NCBI GenBank assembly: GCA_017471045.1
Contig: JAFUWZ010000067.1
Coordinates: 1 to 38,877, forward strand
Length of the DNA stretch: 38,877 bases
Direction: 5' to 3'
DNA from: Bacteroidales bacterium
GTDB taxonomy: Bacteria; Bacteroidota; Bacteroidia; Bacteroidales; UBA932
The position numbers were made by a program, and so were the translations under genes. Every line of letters begins with the position of its first letter. Position 1 is the first letter of the stretch. This document shows positions 1 through 38,877 of the stretch, one piece after another. The notes under the pieces were generated by a model. It was not told the DNA's origin. It was given only the letters and a program-made list of their open reading frames with translations, and ran no database searches.

Positions 1-141
1 GCAGTCTCTGCCAGGCCTTTTTGGAGCCACCCGTTCCACTCATACGGGGGAAGGTTCCCCCGAACCCCCTCTGTCGCTTCGCTCCGACCCGCCAGGATCC
101 TGCCAGGCCTTTTTGGAGCCACCCGTTCCACTTATAGCGGC
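1..141. repeat. Dispersed GC-rich palindromic repeat between two 33-bp direct repeats
   Basis: This non-coding stretch lies beyond the 3' end of nhaA. A 33-bp sequence occurs twice, at 8-40 and 100-132, with no mismatch that I can see. Between the copies, 44-85 is a G-run/C-run palindrome (GGGGGAA, two bases, TTCCCCC) followed by a CTTCGCTCC-type tail. The 44-85 segment matches the reverse complement of 8647-8689 inside ygiQ at about 37 of 43 positions, so both are copies of one dispersed family. The left end of the element may lie outside the window. Function is unknown; a transcription terminator or REP-like role is possible. Confidence 0.7.
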
Positions 142-1545
142 TTATCTTTTCTGTAATTTCGAGACAAGGTTGATGAGCAAGGAGCCCAGGACGCCGGCGC
201 AGACGGAGCCCATCAGCACCGCGATCTTGCCGGCGTCGCGCAGATGCATCATCACGTCGGGGGCCTGGTCGCCGAAGGAGAGCGTGTCCACGAAGATGGA
301 CATCGTGAAACCGATACCGCCCAGGCAGGCCACGGCGAAGAACATGGGCCAGGTGGCCTTCTCGGGCATGGCGCCGACCTTGAACTTGATGGCCAGCCAG
401 CTGAAGAGCGTGATGCCGAGCGGCTTGCCGAGCAGCAGGCCCAGGAAGATGCCCATCGAGACGCTGCCCTGTGCCGCGTCGAAGCTGAATACGTTGAAAT
501 AGGAAGGATCGCTGATCACCACGCCGGCATTGGCCAGGGCGAAGATCGGCATGATCAGGAAATTGACCCACGGGGTGAGCGCGTGCTCCACGCGGTAGGT
601 CATGTCCATCGTGCCATGGGCGATGCCTTCGAGCTTGCGCAGGGCGTGTTTCTGGGGCCCGTTGGGGAAGGGCTCCTCGTCGATGCCGTCCGCCTTCTCG
701 AGCAGGTCGAGGTAGTGGTTGCGCTTGTGGATGTACTGCGACTTGTTGTAGAGCGACTTGGCCGGGATCAGGAAGGCCATCACCACGCCGGACATCGTGG
801 CGTGGATGCCGCTGTAGTAGAAGAGGCCCCAGACGATGGCGGCGCACAGCAGGTAGGGGAACATCCGCTTCTCGCCGATGCGGCGCAGCAGCAGGGTGAG
901 GAGGATGACCAGCACGGCGACGCCGAGCAGCGGCAGGTTGATGCTGCCGCCGTAGAACAGCGCCACGACCAGGATCGCGATCAGGTCGTCCGCGATGGCC
1001 AGGGCTGTCAGGAAGACCTTGAGCGAGACCGGGACCTTGTTGCCGAGCATCGACAGGATGCAGACGGCGAAAGCGATGTCCGTGGCGGTCGGGATGCCCC
1101 AGCCGCTGGAGGCCATGGTGCCGTGGTTGATCAGGGTATAGATGAGCGCCGGGGCGATCACGCCGCCGAATGCGGCGATCACGGGCAGCATCGCCTTCTT
1201 GGGTGAAGAGAGTTCGCCGTGGGCGATCTCGCGGCGGATTTCCAGGCCGACGGTGAAGAAGAAGATCACCATCAGGATGTCGTTGATGAACTTCTCCACG
1301 GTCAGGTCGCGCGGGAAGAGAACGTCGACGACGCCGTCTTCGCTGTGGAGATGGAGCTGGATGTGGGTCTCCAGCAGGTCGTGGTACAGGTCTTTGGTGA
1401 AGGGAAGGTTGGCAAGCAGCATCGCCACCACCACGCAGGCCATCAGCAGGACCCCCTGGAACCAGGGCTTCTTGCTGAGCCGGTCACTGCGCTTGTTGAA
1501 TTCGAGGACACCTTTGTTCCAGGTGTAAATGGGAATCAGTCTCAT
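142..1545 (-). CDS. nhaA: Na+/H+ antiporter NhaA
   Basis: Inner-membrane antiporter that expels Na+ in exchange for protons and supports pH and salt homeostasis. The 467-residue product is hydrophobic, with about 12 membrane segments. It has the NhaA signature: the TVGLEIRRE segment near residue 100, PTATDIAFAV near 155, and the paired aspartates in AIADDLIAIL that carry the ions. A soluble insert rich in charged residues (roughly 265-310) sits between the two halves, as in many Bacteroidota NhaA proteins. The start at 1545 follows a good minus-strand promoter (-7 at 1578-1585, -33 at 1605-1608). The gene is monocistronic and lies downstream of the dnaN-exonuclease operon. Confidence 0.95.
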   Translation of the reverse strand: MRLIPIYTWNKGVLEFNKRSDRLSKKPWFQGVLLMACVVVAMLLANLPFTKDLYHDLLETHIQLHLHSEDGVVDVLFPRDLTVEKFINDILMVIFFFTVGLEIRREIAHGELSSPKKAMLPVIAAFGGVIAPALIYTLINHGTMASSGWGIPTATDIAFAVCILSMLGNKVPVSLKVFLTALAIADDLIAILVVALFYGGSINLPLLGVAVLVILLTLLLRRIGEKRMFPYLLCAAIVWGLFYYSGIHATMSGVVMAFLIPAKSLYNKSQYIHKRNHYLDLLEKADGIDEEPFPNGPQKHALRKLEGIAHGTMDMTYRVEHALTPWVNFLIMPIFALANAGVVISDPSYFNVFSFDAAQGSVSMGIFLGLLLGKPLGITLFSWLAIKFKVGAMPEKATWPMFFAVACLGGIGFTMSIFVDTLSFGDQAPDVMMHLRDAGKIAVLMGSVCAGVLGSLLINLVSKLQKR

Positions 1546-1550
1546 AAAAT

Positions 1551-1591
1551 AAGTGCTACCTTTGCTTTGGGCGGGCGCAAAGGTAGCACTT
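1551..1591. promoter_or_regulatory. nhaA promoter embedded in a perfect inverted repeat
   Basis: The arms 1551-1564 and 1578-1591 are perfect 14-bp inverted repeats (AAGTGCTACCTTTG and its complement) around a 13-base loop. The right arm contains TACCTTTG read on the minus strand (1585-1578), 33 bases before nhaA. A minus-strand TTTG lies at 1608-1605, exactly 19 bases further up. The left arm carries the same -7 box pointing the other way. In RNA from the upstream exonuclease gene the repeat would fold into a strong hairpin, so it may also end that operon. Confidence 0.75.
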
Positions 1592-1615
1592 TATCTCCGA
1601 AAATCAAACCGCGTC

Positions 1616-2476
1616 TCAGAAGAGGCGGCCGTTCCATTTGGCGGCCAGGCGCTCGCGCTTGAACTGCTCTTCTAGCCGCGCGAACTGGGCCTTGGTGTCC
1701 AGGGTGAAGCTGCCCTGCTGGATCCACGCGAAATACGAGGGGTCGGTCTCGAACACCTTGCGGGCCGTCTTGCCCTTGTGCTTGCCGAAGTTGACGAAGA
1801 TCTCGCCCTTGTCGTCCTGGATGAGGTGGCCCGAGAAGTCGACGTACTTCCGGCCGACGAAGGCGGCCAGGGAGGCGACATCGTTCTTGAGGACCTGCTC
1901 GCGGTGGCGGTCCGGCTCGCGGTAACGGTCCAGCTGGGCCTTGAGCACCTCATAGGTCGCCAGGGTGTCGGCCTCGGCGCTGTGGGCGTTCTCGAAGTCC
2001 TCGCCGCCGCAGTAGAAGCGGTAGGCGGCGCGGAGGTTGCGGGGCTCCATGGCGTGGTAGATGTTCTGCACGTCCACCATCAGGGGGCTGTGGAGGTCCA
2101 CCTGCAGGTCCTTGCCGGTGAGCTTGACGCGTTCGAACTCCTCGGCGAGCATCGGCAGGTCGAACTTGGCAGAGTTGAACCCAGCGAGGTCGCTGTCGCG
2201 CAGCCACTCCGCGACCTCTTCGGCCACGTCGTAGAAGGTGGGGCAGCCGGTGAGCATGTCGTCCGTGATGCCGTTGACCTTGGAGGCCTCCGGGTTGATG
2301 GGACGCTGGCACTGGCGCTCATAGTCCCAGGGCTTGATGCGCCAGGTCTTGATGCGCTCCTCTCCGCCCGGGAACACCTTGACGAAGCTGAGTTCGATGA
2401 TCGAATCGGCGGGAATGTTCAGGCCGGTGCTCTCGATGTCGAAGAAGAGCAGCGGCCGGGTGAGGTTCAGTTGCAT
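1616..2476 (-). CDS. DnaQ-like DEDDh 3'-5' exonuclease with C-terminal DUF3820-like tail
   Basis: Predicted 3'-5' exonuclease of the DNA polymerase III epsilon superfamily, 286 residues. The first catalytic motif is FFDIESTGL with D13 and E15. The second lies in FNSAKFDLPML, and the third is the HSAEADTLATYEVL stretch with the DEDDh histidine and last aspartate. After about residue 215 the sequence changes to VNFGKHKGK and SYFAWIQQG, a tail like DUF3820, often found after such exonucleases. The gene starts only 10 bases after dnaN, so the two are co-transcribed. That pairing suggests work at the replication fork (proofreading or repair), although the dedicated epsilon subunit could be encoded elsewhere. 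Confidence 0.88.
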   Translation of the reverse strand: MQLNLTRPLLFFDIESTGLNIPADSIIELSFVKVFPGGEERIKTWRIKPWDYERQCQRPINPEASKVNGITDDMLTGCPTFYDVAEEVAEWLRDSDLAGFNSAKFDLPMLAEEFERVKLTGKDLQVDLHSPLMVDVQNIYHAMEPRNLRAAYRFYCGGEDFENAHSAEADTLATYEVLKAQLDRYREPDRHREQVLKNDVASLAAFVGRKYVDFSGHLIQDDKGEIFVNFGKHKGKTARKVFETDPSYFAWIQQGSFTLDTKAQFARLEEQFKRERLAAKWNGRLF

Positions 2477-2486
2477 ACGCTCCGGC

Positions 2487-3608
2487 TTACGAAACCATGA
2501 TCGGCATCAGGATGCCGCAGATCTTGTCGCTCTCTTCCTCCTCTTCCGCAGGCACGATCAGCGCGGCGCGGCGCGGGTCGGCGAACTTCATGACGACGGT
2601 CCCGCAGGTCATGTTGCCGAGGATCTCGATCAGGAAGGAGGACTTGAAGCCGATGCCGAGTTCGTCGCCGTTGTAGTCGCACGGGAGCTTCTCGTAGGCG
2701 GCGAGGGCGAAGCCGAGGTCCTGGGCCGTGATCTCGATCTGGCCGGCCTTGAGGTCGAACTTGATGTGGTTGGAGGCCTTGTTGGCGCAGACGGCCACGC
2801 GGCGCACCGTGTTGAGCAGCTGGGCGCGGTCGATGCGCAGGATGTTGGAGTTGTTCTGCGGGATGACCTTGCGGTACTCCGGGAACTTGCCGACGATCAG
2901 GCGGCAGACCATCATCGTCTCGCCGATCGTGAAGACGACGGTCGAGGAGTCGAAGGCGATGCTGACGTCCTCGTCGTCCTTGTCGATCAGGGACTTGAGC
3001 ACGGCTGCGGGCTTCTTATGCAGGATGAAGGAGGACTTCTCCGGGGCCTGGAAGGCGCGGGTGGTGTAGCAGATCAGCTTGTGGGAGTCGGACGCCACCA
3101 GCGTGGTGCTCTCCGGATCCATGTCGAAGAAGATACCGTTCATCGCGGGCCGCATCTCGTCGTCGGCCGTGGCGTAGATGGTGCTGGAGATGCCCTCGGC
3201 GAGGACGCTCGCGGGGACCGTGGCGGTCATCGCGTCGCTGCCTGCACCCTTGATTTCGGGATAGTCGGCGGCCGGGAAGTAGGGCAGGGAGGAATTACCG
3301 TTGCTCCAGATGCACTCGAAGGAGCCTTCGCCGGCGGTCTTGATGGTGATGGGCTGGTCGGGGAGGGCCTTGAGCAGGTCGATCATCTGGCGGGCGGGCA
3401 CGGCGATGCTGCCTTCCTCCGCGATGTTCTCCACCGGCACGAGGGTGCGGAGCGTGAGCTCCTGGTCGGAGGCGGTGATCTCCAGTTGTCCTTCTTTGAG
3501 GACGAAGAGGAAATTCTCGAGGATCGGGAGGGCAGTCTTGGCGGGGATCGCCTTGGAGACATCGAGCACGCCCTTCAGCAGGCCGGCGCTAGAAACGTTG
3601 AATTCCAT
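2487..3608 (-). CDS. dnaN: DNA polymerase III sliding clamp, beta subunit
   Basis: Ring-shaped processivity clamp that tethers DNA polymerase III to DNA. The product is about 373 residues, the usual length. It begins MEFNVSSAGLLKGVLDVSKA and shows the three repeated clamp domains, with typical phrases LPILENFLF, ASDQELTL, IKTAGEGSFE, ASDSHKLICY and MIVSETMM-like FTIGETMMVCR. I place the start at the ATG near 3608. A TTG about 21 bases upstream is in frame, but the family begins at this Met. It heads an operon with the exonuclease. The AT-rich leader holds a tandem 10-mer (about 3623-3642). The clamp is not next to dnaA or recF here, a common situation in Bacteroidota. Confidence 0.95.
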   Translation of the reverse strand: MEFNVSSAGLLKGVLDVSKAIPAKTALPILENFLFVLKEGQLEITASDQELTLRTLVPVENIAEEGSIAVPARQMIDLLKALPDQPITIKTAGEGSFECIWSNGNSSLPYFPAADYPEIKGAGSDAMTATVPASVLAEGISSTIYATADDEMRPAMNGIFFDMDPESTTLVASDSHKLICYTTRAFQAPEKSSFILHKKPAAVLKSLIDKDDEDVSIAFDSSTVVFTIGETMMVCRLIVGKFPEYRKVIPQNNSNILRIDRAQLLNTVRRVAVCANKASNHIKFDLKAGQIEITAQDLGFALAAYEKLPCDYNGDELGIGFKSSFLIEILGNMTCGTVVMKFADPRRAALIVPAEEEEESDKICGILMPIMVS

Positions 3609-3731
3609 ATCTGTATTAATTATTATCAAATATTATCAAACTTCATTCTTGCAAAATTAACAAATAATCTCGGATTTTGGCATATATTTTGACTTTTTGA
3701 TGCGCGGACAATATTTTAAAAATATCATTAT

Positions 3732-5186
3732 ATGAAGAAAGGCTTTATTACCGTTTTGCTTTCCGTGCTTCTGAGCGGTCTGACCGCCTATGCCATCGTG
3801 AAAACAACGGCCCCCGCTCCCAGTGAGAGCCAGCAGACCGTGTACACCCCGGACGGACAGACCGTCCGCACTGTCAATTTGTCACTGTCCGACTATCCCG
3901 ATTTCACCTATGCCGCCGAGAATGCCGTCGAGGCGGTGGTCTATGTCAAGGTGACCATCCAGGCCCGCCAGTCCTCGACCCCTTCGCCGATGGACGACCT
4001 CTTCCGTTATTTCTTCGGTGAGGATCCCTACGGCAGCCGCGGCTACCGTGGCGGACAGGCTCCGGCGCGCCAGGGCAGCGGCTCCGGCGTTATCATCCGC
4101 CCGGACGGCTATATCGTCACCAACAACCACGTCGTGGAGAATGCCAGCAAGATCGAGGTGACGCTCAACAACAACAAGACCTACGAGGCCACGGTCATCG
4201 GCACCGACCCGGCCACGGACGTGGCCCTGATCAAGATCGACGCCACCGGCCTGCCGGTCGTGCAGTTCGCCGACTCCGACCAGCTCCGTCTCGGCGAGTG
4301 GGTGCTGGCCATCGGCAGCCCGCTGGGCGAGGAGCTCCGCTCCACCATCACCGCCGGCATCGTCAGCGCCAAGGGCCGTTCGATGCCCAACTACGACGGC
4401 CAGTTCAAGATCGAATCCTTCATCCAGACCGATGCGGCCGTCAACCCGGGCAACTCCGGCGGCGCCCTGGTCAACAAGCAGGGTGAGCTGGTGGGCATCA
4501 ACACCGCCATCGTCTCCACGACGGGTTCCTACTCCGGCTACTCCTTCGCCGTCCCGTCCAACATCGTCAAGAAGGTCGTCTCCGACCTGATCGACTTCGG
4601 CTCCGTCAAGCGCGCGATGCTGGGCATCTCCGGCGCCACGGTCACCGAGGAGGTGATCAAGTCCCAGAAGCTCTCCGTCACCAATCCTGAGGGGGTCTAT
4701 GTCGCGGAGGTCGTCAAGGGCGGTGCCGCCGACAAGGCCGGCATCAAGCAGGGCGACGTGGTCGTCAGCATCGACGGCACCAAGACCGCCACGATGCCGG
4801 AGCTCCAGGCCAAGGTCAACAGCTACCACCCGGGCGACAAGGCCACGGTCAAGCTGCTGCGTGACGGCAAGGACGTGGAAGTCTCCGTGGCCTTCACCGA
4901 CGGCAACATCGCGGACGGCACGGTGGGCAGCGACGGCACGGTCGCCTTCTACGGCGCCCAGCTCAAGGCCGCCGACAACGGTGTGCTGATCGTCTCGGCC
5001 GGCAACGGCAAGCTGGCGCGCGCCGGCGGCGAGGACGGCTTCCTGATCCGCTTCGTCAACGACCAGAAGGTCACCAAGCCGCAGGATGTCATCGACATCG
5101 CCAAGAAGAGCAAGCGCTCCATCTTCATCGAGGGCGTCACGGCCAGCGGCCGTCCCGGCTACTTCGGCTTCGGCAAGGACGAGTAG
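3732..5186 (+). CDS. HtrA/DegP-type periplasmic serine protease with two PDZ domains
   Basis: Envelope quality-control protease/chaperone of the Do family, 484 residues. An N-terminal signal/anchor (residues 4-22) exports it. The trypsin-like domain has the full triad: H133 in TNNHVVEN, D163 in DPATDVALIK and S242 in NPGNSGGAL. PDZ1 follows at about 295-390 (GVYVAEVVKGGAADKAGI), and a shorter PDZ2 at about 400-480. The Gly/Arg-rich loop at residues 100-115 matches the flexible LA loop. The upstream AT-rich gap has no perfect -7 box. The closest is a TATATTTTG stretch about 40 bases before the ATG. Confidence 0.92.
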   Translation: MKKGFITVLLSVLLSGLTAYAIVKTTAPAPSESQQTVYTPDGQTVRTVNLSLSDYPDFTYAAENAVEAVVYVKVTIQARQSSTPSPMDDLFRYFFGEDPYGSRGYRGGQAPARQGSGSGVIIRPDGYIVTNNHVVENASKIEVTLNNNKTYEATVIGTDPATDVALIKIDATGLPVVQFADSDQLRLGEWVLAIGSPLGEELRSTITAGIVSAKGRSMPNYDGQFKIESFIQTDAAVNPGNSGGALVNKQGELVGINTAIVSTTGSYSGYSFAVPSNIVKKVVSDLIDFGSVKRAMLGISGATVTEEVIKSQKLSVTNPEGVYVAEVVKGGAADKAGIKQGDVVVSIDGTKTATMPELQAKVNSYHPGDKATVKLLRDGKDVEVSVAFTDGNIADGTVGSDGTVAFYGAQLKAADNGVLIVSAGNGKLARAGGEDGFLIRFVNDQKVTKPQDVIDIAKKSKRSIFIEGVTASGRPGYFGFGKDE

Positions 5187-5209
5187 GCTGTTGATAATTA
5201 ACCGGAAAA

Positions 5210-5242
5210 AATCCCGCGTGAGTGTGAAACTTACGCGGGATT
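5210..5242 (+). terminator. Hairpin between htrA and rpoD
   Basis: The arms 5210-5223 and 5229-5242 pair over 14 bp with one G-T wobble and enclose a GTGAA loop. The plus-strand sequence after it (GTTCC) has only a weak T tract. On the minus strand the stem is followed by six T residues, so it would work better in that direction. It most likely separates the protease transcript from rpoD. Confidence 0.6.
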
Positions 5243-5291
5243 GTTCCGTATAAAAAGGTGGACAATACCCAGATTATACGTTTTTTCGCAT

Positions 5292-6152
5292 ATGAGACAG
5301 CTCAAAATCACGAAATCCATCACCAACCGCGAGAGCGCGTCCCTGGACAAATACCTCCAGGAGATCGGCCGCGAGGAGCTGGTGTCCCCGGAAGAGGAAG
5401 TCGAACTCGCCCAGCGCATCCGCAAGGGCGACCAGGAGGCGCTCGAGAAGCTGACGCGCGCCAACCTCCGCTTCGTCGTGTCCGTGGCCAAGCAGTACCA
5501 GAACCAGGGCCTGAGCCTGCCGGACCTCATCAATGAGGGCAACCTCGGCCTGATCAAGGCCGCCGAGAAGTTCGACGAGACCCGCGGCTTCAAGTTCATC
5601 TCCTACGCCGTGTGGTGGATCCGCCAGTCCATCCTGCAGGCCCTCGCCGAGCAGAGCCGCATCGTGCGCCTGCCGCTCAACCAGGTGGGCTCCCTCAACA
5701 AGATCAACAAAGCCCTCGGCAAGTTCGAGCAGGAGAACGAGCGCCAGCCGTCCACGGACGAGCTCGCCGAGATGATCGATATCCCCAAGGACAAGATCGC
5801 CGACACCCTCCGCGTGTCCGGCCGCCACGTCAGCGTGGACGCCCCGTTCGTCGAGGGCGAGGACAACAGCCTGCTCGACGTGCTGCCCAACGACGACTCC
5901 CCGAGCGCCGACAGGGGCCTGACCAACGAGTCCCTCAGCACCGAGATCGAGCGTGCGCTGCAGATCCTCACGCCGCGCGAGCGCGAGATCATCAAGTCCT
6001 TCTTCGGCATCGGCTGCCAGGAGATGACCCTCGAGGAGATCGGCGAGCGGCTCGACCTCACGCGTGAGCGCGTCCGCCAGATCAAGGAGAAGGCCATCCG
6101 CAAGCTCAAGAAACCGTCCGCCAGCAAACTCCTCAAGACCTACCTCGGCTGA
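5292..6152 (+). CDS. rpoD: Primary sigma factor RpoD (sigma-70/ABfr type)
   Basis: Housekeeping RNA polymerase sigma factor, 286 residues, the short Bacteroidota form that lacks region 1.1. It starts [20 protein letters not shown], the canonical Bacteroidales beginning, so I choose the ATG at 5292 rather than an earlier in-frame start. Region 1.2 ([20 protein letters not shown]) is followed by region 2 with the [10 protein letters not shown] core-binding and melting motif. Region 3 comes next, then region 4 with [15 protein letters not shown] and the [17 protein letters not shown] helix-turn-helix. It reads the TAnnTTTG promoters seen across this window. Its TGA shares a base with the argS ATG (TGATG), implying translational coupling. 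Confidence 0.97.
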
Positions 6153-7882
6153 TGACACCCGAACAATTCCTTGCCGTGAAGGCCTCAGAGGCCATCAAGG
6201 CGCTCTACAACGCCGATGTCGATCCCGCCACCCTGCAGGTCCAGGTGACCCGCAAGGAGTTCGAGGGTGACTTTACCCTCGTGGTGTTCCCGCTGCTGCG
6301 CATCACGCGCCAGAGCCCGGACGCCACAGGCACGGCCCTGGGCGACTGGCTCGTCGCCAACTGCCCGGAAGTCAGCGCGTACAATTCCGTCAAGGGTTTC
6401 CTCAACCTCAGCCTGTCCAACATCTACTGGCGCGAAGCCCTGGCGGCGATCGCGGGCGATGCGGCCTATGGCCAGCTGCCCGCCACGGGCCGCCGCGTGA
6501 TGGTCGAATTCTCCTCGCCCAACACCAACAAGCCCCTGCACCTCGGCCACATCCGCAACAACCTCCTGGGTGCGTCGGTCTCCGACCTGCTCAAGGCGGC
6601 CGGCGACGAGGTGATCAAGGCGACGCTCGTCAACGACCGCGGCGTGCACATCTGCAAGTCGATGTACGCCTGGCAGGAGCGTTTTGACGGCGCCACGCCG
6701 GAGAGCACCGGCAAGAAGGGCGACCACCTCGTGGGCGACTGCTACGTGGAGTTCGCCAAGATGGAGAAGGAGGACCCTTCCGTGATGGACAAGGTCCACG
6801 AGATGCTCGTCAAGTGGGAGGAGGGCGATCCCGCCGTCCGCCAGCTCTGGGAGATGATGAACCGCTGGGTGTTCGCCGGCTTCGAGCAGACCTACAAGGC
6901 CCTCGGCATCACCTTCGACCGCACCTACTACGAGCATGAGACCTACCTGCTCGGCAAGGAGCTGGTGCAGCGCGGCCTCGACATGGGCGTGTTCGTCAAG
7001 GATCCCGACGGATCGGTGTGGTGCGACCTCACCGCCGACGGCCTGGACCGCAAGCTGCTGCTCCGCTCCGACGGCACGTCCGTCTACATCACGCAGGACC
7101 TCGGCACGGCCGAGCGCCGCTTCAGCGAATACAAGCTCGACTCGCACATCTACGTGGTGGGCGACGAGCAGAACTACCACTTCCAGGTCCTCAAGCTGAT
7201 CCTCAAAAAGCTCGGCTTCGACTGGGCCGACCAGATCTTCCATCTGTCCTACGGCATGGTGGAGCTCCCCGAGGGCAAGATGAAGTCCCGCGAGGGGACG
7301 GTCGTGGACGCCGACGACCTCATCGAGAAGATGTACGAGGAGGCCAAGGCCACGTCCGAGGAGAGCGGCAAGCTCGAGGGCATCAGCGAGGAGGAGAAGG
7401 AGCGGCTCTACCGCCAGATCGGCCTGGGCGCGCTCAAGTACTTCATCCTCAAGGTGGATCCCAAGAAGAAGATGCTCTTCAATCCCAAGGAGTCCATCGA
7501 TTTCAACGGCAACACCGGTCCGTTCATCCAGTACACGCACGCCCGCATCTGCTCGATCCTGCGCAAGGCGGCGGAGCGGCAGCTCACGGCTGCGCTGAAC
7601 CCCGGTGTAGAGCTGAGCCCGAAGGAAGTGCGCCTCGTCAAGATCCTGGGCGCCTATCCGCAGAAGGTGGCGGAAGCTGCCGCGGCGTTCTCTCCCGCCG
7701 TCATCGCGAACTACTGCTATGACCTGGCCAAGGAGTTCAACCAGTACTACCACGAGACCCCGATCCTCAAGGAGCCGGACGAGGAGGTGCTCAAGATGCG
7801 TCTCGAGCTGATCTCCACGCTGGCCGGCGTCCTGCGCCGGGGCATGAAGATCCTGGGCATTGACTTACCCGACAGAATGTAG
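6152..7882 (+). CDS. argS: Arginyl-tRNA synthetase
   Basis: Charges tRNA-Arg with arginine in the cytosol. The 576-residue class I enzyme has the N-terminal tRNA-recognition domain. Its HIGH motif appears as KPLHLGHIRNN (about 127-137), the KMSKS-like motif as GKMKSREG (about 375), and the anticodon-binding all-helical C-terminal domain as FIQYTHARICSILRKA onward. The ATG overlaps the rpoD stop by one base. Its own 3' end overlaps the proposed ygiQ start by 23 bases, giving an rpoD-argS-ygiQ operon. The length is within the usual range of 550-600. Confidence 0.96.
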   Translation: MTPEQFLAVKASEAIKALYNADVDPATLQVQVTRKEFEGDFTLVVFPLLRITRQSPDATGTALGDWLVANCPEVSAYNSVKGFLNLSLSNIYWREALAAIAGDAAYGQLPATGRRVMVEFSSPNTNKPLHLGHIRNNLLGASVSDLLKAAGDEVIKATLVNDRGVHICKSMYAWQERFDGATPESTGKKGDHLVGDCYVEFAKMEKEDPSVMDKVHEMLVKWEEGDPAVRQLWEMMNRWVFAGFEQTYKALGITFDRTYYEHETYLLGKELVQRGLDMGVFVKDPDGSVWCDLTADGLDRKLLLRSDGTSVYITQDLGTAERRFSEYKLDSHIYVVGDEQNYHFQVLKLILKKLGFDWADQIFHLSYGMVELPEGKMKSREGTVVDADDLIEKMYEEAKATSEESGKLEGISEEEKERLYRQIGLGALKYFILKVDPKKKMLFNPKESIDFNGNTGPFIQYTHARICSILRKAAERQLTAALNPGVELSPKEVRLVKILGAYPQKVAEAAAAFSPAVIANYCYDLAKEFNQYYHETPILKEPDEEVLKMRLELISTLAGVLRRGMKILGIDLPDRM

Positions 7883-9854
7883 GATCCCGACTTCCGTCAA
7901 GGAAGTCGAGCGGCTGGGCTGGGACTGGATCGACGTCATCATCTTCACCGGAGACGCGTTCGTGGACCATCCCAGTTTCGGCACGGCCTGTATCGCGCGG
8001 TACCTGGAGAAAGCCGGGTACCGCGTGGCGGTCGTGCCGCAGCCCAACTGGCGCGACGACCTGCGGGATTTCCGCAAGCTCGGCGCGCCGCGGCTGTATT
8101 TCGCCGTCAACGGCGGGGCGATGGATTCGATGGTCAACCATTACACGGCCGCGAAGCGCCTGCGCCACGACGACGCGTATACGCCGGAGGGCAAGGCCGG
8201 CCAGCGGCCCGACCGGGCGGTGACCGTCTATACCCGGATCCTGAAGCAGCTGTGGCCGGATGTCCCCGTGGTGATCGGGGGCGTCGAGGCGTCCCTGCGC
8301 CGCCTGACGCATTACGACTACTGGGACGACCGGCTGATGCCGTCCGTCCTCGTGGACAGCGGCGCCGACTGGCTTTGCTACGGGATGGGGGAGCGCCCGA
8401 TGCTCGAGCTCACCCGCGCCATCGAAGCCGGCCGCAATCTGCGGCAGATCGAAAGAATCCCCCAGATCGCGTTCTACCGGACGGGCAGAATTGATTCCGC
8501 TCCGTCGGAAGAGCCTCGCCGGACTTCGCTTCGCTCATCCCTCCCACTGCCTTCGGCAGCGGGCCCCTCCCATTTACGAGGCCATGGGTGGCCACGGTCC
8601 GGCGAGGCTCTCCCGGACTCCGCTACACCAATTCTGAACGCTGTTTGGAACGAAGTGACCGAGGGGGTTTCGGGGGATTCTTCCCCCGTCCCCCACCGGG
8701 GGCGCAGGGGGGTGGATTCGGATGTGTGGGATGAACCACACATCCGGCGAGGCACTCCCAGCGGAGCGGAACCGATCCTGCTGCATTCCTACGAGGAGTG
8801 CTGTCGGGACAAAATGGCTTTCGCGGAGAATTTCCATGAGATAGAGATCCAGGCCAACGTGCTGCATCCCAGGACGTTGATCGAGCCGGTAGGGGAGGGT
8901 TACGTGCAGGTGAATCCGATGTATCCGCCCGCGACGACCGAGGAGATGGACGCCTGCTGGGACCTGCCCTTCACCAAGCGCCCGCACCCGCGCTACAAAG
9001 GCAAGCGCATCCCCGCCTACGACATGATCAAGGACTCGATCATCACGCACCGGGGCTGCTTCGGCGGCTGCAACTTCTGCACGATCGCCGCCCACCAGAG
9101 CAAGTTCATCCAGTCGCGCAGCGAGAAATCCATCCTCGAGGAGGTCCGCCGGCTTGCCGCGATGCCGGAGTTCCACGGCAACATCTCCGATCTGGGCGCC
9201 CCCTCCGCCAACATGTACGGCATGCACGGCCGCAACCAGGACCTGTGCGCGAAATGCCGGCGCCAGTCCTGCATCTTCCCCAAGGCCTGCCCCAACCTGG
9301 ACCGCTCGCACGACCGCCTGCTGAAGCTCTATCGCGCCGTGGACGCCGTCAAAGGCGTCCGGCACTCCTACATCAGCAGCGGCGTCCGCTACGACCTCTT
9401 CCTGGACGAGAAAGGATTCCTCGATGAGACGGGCAAGCCCTACCTGCAGGAGCTGATGCTGCGCCACACCTCCGGCCGCCTCAAGGTTGCGCCAGAGCAC
9501 ACCGAGGACAAGGTCCTCTACTACATGGGCAAGCCGTCCTTCCGCCTGTTCGAGCGGCTGCGTATGGAGTTCGACCGGATCAACCGGGAGAACGGCACGC
9601 ACACCGAACTGGTCCCGTACTTTATCTCCTCGCACCCCGGCTGCAGGCTGGAAGACATGCGCCGGCTCGCCGCCAATCCGTACCTGAAAGGCATCTGGAT
9701 GGAGCAGGTGCAGGATTTCATGCCCACGCCGATGACCTCCTCCTCGGTGATGTTCTGGTCCGGAATCGATCCCCGCACGATGAAGCCCGTTTTCGTCGAA
9801 AGAGATTCTTCCAAAAAAAAGGCGCAGAAAGCACTTTTTTTTAAGAAAAAGTAA
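7860..9854 (+). CDS. ygiQ: YgiQ-family radical SAM protein with a large internal insertion
   Basis: Member of the YgiQ family (UPF0313) of radical SAM proteins; the physiological reaction is not established. The iron-sulfur motif CFGGCNFC (CxxxCxxC) stands in HRGCFGGCNFCTIAAHQ, with family phrases before and after it (GDAFVDHPSFG, GGVEASLRRLTHYDYW, SDLGAPSANMYGMHG, SGVRYDLFL, VQDFMPTPMT). Translation probably begins at TTG 7860 inside argS, because IPTSVKEVERLGWD matches the usual N-terminus and no better start exists. Between IPQIAFYR and ILLHSYEECCRDK, about residues 212-305, lies roughly 95 extra residues rich in Ser, Pro, Arg and Gly. They coincide with a palindromic DNA element at 8495-8771. 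Everything after the insert stays in frame. Confidence 0.93.
   Translation: MTYPTECRIPTSVKEVERLGWDWIDVIIFTGDAFVDHPSFGTACIARYLEKAGYRVAVVPQPNWRDDLRDFRKLGAPRLYFAVNGGAMDSMVNHYTAAKRLRHDDAYTPEGKAGQRPDRAVTVYTRILKQLWPDVPVVIGGVEASLRRLTHYDYWDDRLMPSVLVDSGADWLCYGMGERPMLELTRAIEAGRNLRQIERIPQIAFYRTGRIDSAPSEEPRRTSLRSSLPLPSAAGPSHLRGHGWPRSGEALPDSATPILNAVWNEVTEGVSGDSSPVPHRGRRGVDSDVWDEPHIRRGTPSGAEPILLHSYEECCRDKMAFAENFHEIEIQANVLHPRTLIEPVGEGYVQVNPMYPPATTEEMDACWDLPFTKRPHPRYKGKRIPAYDMIKDSIITHRGCFGGCNFCTIAAHQSKFIQSRSEKSILEEVRRLAAMPEFHGNISDLGAPSANMYGMHGRNQDLCAKCRRQSCIFPKACPNLDRSHDRLLKLYRAVDAVKGVRHSYISSGVRYDLFLDEKGFLDETGKPYLQELMLRHTSGRLKVAPEHTEDKVLYYMGKPSFRLFERLRMEFDRINRENGTHTELVPYFISSHPGCRLEDMRRLAANPYLKGIWMEQVQDFMPTPMTSSSVMFWSGIDPRTMKPVFVERDSSKKKAQKALFFKKK
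8495..8771. repeat. Palindromic repeat element inserted in frame within ygiQ
   Basis: The element is bounded by 10-bp terminal inverted repeats (TTCCGCTCCG at 8495-8504, complement at 8762-8771). Nested inside are a perfect 15-bp inverted repeat (8510-8524 with 8597-8611), a CTGCC/GGCAG stem at 8547-8559, a G-run/C-run stem near 8671-8685, and a perfect 11-bp hairpin (8719-8729 with 8736-8746). The segment 8647-8689 reads, on the minus strand, about 86% like 44-85 next to nhaA. No stop occurs in the ygiQ frame. I see no clear target-site duplication, so the exact ends are approximate. Confidence 0.8.
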
Positions 9855-9855
9855 C

Positions 9856-9863
9856 TATACTTG
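9856..9863 (+). promoter_or_regulatory. -7 box of the 122-residue protein/ClC operon
   Basis: TATACTTG matches TAnnTTTG at seven of eight positions and stands 19 bases before the ATG at 9883, directly after the ygiQ stop. It suggests a separate transcript for the small acidic protein and the ClC gene. Confidence 0.5.
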
Positions 9864-9882
9864 CAGCAAAATCCTAACCCCT

Positions 9883-10251
9883 ATGGCACAAGACAATAAA
9901 AAACGCCACATCGTCAGCTACGAAAACATGTCTCCCGAGCTCGCAGCGGCTTTCGCGGAGAAATATCCGAAAGGCTTCAACGACTATCTTCCCGACCTGA
10001 CCAAATATACCAAACCGGACGGCACGCCGTTCTATGCGGTGATGGTCGAGATCCCGGATGCCATCTACCTTGTCAAGATCAAGGTCCAGATCGACAACCT
10101 GGACGACATCGAGCGCTGGCTCGAAGGCGAGGAGGAGGCCGAGGTCGAATCCGTGACCGGAGCATCTTCCGCCCCTTCATCCGACGGAGAAACCTTACCC
10201 GACGACAACATCTCCCAGTACGGAGGTGATGACGACGGCAGCGACGCCTAG
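9883..10251 (+). CDS. Conserved small acidic protein of unknown function
   Basis: A 122-residue soluble protein without signal peptide. I do not recognise a named family, though the ordered N-terminal part (about 1-88) has the look of a conserved Bacteroidales protein: IVSYENMSPELAAAFAEKYP, then YAVMVEIPDAIYLVKIKVQ and DNLDDIERWLEG. After residue 88 it becomes a very acidic Ser/Asp/Glu tail that is probably disordered. It is followed after two bases by the GTG start of the ClC gene, so the two are likely translated together. A role linked to the channel is only an inference from that coupling. Confidence 0.8.
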   Translation: MAQDNKKRHIVSYENMSPELAAAFAEKYPKGFNDYLPDLTKYTKPDGTPFYAVMVEIPDAIYLVKIKVQIDNLDDIERWLEGEEEAEVESVTGASSAPSSDGETLPDDNISQYGGDDDGSDA

Positions 10252-10253
10252 TC

Positions 10254-11996
10254 GTGCGGTTTTCCCTCAAGCATATTCCTGAACAGAGCAAGCTCCTGCT
10301 GCTCAGTCTGATGGTCGGCGTACTCTCCGGGTGCGCCGCCGTCGTTCTCGACTGGTCCATCCACACGGTGAAGCGCCTGCTCAACCAGGGCTTCCACGGC
10401 AGCTACGACTGGCAGTACCTGGCCCTGCCGGGCATCGGCATGCTGATCTCCCTGCTGCTGGTGCGTTATGTGATCCGGGACAACATCGGCCACGGCGTGA
10501 CCAAGGCCCTGCTGGCCGTGTCCCGGAACGACTCCAAGATCAAGCCCCACAATACCTGGTCGTCGATGCTGACCTCCAGCATCACGATCGGCTTCGGCGG
10601 CTCCGTCGGAGCCGAGGCGCCGATCGTCTACACCGGGGCCGCCATCGGCTCCAACCTGGGCCGGATCTTCGGCCTGTCCTACCGCAACATCACCCTGCTG
10701 CTGGGCTGCGGCGCTGCCGGTGCCGTGGCCGGCATCTTCAAGGCGCCGCTGGCCGGGGTGCTGTTCACGCTGGAGATCCTGCTCTTCAACGTGTCCATGA
10801 GCTCGCTGCTGCCGCTGCTCATATCGACCATCTCCGCGACGGTGGTCTCCTATATCTTCCGGGGCCAGACCCCGGTGTTCGCCTGCACGCTGACGCCGTT
10901 CTCGATGGCGAACATCCCGTTCTACATCATCCTCGGTGTGGTGGGAGGATTCGGGTCGCTGTACTTCATGCGCACGACGCTGCACCTGGAGGACCGCATC
11001 GGCAAGATCGCCAATCCCTACCTGCGCTGGGGCGTCTGCGCGCTGGCGCTGGGCATGCTGATCTTCCTGTTCCCGCCCCTTTACGGCGAGGGATACGAGT
11101 CGTTGGGTGCGCTGCTCAACGGACAGGACCTGGCCCTGGAGGGGCGCAGCGTCCTGTCGTTCCTGCTCGACTGGCGCTGGGGCGTGCCCCTCTTCTTCGC
11201 ACTGATCTTTTTCCTGAAGGTGCTGGCGATGACGGCCACCAATGCCGGCGGGGGAGTCGGCGGCACGTTCGGCCCCACGCTGTTCGCCGGGGCGATCCTG
11301 GGGTTCGTGGTGGCGCGGAGCCTGAACCTGGCGGGCGCCGGCGTGCCGGAGCAGAATTTCGTCCTCGTGGGGATGGCGGCGCTGATGGCCGGCGTGATGC
11401 AGGCCCCGATGACGGCCATCTTCCTGATCGCCGAGATTTCGGGCGGATACGAGCTGCTGATCCCGCTGATCCTGACGGCGACGGTCGCCTTCGGGACGGT
11501 GCGGATCTTCGAGAAATACTCCATCTACACCAAGCGGATCGCCCAGAGCGGCGACCTGCTGACGCACGACAGCGACCAGGCCGTGCTGACGCTGATGCGC
11601 GTGGACGCGTTGATCCGTGACAAATACCCGCGCGTGCAGATCGACGCGACGCTCCGCGAGGTGGTCTCGATCGTCTCGCAGACGGATGCGGCCGTGATGG
11701 CCGTGCTGGATTCGAGGGGCCGCTTCCAGGGGATGGTGGACCTGACCACGGCGCGCAAGGTGCTGCTGGACCCCTCCAAGTACGACACCTGGCATGTTTA
11801 CAACATCATGGAGTCCGCGCCGGACTATATCCATGCCGGCGAGAAGATGGACTCGGTGATGAGCAAATTCGACCGCACCGGCGCGTGGCGCCTGCCGGTC
11901 ATCGACGAGGACCGCAGGTACCTGGGATTCATCTCCAAGTCCCGCCTGCTCACCGCCTACCGCGACGAACTCAAGGAGATTGCCTCGGAAGACTGA
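10254..11996 (+). CDS. ClC-family chloride channel/antiporter with C-terminal CBS domains
   Basis: Inner-membrane ClC protein of 580 residues that moves chloride, possibly in exchange for protons. The ion-path motifs are present: GSVGAEAP (gating-type glutamate retained, with Ala in place of the usual Gly before Pro), GAVAGIFKAPLAGVLFTLE, and GGVGGTFGPTLFAG. About ten membrane segments run to residue 430. Two CBS modules (about 460-575), normally regulatory nucleotide-binding domains, complete the protein. Translation starts at a GTG two bases after the stop of the preceding acidic protein. No later ATG precedes the first membrane helix convincingly. Confidence 0.9.
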   Translation: MRFSLKHIPEQSKLLLLSLMVGVLSGCAAVVLDWSIHTVKRLLNQGFHGSYDWQYLALPGIGMLISLLLVRYVIRDNIGHGVTKALLAVSRNDSKIKPHNTWSSMLTSSITIGFGGSVGAEAPIVYTGAAIGSNLGRIFGLSYRNITLLLGCGAAGAVAGIFKAPLAGVLFTLEILLFNVSMSSLLPLLISTISATVVSYIFRGQTPVFACTLTPFSMANIPFYIILGVVGGFGSLYFMRTTLHLEDRIGKIANPYLRWGVCALALGMLIFLFPPLYGEGYESLGALLNGQDLALEGRSVLSFLLDWRWGVPLFFALIFFLKVLAMTATNAGGGVGGTFGPTLFAGAILGFVVARSLNLAGAGVPEQNFVLVGMAALMAGVMQAPMTAIFLIAEISGGYELLIPLILTATVAFGTVRIFEKYSIYTKRIAQSGDLLTHDSDQAVLTLMRVDALIRDKYPRVQIDATLREVVSIVSQTDAAVMAVLDSRGRFQGMVDLTTARKVLLDPSKYDTWHVYNIMESAPDYIHAGEKMDSVMSKFDRTGAWRLPVIDEDRRYLGFISKSRLLTAYRDELKEIASED

Positions 11997-12032
11997 CCTC
12001 TTTTTTTGTTCACCGGATGCTGCTGGCATGGG

Positions 12033-12063
12033 TTTGTTTTTGCGGGAATTATTCTTAGATTTG
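12033..12063 (+). promoter_or_regulatory. preA promoter, apparently leaderless
   Basis: TTTG at 12033-12036, a 19-base spacer and TAGATTTG at 12056-12063 form a near-ideal Bacteroidota promoter. Only four bases separate the -7 box from the ATG at 12068, so the transcript should begin at or next to the start codon. Confidence 0.75.
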
Positions 12064-12067
12064 TGAA

Positions 12068-13507
12068 ATGAACCGGTTCAATATCAAGGAAGAAGCTTTC
12101 CGCTGCCTGCTCTGCCAGGACGCGCCCTGCAGCGCCGCGTGCGCAAACGGAGACCCTGCGCGGGCGATCCGCGCGGTCCGTTTCGGCAATGAATCCGTAG
12201 CGGCCCGGTGGGTCCGTGGCTGCAGCGAAGAAGACATCGCGGCTGCGGAACGGGCCTGCATCCACAAGGACATGCCCATCCGCATCCGCGAGATCATCTC
12301 GTCCTTGCCGGAGCCTCCGGCGGCGGACAGGGACCTCCCGCCCCTGGACATCACGTTCTGCGGGATCCCCTGCGAGAATCCCTTCTTCCTCGCCTCGTCC
12401 GCCGTCTGCACCAACTACGAGATGGTCGCTGCGGCCTTCGAGGCCGGCTGGGCCGGCGTCTATTACAAGACGATCTGCCTGCAGGATATCAATGAAGTCT
12501 CGCCGCGTTTCGACGCCGTGAAGCGTCCGGACGGCACCTTCGCCGGATTCCGCAACATGGAGCAGCTCTCCGAGAATCCTGCGGAGGTGGACTTCGAGAT
12601 CCTGCGCAAGCTGAAGGAGAATTATCCCTCCAAGGTCGTCATCGCCTCCATCATGGGCAACTCCGACGAGGAGTGGATCCAGCTTGCGCATATGGCGGAG
12701 AACGCCGGCGTCGATGCCATCGAGCTCAATTTCTCCTGCCCCCAGATGCGTCTGGTCGGCATGGGCAGCGACGTGGGACAGAACCCGGAACTGGTGGCGT
12801 ACTACACGATTTTCGTGAAACGGGCCGTGCATATCCCGGTCATCGCGAAGATGACCCCCAACGTCGCGTCCATGAACCTGGTCGCCACGTCGGCTTATCT
12901 GGGCGGTGCGGACGGAATCTCGGCCATCAACACCATCAAGTCCGTGACGATGGGCGGGGTAGTTTCCGGCAAGAAAGCGATTTCGGGATATTCCGGGGCT
13001 GCCGTGAAGCCCATCGCCCTCCGCTTCATCCTGGAGATGGCGATGAACCCTGTGCTCAAAGGCGTGCAGCTCTCGGGCGTCGGGGGAGTCTATACCTGGC
13101 GCGATGCCGTGGAATTCCTGAGCCTGGGATGCCGCAACGTGCAGGTGTGTACCGCCATCATGGAGTGCGGGCAGCGCATCATCGAGGATCTCACCGAGGG
13201 TCTTCGGAATTACCTGGCGGACCAGGGGCTTGCGCATCTGGAAGACCTGGTCGGCCGGGAGGTCGGGGACTTCGTGACCCCGGCCGGCCTGGACCGCAGC
13301 ACGAAGGTTTTCCCGCGTGTGGACCGTACCCTTTGCATCGGCTGCGGCCGCTGCTATATCTCCTGCCGGGACGGCGGCCACCAGGCCATCTCCTTCGGTG
13401 AGGACCGGATCCCGAGGATCATCGGGGCGAAATGCGTCGGCTGCCATCTGTGCCGCCTGATCTGCCCCGTGGGGGCGATTGGCAGCGCACAGCGGATCCA
13501 CCGTTAA
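12068..13507 (+). CDS. preA: PreA-like dihydropyrimidine dehydrogenase subunit with N-terminal Fe-S-like domain
   Basis: Predicted flavin/iron-sulfur oxidoreductase of the dihydroorotate dehydrogenase/dihydropyrimidine dehydrogenase group, reducing uracil or thymine or working in reverse. The 479 residues comprise three parts. Residues 1-80 carry a cysteine-rich region (CLLCQDAPCSAAC) like the N-terminus of PreT/eukaryotic DPD. Next is a TIM-barrel FMN domain (about 90-400) with LNFSCPQM, which holds the DPD active-site cysteine. Last come two 4Fe-4S motifs (CIGCGRCYISC and CVGCHLCRLICP). E. coli PreA lacks the N-terminal piece. The partner PreT is not in the window. The 3' end overlaps phzF by four bases, convergent. 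Confidence 0.85.
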   Translation: MNRFNIKEEAFRCLLCQDAPCSAACANGDPARAIRAVRFGNESVAARWVRGCSEEDIAAAERACIHKDMPIRIREIISSLPEPPAADRDLPPLDITFCGIPCENPFFLASSAVCTNYEMVAAAFEAGWAGVYYKTICLQDINEVSPRFDAVKRPDGTFAGFRNMEQLSENPAEVDFEILRKLKENYPSKVVIASIMGNSDEEWIQLAHMAENAGVDAIELNFSCPQMRLVGMGSDVGQNPELVAYYTIFVKRAVHIPVIAKMTPNVASMNLVATSAYLGGADGISAINTIKSVTMGGVVSGKKAISGYSGAAVKPIALRFILEMAMNPVLKGVQLSGVGGVYTWRDAVEFLSLGCRNVQVCTAIMECGQRIIEDLTEGLRNYLADQGLAHLEDLVGREVGDFVTPAGLDRSTKVFPRVDRTLCIGCGRCYISCRDGGHQAISFGEDRIPRIIGAKCVGCHLCRLICPVGAIGSAQRIHR

Positions 13508-14292
13508 AGGTCGAAGGGGATCTCTCCCTGCATGAACAGGACGGCGCGGCCGGTGATGAACACCCGGTTGCCTTCCAGACGGACGCCGAGTTCGCCTCCG
13601 CGGGCCGAAAGCTGCCCCGCGGTCATCTCCTTCTTGCCCAGCCTGCCGGCCCAGAGGGGCGTCAGGTAGGTATGGGCGCTTCCCGTGACCGGGTCCTCGG
13701 GCACATTCAGCTTGGGATAGAAGCAGCGGGACACGAAATCATACCGGCTGGAGGGCGCCGTGATGATGAGCCCGCGCCCTTCGACCCGTCCCATGGCCTC
13801 GTAGTCGGGCACCAGGGCGGCGAGCTCCACCTCGGATCCGATGAGGACCATCATGTCCCCTCCGTCGTACCAGGCCTCCCGGGCCAGTCCGTTGGTCGCT
13901 GCGAGGATCCCTTCCGTGACCGGGACGGGCTTGTACGCCCCGACCGGGAAGTCCATCGTATAGCCACCGTCGGCACCGGGCCGGACGATGAGTTCTCCGC
14001 TCAGCGTATGGAAATGCAGCTCTTGCGCATCCGGATCGATATAGCGGTGCAGCACGAACGAGGTCGCCAGGGTCGCGTGGCCGCACAGCGCGACCTCGCC
14101 GCCCGGCGTGAACCATTTCAGGTCGTAGTCGCCCGGGGCGCGCCGGACGACGAAGGCGGTCTCCGAGTAGTTGTTTTCGATGGCGATGGACTGCATCAGT
14201 TGCGGGGCGGGCATCTCCCGGCAGGGGAGTACCGCCGCCGGGTTTCCGGCGAAGAGCTTGTCCGTGAAGGCGTCGGCGATGTACTGGATCAT
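13504..14292 (-). CDS. PhzF-family isomerase/epimerase-like protein
   Basis: Member of the PhzF superfamily, enzymes with a duplicated diaminopimelate-epimerase fold, related to phenazine biosynthesis PhzF. The product has 262 residues, slightly short for the family. The conserved start YIADAFTDKLFAGNPAAVL is present, as are the catalytic glutamate E44 in NNYSETAFV and the GHATLATSFVL loop. The C-terminal half shows DPVTGSAHTYL. No other phenazine gene is near, so the substrate is unknown. It reads toward preA and overlaps its end by four bases. A TAAATTTG box lies at 14325-14318. Confidence 0.88.
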   Translation of the reverse strand: MIQYIADAFTDKLFAGNPAAVLPCREMPAPQLMQSIAIENNYSETAFVVRRAPGDYDLKWFTPGGEVALCGHATLATSFVLHRYIDPDAQELHFHTLSGELIVRPGADGGYTMDFPVGAYKPVPVTEGILAATNGLAREAWYDGGDMMVLIGSEVELAALVPDYEAMGRVEGRGLIITAPSSRYDFVSRCFYPKLNVPEDPVTGSAHTYLTPLWAGRLGKKEMTAGQLSARGGELGVRLEGNRVFITGRAVLFMQGEIPFDL

Positions 14293-14317
14293 AGGGGTGC
14301 AGATTGGTTTTCCGGGA

Positions 14318-14325
14318 CAAATTTA
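14318..14325 (-). promoter_or_regulatory. -7 box of phzF-like gene
   Basis: TAAATTTG on the minus strand, a full match to TAnnTTTG, 25 bases before the start codon at 14292. Confidence 0.6.
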
Positions 14326-14402
14326 AACATTCTTTTCATGGATTCTCCACCATTATTCGTAACTTGCCGTGGAGAATGTGATCTCCAACAAACAGCATTA
14401 CC

Positions 14403-14837
14403 ATGGCCAGGATCTATGTCGCCTCCAGCTGGAGGAACCCTTATTACCCCGAAGTTGTGGCCGCGCTCCGCGCTGCCGGCCACGAAGTCTACGATTTCCG
14501 GAATCCGCCCCACGGAGGCAACGGCTTCCGCTGGACCGATATCGACGAGAATGCGTTCTCTTGGTGTTTTGCGCAATATGCCGAAGGACTGCACCACCCG
14601 AAGGCGGAGCGGCAGTTCCAGGCCGATCTGGAGGCGCTTGCGTGGGCGGATACCTGCGTGCTGGTGCTCCCTTGCGGTCGCAGCGCGCACACGGAAGCCG
14701 GCTGGATGGCAGGCGCCGGGAAGAAGGTCCTTGTCTATATCCCGGAGATGATGGAGCCGGAGCTGATGTACAAGCTGTTCGACGGCGTCTGCGGAAGTCT
14801 CGACGAGCTGACGGAAGCCCTTGCGGCCGCCCGATGA
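14403..14837 (+). CDS. Nucleoside 2-deoxyribosyltransferase-like protein
   Basis: A 144-residue cytosolic protein with the look of the nucleoside 2-deoxyribosyltransferase superfamily: MARIYVASSWRN at the start, then a central AERQFQADLEALAWADTCVLVLP strand-helix, followed by CGRSAHTEAGWMAGAGKKVLVY. The conserved Glu in HTEAGWM and the Asp/Cys before it would sit in the base-exchange pocket. Members of this group move or hydrolyse deoxyribose between bases. The substrate here is unknown, and some relatives are uncharacterised. It faces away from phzF. An imperfect box (TAACTTGC) precedes it. Confidence 0.75.
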   Translation: MARIYVASSWRNPYYPEVVAALRAAGHEVYDFRNPPHGGNGFRWTDIDENAFSWCFAQYAEGLHHPKAERQFQADLEALAWADTCVLVLPCGRSAHTEAGWMAGAGKKVLVYIPEMMEPELMYKLFDGVCGSLDELTEALAAAR

Positions 14838-14847
14838 GCGGGGGGTC

Positions 14848-15015
14848 TTATTCCTGATAGGTCATCCTGATGTGGGGGATGCCATCCAGCATGAAGGGAT
14901 CCGACGACTGACGGAATCCCACCTGCTCCACCACGAAGACCTCGGTGCGGATCCTCAGGAGTTCGTAGAGCTCGTCCAGCGTCAGCTCCCGGAAGCGTTT
15001 GCGGTGCAGTTCCAT
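14848..15015 (-). pseudogene. ElaA-type acetyltransferase with the middle deleted
   Basis: A 55-codon frame starting at the ATG that overlaps the alaX-like stop (TGATG). Residues 1-32 (FRELTLDELYELLRIRTEVFVVEQ) are the N-terminus of ElaA, a GNAT protein of about 150 residues. They are joined directly to VGFRQSSDPFMLDGIPHIRM, which matches the extreme C-terminus (GF...DGIPHI.M). The acetyl-CoA-binding core, roughly 90 residues, is missing, while the reading frame is intact. I regard it as non-functional as an acetyltransferase. An expressed mini-protein cannot be excluded. Confidence 0.75.
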
Positions 15016-15473
15016 CACCCCAGTACTTTCCATCTGACGCGCCAGCGGCCGTTGTCGAAGTCGTGGCTGAGGATCTTGAAGGTGCCGATCTCCGCGGTGT
15101 TCCCGACGTGCGCACCTGCGCAGGCGCAGGCGTCGTAGTCTCCCACGCGGACGATCCGGAGCGTTTCCGAGACGTCCTCGGGGAGCTTGCTCAGGTCCAC
15201 GATCGCCGCCGCCTCATCCCGGGTCATGTATTCGATCGTCACGTCCAGGTGGCGGGAGATGACTTCGTTGACCGCAGCCTCGATCGCGGCGACCTGCCCG
15301 TCAGTCGGGCAGGACGGGAGTTCGTAGTCGCATTTGGACTTCTTGCGCTCGATATGGGCGTTGCGGGAGCGCGGACAGCCGAACATCCGGACCATCGTCG
15401 CGTTCAGGATGTGCTCCGCCGTGTGCATCGGAGGGTATTCCTCCTTGTTGTGTGCGTTCAGTACCGGTTCCAT
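15015..15473 (-). CDS. Alanyl-tRNA editing protein, AlaX-like
   Basis: Stand-alone editing domain that would hydrolyse mischarged Ser- or Gly-tRNA-Ala, protecting translation fidelity. It has 152 residues. The zinc-site motifs of the AlaRS/ThrRS second additional domain are visible: HTAEH (residues 17-21) and CACAGAHVG (about 114-122), where the usual CGGTH is replaced by CAGAH. It corresponds to the short AlaX class without an oligomerisation tail. It lies 21 bases after the HdeD-like gene and overlaps the ElaA remnant by one base, forming one minus-strand operon. Confidence 0.85.
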   Translation of the reverse strand: MEPVLNAHNKEEYPPMHTAEHILNATMVRMFGCPRSRNAHIERKKSKCDYELPSCPTDGQVAAIEAAVNEVISRHLDVTIEYMTRDEAAAIVDLSKLPEDVSETLRIVRVGDYDACACAGAHVGNTAEIGTFKILSHDFDNGRWRVRWKVLG

Positions 15474-15494
15474 GGCCCCGAAGAAGAAGCTGGA

Positions 15495-16061
15495 TTACTG
15501 CTCGTCGATGATCCGGCCCATGCTGTCCACCCGCTTCTCGAAGCGGTTCACGCCGACGACGGCGAGGATATAGGCCAGGCCGTTGGCGATGATGCCGAGG
15601 CCGATGATCGTCGAAAGGACGCCTGCGGTGACGCCGAGGTTCCTCAGGCCGAAGAAGCCAAGGACGGCGCCGCCGATGCCCAGGCACAGCAGCACCCACC
15701 ACATCGGGAAACCGACCAGCCTGTAATCGAAGCTCTGGACGGCGATGATGATACCCTCGAGCATGACCCAGATGGCGAACACTACCGGGAGGGAAACGGC
15801 CGTTCCGAGGATGTTGAACAGGAAGAAGCAGCCGAAGAAGATGTCGAGCAGGGCGCTTAGGGCACGGGTTCCGCTGTTGGGAAGGAACGCCTGCGTCCGC
15901 AGGGTGAAGACCAGCTTGGTGATACCGGCGAACAGGGTCAGGCAGCCCAGGACCCAGGCGGCGGAGACGAGGGTGATGTCGGGTTTGGCGATGCAGATGA
16001 CGCCGAGGATGATGAGGAGGAAGCCTGCGATGCAGAGCCAGATTTTAGTACTTGTTTTCAT
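15495..16061 (-). CDS. HdeD/DUF308 family membrane protein
   Basis: A 188-residue inner-membrane protein with about six hydrophobic segments in three pairs, the layout of HdeD-type DUF308 proteins implicated in acid resistance in enterobacteria. Repeated phrases such as GFLLIILGVICIAKPD and GLGIIANGLAYILAVVGV fit the family. The short cytosolic tail ends EKRVDSMGRIIDEQ. It is the first gene of the hdeD-alaX-elaA' transcript and is divergent from the cyclophilin-like lipoprotein. Its -7 box TACATTTG is at 16089-16082. The actual function in Bacteroidota is not known. Confidence 0.82.
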   Translation of the reverse strand: MKTSTKIWLCIAGFLLIILGVICIAKPDITLVSAAWVLGCLTLFAGITKLVFTLRTQAFLPNSGTRALSALLDIFFGCFFLFNILGTAVSLPVVFAIWVMLEGIIIAVQSFDYRLVGFPMWWVLLCLGIGGAVLGFFGLRNLGVTAGVLSTIIGLGIIANGLAYILAVVGVNRFEKRVDSMGRIIDEQ

Positions 16062-16081
16062 ATGTCCGTAGTTTTATCAGA

Positions 16082-16128
16082 CAAATGTACGAAAATACTG
16101 GCGTTTTTAGCTCCGTTTTGTACCTTTG
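16082..16128. promoter_or_regulatory. Divergent promoters for hdeD-like gene and lipoprotein gene
   Basis: TACATTTG on the minus strand (16089-16082) serves the gene starting at 16061. TACCTTTG on the plus strand (16121-16128) serves the one starting at 16152. The 31 bases between them could hold a shared operator, but no obvious dyad is seen. Confidence 0.65.
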
Positions 16129-16151
16129 TGTCCGTATATAACTGCAATAAC

Positions 16152-16664
16152 ATGATTCGTTCATTCGTCATCGGACTTCTGTCCACCCTGGTCCTCCCGG
16201 CCATGCTCGCCTGCGATAAACTTCCCGACCCGGGCCAGCCCCGGCAGGAGCAGAACGAAGGACAGGAGAATCAAGGCAACAACAATTCCGAAGGAACCGA
16301 TATGCCCGAGACCATCAAGATTACCGTATCCGGAGCGACGCTTCCGGTCCGGATTGAGAACAATGCCGCTACCCGCGCCCTCGTGGCCGCGCTGCGCGAG
16401 GCGCCCATCACCTATGAGGCACATGACTACGGCGGCTTCGAGAAAGTGGGGGCGCTGGGGCGTTCGCTGCCCGCGAGCGACACGCAGATCACCACCCAGG
16501 CCGGTGATGTCATCCTCTACAGCGGCGACCAGATCGTGCTGTTCTACGGCAGCAATTCCTGGAGCTACACCCGTCTGGGCAAGATGCAGTACGGGTCCCT
16601 GGATGCGTTGAAGTCGTTCCTGAAGGCGGGAGAAGGGAATATTTCCGTAACCTTGTCGTTATAG
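16152..16664 (+). CDS. Lipoprotein with cyclophilin-like domain
   Basis: A 170-residue exported lipoprotein. The signal peptide ends in LPAMLAC with the lipidated Cys at 21, followed by an acidic/Gln-rich linker (25-55). The rest (ITVSGATLPVRIENNAATRAL, AHDYGGFEKVG, AGDVILYSGDQIVLFYGSNS, YTRLG) matches the cyclophilin-like fold domain common in Bacteroidales lipoproteins and in oxidoreductase-linked small proteins. Whether it has prolyl-isomerase activity is unknown. I start at the ATG downstream of the TACCTTTG box, since upstream codons lie in the promoter. Its end overlaps the convergent gene by six bases. Confidence 0.85.
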   Translation: MIRSFVIGLLSTLVLPAMLACDKLPDPGQPRQEQNEGQENQGNNNSEGTDMPETIKITVSGATLPVRIENNAATRALVAALREAPITYEAHDYGGFEKVGALGRSLPASDTQITTQAGDVILYSGDQIVLFYGSNSWSYTRLGKMQYGSLDALKSFLKAGEGNISVTLSL

Positions 16665-17171
16665 CCGTAGCGCATTGCCGCTTGCGGACTTCGTCTTGTG
16701 CCCGGTTTCGCCGAACCGGGTATAGAAGTTCACCATCACCGTATTGGAGGAGACCTTTTCTTCCGAGGAGATCGTGTTCTCGTCCACCACGTGGAAGTAA
16801 TAGGTCTTTCCCTGCTCATACGCGCTGTCATCCTCTCCCAGCCCTCGGTTGTTCTCCCACTCCTCGTTGGTGAAGATCGTCACGGCGGCGCGGTAGATCT
16901 CGTAGTGCCAGGAGTCCAGGATATTCCCGTCCAGGTCCTTCGTATATCCGAGGCCCTTCTCCGCGAATTCCATCAGGGACTGCGGGGTGAACGGGCGGGA
17001 CTCGATGACGCCCGCCGTCCTGATCTGGACTTCGGTGAGGGTCCAGGCTCCGAGGATGTTGATCTTGTGGCCCAGGTAGTCGCGGTAATCACCGGGCTCC
17101 ATCTTTTCACAGGTGGAAGCGGTCAGGACGATGGCGGCAAGGGCCAGCAGGCAGGTAAAATGCTTTCTCAT
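16659..17171 (-). CDS. Putative exported lipoprotein, lipocalin-like
   Basis: A 170-residue secreted protein with a signal peptide ending around C21 (LTASTCEKMEPGD). The lipobox is imperfect, with Thr before Cys. The mature part begins with LGAWTLTEVQIRT and continues as beta-rich stretches (YEIYRAAVTIFTNEEWENN, KTYYFHVVDENT, TVMVNFYTRFG), resembling lipocalin-like surface proteins of Bacteroidales. No function can be given. I start at the ATG at 17171, because the upstream extension is not signal-like. No clear TAnnTTTG box precedes it. Confidence 0.7.
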   Translation of the reverse strand: MRKHFTCLLALAAIVLTASTCEKMEPGDYRDYLGHKINILGAWTLTEVQIRTAGVIESRPFTPQSLMEFAEKGLGYTKDLDGNILDSWHYEIYRAAVTIFTNEEWENNRGLGEDDSAYEQGKTYYFHVVDENTISSEEKVSSNTVMVNFYTRFGETGHKTKSASGNALRL

Positions 17172-17296
17172 GGCGGTGGGTGTTTGATCCCTTACCCAGC
17201 AAAAACACTGCCACTCACGCATTCCCGGGGCGAGGACAATGGAAAAAAGAGCTCCCTGCTTTCGGATGAGGCATTGCCGCACTATTGAAAAAATGC

Positions 17297-17304
17297 TATC
17301 TTTG
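17297..17304 (+). promoter_or_regulatory. -7 box of the repeat-protein gene
   Basis: TATCTTTG is a full TAnnTTTG match 25 bases before the ATG at 17330, with a TTG at 17274-17276 in the -33 position. Confidence 0.65.
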
Positions 17305-17329
17305 TGAAAATGGCTAGCCAACCATTATT

Positions 17330-17779
17330 ATGAAACGCATACTTCTAAGTCTTCTGTGCATGGTGAGTTTATCCGCATATGCACAACATACTGTTGTCGT
17401 CAATCCTGATGGCACTCACTCCGTCGTCATAAATAACGGGAACAGTGCAACTATAGTCAATCCTGATGGGAGTCATTCCACCGCCATATTACAACATAAC
17501 GGCAACAGCACAATTATAGTCAATCCTGATGGGACACATTCTACCGCCATACTGCATAACGGCAATATCACGACTATAGTTAATCCTAACGGGACCCATT
17601 CCACCGCCACACAGAACGGCAACGACGCAACCATAGTCAACCCTGATGGCACTCACTCCGTCTCGATAAACAACGGGAACAGAGCAACGAAAGATAACCC
17701 GAAGTGGAAAAAATGGTGGACTCGCAAATCTAAAAACAAAAAGAAAGGTTCATCCGTTAACGACCAGCCTGCAAACTAA
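17330..17779 (+). CDS. Secreted protein of five 19-21-residue strand-turn-strand repeats
   Basis: A 149-residue protein I cannot assign to a named family. A Sec signal peptide (1-19, cleaved after SAYAQ) is followed by five imperfect repeats of the form ATIVNPDGTHSTAI-x-NGN, with NPDG turns at about residues 25, 44, 65, 85 and 104. Each unit reads as a beta strand, a PDGTH turn, a second strand and an NGN turn. A very basic tail (125-140, KKWWTRKSKNKKK) closes it. DNA units are 57-63 bp long. Base composition is clearly AT-richer than the neighbours, which suggests recent transfer. The layout recalls curlin (CsgA) proteins, but Gln/Asn ladder positions are not conserved. Confidence 0.85.
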   Translation: MKRILLSLLCMVSLSAYAQHTVVVNPDGTHSVVINNGNSATIVNPDGSHSTAILQHNGNSTIIVNPDGTHSTAILHNGNITTIVNPNGTHSTATQNGNDATIVNPDGTHSVSINNGNRATKDNPKWKKWWTRKSKNKKKGSSVNDQPAN

Positions 17780-17804
17780 ATTCGAATTTAGCGTCTCAAT
17801 TACT

Positions 17805-18017
17805 ATGAAACTGGATAAAGAACAAAAAAGAGTGTTATAGGCGGTATTACCTGTCTCTCTTGGATTCGCTTTTTTCAGCCCGTTATTCTATTGGATGTTC
17901 GGCAAATTGGACTCGTGGACAGATGCTTTTCTTCTTTTCGCAGGCAACATTGTTGTGGCATCCCTTATGATTTTGTTTTATATCCTTGGGGCCAAGATTC
18001 CCAAGAAGGACGAGTAA
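17805..18017 (+). pseudogene. Small two-helix membrane protein with in-frame TAG
   Basis: The ATG at 17805 opens a frame of 70 codons that is broken by TAG at codon 12 (17838-17840) and otherwise runs to TAA at 18017. It reads MKLDKEQKRVL, stop, then AVLPVSLGFAFFSPLFYWMF, a short loop, and FAGNIVVASLMILFYILGAK with a basic tail. The two hydrophobic segments and the basic ends look like a genuine small membrane protein. It may be a pseudogene by one point mutation. A shorter product could start at the ATG near 17891, keeping one helix. It follows the repeat protein by 25 bases and shares its AT-rich composition. Confidence 0.6.
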
Positions 18018-18118
18018 ATTCCCTGTATATCGAAATGATTACACCCCGGCGGTCCAGTGACGGATTGTCGGGGTATTGGCATTGAATGTCGATGGCTCTC
18101 GTTTTTCAAAAAAAATGC

Positions 18119-18166
18119 TACCTTTGCACCCGCGAAAAGGCTCTTTTCGCAGCTTGGTAGAGCTGC
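18119..18166 (+). promoter_or_regulatory. Promoter and structured leader of MFS gene
   Basis: TACCTTTG at 18119-18126 starts a leader of about 65 bases. It holds an 8-bp hairpin (18132-18139 with 18143-18150) directly followed by a 6-bp hairpin (18149-18154 with 18161-18166). The two share two bases, so they compete. A T-rich run (18177-18195) follows before the ATG. Confidence 0.6.
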
Positions 18167-18196
18167 AATCTCCACTGTTTTTTAATTTTTGTTTTT

Positions 18197-19321
18197 ATGA
18201 AAAAGAGATTGCTGTATACCATTCTCTCCATCAGTTTGCTCACCGTCATGGCGGGTGCCGCCATCGCCCCGGCACTGGGCGTCATAAGCGCCCATTTTGC
18301 TGGCAGGAATCCACTGCTCATCCAACTCATCGTCAGCCTTCCGGCACTGTTTATCATCCTCACGAACCTGGTATTTCCCTGGCTATGCCGACTGATGAAA
18401 ACCCGTACCTTGGCGCTGACGGGACTTGCCTTATATGTGCTTTCCGGGGCTGGGGCTTTCTTTGTCGATGATATCCGGGTGCTGCTGGTATTCCGTGCCC
18501 TGATGGGCGTGAGCGTCGGGATGATCATGCCGCTCTCGACCGGACTCCTGGCCTATTACTTCCCGCCGGAAGAACAGGCGGGCCTGATGGGCCTTTCGGC
18601 CGCCATGAACCAGATGGGTGGCGTCGTCGCTACTTTCCTGGCCGGGATGCTGGCCGGCATCAGCTGGAACTATGCCTTCCTGGTTTATCTGCTGGGGCTT
18701 ATCGCCGTTATCCTTGTGGCTCTGTTCCTGCCCAATGAGCGGCTGTCCGGGCGCGGGGGAGTATCGCTGTCATTGCTCAAGCGCTTCCATCCGTCCGTGG
18801 TGGGCATGTTCCTGGTGATGGTCCTCTTCTTCATCTATCCGACCAACTTTGCCCTGACGGCCTCCGGAACCCTTTCCGAAATGGGCGTAACGCTAACGAT
18901 GGTGGGACTGGACGTGGTCGCTTTTCTGGTCGGTCTTTGCTTCGGATTCCTGATGAAGCGTTTTGCCGCGCAGATGAAGTACGTCGCGCCGCTGGGATTT
19001 GCCGCCGGTTATCTGTGCCTGGCAACCGGGAGCGGCCTTGTCTGGCTCTTGCTTGGATCGGCCTTCATCGGTGTCGCAAACGGAATCGGTGTCCCGTACC
19101 TCAATACCATCGGTAGTGTAAAAGCAGGCAAGGAAGCCGCTACGACGGTAATGCCGCTGCTGTCCGCAGCTCTTTATCTGGGGCAGTTCCTGTCGCCGCT
19201 GATCGTGTCGCCGATTGCCTCCGCCACAGGGATCTCACCCTATTTCGTGGGCTTGGGGATTGCCGTCCTGTATCTGTTGCAGGCCGTCCTTACCCGTAAA
19301 AAACAGATGCTTCCGAAGTGA
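18197..19321 (+). CDS. MFS transporter
   Basis: Inner-membrane major facilitator protein of 374 residues with about 12 hydrophobic segments. The first helix MKKRLLYTILSISLLTVMAG, the loop after helix 2 and the motif region FRALMGVSVGMIMPLSTGLLA fit the drug/metabolite efflux branch. The N-half ends near 175 (LFLPNERLSGRGG) and the C-half begins at SVVGMFLVMVLFF. The substrate is unknown. The structured leader before it suggests regulated expression, for example attenuation. The short gap to the next gene holds a new promoter, so it is probably monocistronic. Confidence 0.88.
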   Translation: MKKRLLYTILSISLLTVMAGAAIAPALGVISAHFAGRNPLLIQLIVSLPALFIILTNLVFPWLCRLMKTRTLALTGLALYVLSGAGAFFVDDIRVLLVFRALMGVSVGMIMPLSTGLLAYYFPPEEQAGLMGLSAAMNQMGGVVATFLAGMLAGISWNYAFLVYLLGLIAVILVALFLPNERLSGRGGVSLSLLKRFHPSVVGMFLVMVLFFIYPTNFALTASGTLSEMGVTLTMVGLDVVAFLVGLCFGFLMKRFAAQMKYVAPLGFAAGYLCLATGSGLVWLLLGSAFIGVANGIGVPYLNTIGSVKAGKEAATTVMPLLSAALYLGQFLSPLIVSPIASATGISPYFVGLGIAVLYLLQAVLTRKKQMLPK

Positions 19322-19329
19322 TTATTTCG

Positions 19330-19337
19330 TATATTTG
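19330..19337 (+). promoter_or_regulatory. -7 box of tannase-like gene
   Basis: TATATTTG, a full match to TAnnTTTG, lies 26 bases before the ATG at 19364 and just after the MFS stop. Confidence 0.6.
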
Positions 19338-19363
19338 TAAGGAATAACTTCAATGTTCAACCC

Positions 19364-20899
19364 ATGATTAAGGTAGTCATCCCATTCTTCTCCCTGATCC
19401 TTACCGCTGCCTGCAGCGCCTCCGTCCCTGCAGACGGGCTCGTCTTTGACCCCTCTTCCGGAAAGGCAGGCAGCATCGAACTCCCTACCGGGAAAACCGT
19501 GAATTATACGGCCTACGAGAAATTGTATTTTGTGACGAACGTAGAGGATCCGACGTACCAGTATATGAATGTCTATGTACCGGAAGGGGCCACCCAGAAG
19601 ACCCCCATTTTCCTGCGCACTTATGTCGGCGGATACATGGCGTCGGAGGCCGCCGCACCGCAGGCTGGCGATGCTTCCGGGCGAGCGCTGGCCGAAGGGT
19701 ATGTCGTGGCAATCCCCGGCAGCCGCGGCCGTAACTCCAAGGTGGGGGAGACCTGGACCGGACGGGCTCCGGCAGCCATCCTGGACCTCAAGGCGGCGAT
19801 CCGCTACCTGCGTCATTTCGACAGGCAGATGCCTGGCGATGCGGAGCGGATCATTACCGACGGCACCAGCGCCGGCGGCGCGATGTCTGCCCTGATGGGT
19901 GCTACGGGCAATTATCCTGATTATGAACCGCTGCTGGATGCGATGGGAGCGGCGAAGGAACGGGACGATGTCTTCGCATCCGTCTGCTTCTGCCCCATCA
20001 TCGACCTGGAGCACGCCGATATGGCTTATGAGTGGCTGTTCAAGGACACCGACAGCCGTATGGCCGGAAGCGAGGAGCAGCAGAAGGTATCGGCCGAACT
20101 CGCCGCCCAGTTTCCGGCTTACCTGGCCGGTTTGAATCTGCATAAGGCCGATGGCACTCCGCTCACTGGAGATAACTTCCTGAATTATATCAAGGAGTTG
20201 CTCATCGCATCGGCCCAGAAGGCCAAGAATGCGGGAGCGGATATCTCAGTAGACCTGGGCTTCAAGTTCAACAATGAGACCATGGGACGTTTTGCCGCTC
20301 CAGTTAACGGTGGAATGCCTGGAGGTGGCCGTCCGGACGGAATGCCGTCGTCCTTCAATCAGGGGAACCGCCCTGTCGGACAAGGAGGCAATATGCCGAT
20401 GATGCGTATGGGTGGCGGACGTGTGGGTGAATATATCACGGACCTGGACATGCCTACATATCTGAACTATGTCGTCAGCACGCAACCTCTGAAGGGTGTT
20501 CCGTCCTTCGATTCAAAGGGGGTCCTGGACAGCCGAGCTTCCGGCGAGAACGAGGAGTTTGGCGATGCGAAAGGCTCATCCGTGAACTTTACGGAATACA
20601 GTGCCGCCGTCAACGGCGTATCACTCGGCGATGACATCAAGCATAATGTTTTCTTGATGAATCCGATGAATTTCGTGGGCAATCCCAAGGCAACCAATGC
20701 GCCGCATTGGTATGTTCGTCACGGTTCACGTGACCGCGACACGTCTTTCCCAGTGCCGGTCGCTTTCGCTACCAAACTGGAGAACGCCGGTCTGGACGTT
20801 GATTTCCTCCTGGCCTGGAACCGCCCCCATAGCGGAGACTATGCCTTGGATGAGGTTTTTGACTGGATCAGACAGATAACGAACCGGAATTCCAATTAG
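19364..20899 (+). CDS. Tannase-like (subtype B) lipoprotein esterase
   Basis: Exported alpha/beta hydrolase of 511 residues, probably releasing gallate or similar aromatic acids from plant esters. A lipoprotein signal ends at C17 (LTAAC). The nucleophile elbow is GTSAGG with S169. Candidate acid residues are D457/D459 in HGSRDRDTS, and the histidine is H489 in NRPHSGDY. The overall pattern (YMNVYVPEG, GYVVAIPGSRGR, LKAAIRYLRHF, SAGGAMSALMGATGN) agrees with bacterial subtype B tannases. A Gly/Met/Pro/Gln-rich stretch of about 40 residues (about 313-352) interrupts the lid region. The next gene follows after 15 bases, so they may be co-transcribed. Confidence 0.78.
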   Translation: MIKVVIPFFSLILTAACSASVPADGLVFDPSSGKAGSIELPTGKTVNYTAYEKLYFVTNVEDPTYQYMNVYVPEGATQKTPIFLRTYVGGYMASEAAAPQAGDASGRALAEGYVVAIPGSRGRNSKVGETWTGRAPAAILDLKAAIRYLRHFDRQMPGDAERIITDGTSAGGAMSALMGATGNYPDYEPLLDAMGAAKERDDVFASVCFCPIIDLEHADMAYEWLFKDTDSRMAGSEEQQKVSAELAAQFPAYLAGLNLHKADGTPLTGDNFLNYIKELLIASAQKAKNAGADISVDLGFKFNNETMGRFAAPVNGGMPGGGRPDGMPSSFNQGNRPVGQGGNMPMMRMGGGRVGEYITDLDMPTYLNYVVSTQPLKGVPSFDSKGVLDSRASGENEEFGDAKGSSVNFTEYSAAVNGVSLGDDIKHNVFLMNPMNFVGNPKATNAPHWYVRHGSRDRDTSFPVPVAFATKLENAGLDVDFLLAWNRPHSGDYALDEVFDWIRQITNRNSN

Positions 20900-20914
20900 T
20901 CAGTCTGAACACCG

Positions 20915-22123
20915 ATGACGATCACCCTTCATACCTGGAGCACATCAGACAAGCCGGCGCTGATGGCGCTATGCAATGCCGTGGACAGGACTTTCCTGTC
21001 TGACCGGATGCCGTATCCTTATACGGAGGCCGATGCGGACTGGTGGCTCGGGATGGTTGCGGAGAATGACGGGAAGGAGGGCATTTGGCGGTCCATTTGG
21101 GCCGACGGCGACCTTGTCGGCAGCATCTCCGTCGAGCGGAAGGCCGAAGTTGACAAGGCCGTCGGGGAAATCGGCTATATGATACTGACGCCATTTTGGA
21201 CGCAGGGGATCGGTACGGAGGCGGTAAGGCAGGTCTGCGGGATCGCCTTCCGGGAACTGGCACTTGACAGGATTGTCGGCCAGGTGTTCCCGGAGAATGT
21301 GGCGTCCGGGCGGGTGCTGGAGAAAAATGGCTTCCGACAGGAAGGAACAATTGCGGGAAAAGTGATTAAAAGCGGCATGGCGCGGGATGTGAAAATGTAT
21401 CGCAAAGACCCGTCCGAGCCTGCGTTTACGCATCACTATATCGAAGCGGGCAACGGATTCCCGCTGATTCTGCTGCACGGCAACGGGGAGGATCTCAACT
21501 ACTTTGAGCATCAGATGAAGCCACTGGCGGCGCACTTCCGGGTGATCGCCTTGGATACGCGGGGGCACGGGAAGAGTCCTCGCGGCGACGCTCCGTTCAG
21601 CATCCGGCAGTTCGCGGATGACCTGCTGGCGTTTATGGATAGGCGCGGTATTCAGAAAGCACATCTGCTGGGCTTCTCCGACGGTGGGAACATTGCCATG
21701 GTGTTTGCGTTGGCCCATCCCGAACGAGTCGGGAAACTGATTCTCAACGGGGCCAACCTCGATGCGTCGGGCGTGAAGCGCAGCGTTCAGATCCCGATCG
21801 AGATAGGCTACCGGATCGCAAAGCTTTTTGCGCGGAGAAGTCCCGAGGCCAGGAGGAATGCCGAGATGCTGGGACTGATGGTCAACGATCCCAATGTGCG
21901 GCCGGAAGAGTTGTCGCGGATCCAGGCTCCGACCCTGGTGATCGCAGGCACCAGGGATATGATCAAGGAGGCGCATACCCGCCTGATCGCCCGGTCTATC
22001 CCCGGCGCCCAGCTCGTCATCCTGGAAGGTGATCACTTCGTGGCCAATAGGCATCCCGGAGCGTTCAATGAAGCCGTGATACGCTTCTTGTCGCCGTCAT
22101 CCGGGGAGATCAGTCGAACGTGA
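20915..22123 (+). CDS. GNAT acetyltransferase fused to alpha/beta hydrolase
   Basis: A 402-residue two-domain protein. Residues 1-165 form a GNAT N-acetyltransferase of the RimJ/RimL type, with the acetyl-CoA loop in TPFWTQGIGTEAV (92-104) and the C-terminal ENVASGRVLEKNGF. After a short linker, residues 172-395 form an alpha/beta hydrolase. Its oxyanion loop is HGNGED, the nucleophile is S255 in GFSDGG, the acid is near D348 and the histidine is H374 in GDHFVAN. Both halves look complete. The fusion gives one polypeptide for two activities, and no substrate can be inferred. Its 3' end overlaps greA by 14 bases, convergent. Confidence 0.85.
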   Translation: MTITLHTWSTSDKPALMALCNAVDRTFLSDRMPYPYTEADADWWLGMVAENDGKEGIWRSIWADGDLVGSISVERKAEVDKAVGEIGYMILTPFWTQGIGTEAVRQVCGIAFRELALDRIVGQVFPENVASGRVLEKNGFRQEGTIAGKVIKSGMARDVKMYRKDPSEPAFTHHYIEAGNGFPLILLHGNGEDLNYFEHQMKPLAAHFRVIALDTRGHGKSPRGDAPFSIRQFADDLLAFMDRRGIQKAHLLGFSDGGNIAMVFALAHPERVGKLILNGANLDASGVKRSVQIPIEIGYRIAKLFARRSPEARRNAEMLGLMVNDPNVRPEELSRIQAPTLVIAGTRDMIKEAHTRLIARSIPGAQLVILEGDHFVANRHPGAFNEAVIRFLSPSSGEISRT

Positions 22124-22577
22124 TGCTTTCGATTCTCAGGCGCAGGGTCCCGGAGGGGACCTGAGCCTCGGCGATCTCGCCGACCTTCTTGCCCATCAGG
22201 GCGGCACCGATCGGGGATTTCAACGAGATCTTGCCGGCCGCGATGTCCATCTCGTGGGGGCTGACGATCTTGAATTCCCTGCGGACATTTGTCGCGAGGT
22301 TCGTGAATACGACCCGGCTCAGGAGGGATACCTTGTCTTTGGGGAGGGCGTCGGTGTCTATCACGCGCGAGTGCTCCAGCACCTTTTGCAGGAAGCGGAT
22401 CCGGCTGATGGTCTTCGCCTGGATCCGCCGGGCCTCACGGTATCCCGCATTGTCGCTCCGGTCTCCCTGGGCGCTGGCTTCCGCGAGGTCTTCCGTCACT
22501 TTGGGATAGACTTCGCCGATCAAATGCTTCAACTCAGCTGAGAGTTCGTCGTATCGTTGCTTTGACAGGTATTCCAT
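22110..22577 (-). CDS. greA: GreA/GreB-family transcription elongation factor
   Basis: Cleavage factor that rescues backtracked RNA polymerase. It has 155 residues, the usual length. The N-terminal coiled coil carries LSAELKHLIGEVYPKVTEDL and the basin motif ASAQGDRSDNAGYREA, whose two acidic residues at the tip act at the polymerase active site. The C-terminal FKBP-like domain has SPIGAALMGKKVGEIAEAQVP. I use greA as the general name; GreB cannot be excluded. A TAAATTTG box ends only four bases before the ATG, so the mRNA is probably leaderless. Confidence 0.9.
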   Translation of the reverse strand: MEYLSKQRYDELSAELKHLIGEVYPKVTEDLAEASAQGDRSDNAGYREARRIQAKTISRIRFLQKVLEHSRVIDTDALPKDKVSLLSRVVFTNLATNVRREFKIVSPHEMDIAAGKISLKSPIGAALMGKKVGEIAEAQVPSGTLRLRIESITFD

Positions 22578-22581
22578 GGCT

Positions 22582-22589
22582 CAAATTTA
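22582..22589 (-). promoter_or_regulatory. greA -7 box, leaderless arrangement
   Basis: TAAATTTG on the minus strand, then four bases (AGCC), then the greA ATG at 22577. Transcription should begin at about the start codon. Confidence 0.65.
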
Positions 22590-22669
22590 CGCATTTTCCA
22601 GCGAAACATGCTGGTGCACCGGCCGAAAATCGCTACCTTCGGGAATCGAAAAAAAGGAAAACGGAACCC

Positions 22670-22921
22670 ATGGTCATCAACGGATATTGCAAGGACTGCC
22701 AGATCAGAAGGAATATCAACAAATACCCCGCGACGGCTTCAGCTGATCAGATCGCTGACTATCAGCGCGGAGTGCGGGACATCATCGCCCATTGCGAGGG
22801 CCTCAGCGGCTGCGGCCTGAATATCTTCTACCTGTTCCTGTGCAAGTGCGATGCGTTCATGCAGCGCTTCCACGTGGCTCAGTTCACCGGCGTCATGACC
22901 CGGGAATGCAAGGAATTTTGA
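22670..22921 (+). CDS. Small cysteine-containing protein, unknown
   Basis: An 83-residue cytosolic protein that I do not recognise. It begins MVINGYCKDCQIRRNINKYP with a CxxC pair, then has a helical part ADYQRGVRDIIAHCEGLSGC and a hydrophobic cysteine-bearing end LNIFYLFLCKCDAF. Seven cysteines in 83 residues suggest metal or disulfide binding. A TACCTTCG box (22634-22641) precedes the ATG. Coding status rests on the start, promoter and unbroken frame only. Confidence 0.5.
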   Translation: MVINGYCKDCQIRRNINKYPATASADQIADYQRGVRDIIAHCEGLSGCGLNIFYLFLCKCDAFMQRFHVAQFTGVMTRECKEF

Positions 22922-22952
22922 TAAGCGATAAACCTTGCGTACTTTCGTGGAT

Positions 22953-23330
22953 ATGGAAGATTTTTTGATATTCAATACCCTGGGCGACCAAGGGTTATGT
23001 GTATATCAAGACCCATCCGGTCTTCCATCTGGAGGCCGACGAATGGGAGATCATCGAATCGGCCATCTGCCAGAAGATCACCGGCAAGAGCGCCCTGCAC
23101 TGGATAGAGTATTATGCCGTCCATGAGATCCTGCTGCTGTTGAATAATCCGGCCCTGACCCTCACGGAAGTCACGGACCGGATGCATTTCCCGGCTCCGC
23201 CGATGCTCACACGCTATCCTTCCGTCCTGTCGCCAGCACGGCATCGGCGGATCATCGGCACGCATTCGGCGTCGACTTCCAGCGGATGATCTACGAAGTC
23301 CAGCTTTTCCCTTCGCGCATCATCCTCTGA
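22953..23330 (+). pseudogene. Degraded AraC-family regulator
   Basis: Three reading frames carry pieces of one regulator. MEDFLIFNTLGD begins at 22953 after a TACTTTCG box. A +1 shift near 22990 then leads into GYVYIKTHPVFHLEADEWEI and the helix-turn-helix EILLLLNNPALTLTEVTDRMHF (to about 23210). A further shift or deletion leads to FGVDFQRMIYEVQLFPSRII and a TGA at 23330. The second HTH helix and the conserved FKR..G..P..YR end are lost. It is broken in at least two places and is not expected to bind DNA. Confidence 0.6.
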
Positions 23331-23345
23331 ATTCCAACTCCAGGA

Positions 23346-24035
23346 CTAGGCCCACTCGAAGTTCTCCTTCCCGGCGCCGAGCTCGAAGTGGTACTTGACG
23401 ATGCCGAGGTCCATCTTGCTGTAGCCGACCATCGAGAAGAGAGGCTTGGCCTCCACCTTGGGGATCTTGCTGTAGTCCCGGAAGCCCAGGTACTCCAGAT
23501 AAAACTTCTGCTGGTTGACGGCTGTGGGAGCCAGGACGGCCGCCTCGGCGCCCTTGTTGAACCATTTCGGGGTGGCGTCGCTGGCGTTGCTGATCTCTGT
23601 GATGTCTTTCACCTTGTGAGGCTTCCCCTGTGTCTCGCCGTAGCCCAGGGCGATGTAGCAGCCGATCTTCTCCCCTTCGGCCAGTTCATAGGTCCCGGGA
23701 ATCTTGCTGTAGCTGAGTCCGGCCCAGCAGGAATTCAATCCCAGGGTCTGGGCCAGCAGGACCAGCTGCTCGCCGTAGTATCCGATCTTCTCGTCCAGGT
23801 CCTCTCCCTTCTTGCCGGCCATCACGAGGTAGTTCTTCACGCCGGAGAAGGAACCGTAGGCCATCAGGCCGCTGAAGGCCTTGGGTTCGCCGGTCACGAG
23901 CTGGATGTGAAGCCCGGCCTTGGCATTGATTTCGCGGATCCTGTCCCGCAGGGTCGTAAGGAGATCCTCCGGGATGGGCGCGTCCTTGTATTTCCGCACG
24001 GAGTGCCGTGCCTGCATCGCTTCAAGCAGTGTCAT
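23346..24035 (-). CDS. Nitroreductase-family FMN oxidoreductase
   Basis: A 229-residue protein of the putative TM nitroreductase group. The N-terminal LEAMQARHSVRKYKDAPIPE holds the FMN-phosphate Arg/Ser residues. The middle has YGEQLVLLAQTLGLNSCWAG, and the C-terminal half has APTAVNQQKFYLEY. It would use NAD(P)H-reduced FMN to reduce small molecules. It starts 26 bases after the flavin reductase gene on the same strand, so the two form an operon and may share reduced flavin. I infer this only from position. Confidence 0.88.
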   Translation of the reverse strand: MTLLEAMQARHSVRKYKDAPIPEDLLTTLRDRIREINAKAGLHIQLVTGEPKAFSGLMAYGSFSGVKNYLVMAGKKGEDLDEKIGYYGEQLVLLAQTLGLNSCWAGLSYSKIPGTYELAEGEKIGCYIALGYGETQGKPHKVKDITEISNASDATPKWFNKGAEAAVLAPTAVNQQKFYLEYLGFRDYSKIPKVEAKPLFSMVGYSKMDLGIVKYHFELGAGKENFEWA

Positions 24036-24061
24036 ATCGGTCGTCCGAAGATCAGGGGAAA

Positions 24062-24631
24062 CTATTTCTTCATCAGGGGCAGACCTTCATGCCAGGCCGT
24101 CCCGATCTTCTCGCCGATGGCGTAATAATCGTTCCGCATCTGGTCGAAGGCGAAGGCGTTCAGCTTGCCGGCATCGATCTTTCCCTTCTCGTCGAGGACC
24201 TTCTCGTCTGCCAGGACATTGACGATCTCGCCCAGGACGCGGAGGCCGTAAGGCTGGTCCTGGAATTCCACGACCTTGCACTCGAGCGTGACGGGGTACT
24301 CGGTGACTACCGGGGCGTCGACGTTCTCGCTCCCGACGGCATGCAGGCCGCTCACAGCGAACTTGTCCGGATACTTGTTGCCGCTGGCTGTGCCCAGGTA
24401 ATCGGACTCCTTGAGGGTATCCGTCCCGGGGATGGACAGGGTGAAAGCCATGTGATCGCGCAGGTTCTTCACCGTCTTGTGGGAGGCTTCGAGGTTCAGG
24501 GCTACCATCTTGGTGTCGACAATCCCGCCCCAGGCCATCATCATCACGTCCACGCTGTTGTCTTCGTTGTACGTACCGATCATATAGGTCGGCATCGGGA
24601 AAAGATAAGGTTTTGCTCCTAAGGATTTCAT
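24062..24631 (-). CDS. Flavin reductase-like protein (flavoredoxin type)
   Basis: A 189-residue FMN-binding split-barrel protein. MPTYMIGTYNEDNSVDVMMMAWGG and LNLEASHKTVKNLRDHMAFTLSIP match flavoredoxin/flavin reductase proteins, as does the ESDYLGTASGNKYPDKFAVSGL flavin loop. It is the first gene of a two-gene operon with the nitroreductase. A TAAATTTG box at 24672-24665 lies about 33 bases before the start. Confidence 0.88.
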   Translation of the reverse strand: MKSLGAKPYLFPMPTYMIGTYNEDNSVDVMMMAWGGIVDTKMVALNLEASHKTVKNLRDHMAFTLSIPGTDTLKESDYLGTASGNKYPDKFAVSGLHAVGSENVDAPVVTEYPVTLECKVVEFQDQPYGLRVLGEIVNVLADEKVLDEKGKIDAGKLNAFAFDQMRNDYYAIGEKIGTAWHEGLPLMKK

Positions 24632-24664
24632 GGTATACAGTGTTTCTATTGATTATCAGCAGTA

Positions 24665-24672
24665 CAAATTTA
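24665..24672 (-). promoter_or_regulatory. -7 box of flavin reductase operon
   Basis: Minus-strand TAAATTTG, a full consensus match, 33 bases before the ATG at 24631. Confidence 0.6.
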
Positions 24673-24704
24673 ACGATAATCCCGGACTCGACCAACAGAA
24701 AGTC

Positions 24705-25325
24705 TCAGCGGTCGATGAGGGGTTTGAGTTCGGATTCGAAGATATCCTTCGCGACGATCCGGTAATGGGGATGGTAGGCGGCTCCGAAAGCCGGGCTGTG
24801 GTGCATGATGAGGTCGCCTGCCTTCACGAGGGAGTCGAGCCGCCGGAGATCCTGCTCGGCGTCGGGAATGTCACTGAAATCCCGGCGGAGGATTCCGGCG
24901 ATGCCGTTCCACTTGGCGACCCACGCATCCGGGCTGGCTTTGCGTCCCTCGTTCGCGCTGCGGACGAAGGCGTCCAGGAGGGTCTCCTCGCTCACGAGGC
25001 CGTTCAGTACCACGGCGAGGCCGACGCGCACGTAGTTGCCCTCATCACCCACGGGATAGTACATCCGCTCCGGCGCTTCGTAACGCAGGCTGTCCAGGTC
25101 TTCGCGGAACGATGCCAACTCGGTACTCAGATAGTTCCGGGCATAATCGGGATCGGGGATGAGGTGCTCCGGCCCCAGATTGTCCTGGCAGAAGTTCTTG
25201 TAGATGTCCTGAACACGGGTTTCGGGGAATTCCTGAAGTTGCCGTGAAATGGCTTTCTCGGTCGCCGAAGGCTGGCAGCCGAGCAGCAGGAGCAGGGGGA
25301 GAAGGAATGGCAGGATGCGTCTCAT
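24705..25325 (-). CDS. Lipoprotein of unknown function
   Basis: A 206-residue exported lipoprotein: MRRILPFLLPLLLLLGCQPS has a clear lipobox with Cys17. The mature part is mostly helical (FPETRVQDIYKNFCQDNLGPEHLIPD, then RVGLAVVLNGLVSEETLLDAFV and WVAKWNGIAGILRR) and ends HPHYRIVAKDIFESELKPLI. I recognise it only as a Bacteroidales-type hypothetical. The start at 25325 follows the acetyltransferase stop by seven bases, so the pair is an operon. An earlier in-frame Met lies inside the upstream gene and would spoil the signal peptide. Confidence 0.8.
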   Translation of the reverse strand: MRRILPFLLPLLLLLGCQPSATEKAISRQLQEFPETRVQDIYKNFCQDNLGPEHLIPDPDYARNYLSTELASFREDLDSLRYEAPERMYYPVGDEGNYVRVGLAVVLNGLVSEETLLDAFVRSANEGRKASPDAWVAKWNGIAGILRRDFSDIPDAEQDLRRLDSLVKAGDLIMHHSPAFGAAYHPHYRIVAKDIFESELKPLIDR

Positions 25326-25332
25326 CGGCTTG

Positions 25333-25908
25333 TCATTTGGGTTGCTGGGTTTCTTCTTCGAGGGTGCGGACAACGCGCGCAGGGGCGCCTACCGCCAGGC
25401 TGCGGGCCGGTATGTCCTGCGTCACGACGGCGCCGGCTCCGATCACGGCGCCTTCTCCGATGGTGACTCCGGGAAGGATGGTCACGTTGCCGCCGATCCA
25501 GACGTCGTCGCAGATGGTCACGGGCTTGGCCCATGCATAATACTCCCGTCTTTCCTTTGCCGACAAAGGATGGCTGACGGTCGTGATGAGCGTATGCGGC
25601 CCAATCATCACGTGGTCTCCGATCCGGACCTCGCGGATGTCGAGGATGGTGAGGTTGTGGTTGCCGGTGAAGTCGCTGCCGATATGGATGTTCTTCCCGC
25701 AGTCACAGTTGAAGGTCTTGGCGATCCAGACCCGCTCCCCGACGGATCCCAACATCCGCTGAAGCTGCTCATACTGGGCCGCATAGTCGGTCCCGTCGAT
25801 GGCGTTGAAGCGTTCGCACTCCCGGATGGCCGCCGTCTTCCGGGCGACCATCTCCGGATCGCTGAAGCGGTAGGGGAGCCCCGCATTGCATTTCTCTTGT
25901 TCTGTCAT
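25333..25908 (-). CDS. Sugar O-acetyltransferase (Maa/LacA type)
   Basis: A left-handed beta-helix acetyltransferase of 191 residues. The N-terminal helical cap MTEQEKCNAGLPYRFSDPEM is typical of maltose/galactoside acetyltransferases, which supports the start at 25908. The hexapeptide coils contain the HTLITTVSHPL catalytic loop and the run VWIGGNVTILPGVTIGEGAVIGAG. The C-terminus ends SLAVGAPARVVRTL. It would acetylate sugars using acetyl-CoA in the cytosol. A TAAATTTG box is at 25956-25949, and the leader has a small AAGTGC/GCACTT hairpin. Confidence 0.9.
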   Translation of the reverse strand: MTEQEKCNAGLPYRFSDPEMVARKTAAIRECERFNAIDGTDYAAQYEQLQRMLGSVGERVWIAKTFNCDCGKNIHIGSDFTGNHNLTILDIREVRIGDHVMIGPHTLITTVSHPLSAKERREYYAWAKPVTICDDVWIGGNVTILPGVTIGEGAVIGAGAVVTQDIPARSLAVGAPARVVRTLEEETQQPK

Positions 25909-25948
25909 GTCGGTGAATGCTGAATGGAAGTGCACGCACTTCGCGAGT

Positions 25949-25956
25949 CAAATTTA
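25949..25956 (-). promoter_or_regulatory. -7 box of sugar acetyltransferase operon
   Basis: Minus-strand TAAATTTG, 40 bases before the ATG at 25908. The spacing supports the shorter N-terminus. Confidence 0.6.
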
Positions 25957-26010
25957 AATAATTGTTCACAGCAATCCAACGCCGCCGGGTGCACGAACCG
26001 GGTTTTTAAC

Positions 26011-26018
26011 TACCTTTG
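26011..26018 (+). promoter_or_regulatory. -7 box of YciI-like gene
   Basis: TACCTTTG, full consensus match, 28 bases before the ATG at 26047. Confidence 0.65.
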
Positions 26019-26046
26019 TTCCCGTTCATTGATCATTGATTCTGTT

Positions 26047-26328
26047 ATGCAGTTTGTTATCAAAGCCTATGACGGTGAAGGCATGCTGGAGAAGAGGATG
26101 GCGGTCCGTCCACGCCACCTGGAAGGTATGGCCCGGCTGGGCAGCCATGTCATCTGCGCCGGCGGATTGCTGGATGAGTCCGGCAAGATGAAAGGATCCG
26201 TGCTCGTCATGGATTTCGACGACCGGAGCGGGCTGGATGCCTATCTGGCGGAGGAGCCATACGCCCAGGAGCATGTGTGGGAGAAGATCGAAGTCGAGCG
26301 GGTGAATGTAGTCATTCCGAAGCGATAG
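26047..26328 (+). CDS. YciI-like protein
   Basis: A 93-residue protein of the YciI/YCII-related family, small ferredoxin-like-fold proteins found alone or fused to other domains. MQFVIKAYDGEGMLEKRMAVRPRHLE has the conserved Asp and the RxxH..H-like centre. Next come GSHVICAGGLLDESGKMKGSVLVM and the tail DAYLAEEPYAQEHVWEKIEV. The reaction is unknown in most members. The ATG follows a TACCTTTG box. Its 3' end overlaps the convergent esterase gene by 17 bases. Confidence 0.87.
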   Translation: MQFVIKAYDGEGMLEKRMAVRPRHLEGMARLGSHVICAGGLLDESGKMKGSVLVMDFDDRSGLDAYLAEEPYAQEHVWEKIEVERVNVVIPKR

Positions 26329-27205
26329 CCATCCCCGACTTTACCCTTGCCATGTGCCGTTCGTATTCATCGCAGAGGCGCCGTTTTGCGACCTTGCTCT
26401 GCTCCTGCCACGGCCTGAGCATGTCGAAAGCATGGGTGTCCCCGTGGTATACGTCCACCTTGGCGTCTACGCCTGCGTCCTGGAGGTGCTTCACATAGGC
26501 GAGCGTCTCGCTGTAGAAAGGCTCCCCGTCCGCGACGAAGGTATAGCAGGGAGGAAGGTTCGAATAATCCGTCTCCCGGGCAGGGGAGGCGTACTTGCTG
26601 ACTTCTTCCGTTCCGTACGCTTCGCCCAGATAGTGCTTCCAGCCCCAGTGGTTGCGTCTTGTGTTCCAGACATGTCCATGGTTGTCGGAAGAGGACTCCG
26701 TGTCCTCGCTGTCCAGCATCGGATAGAGCGGCAGTTGCAGGGCGATGGGGATCTCTCCCTTGTCCCTGGCATACAGGCAGATGGCCGCCGTGAGGCCGCC
26801 CCCTGCGCTCTCGCCTCCGACGACGATCCTGTCCCGGTCGATGCCCAGCTCGTCGGCATGGTCATACATCCACCTGAGCGCGGCGTAGCAGTCCTCCAGC
26901 GCTGCCGGATAGGGCGCCCTGCAGGCCAGGCGGTAGTTGGGGCACACGACGACTGCGCCATACTCCTCGGCCAGCATCTTCCCGCAGGACATGTCGACCA
27001 TATAGGCGCCGCCCAGCATGTATCCGCCTCCGTGGATCCAGAGGATCCCGGGGACGGTGCCGCCGGATTCCTTGGGCTGCAGGACCCGCATGCGCATCAT
27101 GCCGGCCTCCGTGCTGATGTGGACGACCCGGGATGAGAGGGACCGGCCCGCACAGGGACAGGCCAGCAGCCAGAGGGTAAGGAGTATGAAAGAGAGTTTG
27201 TTCAT
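26312..27205 (-). CDS. Exported alpha/beta hydrolase, HSL/esterase-lipase type
   Basis: A 297-residue secreted or periplasmic esterase with an N-terminal signal (LSFILLTLWLLACPCAG). The HGGGYMLGG oxyanion motif and GESAGG nucleophile elbow define the hormone-sensitive lipase-like group. The C-terminal histidine lies in HGDTHAFDML, and the acid is probably the Asp in FVADGEPF. It would hydrolyse short-chain esters. It is 36 bases after the DUF4298 gene and likely shares its promoter. Confidence 0.88.
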   Translation of the reverse strand: MNKLSFILLTLWLLACPCAGRSLSSRVVHISTEAGMMRMRVLQPKESGGTVPGILWIHGGGYMLGGAYMVDMSCGKMLAEEYGAVVVCPNYRLACRAPYPAALEDCYAALRWMYDHADELGIDRDRIVVGGESAGGGLTAAICLYARDKGEIPIALQLPLYPMLDSEDTESSSDNHGHVWNTRRNHWGWKHYLGEAYGTEEVSKYASPARETDYSNLPPCYTFVADGEPFYSETLAYVKHLQDAGVDAKVDVYHGDTHAFDMLRPWQEQSKVAKRRLCDEYERHMARVKSGMAIASE

Positions 27206-27241
27206 CAGTCTTTCCGGAAGCGGAGCCCCGGACGGTGCGGA

Positions 27242-27544
27242 TTAGCGTCCGGCGAGTACCTCCCCGGCGCGGGCCAGGATCTTGTCGGCATCCTGCAGCA
27301 GGTCATACAGGCCGTCCTGCGAGAGGACGCCCCGTTTGAGGCAGGCGGGCAGCAGCCCGGCCTCGTCCGCCTCATAATCCTCCTTCCATTGTCCGGAGTC
27401 CATGTAATTCTTGAGCATCTCGAGGTCGCACCTGGCATCCTCATATGCGCCGACGGCTTTGTCCAGCCCATCCAGCACGCGGGTGAGCTTGTCGAAAAGG
27501 TCCTCCATCATGGAGATCCTGTCAATCCTTGCTTGTTTGTCCAT
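27242..27544 (-). CDS. DUF4298-type small protein
   Basis: A 100-residue soluble protein with a coiled-coil-like start (MMEDLFDKLTRVLDGLDKAV), followed by NYMDSGQWKEDYEADEAGLL and CLKRGVLSQDGLYDLLQDAD, the DUF4298 signature. The function is unknown. I start at MDKQARIDRI, because the upstream codons lie in the leader after a TACATTTG box (27585-27578). It heads an operon with the exported esterase. Confidence 0.82.
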   Translation of the reverse strand: MDKQARIDRISMMEDLFDKLTRVLDGLDKAVGAYEDARCDLEMLKNYMDSGQWKEDYEADEAGLLPACLKRGVLSQDGLYDLLQDADKILARAGEVLAGR

Positions 27545-27576
27545 GTCAATTGGTTTAGTTGTAGGTGAATCCGTAT

Positions 27577-27616
27577 TCAAATGTACATAAAATCTTGCGA
27601 TTTTATGTACATTTGA
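27577..27616. repeat. Perfect 18-bp inverted repeat with outward-facing -7 boxes
   Basis: The arms 27577-27594 and 27599-27616 are perfectly complementary around a TTGC loop. Each arm contains TACATTTG directed away from the centre. The left copy (27585-27578, minus) is the promoter of the DUF4298 gene. The right copy (27608-27615, plus) points at a gene remnant. Confidence 0.75.
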
Positions 27617-27618
27617 GG

Positions 27619-27702
27619 GTCATATACTTCGGCGGAGGTCTTACCCCGCTGATCAATGCCGACGGCAAGCCCATCGTCACCAAGGTGGAGCACTGGGAAT
27701 AG
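27619..27702 (+). pseudogene. 3' remnant of a DUF6440-like gene
   Basis: The frame reads VIYFGGGLTPLINADGKPIV and then TKVEHWE before a TAG at about 27702. GLTPL-x-DGKPIV is the C-terminal signature I associate with DUF6440 proteins. No start or N-terminal domain is present, so this is a truncated leftover directly beside the 18-bp inverted repeat. Confidence 0.5.
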
Positions 27703-27710
27703 GGAAATGT

Positions 27711-28322
27711 TCAGAGTCCGAGCTGTGCCAGGAAGTGGCCCAGGATGGACGGTTTGCAGAGCAGCGGGAATACCAGGCCATAGACGGCGCCCCAGAAATG
27801 GGCGGTGTGGCCGATGTTGTCCATGTTCTTCCTGGCCATGTACCAGCAGTAGAGCAGGTACAGCGGCGCAAAGATATAGCCCGGAACGGGGATGGGGACC
27901 ATGAAGATGTAGATGCCCATCTTCGGCTCGAAGAGGATCGAGGTGAAAAGGATCGCCGACACGGCGCCGGAGGCTCCGACCGCGTTGTAATTGTAATCGT
28001 CCTTGTATTTCAGCAGGTCGCCGATGGTCGATACCGCGATGGCGCTTACATACAGGACGGCGAAAAGGATGCCTCCCGCCGTCGTGCCGAACGCCGCCCC
28101 GAAATACCGCTCCACGACGGGCCCGAAGAAATACAGCGTGAGCATGTTGAAGATGAGATGGCCCCAGCCGCTGTGGACAAGGCCATAGGAAAGCATCCGG
28201 TGCCACTGCTTTCTGTGCCATACCTGGTAGGCGTTGAACACCCACGCGTTGATGTCCAGCCTCCCGGTAAAGCACAGGATGCTTACTCCTGCGGTAATCA
28301 GGATGATGATCAGTGTTATCAT
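27711..28322 (-). CDS. Rhomboid-family intramembrane serine protease
   Basis: A 203-residue inner-membrane protease with about six helices. The catalytic serine is S118 in GASGA, and the histidine is H175 in HTAHFWGAVYG. The TM2 motif HLIFNM (H55, N59) forms the oxyanion region. It cleaves transmembrane substrates; none is known here. The start at 28322 is chosen because a TAAATTTG box (28336-28329) stands six bases upstream, within a longer frame that would otherwise be added. That spacing makes the mRNA almost leaderless. Confidence 0.9.
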   Translation of the reverse strand: MITLIIILITAGVSILCFTGRLDINAWVFNAYQVWHRKQWHRMLSYGLVHSGWGHLIFNMLTLYFFGPVVERYFGAAFGTTAGGILFAVLYVSAIAVSTIGDLLKYKDDYNYNAVGASGAVSAILFTSILFEPKMGIYIFMVPIPVPGYIFAPLYLLYCWYMARKNMDNIGHTAHFWGAVYGLVFPLLCKPSILGHFLAQLGL

Positions 28323-28328
28323 ACGCTG

Positions 28329-28336
28329 CAAATTTA
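28329..28336 (-). promoter_or_regulatory. Rhomboid -7 box, near-leaderless
   Basis: Minus-strand TAAATTTG followed by six bases and the ATG at 28322. It fixes the start codon and implies a leader of about two bases. Confidence 0.6.
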
Positions 28337-28489
28337 CAATAATTCCGCGGTTCTGCCGATCCGGCTTGAGCATAAGGAACTGCAGCGCTTCTTCGATACC
28401 CTCGACAAGATCGAGTCCAGGCTTAGCGAAACCTCATAGGTCGTTTTCAAGCCTGGGCCGAAAAGAATCGTGCGCTTGGGAAAAAACGC

Positions 28490-28497
28490 TAAATTTG
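28490..28497 (+). promoter_or_regulatory. Esterase -7 box, near-leaderless
   Basis: TAAATTTG, six bases (TAAACT), then the ATG at 28504. The preceding 28374-28489 holds a short C-terminal-looking frame (LQRFFDTLDKIESRL, then stop) that I could not identify. Confidence 0.6.
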
Positions 28498-28503
28498 TAA
28501 ACT

Positions 28504-29193
28504 ATGAGCCACAGAAGTATGATTGTAGACGGCCGTGAATGCTTCGTCAGTGACGCCGTTCATCCCCGATATATCCTTGTCCAGACGCTTGGCAGGCATG
28601 AGCGCGGTATTTTTGACAGTACCGTGGAGTTGATCTCCGGGACGACCGGAGTCCCTTTCGTCCTGGCTGCATTCCAGGTGTTCGACTGGGACCTGGACCT
28701 CACACCCTGGCACGACGATGCCATCAACCGGAAACCGGAAGTGGGCACCCGGACCGGCGAGACGCTCCGCTATGTGACGGACTCGCTCCTGCCTACACTT
28801 GAAGCTGAATACGGGAATCTTCCCGTCATCCTGGGCGGCTACTCCCTGGGAGGACTCTTCGCCCTCTGGTCATCCATGCAGACGGATCGATTTGCCGCCA
28901 TCGCGGCGGCATCGCCTTCGCTCTGGATCCGGGACTGGCTGGACTTTGCCGGGACGCATCCGGTAAAGACCGCAAGGGTGTACCTGAGCCTGGGCGACCA
29001 GGAAGAGCATGTGAAGAACCGCGCGATTGCCCGGGTGGGCGACAGCGTGCGCAGCGAATACGAACTGCTGAAGGCCCAACTCGGGGAGGAGAACTGCACC
29101 CTGGCCTGGAATCCCGGAAACCATTTCCAGGACGGTGACAAACGGCTTGCCGCGGCTTTCTCATGGTGTATCAAAGCGTTGGAGGGCAAGTGA
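28504..29193 (+). CDS. Alpha/beta hydrolase, putative esterase (PF00756-like)
   Basis: A 229-residue cytosolic hydrolase. The nucleophile elbow is GYSLGG in LPVILGGYSLGGLFALW. It is followed by AAIAAASPSLWIRDW, typical of the esterase D/Fes-like group, and the catalytic His is in NPGNHFQDGD near the end. YLSLGDQEEHVKN is the likely acid-containing loop. The substrate is not predictable. The downstream stretch to 29315 holds no gene I can support. Confidence 0.83.
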   Translation: MSHRSMIVDGRECFVSDAVHPRYILVQTLGRHERGIFDSTVELISGTTGVPFVLAAFQVFDWDLDLTPWHDDAINRKPEVGTRTGETLRYVTDSLLPTLEAEYGNLPVILGGYSLGGLFALWSSMQTDRFAAIAAASPSLWIRDWLDFAGTHPVKTARVYLSLGDQEEHVKNRAIARVGDSVRSEYELLKAQLGEENCTLAWNPGNHFQDGDKRLAAAFSWCIKALEGK

Positions 29194-29315
29194 AAGATAT
29201 CCGCAGGCATCCCACTTTCACGGAGACTTTCTATTCCGTCACGATCGTGCTGGATGCGGATGAGACCATCTCCGTGGACGGAGCATCCAGTCCTGTCGGA
29301 CACGGCGTCGAAGTA

Positions 29316-29792
29316 CTATTCCGCGAACGCCTTCAGCGCCTGCTCGTCCAGCCGCTGGACCGTCCAGTCGGACATGGGTACGGCACCGATGGAACGGTAG
29401 ATCCTCAAAGAGGGTTCATTCCAATCCAGGCAGATCCACTCCATGCGACCGCAGTTCCTCGCCACGGCGAGTTTCGCCACGTATTTCAGGAGGGCCTTCC
29501 CGTAGCCGAGGCCACGTTTCTCGGGGATAACAAAGAGGTCTTCCAGATACATTCCTTTCCGACCGACGAAGGTGGAGAAATTATGGAAGAAGAGGGCGAA
29601 GCCCACGACCGCCCCGTCTTCCTCGGCCAGGACGACTTCGGCGGAACGCTCCTCGAAAAGGGACTGGCGGAGGGTGGCTTCGTCCGCGACGACATCGTTT
29701 TCGCATCTCTCATAGACGGCGAGCTGCTTGATCAGGTCGAGGATGACGCCGGCCTCATCGGGCCGGGCCGGACGGATGGTGAATGCTTTCAT
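29316..29792 (-). CDS. GNAT N-acetyltransferase
   Basis: A 158-residue acetyltransferase of the SSAT-like type: IRPARPDEAGVILDLIKQLAVYE at the start, a central AEEDGAVVGFALFFHNFSTF, then GMYLEDLFVIPEKRGLGYGKAL with the acetyl-CoA motif R/Q-x-x-G-x-G, and ending WNEPSLRIYRSIGA. Relatives acetylate polyamines or small amines. The ATG overlaps the stop of the ACT-domain gene by four bases (ATGA), so they are co-translated. Longer starts would run through that gene and are rejected. Confidence 0.9.
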   Translation of the reverse strand: MKAFTIRPARPDEAGVILDLIKQLAVYERCENDVVADEATLRQSLFEERSAEVVLAEEDGAVVGFALFFHNFSTFVGRKGMYLEDLFVIPEKRGLGYGKALLKYVAKLAVARNCGRMEWICLDWNEPSLRIYRSIGAVPMSDWTVQRLDEQALKAFAE

Positions 29793-30169
29793 CGGCTGTT
29801 TGCGTATTGGACACCATAACCGGCGTTGGAGAGCAGCCGCAGCGCCTCCTCGAACCGGTCGGTTTGGGTGAGGATATAGTCTGTGTTGAAGGTGGAAACC
29901 ACGAAGATGCCGATCCCATTCTCTGCAAGGATGGCGGAGATCTTTGCAAGGATCCCGATCAGGGAGAAGTCCAGCACGCCCTCGATCCGGAAGGCCTTCC
30001 AACCGTCACTTCGTTCGAGAAGCTCGGAGGGAACGAGCCGGGTAGGGCAGACCAGGGATTTCTCCTCATCGGTCGATCCGGTGAAGACAAAAGGTTCACT
30101 GATGTCAATCTGAGCGTAATCCTTCAACTTGCAGATGGAAAACTCCTCGTTGATAACCTTGATCGTCAT
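29789..30169 (-). CDS. ACT-domain protein
   Basis: A 126-residue protein with two ACT-like halves of the CASTOR/ACT_7 type. FSICKLKDYAQIDISEPFVF and the SLVCPTRLVPSE segment are followed by FRIEGVLDFSLIGILAKISAILAENGIGIFVVSTFNTDYILT. Such domains bind amino acids and regulate enzymes. It is coupled to the downstream GNAT. I start at the Met at 30169, as the family begins MTIKVI-like. A TAGATTTG box lies at 30253-30246, leaving a leader of about 75 bases. Confidence 0.87.
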   Translation of the reverse strand: MTIKVINEEFSICKLKDYAQIDISEPFVFTGSTDEEKSLVCPTRLVPSELLERSDGWKAFRIEGVLDFSLIGILAKISAILAENGIGIFVVSTFNTDYILTQTDRFEEALRLLSNAGYGVQYANSR

Positions 30170-30245
30170 GCTATAAATATTTTTCTGGCTCCAGTTGCCC
30201 ATGTTCGTCGAAGACTTCATGCCCGCGCTTGGGATCGAACGGCCA

Positions 30246-30253
30246 CAAATCTA
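30246..30253 (-). promoter_or_regulatory. -7 box of ACT-GNAT operon
   Basis: Minus-strand TAGATTTG, a full consensus match, upstream of the ACT-domain gene. Confidence 0.5.
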
Positions 30254-30483
30254 CGCATTTTCTGCGGACCTGTACAACAGAATAAAGAAATTATGTAGAT
30301 CAAGCAGTGTCCGTAGAGATTGGCCTCAGAATCAAAATCTTCGTGCAACGGATCCCGATAAGTAAGGATTTGTCGGTGTAGTCCTGGTACGTTTTCCGAA
30401 TTCATGATAATTCTTTCGGAACAATTGATAACAAGCCTTCCGGAGAATCTGCCGACCTTTGCATCAGTTAATTGATTACGACT

Positions 30484-30670
30484 ATGGCAAAGACACTTAT
30501 CGCATTCTACTCCCGCCGCGGAGAAAACTGGGTGGACGGCGGCGTCCGCTTCCTTCCCAAAGGAAATAATGAGGTTATCGTAGAGAAAATCAAGTCTCAG
30601 CTTCCGGAGGCCGATGTTTTCCAGATCGAAACCGTGAAGAAATACTCCGACGACTATATGGTCTGCATCG
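30484..30670 (+). pseudogene. Flavodoxin N-terminal stump
   Basis: MAKTLIAFYSRRGENWVDGG and EVIVEKIKSQLPEADVFQIETVKKYSDDYM are the first 60 residues of a flavodoxin, including the FMN-phosphate loop (SRRGEN). After MVCIG the frame loses all flavodoxin character, and the sequence becomes an aldo/keto reductase tail in another frame. The remaining two thirds of the flavodoxin, with the flavin-ring loops, are gone. The frame itself runs on to 30789 as nonsense. A box with seven of eight matches (GACCTTTG) precedes it. Confidence 0.75.
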
Positions 30671-30904
30671 GCCCACGTCAAGAGTACTTACCAGGTTCTC
30701 CGCTGGCACCTCCAGAGCGGCGTCATCGCCGTCCCCGGATCCTCCAATCCCAAGCACATCCAGGAGAACATCGAGGTCTTCGACTTTGAGCTGAGTCCGG
30801 AAGAAATGGCCAGGATGGCCTCCCTGAACCAGGAGAAACGCTACTTCAACATGACCTACCAGCAGATCAAGGACTGGATGGAGAACTACGAAATCTGGGA
30901 CTAA
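30671..30904 (+). pseudogene. Aldo/keto reductase C-terminal stump
   Basis: The frame reads VKSTYQVLRWHLQSGVIAVP, GSSNPKHIQENIEVFDFELS, PEEMARMASLNQEKRYFN and on to a TAA at 30904. This is the last third of an aldo/keto reductase, including the PGSSNPKHIQEN NADPH-binding end. The TIM barrel with catalytic Tyr/Lys is missing, and no start codon is in place. It is fused out of frame to the flavodoxin stump, so one deletion probably removed the middle of a flavodoxin-AKR gene pair. Confidence 0.75.
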
Positions 30905-30908
30905 GCGT

Positions 30909-31199
30909 ATGGAGAAGAAGAATACCCTCAAGACCCGCAACCTGGTGCTCGTCCACATGAGCGGAGCGACCCAGAGCAAGGAGTCCTGGCTGCAGGATAT
31001 CGCCGATGAGACGATGCGGTATTACAAGATAGACGTGACCAAGTTTGACTGCAGCGTCGACGGGGGCCGTGCCGTCGTCAAAGCAACGAACGTCATTGAA
31101 GCCCGCATCTGGGGCTCCCACGGGACCTGGACGCTCCATGGGACCACGTATCTCCGCCGCGCCGATAACGGATACGGCTGGATACGCTGTAATCCCTGA
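30909..31199 (+). CDS. Truncated NTF2-like protein (SnoaL/DUF4440 type)
   Basis: A 96-residue protein. LVLVHMSGATQSKESWLQDIADETMRYYKI and VKATNVIEARIWGSHGTWTLHGTTYLRR match the NTF2-like nuclear transport/SnoaL fold. The usual first 30 residues (two helices ahead of FVLVHMTG) are replaced by MEKKNTLKTRNL, so the cone-shaped pocket would lack its base. It starts four bases after the aldo/keto reductase stump. It may be another deletion product rather than an active protein. Confidence 0.55.
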   Translation: MEKKNTLKTRNLVLVHMSGATQSKESWLQDIADETMRYYKIDVTKFDCSVDGGRAVVKATNVIEARIWGSHGTWTLHGTTYLRRADNGYGWIRCNP

Positions 31200-31233
31200 A
31201 AGAGCCGGAAGGCTGTTGACGGTCTCAGGAACC

Positions 31234-32148
31234 TCAGTCCAGCGCGTAATCCAGCCGCATGACCTTCACCGGACGCTCGTCACCCCTGTACAGGTGGCTG
31301 CACCAGTTGACCTCACCGGTGTCGCGGAAGCCGCATTTCTCCATCACGCGTCCGGAGGCGGGGTTGTCCACAAAGAAATCGCTCCAGAGGACCTGGAAGC
31401 CCTTCACATTGAAACACCAGGCGACCATCGCGCGGAGCGCCTCGGTGCATAGTCCCCGGTTCCAGTACGGCCTCGCGATCCAGTAACCCAACTCCGCATC
31501 ATCCTCGCCGATGTCGATATTGCTCTCCCCGAAGGCATAGTAACCCATGCATCCGACCGGCTCACCGGTCTCTTTCAGCTCGAGGGCCCAGGTATGGCCG
31601 TTGGAGAAGACATCCCGGATGATGGACAGGCTCTCTTCTACGTTCCTGTGCGGCTGCCACCCGGCACGCGGGCCCACCTCCGGGTCCCTGGCGTACTTGT
31701 ACAAGGCCTCCGCGTCGGAATTCCTCCAAGGCCTGAAACGAAGCCTCGGTGTTTCCAGGAAGATATCTCCGTTCATTGAACAATTCTTTCGAAGGTTTTC
31801 CCTTGCCTCGACGTTATGCTGCCGAATCTCGTCGACCTTGGGGCAATCGATCACTTCCAGATAAAAGCTCACCGGCCGGAAACCGTCGTTGCAGGAGATC
31901 ATCGCACTCATGGGGTCCTTCATCCAGCCGTCGAAGAAGTTGCCCTCGCCCCGGGCGAGCGCTTCCACGAACTCCCGCATCGAACCCCAGGCAGACTCGC
32001 ACATGCCCTCGGGACGCTTCCCGTCCGCGGAAATCCAGCTCTGTCCCAGAAAAACATCGCAGGTATGGAGGATCGGGTTCTCGAACTTTGCCATCAAGTC
32101 CGGGTACTCCGTCTTCTTGACAGCCGTGATCTTTACCTTGTTCATCAT
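31234..32148 (-). CDS. TIGR04076-family domain fused to GNAT acetyltransferase
   Basis: A 304-residue fusion. Residues 1-105 are a TIGR04076-type domain: VKITAVKKTEYPDLMAKF, GKRPEGMCESAWGSMREFVEAL and MSAMISCNDGFRPVSFYLEV. A helical linker (106-124) leads into a complete RimJ/RimL-like GNAT (126-304) with LETPRLRFRPW, the acetyl-CoA loop RPYWNRGLCTEAL and DNPASGRVMEKCGF. An internal Met (residue 125, about 31776) could also give the GNAT alone. It overlaps the GyrI-like gene by four bases and belongs to a three-gene operon starting at 33624. Confidence 0.82.
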   Translation of the reverse strand: MMNKVKITAVKKTEYPDLMAKFENPILHTCDVFLGQSWISADGKRPEGMCESAWGSMREFVEALARGEGNFFDGWMKDPMSAMISCNDGFRPVSFYLEVIDCPKVDEIRQHNVEARENLRKNCSMNGDIFLETPRLRFRPWRNSDAEALYKYARDPEVGPRAGWQPHRNVEESLSIIRDVFSNGHTWALELKETGEPVGCMGYYAFGESNIDIGEDDAELGYWIARPYWNRGLCTEALRAMVAWCFNVKGFQVLWSDFFVDNPASGRVMEKCGFRDTGEVNWCSHLYRGDERPVKVMRLDYALD

Positions 32149-32768
32149 TTCACGGGATAACGGATAACGGTCCTGAGCTTGTCTGCGGCAGTCTTCCTCG
32201 GGTCGGAGAGATAGATCTCGTGGTGCATCCTCCTGTCGTCGATAGCGATGGATAGGCCCTCCTGGTTCACCAGCGCCTTCATCTTACCGATGGTCACAGG
32301 CTCCATGTCGTAGGATCCGACGTGCATGCACTGCACGCACTTGCCCTCCTCGTAATGGAAGAATTCCGCCTTGGAGAAGTCCTTCTTCTTTTTTCTGGCC
32401 GCTGTCTCCACGGCCCAGTCGAAGTCTTCCTCCGTCACGAAGTCCGGCAGACGGATCATCGAGATGAAATGGAAATCCTCCTTCCGGCCGTAGTCCACCT
32501 CGCCGGTCTCGGACCACCACAGCCCTTCGAGAGGAGGGACGACGAAGTCGAAGTAACCGTCAATCCGGTGGTTGCCCATCTTGCTCATCTTGATGGTGAA
32601 GGCGATCCCGTACAGCAGTTCGATGGAGGCCTTGTATTCACTGTCCTCTTCATTGGGGTTGCCTTTGCCGTGGACCGCGACGAAGTTCATCGGGGGAACG
32701 TCCACGATGACAGGGGTTTGAGGAGGGAGATAGTACTCCCGGTATTCTTTCTTGAAATCAAATGCCAT
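32145..32768 (-). CDS. GyrI-like small-molecule-binding domain protein
   Basis: A 207-residue soluble protein of the GyrI-like/SHS2-fold group: YYLPPQTPVIVDVPPMNFVAVHGKGNP, FDFVVPPLEGLWW, and ISMIRLPDFVTEEDFDWAVE. The C-terminal CVQCMHVGSYDMEPVTIGKM follows the YHVGPY-like pocket motif. Such domains bind drug-like or cyclic molecules, and some deactivate them. It sits between the YdeI-nucleotidyltransferase fusion (34 bases upstream) and the TIGR04076-GNAT fusion (four-base overlap). All three could be concerned with small toxic compounds. Confidence 0.87.
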   Translation of the reverse strand: MAFDFKKEYREYYLPPQTPVIVDVPPMNFVAVHGKGNPNEEDSEYKASIELLYGIAFTIKMSKMGNHRIDGYFDFVVPPLEGLWWSETGEVDYGRKEDFHFISMIRLPDFVTEEDFDWAVETAARKKKKDFSKAEFFHYEEGKCVQCMHVGSYDMEPVTIGKMKALVNQEGLSIAIDDRRMHHEIYLSDPRKTAADKLRTVIRYPVK

Positions 32769-32802
32769 AACTGATAAGTATGAATAGATGGTGATGAAAG
32801 AC

Positions 32803-33624
32803 TCAGTCTAATTCGGACAGGATGTCCAGGTCGTGGATGTCTTTCTTGCGAAGCTCATAGCCAATGTGGAAGAGCCGCTGTCCCTTGAGGGAGATGCAGG
32901 GGATGGTGCGCCCGGCGAATACAGCCGAGCCGAAAAGGTCCGGCGTGAACTCGAACCAGCCACCCTGCCCGTCGGCCTGGCGGGCGCTGCCGTCGGGGAA
33001 GAGCTCGAAGGGGTGGATGTCCAGGTAGCCCAGTTCCTGGTGGTGCAGTTCCATCCTGACGGGCATCATATCCGTCTCCACGACGAATCCTGCATCCTTC
33101 AGAGATGAGAGCAGCCGCGCGGTCTCCCTGCTGTCGTAATCGATATCCAGGTCGCGGTGCCGCCGGGTGCGCCTTCCGGCAAGGATGTCTACGCCCCAAC
33201 CTCCGTCCACCCAGTAGCGGATGCCCCTGTCGTCCAGTAAGCGAAGGATCTTCAGCAGGTCCCGCTCCGCGACGAACTCCTTCTTTCCGGCCTCGCGGAA
33301 CGCCTTCCATCCCGCTTCCGTCACCAGCCCCCGCTCCTCCAGGTCCGTGAAGCGCCGGGTGTTCAGGATGGTCCAGGTGCTGCCTCTTTTCCTAGGGGAG
33401 ATCCGCTGCGCCTGCCGTCCCTCATCCAGGCGCTTGACGGTGGAATCGATCCATCCGAAACAAAGGCACTCCTCGACGACCTCCGGGTAGGGGATTGCGC
33501 TGTGGCTGGGGCCCTTGCCGCGCGTCGTCGCCACCCAGCAGAAGGGCGTCGTACCGTGGTTCTCCTCAAGCCACTGCCGTAGCTCAGTCCGGTCGGAGAA
33601 CTCAAACAAAGGAGTGGTGTCCAT
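32803..33624 (-). CDS. YdeI-like N-terminus fused to aminoglycoside/lincosamide-type nucleotidyltransferase
   Basis: A 273-residue chimera. Residues 1-112 match the YdeI/OmpD-associated family (EECLCFGWIDSTVKRLDEGR and PRKRGSTWTILNTRRFTDLE), but the last third of that family is absent. From about 118 the sequence is a nucleotidyltransferase of the AadB/LnuA type, RYWVDGGWGVDILAGRRTRR with the metal-binding HRDLDID (D158, D160). It continues through ELGYLDIHPFELF to the end. Such enzymes add AMP to aminoglycosides or lincosamides, but activity on any drug is only a possibility. It is first in a three-gene operon, with a TATATTTG box at 33661-33654. Confidence 0.82.
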   Translation of the reverse strand: MDTTPLFEFSDRTELRQWLEENHGTTPFCWVATTRGKGPSHSAIPYPEVVEECLCFGWIDSTVKRLDEGRQAQRISPRKRGSTWTILNTRRFTDLEERGLVTEAGWKAFREAGKKEFVAERDLLKILRLLDDRGIRYWVDGGWGVDILAGRRTRRHRDLDIDYDSRETARLLSSLKDAGFVVETDMMPVRMELHHQELGYLDIHPFELFPDGSARQADGQGGWFEFTPDLFGSAVFAGRTIPCISLKGQRLFHIGYELRKKDIHDLDILSELD

Positions 33625-33653
33625 AGCGCCGGATATAAGGGATGGGTTCTTTG

Positions 33654-33661
33654 CAAATATA
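33654..33661 (-). promoter_or_regulatory. -7 box of YdeI-NTase/GyrI/GNAT operon
   Basis: Minus-strand TATATTTG, a full consensus match, 29 bases before the ATG at 33624. Confidence 0.6.
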
Positions 33662-33891
33662 CGGTTTTTCCTGACGTCTCAATAAATAACTAACCCGGAT
33701 GCGAGAGAAGTAGAGCCGGTTTGTGACTAACCGATTATCAGATACTGGTTCAGTACATCATAGCGCAATTCCTTTTTCTTTAACCCGAGCCCTCCTTTCT
33801 TTTGATGGCCGACATATCGAAAAGGGAGTGTGCTCCGTATGCTATTTCATCAAGAATACAACGGCCCCCATCTTTCGGTGAGGGCCTTATT

Positions 33892-34893
33892 CTACGAGAT
33901 AGTCCATTTCCCGCCTTTGTCAGGACCTTCGCGCCTGATGAGTCCGCCGGCTTTCAGATTGGCCAGCTGCTTCTCGACAGCCTTCGGTGTGATTCCGATT
34001 TCTTCAGCAAGTCTTCGGGCGGAGTATTCTGGATGCTCTCTGAGCAGGGCAAGTATTTTCTCCCTACTTTTCAGCTTTTTCTTCCCACTATTTTCGATTT
34101 TCTCCCCACTTTCTCCCATCGACTTGAGGAAGGATTCGATATCCAGCGAAAGGGTCTTGACCATCTCTTCGGCCATGAAGTCCGTGAAATGGCTCATGTC
34201 CTCATCCTCTCGTGTTGCGATAAGAGCGTTGATGTAATCTCCCTTGTCTTCTTTCAGAACCTTAGACGGAACCAGTCCGAATTCGAATTGGATGTGGTTC
34301 ATGATGAGCCTGGCCATACGCCCGTTGCCATCAGCCCAAGGATGGATGGTCACCAGGCGGTAATGTGCCTCGAAACTGAAGTCATAGCATTCTGCCGTGG
34401 ACATAGGATGGGTACGCATTTCATTCAGCCAATCGCAGAACTCCTGCAGTCTGAGCGGCACTTTCTGGTAACTCATGTACGACCTGCCTCCGACTCCAGC
34501 GGTCACATTGACGAGCCGAAGGTCGCCGTTTGCGGAGGAGAACTCCCCGAGTGCGGTCTTATAGGTCGATCCGGTGTTCAGCATGACCAGCCGGGAAAGG
34601 TTTTTCAACACATCGACGGTGATGGGCGTATGCAGTTTGGCGAGCCGTATGCTTTCTTCATAAGCCCGTTTGAGGTCGAGGTTCATCATCTGCTCGGCAA
34701 TGGTCTTTCCCTTCGCGGAGATGCCCTCATCGAAAAGCAACTGGTTTTCGATCTCCGTCACCGTCGATCCTTCGATAGCCGTCGAGTGTGTGATGATCGA
34801 ATACAGATAAAACTTCTCATAGTCTATCTGAGAATCGATCCCGAGTTTCTTATAACGCTCCAGTAAAGCGATCAGTTGGTTCGTCTTTGCCAT
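33892..34893 (-). CDS. Fic-family protein with C-terminal winged helix
   Basis: A 333-residue Fic (AMP-transferase type) protein. The N-terminal helical part has STAIEG (S37-G42), which matches the inhibitory motif [S/T]xxxE[G/N] of self-restrained Fic proteins. The core motif is HPWADGNGRMAR (H184), close to HPFxDGNGRxxR. Residues 262-281 form a seven-residue-period linker (SGEKIEN, SGKKKLK, SREKILA). A winged helix (about 282-333, YSARRLAEEIGITPKAVEKQL) follows and probably binds DNA. The linker is encoded by three 21-bp units identical or close to boxes in the gene's own promoter. Confidence 0.92.
   Translation of the reverse strand: MAKTNQLIALLERYKKLGIDSQIDYEKFYLYSIITHSTAIEGSTVTEIENQLLFDEGISAKGKTIAEQMMNLDLKRAYEESIRLAKLHTPITVDVLKNLSRLVMLNTGSTYKTALGEFSSANGDLRLVNVTAGVGGRSYMSYQKVPLRLQEFCDWLNEMRTHPMSTAECYDFSFEAHYRLVTIHPWADGNGRMARLIMNHIQFEFGLVPSKVLKEDKGDYINALIATREDEDMSHFTDFMAEEMVKTLSLDIESFLKSMGESGEKIENSGKKKLKSREKILALLREHPEYSARRLAEEIGITPKAVEKQLANLKAGGLIRREGPDKGGKWTIS
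34056..34115. repeat. Intragenic 21-bp-period array in fic
   Basis: Three copies of a box like TTTTCTCCCTACTTTTC start at 34056, 34077 and 34098, exactly 21 bp apart. The first is identical over 17 bp to two promoter boxes. The others have small changes. On the coding strand the cores read AGTRGGRAGAAAA. They encode the linker before the winged helix. Confidence 0.8.
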
Positions 34894-34913
34894 AATCCTG
34901 TCCTTTTCTAATG

Positions 34914-34983
34914 CAAAAGTAGCATTTTCTCCCTACTTTTCATACTTTTCTCCCTACTTTTCCCGTTTTTCTTCCTACTCTTC
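34914..34983 (-). promoter_or_regulatory. fic promoter with three 17-bp operator-like boxes, 21-bp period
   Basis: The -7 box TACTTTTG (34921-34914) lies 20 bases before the ATG at 34893. Directly upstream are two perfect 17-bp copies of TTTTCTCCCTACTTTTC (34925-34941 and 34946-34962) and a third with two changes (34967-34983), each 21 bp from the next. They cover the spacer and -33 region, so a bound protein would control initiation. Confidence 0.8.
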
Positions 34984-35073
34984 CAGTGCCGATGACCGGA
35001 AGGGGACTGTGCTTCGTATTGCCGCTTCTTCCGCTCCGGTCAGGTGACATCTCCCTTTTACGCCGCAAAGTTG

Positions 35074-35210
35074 TGACACCCGACACCCCGATCAAAGGAT
35101 CGGCCCAGGCAGCCGGATTCCTCCGGGAAGACCTCAGATCCCTCGATCACATCATCCTCACGGATGAATCCTACTACTCCTTCGCAGATGAAACTCAAAA
35201 CAAGTTTTAA
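35074..35210 (+). pseudogene. RadC C-terminal remnant
   Basis: The open frame around 34986-35210 ends in FLREDLRSLDHIILTDESYY and SFADE, which is the C-terminal part of RadC/MPN-domain proteins (..LDHIIV....YYSFADE). The metal-binding HxH...D part is missing, and upstream residues match nothing. It is a decayed fragment. Confidence 0.6.
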
Positions 35211-35327
35211 GTCGAATTGATGGTTGGCTACGGCATGATGTCGCTGCCAGGATTCATGTACCTTTTTACCTCACATTCTGTCGTAAATTACCCACATATT
35301 AGGATTGACAGGATGATGATGTCCACC

Positions 35328-35335
35328 TAACTTTG
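35328..35335 (+). promoter_or_regulatory. -7 box of ECF S-component gene
   Basis: TAACTTTG with a TTG at 35305-35307 twenty bases upstream; the ATG is at 35359. Confidence 0.65.
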
Positions 35336-35358
35336 CCAAGAACAAAAACGCTTTCGAT

Positions 35359-35937
35359 ATGGAAAAGAATGTTGTAAAGTGGTGGCGGATCCTCGGGATG
35401 GGGCTGCTCTATCTGTTTTTCGTCTTTGCTTCCTGTTTCGCAGGCTTCCTGCATCCAGTATGCTGGGCATACTTCTCTGTTCTGGCGGCCATCCTCGCCG
35501 CAGGTCCTTATTTCTGGCTCGCCGCGCGCTGGCGGAAATTAGGCGTTGGGACATTCTGTGCCCTTCTCGTCTGTCTTTTTTGCCTCGCGACCGGAGAGGC
35601 AGGCGGTTTTCTTTCCAAACTTGTCATCCTAGGAGGCGGTATCCTTTCGGACGTTGTACGAGCTCTGGTCGGCAATCCATCCAAGAAGGGGATTTACTGT
35701 GCGTATCCCATACTTGCGGTCGGGAATATCGGTTGGGTAATCCGCTTGTGGAGTGACAAGCAGTGGTACCAGGAAGGAGCACTGGAAGAGATGGGAACGG
35801 CATATGCCCAGGGTATCCAGTCTCTCCAGACAACGGGACACCTGGTCGCAGTCATCATCCTGACGGCAGCGGCAGCACTCCTGGCCATATGGCTCTGCAG
35901 CAAAACAGACAAAAACTCAGCGAAGCTCCTGAAATAA
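35359..35937 (+). CDS. Putative ECF transporter S component (MptD/Trep_Strep type)
   Basis: A 192-residue inner-membrane protein with about five or six helices, matching the substrate-binding S component family annotated as MptD or Trep_Strep: FAGFLHPVCWAYFSVLAAIL, ILSDVVRALVGNPSKKGIYC and AYPILAVGNIGWVIRLW. The substrate is unknown, and the ATPase and T component are not in the window, as expected for shared-module ECF systems. The methyltransferase gene starts one base after its stop, so the two are an operon. Confidence 0.72.
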   Translation: MEKNVVKWWRILGMGLLYLFFVFASCFAGFLHPVCWAYFSVLAAILAAGPYFWLAARWRKLGVGTFCALLVCLFCLATGEAGGFLSKLVILGGGILSDVVRALVGNPSKKGIYCAYPILAVGNIGWVIRLWSDKQWYQEGALEEMGTAYAQGIQSLQTTGHLVAVIILTAAAALLAIWLCSKTDKNSAKLLK

Positions 35938-35938
35938 G

Positions 35939-36565
35939 ATGGGACTCTTCAGCAAGATATTCAGCAATACCCGGAAGCCGGAGGGCTTCTGGGGCAGGAT
36001 GATGGTTAATGGCATGAATGGCGGGTCCCACGCTGCCATGGCGAACTGGGGACTGGACCTTGGTAATGTCCCTGATGAAGGAGAGATTCTCGACATAGGC
36101 TGCGGCGGCGGAGCCAACCTCCGGCGTCTGATGGAACGCAGTCCCCGGGGTAAGGTGACCGGAGTGGATTATTCCACGGTCTCGGTCGACAAGTCCCGGA
36201 AGTTCAACCGTAAGGCCATTGCAGAAGGGCGTTGCAAGGTGGTGGAGGCTTCCGTGGCAGCTCTTCCTTTAGCGGATGAAACTTTCAGCATGGCAACTGC
36301 CTTCGAGACCATATACTTCTGGCCAGAGATCGAGAGCTCTTTTGCAGAGGTGCTCCGAGTCCTTAGGCCCGGCGGGCGCTTCCTGATCGTCAACGAGGAT
36401 GACGGCCTGTCTGGGACGAATGAGAAGTGGGAGAAGATTATCGACGGGATGCATACCTATACCCCTGATGAGGTGAAGTCCCATCTCACCGCTGCAGGAT
36501 TCCGGGATATAACCATTCACCGGGACAGATCCAGGCATTGGCTCGCCGTAACGGCCGTCAAATAG
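35939..36565 (+). CDS. Class I SAM-dependent methyltransferase
   Basis: A 208-residue Rossmann-fold methyltransferase. Motif I is EILDIGCGGGANLRRL, then VTGVDYSTVSVDKSR, the post-I acidic position, and motif III in FAEVLRVLRPGGRFLIVNE. The N-terminal GFWGRMMVNGMNGGSHAAMANWGL resembles a group often found next to efflux or ECF genes. The substrate is unknown. It is co-transcribed with the S component. Its 3' end overlaps the ATC-hydrolase relic on the other strand. Confidence 0.9.
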   Translation: MGLFSKIFSNTRKPEGFWGRMMVNGMNGGSHAAMANWGLDLGNVPDEGEILDIGCGGGANLRRLMERSPRGKVTGVDYSTVSVDKSRKFNRKAIAEGRCKVVEASVAALPLADETFSMATAFETIYFWPEIESSFAEVLRVLRPGGRFLIVNEDDGLSGTNEKWEKIIDGMHTYTPDEVKSHLTAAGFRDITIHRDRSRHWLAVTAVK

Positions 36566-36900
36566 ACTCGGAACGCTTCCACACTTCGCCCTTGCGGTGT
36601 CGGACAAAGCAGAAGTCGCACTTCTGCCCGCCCTGGCAGAGGGTCTGGGTGCGTTGAAATAAGCTCGAATGCCTCTTCATCTGACTTCCCGTTTTTCTGA
36701 AGGGCTTCATCGATGGCTATCGTTGGGAGGATGTTGCAGAGATGGCCGTAGTTGCCTTTGTCCTCGTACTCCTTTTCCTCTTCGATGAGTTCGGCCATTT
36801 TGGACAGGACGTCCTGCTGCTCTTCCGGCGACAGTTTTCCATATAGGACGGCGTAACGGCCGTTCATGACCATGTTCAGGGGTAGGTAGCGTCTTTTCAT
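36558..36900 (-). pseudogene. ATC-hydrolase-type gene with the middle deleted
   Basis: The N-terminal part (MKRRYLPLNMVMNGRYAVLY, LSPEEQQDVLSKMAELIEEE, GNYGHLCNILPTIAIDEALQ and KNGKSDEEAFELIST) matches L-2-amino-thiazoline-4-carboxylate hydrolase-like proteins of about 200 residues. Near 36650 the sequence jumps, in a different frame, to TLCQGGQKCDFCFVRHRKGE and WKRSES, the family's cysteine-rich C-terminus with a TGA at 36558. Roughly half of the gene is missing. The open frame carried on from the N-terminus to 36517 is nonsense. The promoter TACCTTTG (36916-36909) is still intact. Confidence 0.7.
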
Positions 36901-36908
36901 ATCGTTGG

Positions 36909-36963
36909 CAAAGGTACGAAACCATTTTTGCAATCCGGTTGCAATAGTAAAGATTTACCTTTG
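36909..36963. promoter_or_regulatory. Divergent promoters with TTGCAA repeat
   Basis: TACCTTTG on the minus strand (36916-36909) faces the ATC-hydrolase relic. TACCTTTG on the plus strand (36956-36963) serves the methyltransferase at 36988. Between them TTGCAAT occurs twice, at 36928-36934 and 36939-36945, 11 bp apart. Confidence 0.6.
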
Positions 36964-36987
36964 CTCTGGTTTAATCAGACAGAAATC

Positions 36988-37650
36988 ATGAGCGACAAGA
37001 TTCAGAAGTCCTACCGGCAGACCCGCAATATCTATGATGACGTACTGACCCGCTCCAAGTGGTGGAGCCGCCTCTATATGGATGTGTTCTGGGGAGGGAT
37101 AGACGACAATAAGATTGCGGCGAAGACTCTCTCTTATATCCCGGATGACTTCACCGGGAAACTCCTCGATGTACCGGTAGGGACGGGTGTGTTCACGGCA
37201 GGGAAGTACGCCCGGATGAAGCAAGCCGAGATCACTTGCTTAGACTACAGCGAGGATATGTTGGCTCAGGCCCGGGAGCGGTTTGAAAAAGAAGGGATAG
37301 GGAATGTCCAGACCGTACAGGGCGACGTCGGGGCCCTCGCGTTCGCTGATGAGTCGTTCGACACGGTTCTCAGCATGAACGGCGTCCATGTCTTTCCCGA
37401 CAAAGAGAAGGCCTGGTATGAAATGAACCGGGTCCTCAGGTCCGGTGGATCCCTGGTGGCCTGCTTCTGCATCAAGGGGGAGTCCCGGATTTCGGACTGG
37501 CTCATGCACCGTGTCCTGTCCCGGAAAGGGTGGTTCACGCCGCCCTTTGAGACCTTTGCGTCACTGAAAGAGAGGCTGGAGAAAGACTATCTCCTGGAGG
37601 AATACCATAAGGAGGGCTCCATGGTATATCTCAAGGCCCGGAAGAAATAG
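36988..37650 (+). CDS. Class I SAM-dependent methyltransferase
   Basis: A 220-residue methyltransferase of the UbiE/small-molecule kind. Motif I appears as KLLDVPVGTGVFTAGKYA (with VPVGTG instead of the more usual IGCGTG), followed by ITCLDYSEDMLAQARERFE, VQGDVGALAFADESFDTVLS and WYEMNRVLRSGGSLVACFC. I start at the ATG at 36988, 24 bases after a TACCTTTG box, since earlier in-frame codons lie in the promoter. Substrate unknown. It is not closely similar to the methyltransferase 1 kb upstream. Confidence 0.9.
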   Translation: MSDKIQKSYRQTRNIYDDVLTRSKWWSRLYMDVFWGGIDDNKIAAKTLSYIPDDFTGKLLDVPVGTGVFTAGKYARMKQAEITCLDYSEDMLAQARERFEKEGIGNVQTVQGDVGALAFADESFDTVLSMNGVHVFPDKEKAWYEMNRVLRSGGSLVACFCIKGESRISDWLMHRVLSRKGWFTPPFETFASLKERLEKDYLLEEYHKEGSMVYLKARKK

Positions 37651-37760
37651 ATTGCGGCTATTTCAACAGCCGGATCAGCCCGTCAGATTTGACGAAGATA
37701 TCTGGGACGTGACATGATGAACGAATAGACCATCTTCGAGTCGACAGGGACGCTTCCCTT

Positions 37761-37792
37761 GCGGTGGAAAAATCCCTTTACGGGAAAACCGC
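37761..37792 (+). terminator. Possible hairpin downstream of methyltransferase
   Basis: GCGGT (37761-37765) pairs with ACCGC (37788-37792), and an inner TCCC/GGGA stem encloses TTTAC. No T tract follows. The rest of 37651-37860 shows nothing else I can support. Confidence 0.3.
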
Positions 37793-37864
37793 ACTTTCCA
37801 AATGCGACACGTGACAAATCAGAAGTTTAAGCACATATCATTGGTTGAGAAAAAAAACAAAATC

Positions 37865-37925
37865 GTCAAACAAATGGTATATGACATAGTGGTCATACCT
37901 AAATCAGTATTTTAGGTTAACTTTG
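37865..37925 (+). promoter_or_regulatory. Promoter and operator-like dyads of the membrane regulator gene
   Basis: TAACTTTG at 37918-37925 is the -7 box. Just upstream are a perfect 7-bp inverted repeat (ACCTAAA 37897-37903 with TTTAGGT 37911-37917), another of 6 bp (TATGAC 37880-37885 with GTCATA 37892-37897), and GTCAAACAAATG (37865-37876), which resembles GTCAGACAAATG before the next gene. Confidence 0.6.
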
Positions 37926-37942
37926 TAGAAAATAGAAAATAA

Positions 37943-38599
37943 ATGAAGCATCGGCTATCATCCATCATCGTAATCCTGCTTTTCCTCGCCGCTATATTTT
38001 CTGGTGAGCGAAGCTATAAAAATGCTCGGCACATTATTGTCAGCGATTTGAACCAGGCTCTGTCGTCTACGCTGGCAAGTTCGCAGGACGAAATCATCAC
38101 GCCTGACACCGTCGCCCTGATGCGTGACAAGCTCACCCTGCCAGTCCTCAAGGACAGCACCTATATCGCCTATTGTCTTCCCGGAGACAAGCCTAAAGGG
38201 ATCTGCAGCGACATTATGCATTTGGAGGATGCCGCCATCCGTGGATATGCCGATGTTTCCATGGCTTCGGTTTTCGGTCTTGCCGACAAGCGGCTGCCCG
38301 CCGCATTCAGCCTGGTGGCCGTATTATGGCTCATCGGCTCCGCGATGCTTACCCGGAGAAAGCTGATGGCACCGGCGCTACAGCTTACCCCCATGCAGCG
38401 GCAGCTCCTTGACCTGTTCGAAGCGGCTCCCGAAGGCGAACTTTCCAAGGAAGAAATCTGCCGTACCCTCTGGCCCGGAAAGCCGGTGACGGACGATGCC
38501 ATGTACTCGCTCATTCGGCACTTAAAGGCCTCCCTGGAAGGCAGTGGTTATGAAATTGAGACCCGCCGCGGCTTCGGGTATCGCCTGAAAAAACGCTGA
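37943..38599 (+). CDS. Membrane-anchored winged-helix (PhoB/OmpR C-terminal type) regulator
   Basis: A 218-residue regulator. TM1 (7-20) and TM2 (118-136) bracket an extracytoplasmic sensor domain of about 95 residues. A cytosolic Trans_reg_C winged helix (147-218) follows, with LTPMQRQLLDLFEAAPEGEL, KEEICRTLWPGK, and a recognition helix near DAMYSLIRHLKASLEG, ending IETRRGFGYRLKKR. There is no receiver domain, so the signal probably passes through the membrane, as in ToxR/CadC but with the DNA-binding part at the C-terminus. It lies just before an outer-membrane barrel gene, whose promoter it is the best candidate to control. Confidence 0.88.
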   Translation: MKHRLSSIIVILLFLAAIFSGERSYKNARHIIVSDLNQALSSTLASSQDEIITPDTVALMRDKLTLPVLKDSTYIAYCLPGDKPKGICSDIMHLEDAAIRGYADVSMASVFGLADKRLPAAFSLVAVLWLIGSAMLTRRKLMAPALQLTPMQRQLLDLFEAAPEGELSKEEICRTLWPGKPVTDDAMYSLIRHLKASLEGSGYEIETRRGFGYRLKKR

Positions 38600-38665
38600 C
38601 AGACAATTGTCAGACAAATGTCAGGGAGTTCCTGACAAGCCTATTGCTCCTTCATTGTAAGTTTG
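38596..38665 (+). promoter_or_regulatory. Promoter of outer-membrane barrel gene with TGTCAG repeats
   Basis: TGTCAG occurs at 38608-38613 and 38619-38624, an 11-bp direct repeat. Inverted copies (CTGACA) flank it at 38596-38601 and 38632-38637. The -7 box TAAGTTTG is at 38658-38665, so the array covers the region upstream of and up to -33. Confidence 0.7.
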
Positions 38666-38689
38666 CGCTGAAAAATGTGCAATCAAGCA

Positions 38690-38877
38690 ATGAAGAAATT
38701 ATTATTTATCCTTACTGCCGTGTTGCAGGCGGCGATTGCTGGTGCCCAGCAGGTGGACACAACGGGATTCTATTCTGAAAGAAGGGACACATTGAAGGCG
38801 GCAGCTGTTACTGTCCGGCGTGATCTTGTGACGGCTGATGCGGATAAGCTGACGTATAATGTCCAGGCTGATCCCAA
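38690..38877 (+). CDS. Outer-membrane beta-barrel/TonB-receptor-like protein, 5' end only
   Basis: The first 62 codons of a gene cut by the window edge. A signal peptide (MKKLLFILTAVLQAAIAGAQ) is followed by FYSERRDTLKAAAVTVRRDL and TADADKLTYNVQADP, the plug-start pattern (LKEVVVT.R..L...ADKLVYNV..DP) of Bacteroidales outer-membrane barrel proteins of the OMP_b-brl_3/TonB-receptor type. Unlike many it has no carboxypeptidase-like domain before the plug. Its ligand is unknown. It is probably regulated by the membrane-anchored regulator immediately upstream. Confidence 0.8.
   Translation, partial: MKKLLFILTAVLQAAIAGAQQVDTTGFYSERRDTLKAAAVTVRRDLVTADADKLTYNVQADP

Follow-up and report, generated by a model that had tools for sequence, protein, structure and literature searches.

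Operators located inside transcribed genes are established in bacteria, examples being lac O2 in lacZ and the inner gal operator. Winged helices are also known to read direct repeats: the iteron-binding initiators of plasmids (Rep) use them on repeats about two helical turns apart. The AbiEi antitoxin carries a winged helix as well. According to the available sections of PMC7319586, AbiEi is a DNA-binding protein which exerts negative autoregulation through repeated sites. Among Fic proteins, CccR of Yersinia pseudotuberculosis combines a Fic domain with a C-terminal HTH and represses its own promoter; it binds as a dimer, and its site must be an inverted repeat spaced by 26 bp (available sections of PMC9755527). 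More generally, Fic-HTH fusions may regulate fic expression, as stated in the available part of PMC2686095. The sections at hand of these two Fic papers describe no sites inside the gene, and our literature search returned no paper which we recognized as describing linker-encoded sites.

Here we analyse a fic gene within a Bacteroidales contig of 38,877 nucleotides, referred to as the window. Like CccR, the gene appears to have repeated sites over its own promoter. In contrast to the CccR arrangement as given in the available text, the repeats are direct (intervals of 20-22 bp in 61 of 66 cases across its clade) and not inverted with a wide spacer, and they recur inside the coding sequence. 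This second feature recalls the lac and gal systems, where a regulator site inside a transcribed gene is the partner of a promoter site. However, lac O2 and the inner gal operator lie in the target gene, whereas the boxes described here lie in the linker codons of the regulator itself, occur in several families and follow the recognition helix. AbiEi differs by its inverted repeats and its separate toxin gene, and no in-gene array is mentioned in the available sections of PMC7319586. Lastly, Rep iterons sit at origins and Rep promoters and are not known from linker codons, and nothing suggests a replication function for the present arrays.

From sequence comparison we predict, with a probability of roughly 0.7, that the winged helix of the same protein binds the boxes, which would comprise a self-repressing promoter operator and a second, intragenic set.

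The fic gene and its product

The domain architecture of the protein is summarized in Table 1. The Fic/DOC assignment is secure in Pfam terms (57 bits against a curated cut-off of 24), and the top sequence matches among solved structures are FICD homologues, a Bacteroides Fic protein (3cuc) matching at 4.7e-12. The active-site motif HPWADGNGRMAR follows the HxFx[D/E]GNGRxxR consensus with a tryptophan (W186) in place of the phenylalanine and all other fixed positions kept; H184, P185, W186, G189, N190, G191 and R192 are invariant across 51 sequences. Upstream of it, S37-TAI-E41-G42 fits the pattern [S/T]xxxE[G/N] preceding the Fic motif, which we take as the definition of the class II Fic inhibitory motif. 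STAIEG is thus a putative inhibitory motif, and its residues S37, E41 and G42 show no variation in the 51 sequences.

An AF2 model built on these 51 sequences (mean pLDDT 79.7) displays a three-helix winged domain after the linker, with strands at 319-322 and 329-332 following helix H3. Linker residues 261-274 have a pLDDT below 50, as do residues 31-52. In the model, residues 261-274 therefore read as a disordered tether, whose codons would be free to carry sites.

The same genome holds a second Fic domain (C48:16337-16600) and a partial one (C55:7688-7759), and the sequence around both is devoid of boxes at up to 3 mismatches. In the window, an open reading frame on the minus strand (32803-33624) is apparently a two-domain fusion, presumably of YdeI-like and nucleotidyltransferase-like domains, both named by appearance.

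Two arrays in one gene

The 17-mer TTTTCTCCCTACTTTTC occurs exactly at 34056-34072, 34925-34941 and 34946-34962, and in degenerate form at 34967-34983 (2 mismatches) and 34098-34114 (3 mismatches). These five matches at up to 3 mismatches compare with 0.05 expected in the window, and none of 100 shuffles reached five. The middle inner box is absent from this list. With the 16-mer AAAAGTAGGGAGAAAA, read on the fic strand, six boxes are found at this locus (L091), the upstream ones with 2, 0 and 0 mismatches and the inner ones with 2, 3 and 0. Both arrays have a period of 21 bp, and they are 869 bp apart. The Fic protein of L009 shows 100% identity to that of the window; at this locus the upstream boxes start 89, 68 and 47 bases ahead of the ATG and the inner ones at codons 261, 268 and 275. 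TACTTTTG, which we take to be the Bacteroidota -7-type element, follows 19 bp after the start of the proximal promoter box; it is a putative assignment made by promoter type.

The initial annotation had described exactly this layout: exact copies at three positions, two arrays of three boxes with a 21-bp period about 870 bp apart, the upstream array over the -33/spacer region, and the inner one in the linker codons directly before the winged helix. Each of these elements is confirmed, the inner boxes falling at codons 261/268/275 and the Pfam winged helix at 276-320. The same site is thus present in the promoter and in the coding sequence, as in intragenic operators.

Located over the -33/spacer region, the promoter array would be an operator, and Fic would most likely repress its own transcription. 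The inner array would be a second set of sites, placed in tether-coding DNA where the peptide may vary freely. Its mode of action could be a roadblock, loop formation or retention of the protein on the gene which encodes it.

Table 1. Features of the fic locus; positions refer to the window.
Feature	Position	Strand	Basis or remark
fic gene	33892..34893	-	333 aa; Fic domain and C-terminal winged helix
Fic/DOC domain, residues 90-201	34291..34626	-	Pfam PF02661, E 3.6e-15
Fic motif HPWADGNGRMAR, residues 184-195	34309..34344	-	sequence
STAIEG, residues 37-42	34768..34785	-	fits class II inhibitory motif
Winged helix, residues 276-333	33895..34068	-	Pfam HTH_24 at 276-320; folded in AF2 model
Recognition helix region, residues 302-313	33955..33990	-	H3 is 303-315 in AF2 model
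Linker box 1, GAAAGTGGGGAGAAAA, codon 261	34098..34113	-	
Linker box 2, AATAGTGGGAAGAAAA, codon 268	34077..34092	-	
Linker box 3, AAAAGTAGGGAGAAAA, codon 275	34056..34071	-	holds the clade's two most synonymously biased codon columns
Promoter box 1, AAGAGTAGGAAGAAAA	34967..34982	-	
Promoter box 2, AAAAGTAGGGAGAAAA	34946..34961	-	
Promoter box 3 (proximal), AAAAGTAGGGAGAAAA	34925..34940	-	
Putative -7-type element, TACTTTTG	34914..34921	-	sequence; geometry in relatives

The remainder of the 2.6-Mb genome contains three more matches at up to 3 mismatches, and a reversed control pattern gives seven in all, so that the match count indicates no further targets above the control. The box set stands out at this locus only within the genome, which argues against its being read by another host regulator instead of the Fic protein. 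The sequence does not by itself identify which protein reads the promoter boxes, and this alternative deserves weighing; the distribution of the boxes, presented below, makes it distinctly improbable.

Distribution among related fic loci

The first scan provided 80 fic loci, the best 80 of 119, and loci added from genomes of the same family brought the collection to 101 distinct fic loci. Promoter boxes were sought in the best 80 of 119 with a consensus at up to 4 mismatches. They were present in 38/38 loci of the window's clade with upstream sequence and in 1/40 of the other fic loci, there as a single 4-mismatch match; L037 and L060, which start at contig ends, were left out of these counts. 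In a tree of 77 Fic domains the box loci form one clade with a nested exception, L062, which has neither the winged helix nor the boxes. A foreign regulator would leave unexplained why the boxes track one wHTH-bearing clade, are missing in the wHTH-less L062 and, within linkers, follow the gene's own recognition helix. We favour the protein's own winged helix as the reader because of the absence of boxes in L062 and the covariation of the linker DNA with the recognition helix.

Among 51 intact loci of the clade (up to 3 mismatches), 41 carry both arrays, six the promoter array only (L032, L036, L040, L043, L090, L115), four the linker array only (L118, L120, L172, L173) and none lacks both. 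The linker-only genes harbor 13 linker boxes, 12 of them perfect, and no fic-strand box occurs in their 645 to 1000 upstream bases; upstream of L172 there is one 4-mismatch match on the opposite strand. The expectation that promoter and linker boxes always go together consequently fails, as these four loci combine linker boxes with a promoter devoid of them, the type of case which the initial annotation had named as refuting its proposal. The comparison lends support to the other part of that early proposal, a self-regulating operator with an intragenic array, probably read by the own winged helix; the arrays are simply not obligate partners (4/51 and 6/51).

The placement of the promoter boxes is strikingly regular. 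They were found in 50 of 54 clade loci, and in 44 of these 50 a distance of 19-20 bp separates the start of the last upstream box from the -7 element (TAnnTTTG). Where an interval spans the -7 element it measures 31-33 bp (15/15), and nine of the boxes downstream of the element end on the A of the ATG. Boxes which cover the spacer and straddle the -7 element would suit a repressor. Flanking DNA at -600 to -100 is common to none of 1149 clade pairs below 85% protein identity (49 loci). The initial annotation had offered an alternative origin, the promoter copy being the leftover linker of a lost duplicate gene. With the fixed geometry and unrelated flanks this origin is disfavoured, and as a general account we reject it on the 0/1149 shared flanks, the fixed -7 geometry and the existence of both promoter-only and linker-only loci.

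Other Fic genes have different promoter repeats, GTCGGAATAAAT in L146 and GGTGGTATATAAA in L162; the linker of L162 holds TGGTGGTATAATGG, which is similar to its promoter repeat.

Constraint on the linker DNA

Synonymous codon bias was ranked over 195 conserved columns in 51 genes of the clade. S276 comes first (AGT 87% vs 17% pooled), R277 second (AGG 92% vs 25% pooled) and E278 fifth (GAG 100% vs 46% pooled). Ranks 3 and 4 are taken by I23 and S173, outside the linker. In addition, one linker box of L148 lies in a different frame (WEVGRKI) and has 17 bp in common with the promoter of this gene; L149 has identical letters at this place. The codon bias and the out-of-frame box of L148 imply that the linker DNA is constrained, or copied, as DNA. 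The constraint would thus be on the DNA rather than on the peptide, with the exception of a third Fic clade (MVDK) considered below.

Outside the linker, Q22-I23 (codons 22-23, window 34825-34830) are biased to CAG ATA, S81 to AGC and S173 to AGT. Parts of this bias (codons 22-23, 81 and 173) recur in two other Fic clades.

Linker arrays in other wHTH-tailed genes

Two gene sets were assembled. The first comprises 66 genes. The Fic search contributed 36; among the other 30, Pfam assigns AlbA_2 to 21 and Fic to 6. The second was drawn from 90 loci around AlbA_2 matches in a search of 119 genomes; 35 have a winged helix, and 34 of these 35 are AlbA_2 by Pfam. The early impression that similar linker repeats recur in related Bacteroidota proteins proved right: at least two near-identical 12-mers were detected in the linkers of 53/66 and 31/35 of these genes, against 4 and 3 in control regions. 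The boxes are others than that of the window's clade and some are out of frame, such copies occurring in 12 genes of the first set and 3 of the second (controls 2 and 1).

In a second Fic clade of 8 genes, the linker contains GGQKTEKVDRKGGQK, which is GGTGGACAGAAA three times with the middle copy out of frame. Nine of the top 11 out of 175 codon columns in this clade are linker-box codons, the out-of-frame copy included, and a promoter copy was not found in the 8 genes. In the third, MVDK clade (8 genes), biased codons are not concentrated in the linker. Identical codons encode a given unit in distant genes: GTC CCT GTA AAT in L056, L163, L249 and L261, and GTC GTA GAT or GAA AAT in L128, L139, L141, L157 and L256. 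Helical phasing is rejected as a general rule, since other clades space their boxes by 11, 12, 13, 20 or 30 bp, in contrast to the 21 bp of the window.

Ordinary slippage could generate such repeats, which would be kept for the peptide, the promoter copy being fortuitous and without a function as site. The frequency of tandem repeats in linkers relative to controls is in line with this explanation, and the three or four perfect boxes of L120 and L172 have the look of recent expansions. It is at odds with the synonymous-codon bias, the out-of-frame copies, the shared codons of distant genes, the fixed promoter geometry and the tie between linker DNA and recognition-helix columns. We regard it as unlikely.

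Promoter copies of linker units in other clades were none of them convincing in the genes examined. In a search of 67 other-clade loci, 61 had a repeat unit; for L079 none of 20 shuffles was as good as the promoter match, which is about chance level for 61 loci. In the second set (31 genes), own units are no closer to the promoter than the units of other genes. A separate promoter-linker comparison covered 91 loci, including 11 of the window's clade, and gave z near 4 for L064, L067 and L161. Its outliers L133 and L126 were discarded as promoter-linker matches, as they match winged-helix 3′ ends (L126 by the matched letters). Together with the linker-only loci, these linker arrays without promoter copies suggest that the linker array is the general feature and the promoter array an addition of the window's clade.

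Linker DNA and the recognition helix

We compared linker-DNA similarity with the identity of residues 302-313, correcting for the rest of the domain; the permutation tests have no phylogeny in the model. In the first set the partial correlation is 0.39 (0/2000 permutations). It peaks at 302-304 in sliding windows, with 304, 307 and 308 as the top individual columns. The correlation is 0.415 when the window's clade is cut to two members (n=51) and 0.335 in the 30 genes from outside the Fic search. The second set gives 0.225 (0/2000) with a control region at -0.002 (958/2000); its best columns are 305, 308 and 307 together with wing positions 327 and 329, and its window maximum of 0.25 is reached at 298-300 and again at 318, in the wing. 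Pairs across the two sets yield 0.265 (0/2000), with the peak at 302-303.

Other parts of these genes covary with the linker too. The rest of the winged helix, given the recognition helix, reaches 0.21 in the first set (0/2000) and 0.154 in the second (8/2000), and this lowers our confidence in the readings which involve own sites. For the upstream control region the correlation is 0.215 in the set of 51 genes and 0.132 in that of 30; common descent therefore contributes, and with the control as covariate 0.368 and 0.311 are left. Among genes of at most 50% identity (n=27) the linker retains 0.235 and the control 0.015, with the window peak at 307. In the strictest subset, at most 45% identity (n=19), linker and recognition helix show no signal (-0.03, 624/1000).

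The recognition helix correlates with the linker peptide as well (0.383), as would be expected if the disordered peptide docked on this helix in a form of self-inhibition and the DNA followed passively. However, the DNA given the peptide keeps 0.191 (0/500), against 0.081 for the peptide given the DNA (5/500). Out-of-frame copies yield different peptides and the codons are biased, and peptide docking appears very improbable to us.

By the odds, we lean slightly towards a broader proposal, in which wHTH-tailed Fic and AlbA_2 genes of Bacteroidales, as a widespread class, write their own binding sites into the DNA of a disordered linker, at times in several reading frames, the linker array following the recognition helix encoded just downstream. 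Each such gene would carry both the reader and its sites, and its protein would occupy the gene which encodes it. This might serve as a transcription roadblock, or for sensing the gene's own presence with release upon DNA loss or attack.

If true, the linker repeats in a large and little-studied group of bacterial proteins would be DNA sites rather than mere peptide repeats, which would explain the repetitive, odd look of these linkers, and the regulatory design would be one in which a regulator carries its site within its tether. Each winged helix would then have a binding sequence predictable from its own gene: winged helices of the GTGGACAGAAA, GTCGTAGAAAAT and ACTACC types would each prefer their own linker box. 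The covariation of linker and helix would make these genes a naturally occurring data set, from which the specificity code of winged helices could be read by sequence alone.

Exchange between the arrays

Two loci point to copying inside one gene. In L112, promoter and linker share 57 bp exactly, spacers included; in L121, 25 identical bases include 9 outside the box. Such identities would also be expected if the arrays were recombination sites, at which exchange homogenises them or removes the Fic part and so acts as a switch. L100 fits this picture, since it looks as if a promoter array had been fused to a linker array and winged helix and the Fic part had dropped out, but it is a single contig. 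Across the 41 loci with both arrays, a promoter array does not clearly resemble the linker array of its own locus more than those of other loci (mean fractional rank 0.425; first rank in 3 loci vs 1.0 expected). General concerted evolution within loci thus finds no support. Furthermore, direct repeats permit no reversible inversion, and the fixed promoter geometry is left unexplained by exchange. A role as recombination sites is accordingly highly doubtful.

Several results count against the reading of the boxes as sites for the own winged helix: the linker-only (4/51) and promoter-only (6/51) loci and the want of convincing promoter copies in other clades; the own arrays being no closer to each other, the non-linker codon bias and the MVDK clade; and the correlation with the rest of the winged helix, the contribution of descent and the null result at n=19.

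The variant GTAGTAAG is found in both promoter and linker at 2 loci, in the promoter only at 8 and in neither at 41, which are few cases. Boxes with a winged helix and without a Fic domain in open frame were seen in L100, L110, L113 and L117. L110 and L117 have short open frames, with an ATG just before the box, which run through the winged helix; the corresponding stretch of L113 is broken by a stop. The contigs of L039, L041 and L098 end in or near the linker, and assemblers possibly break at the repeats.
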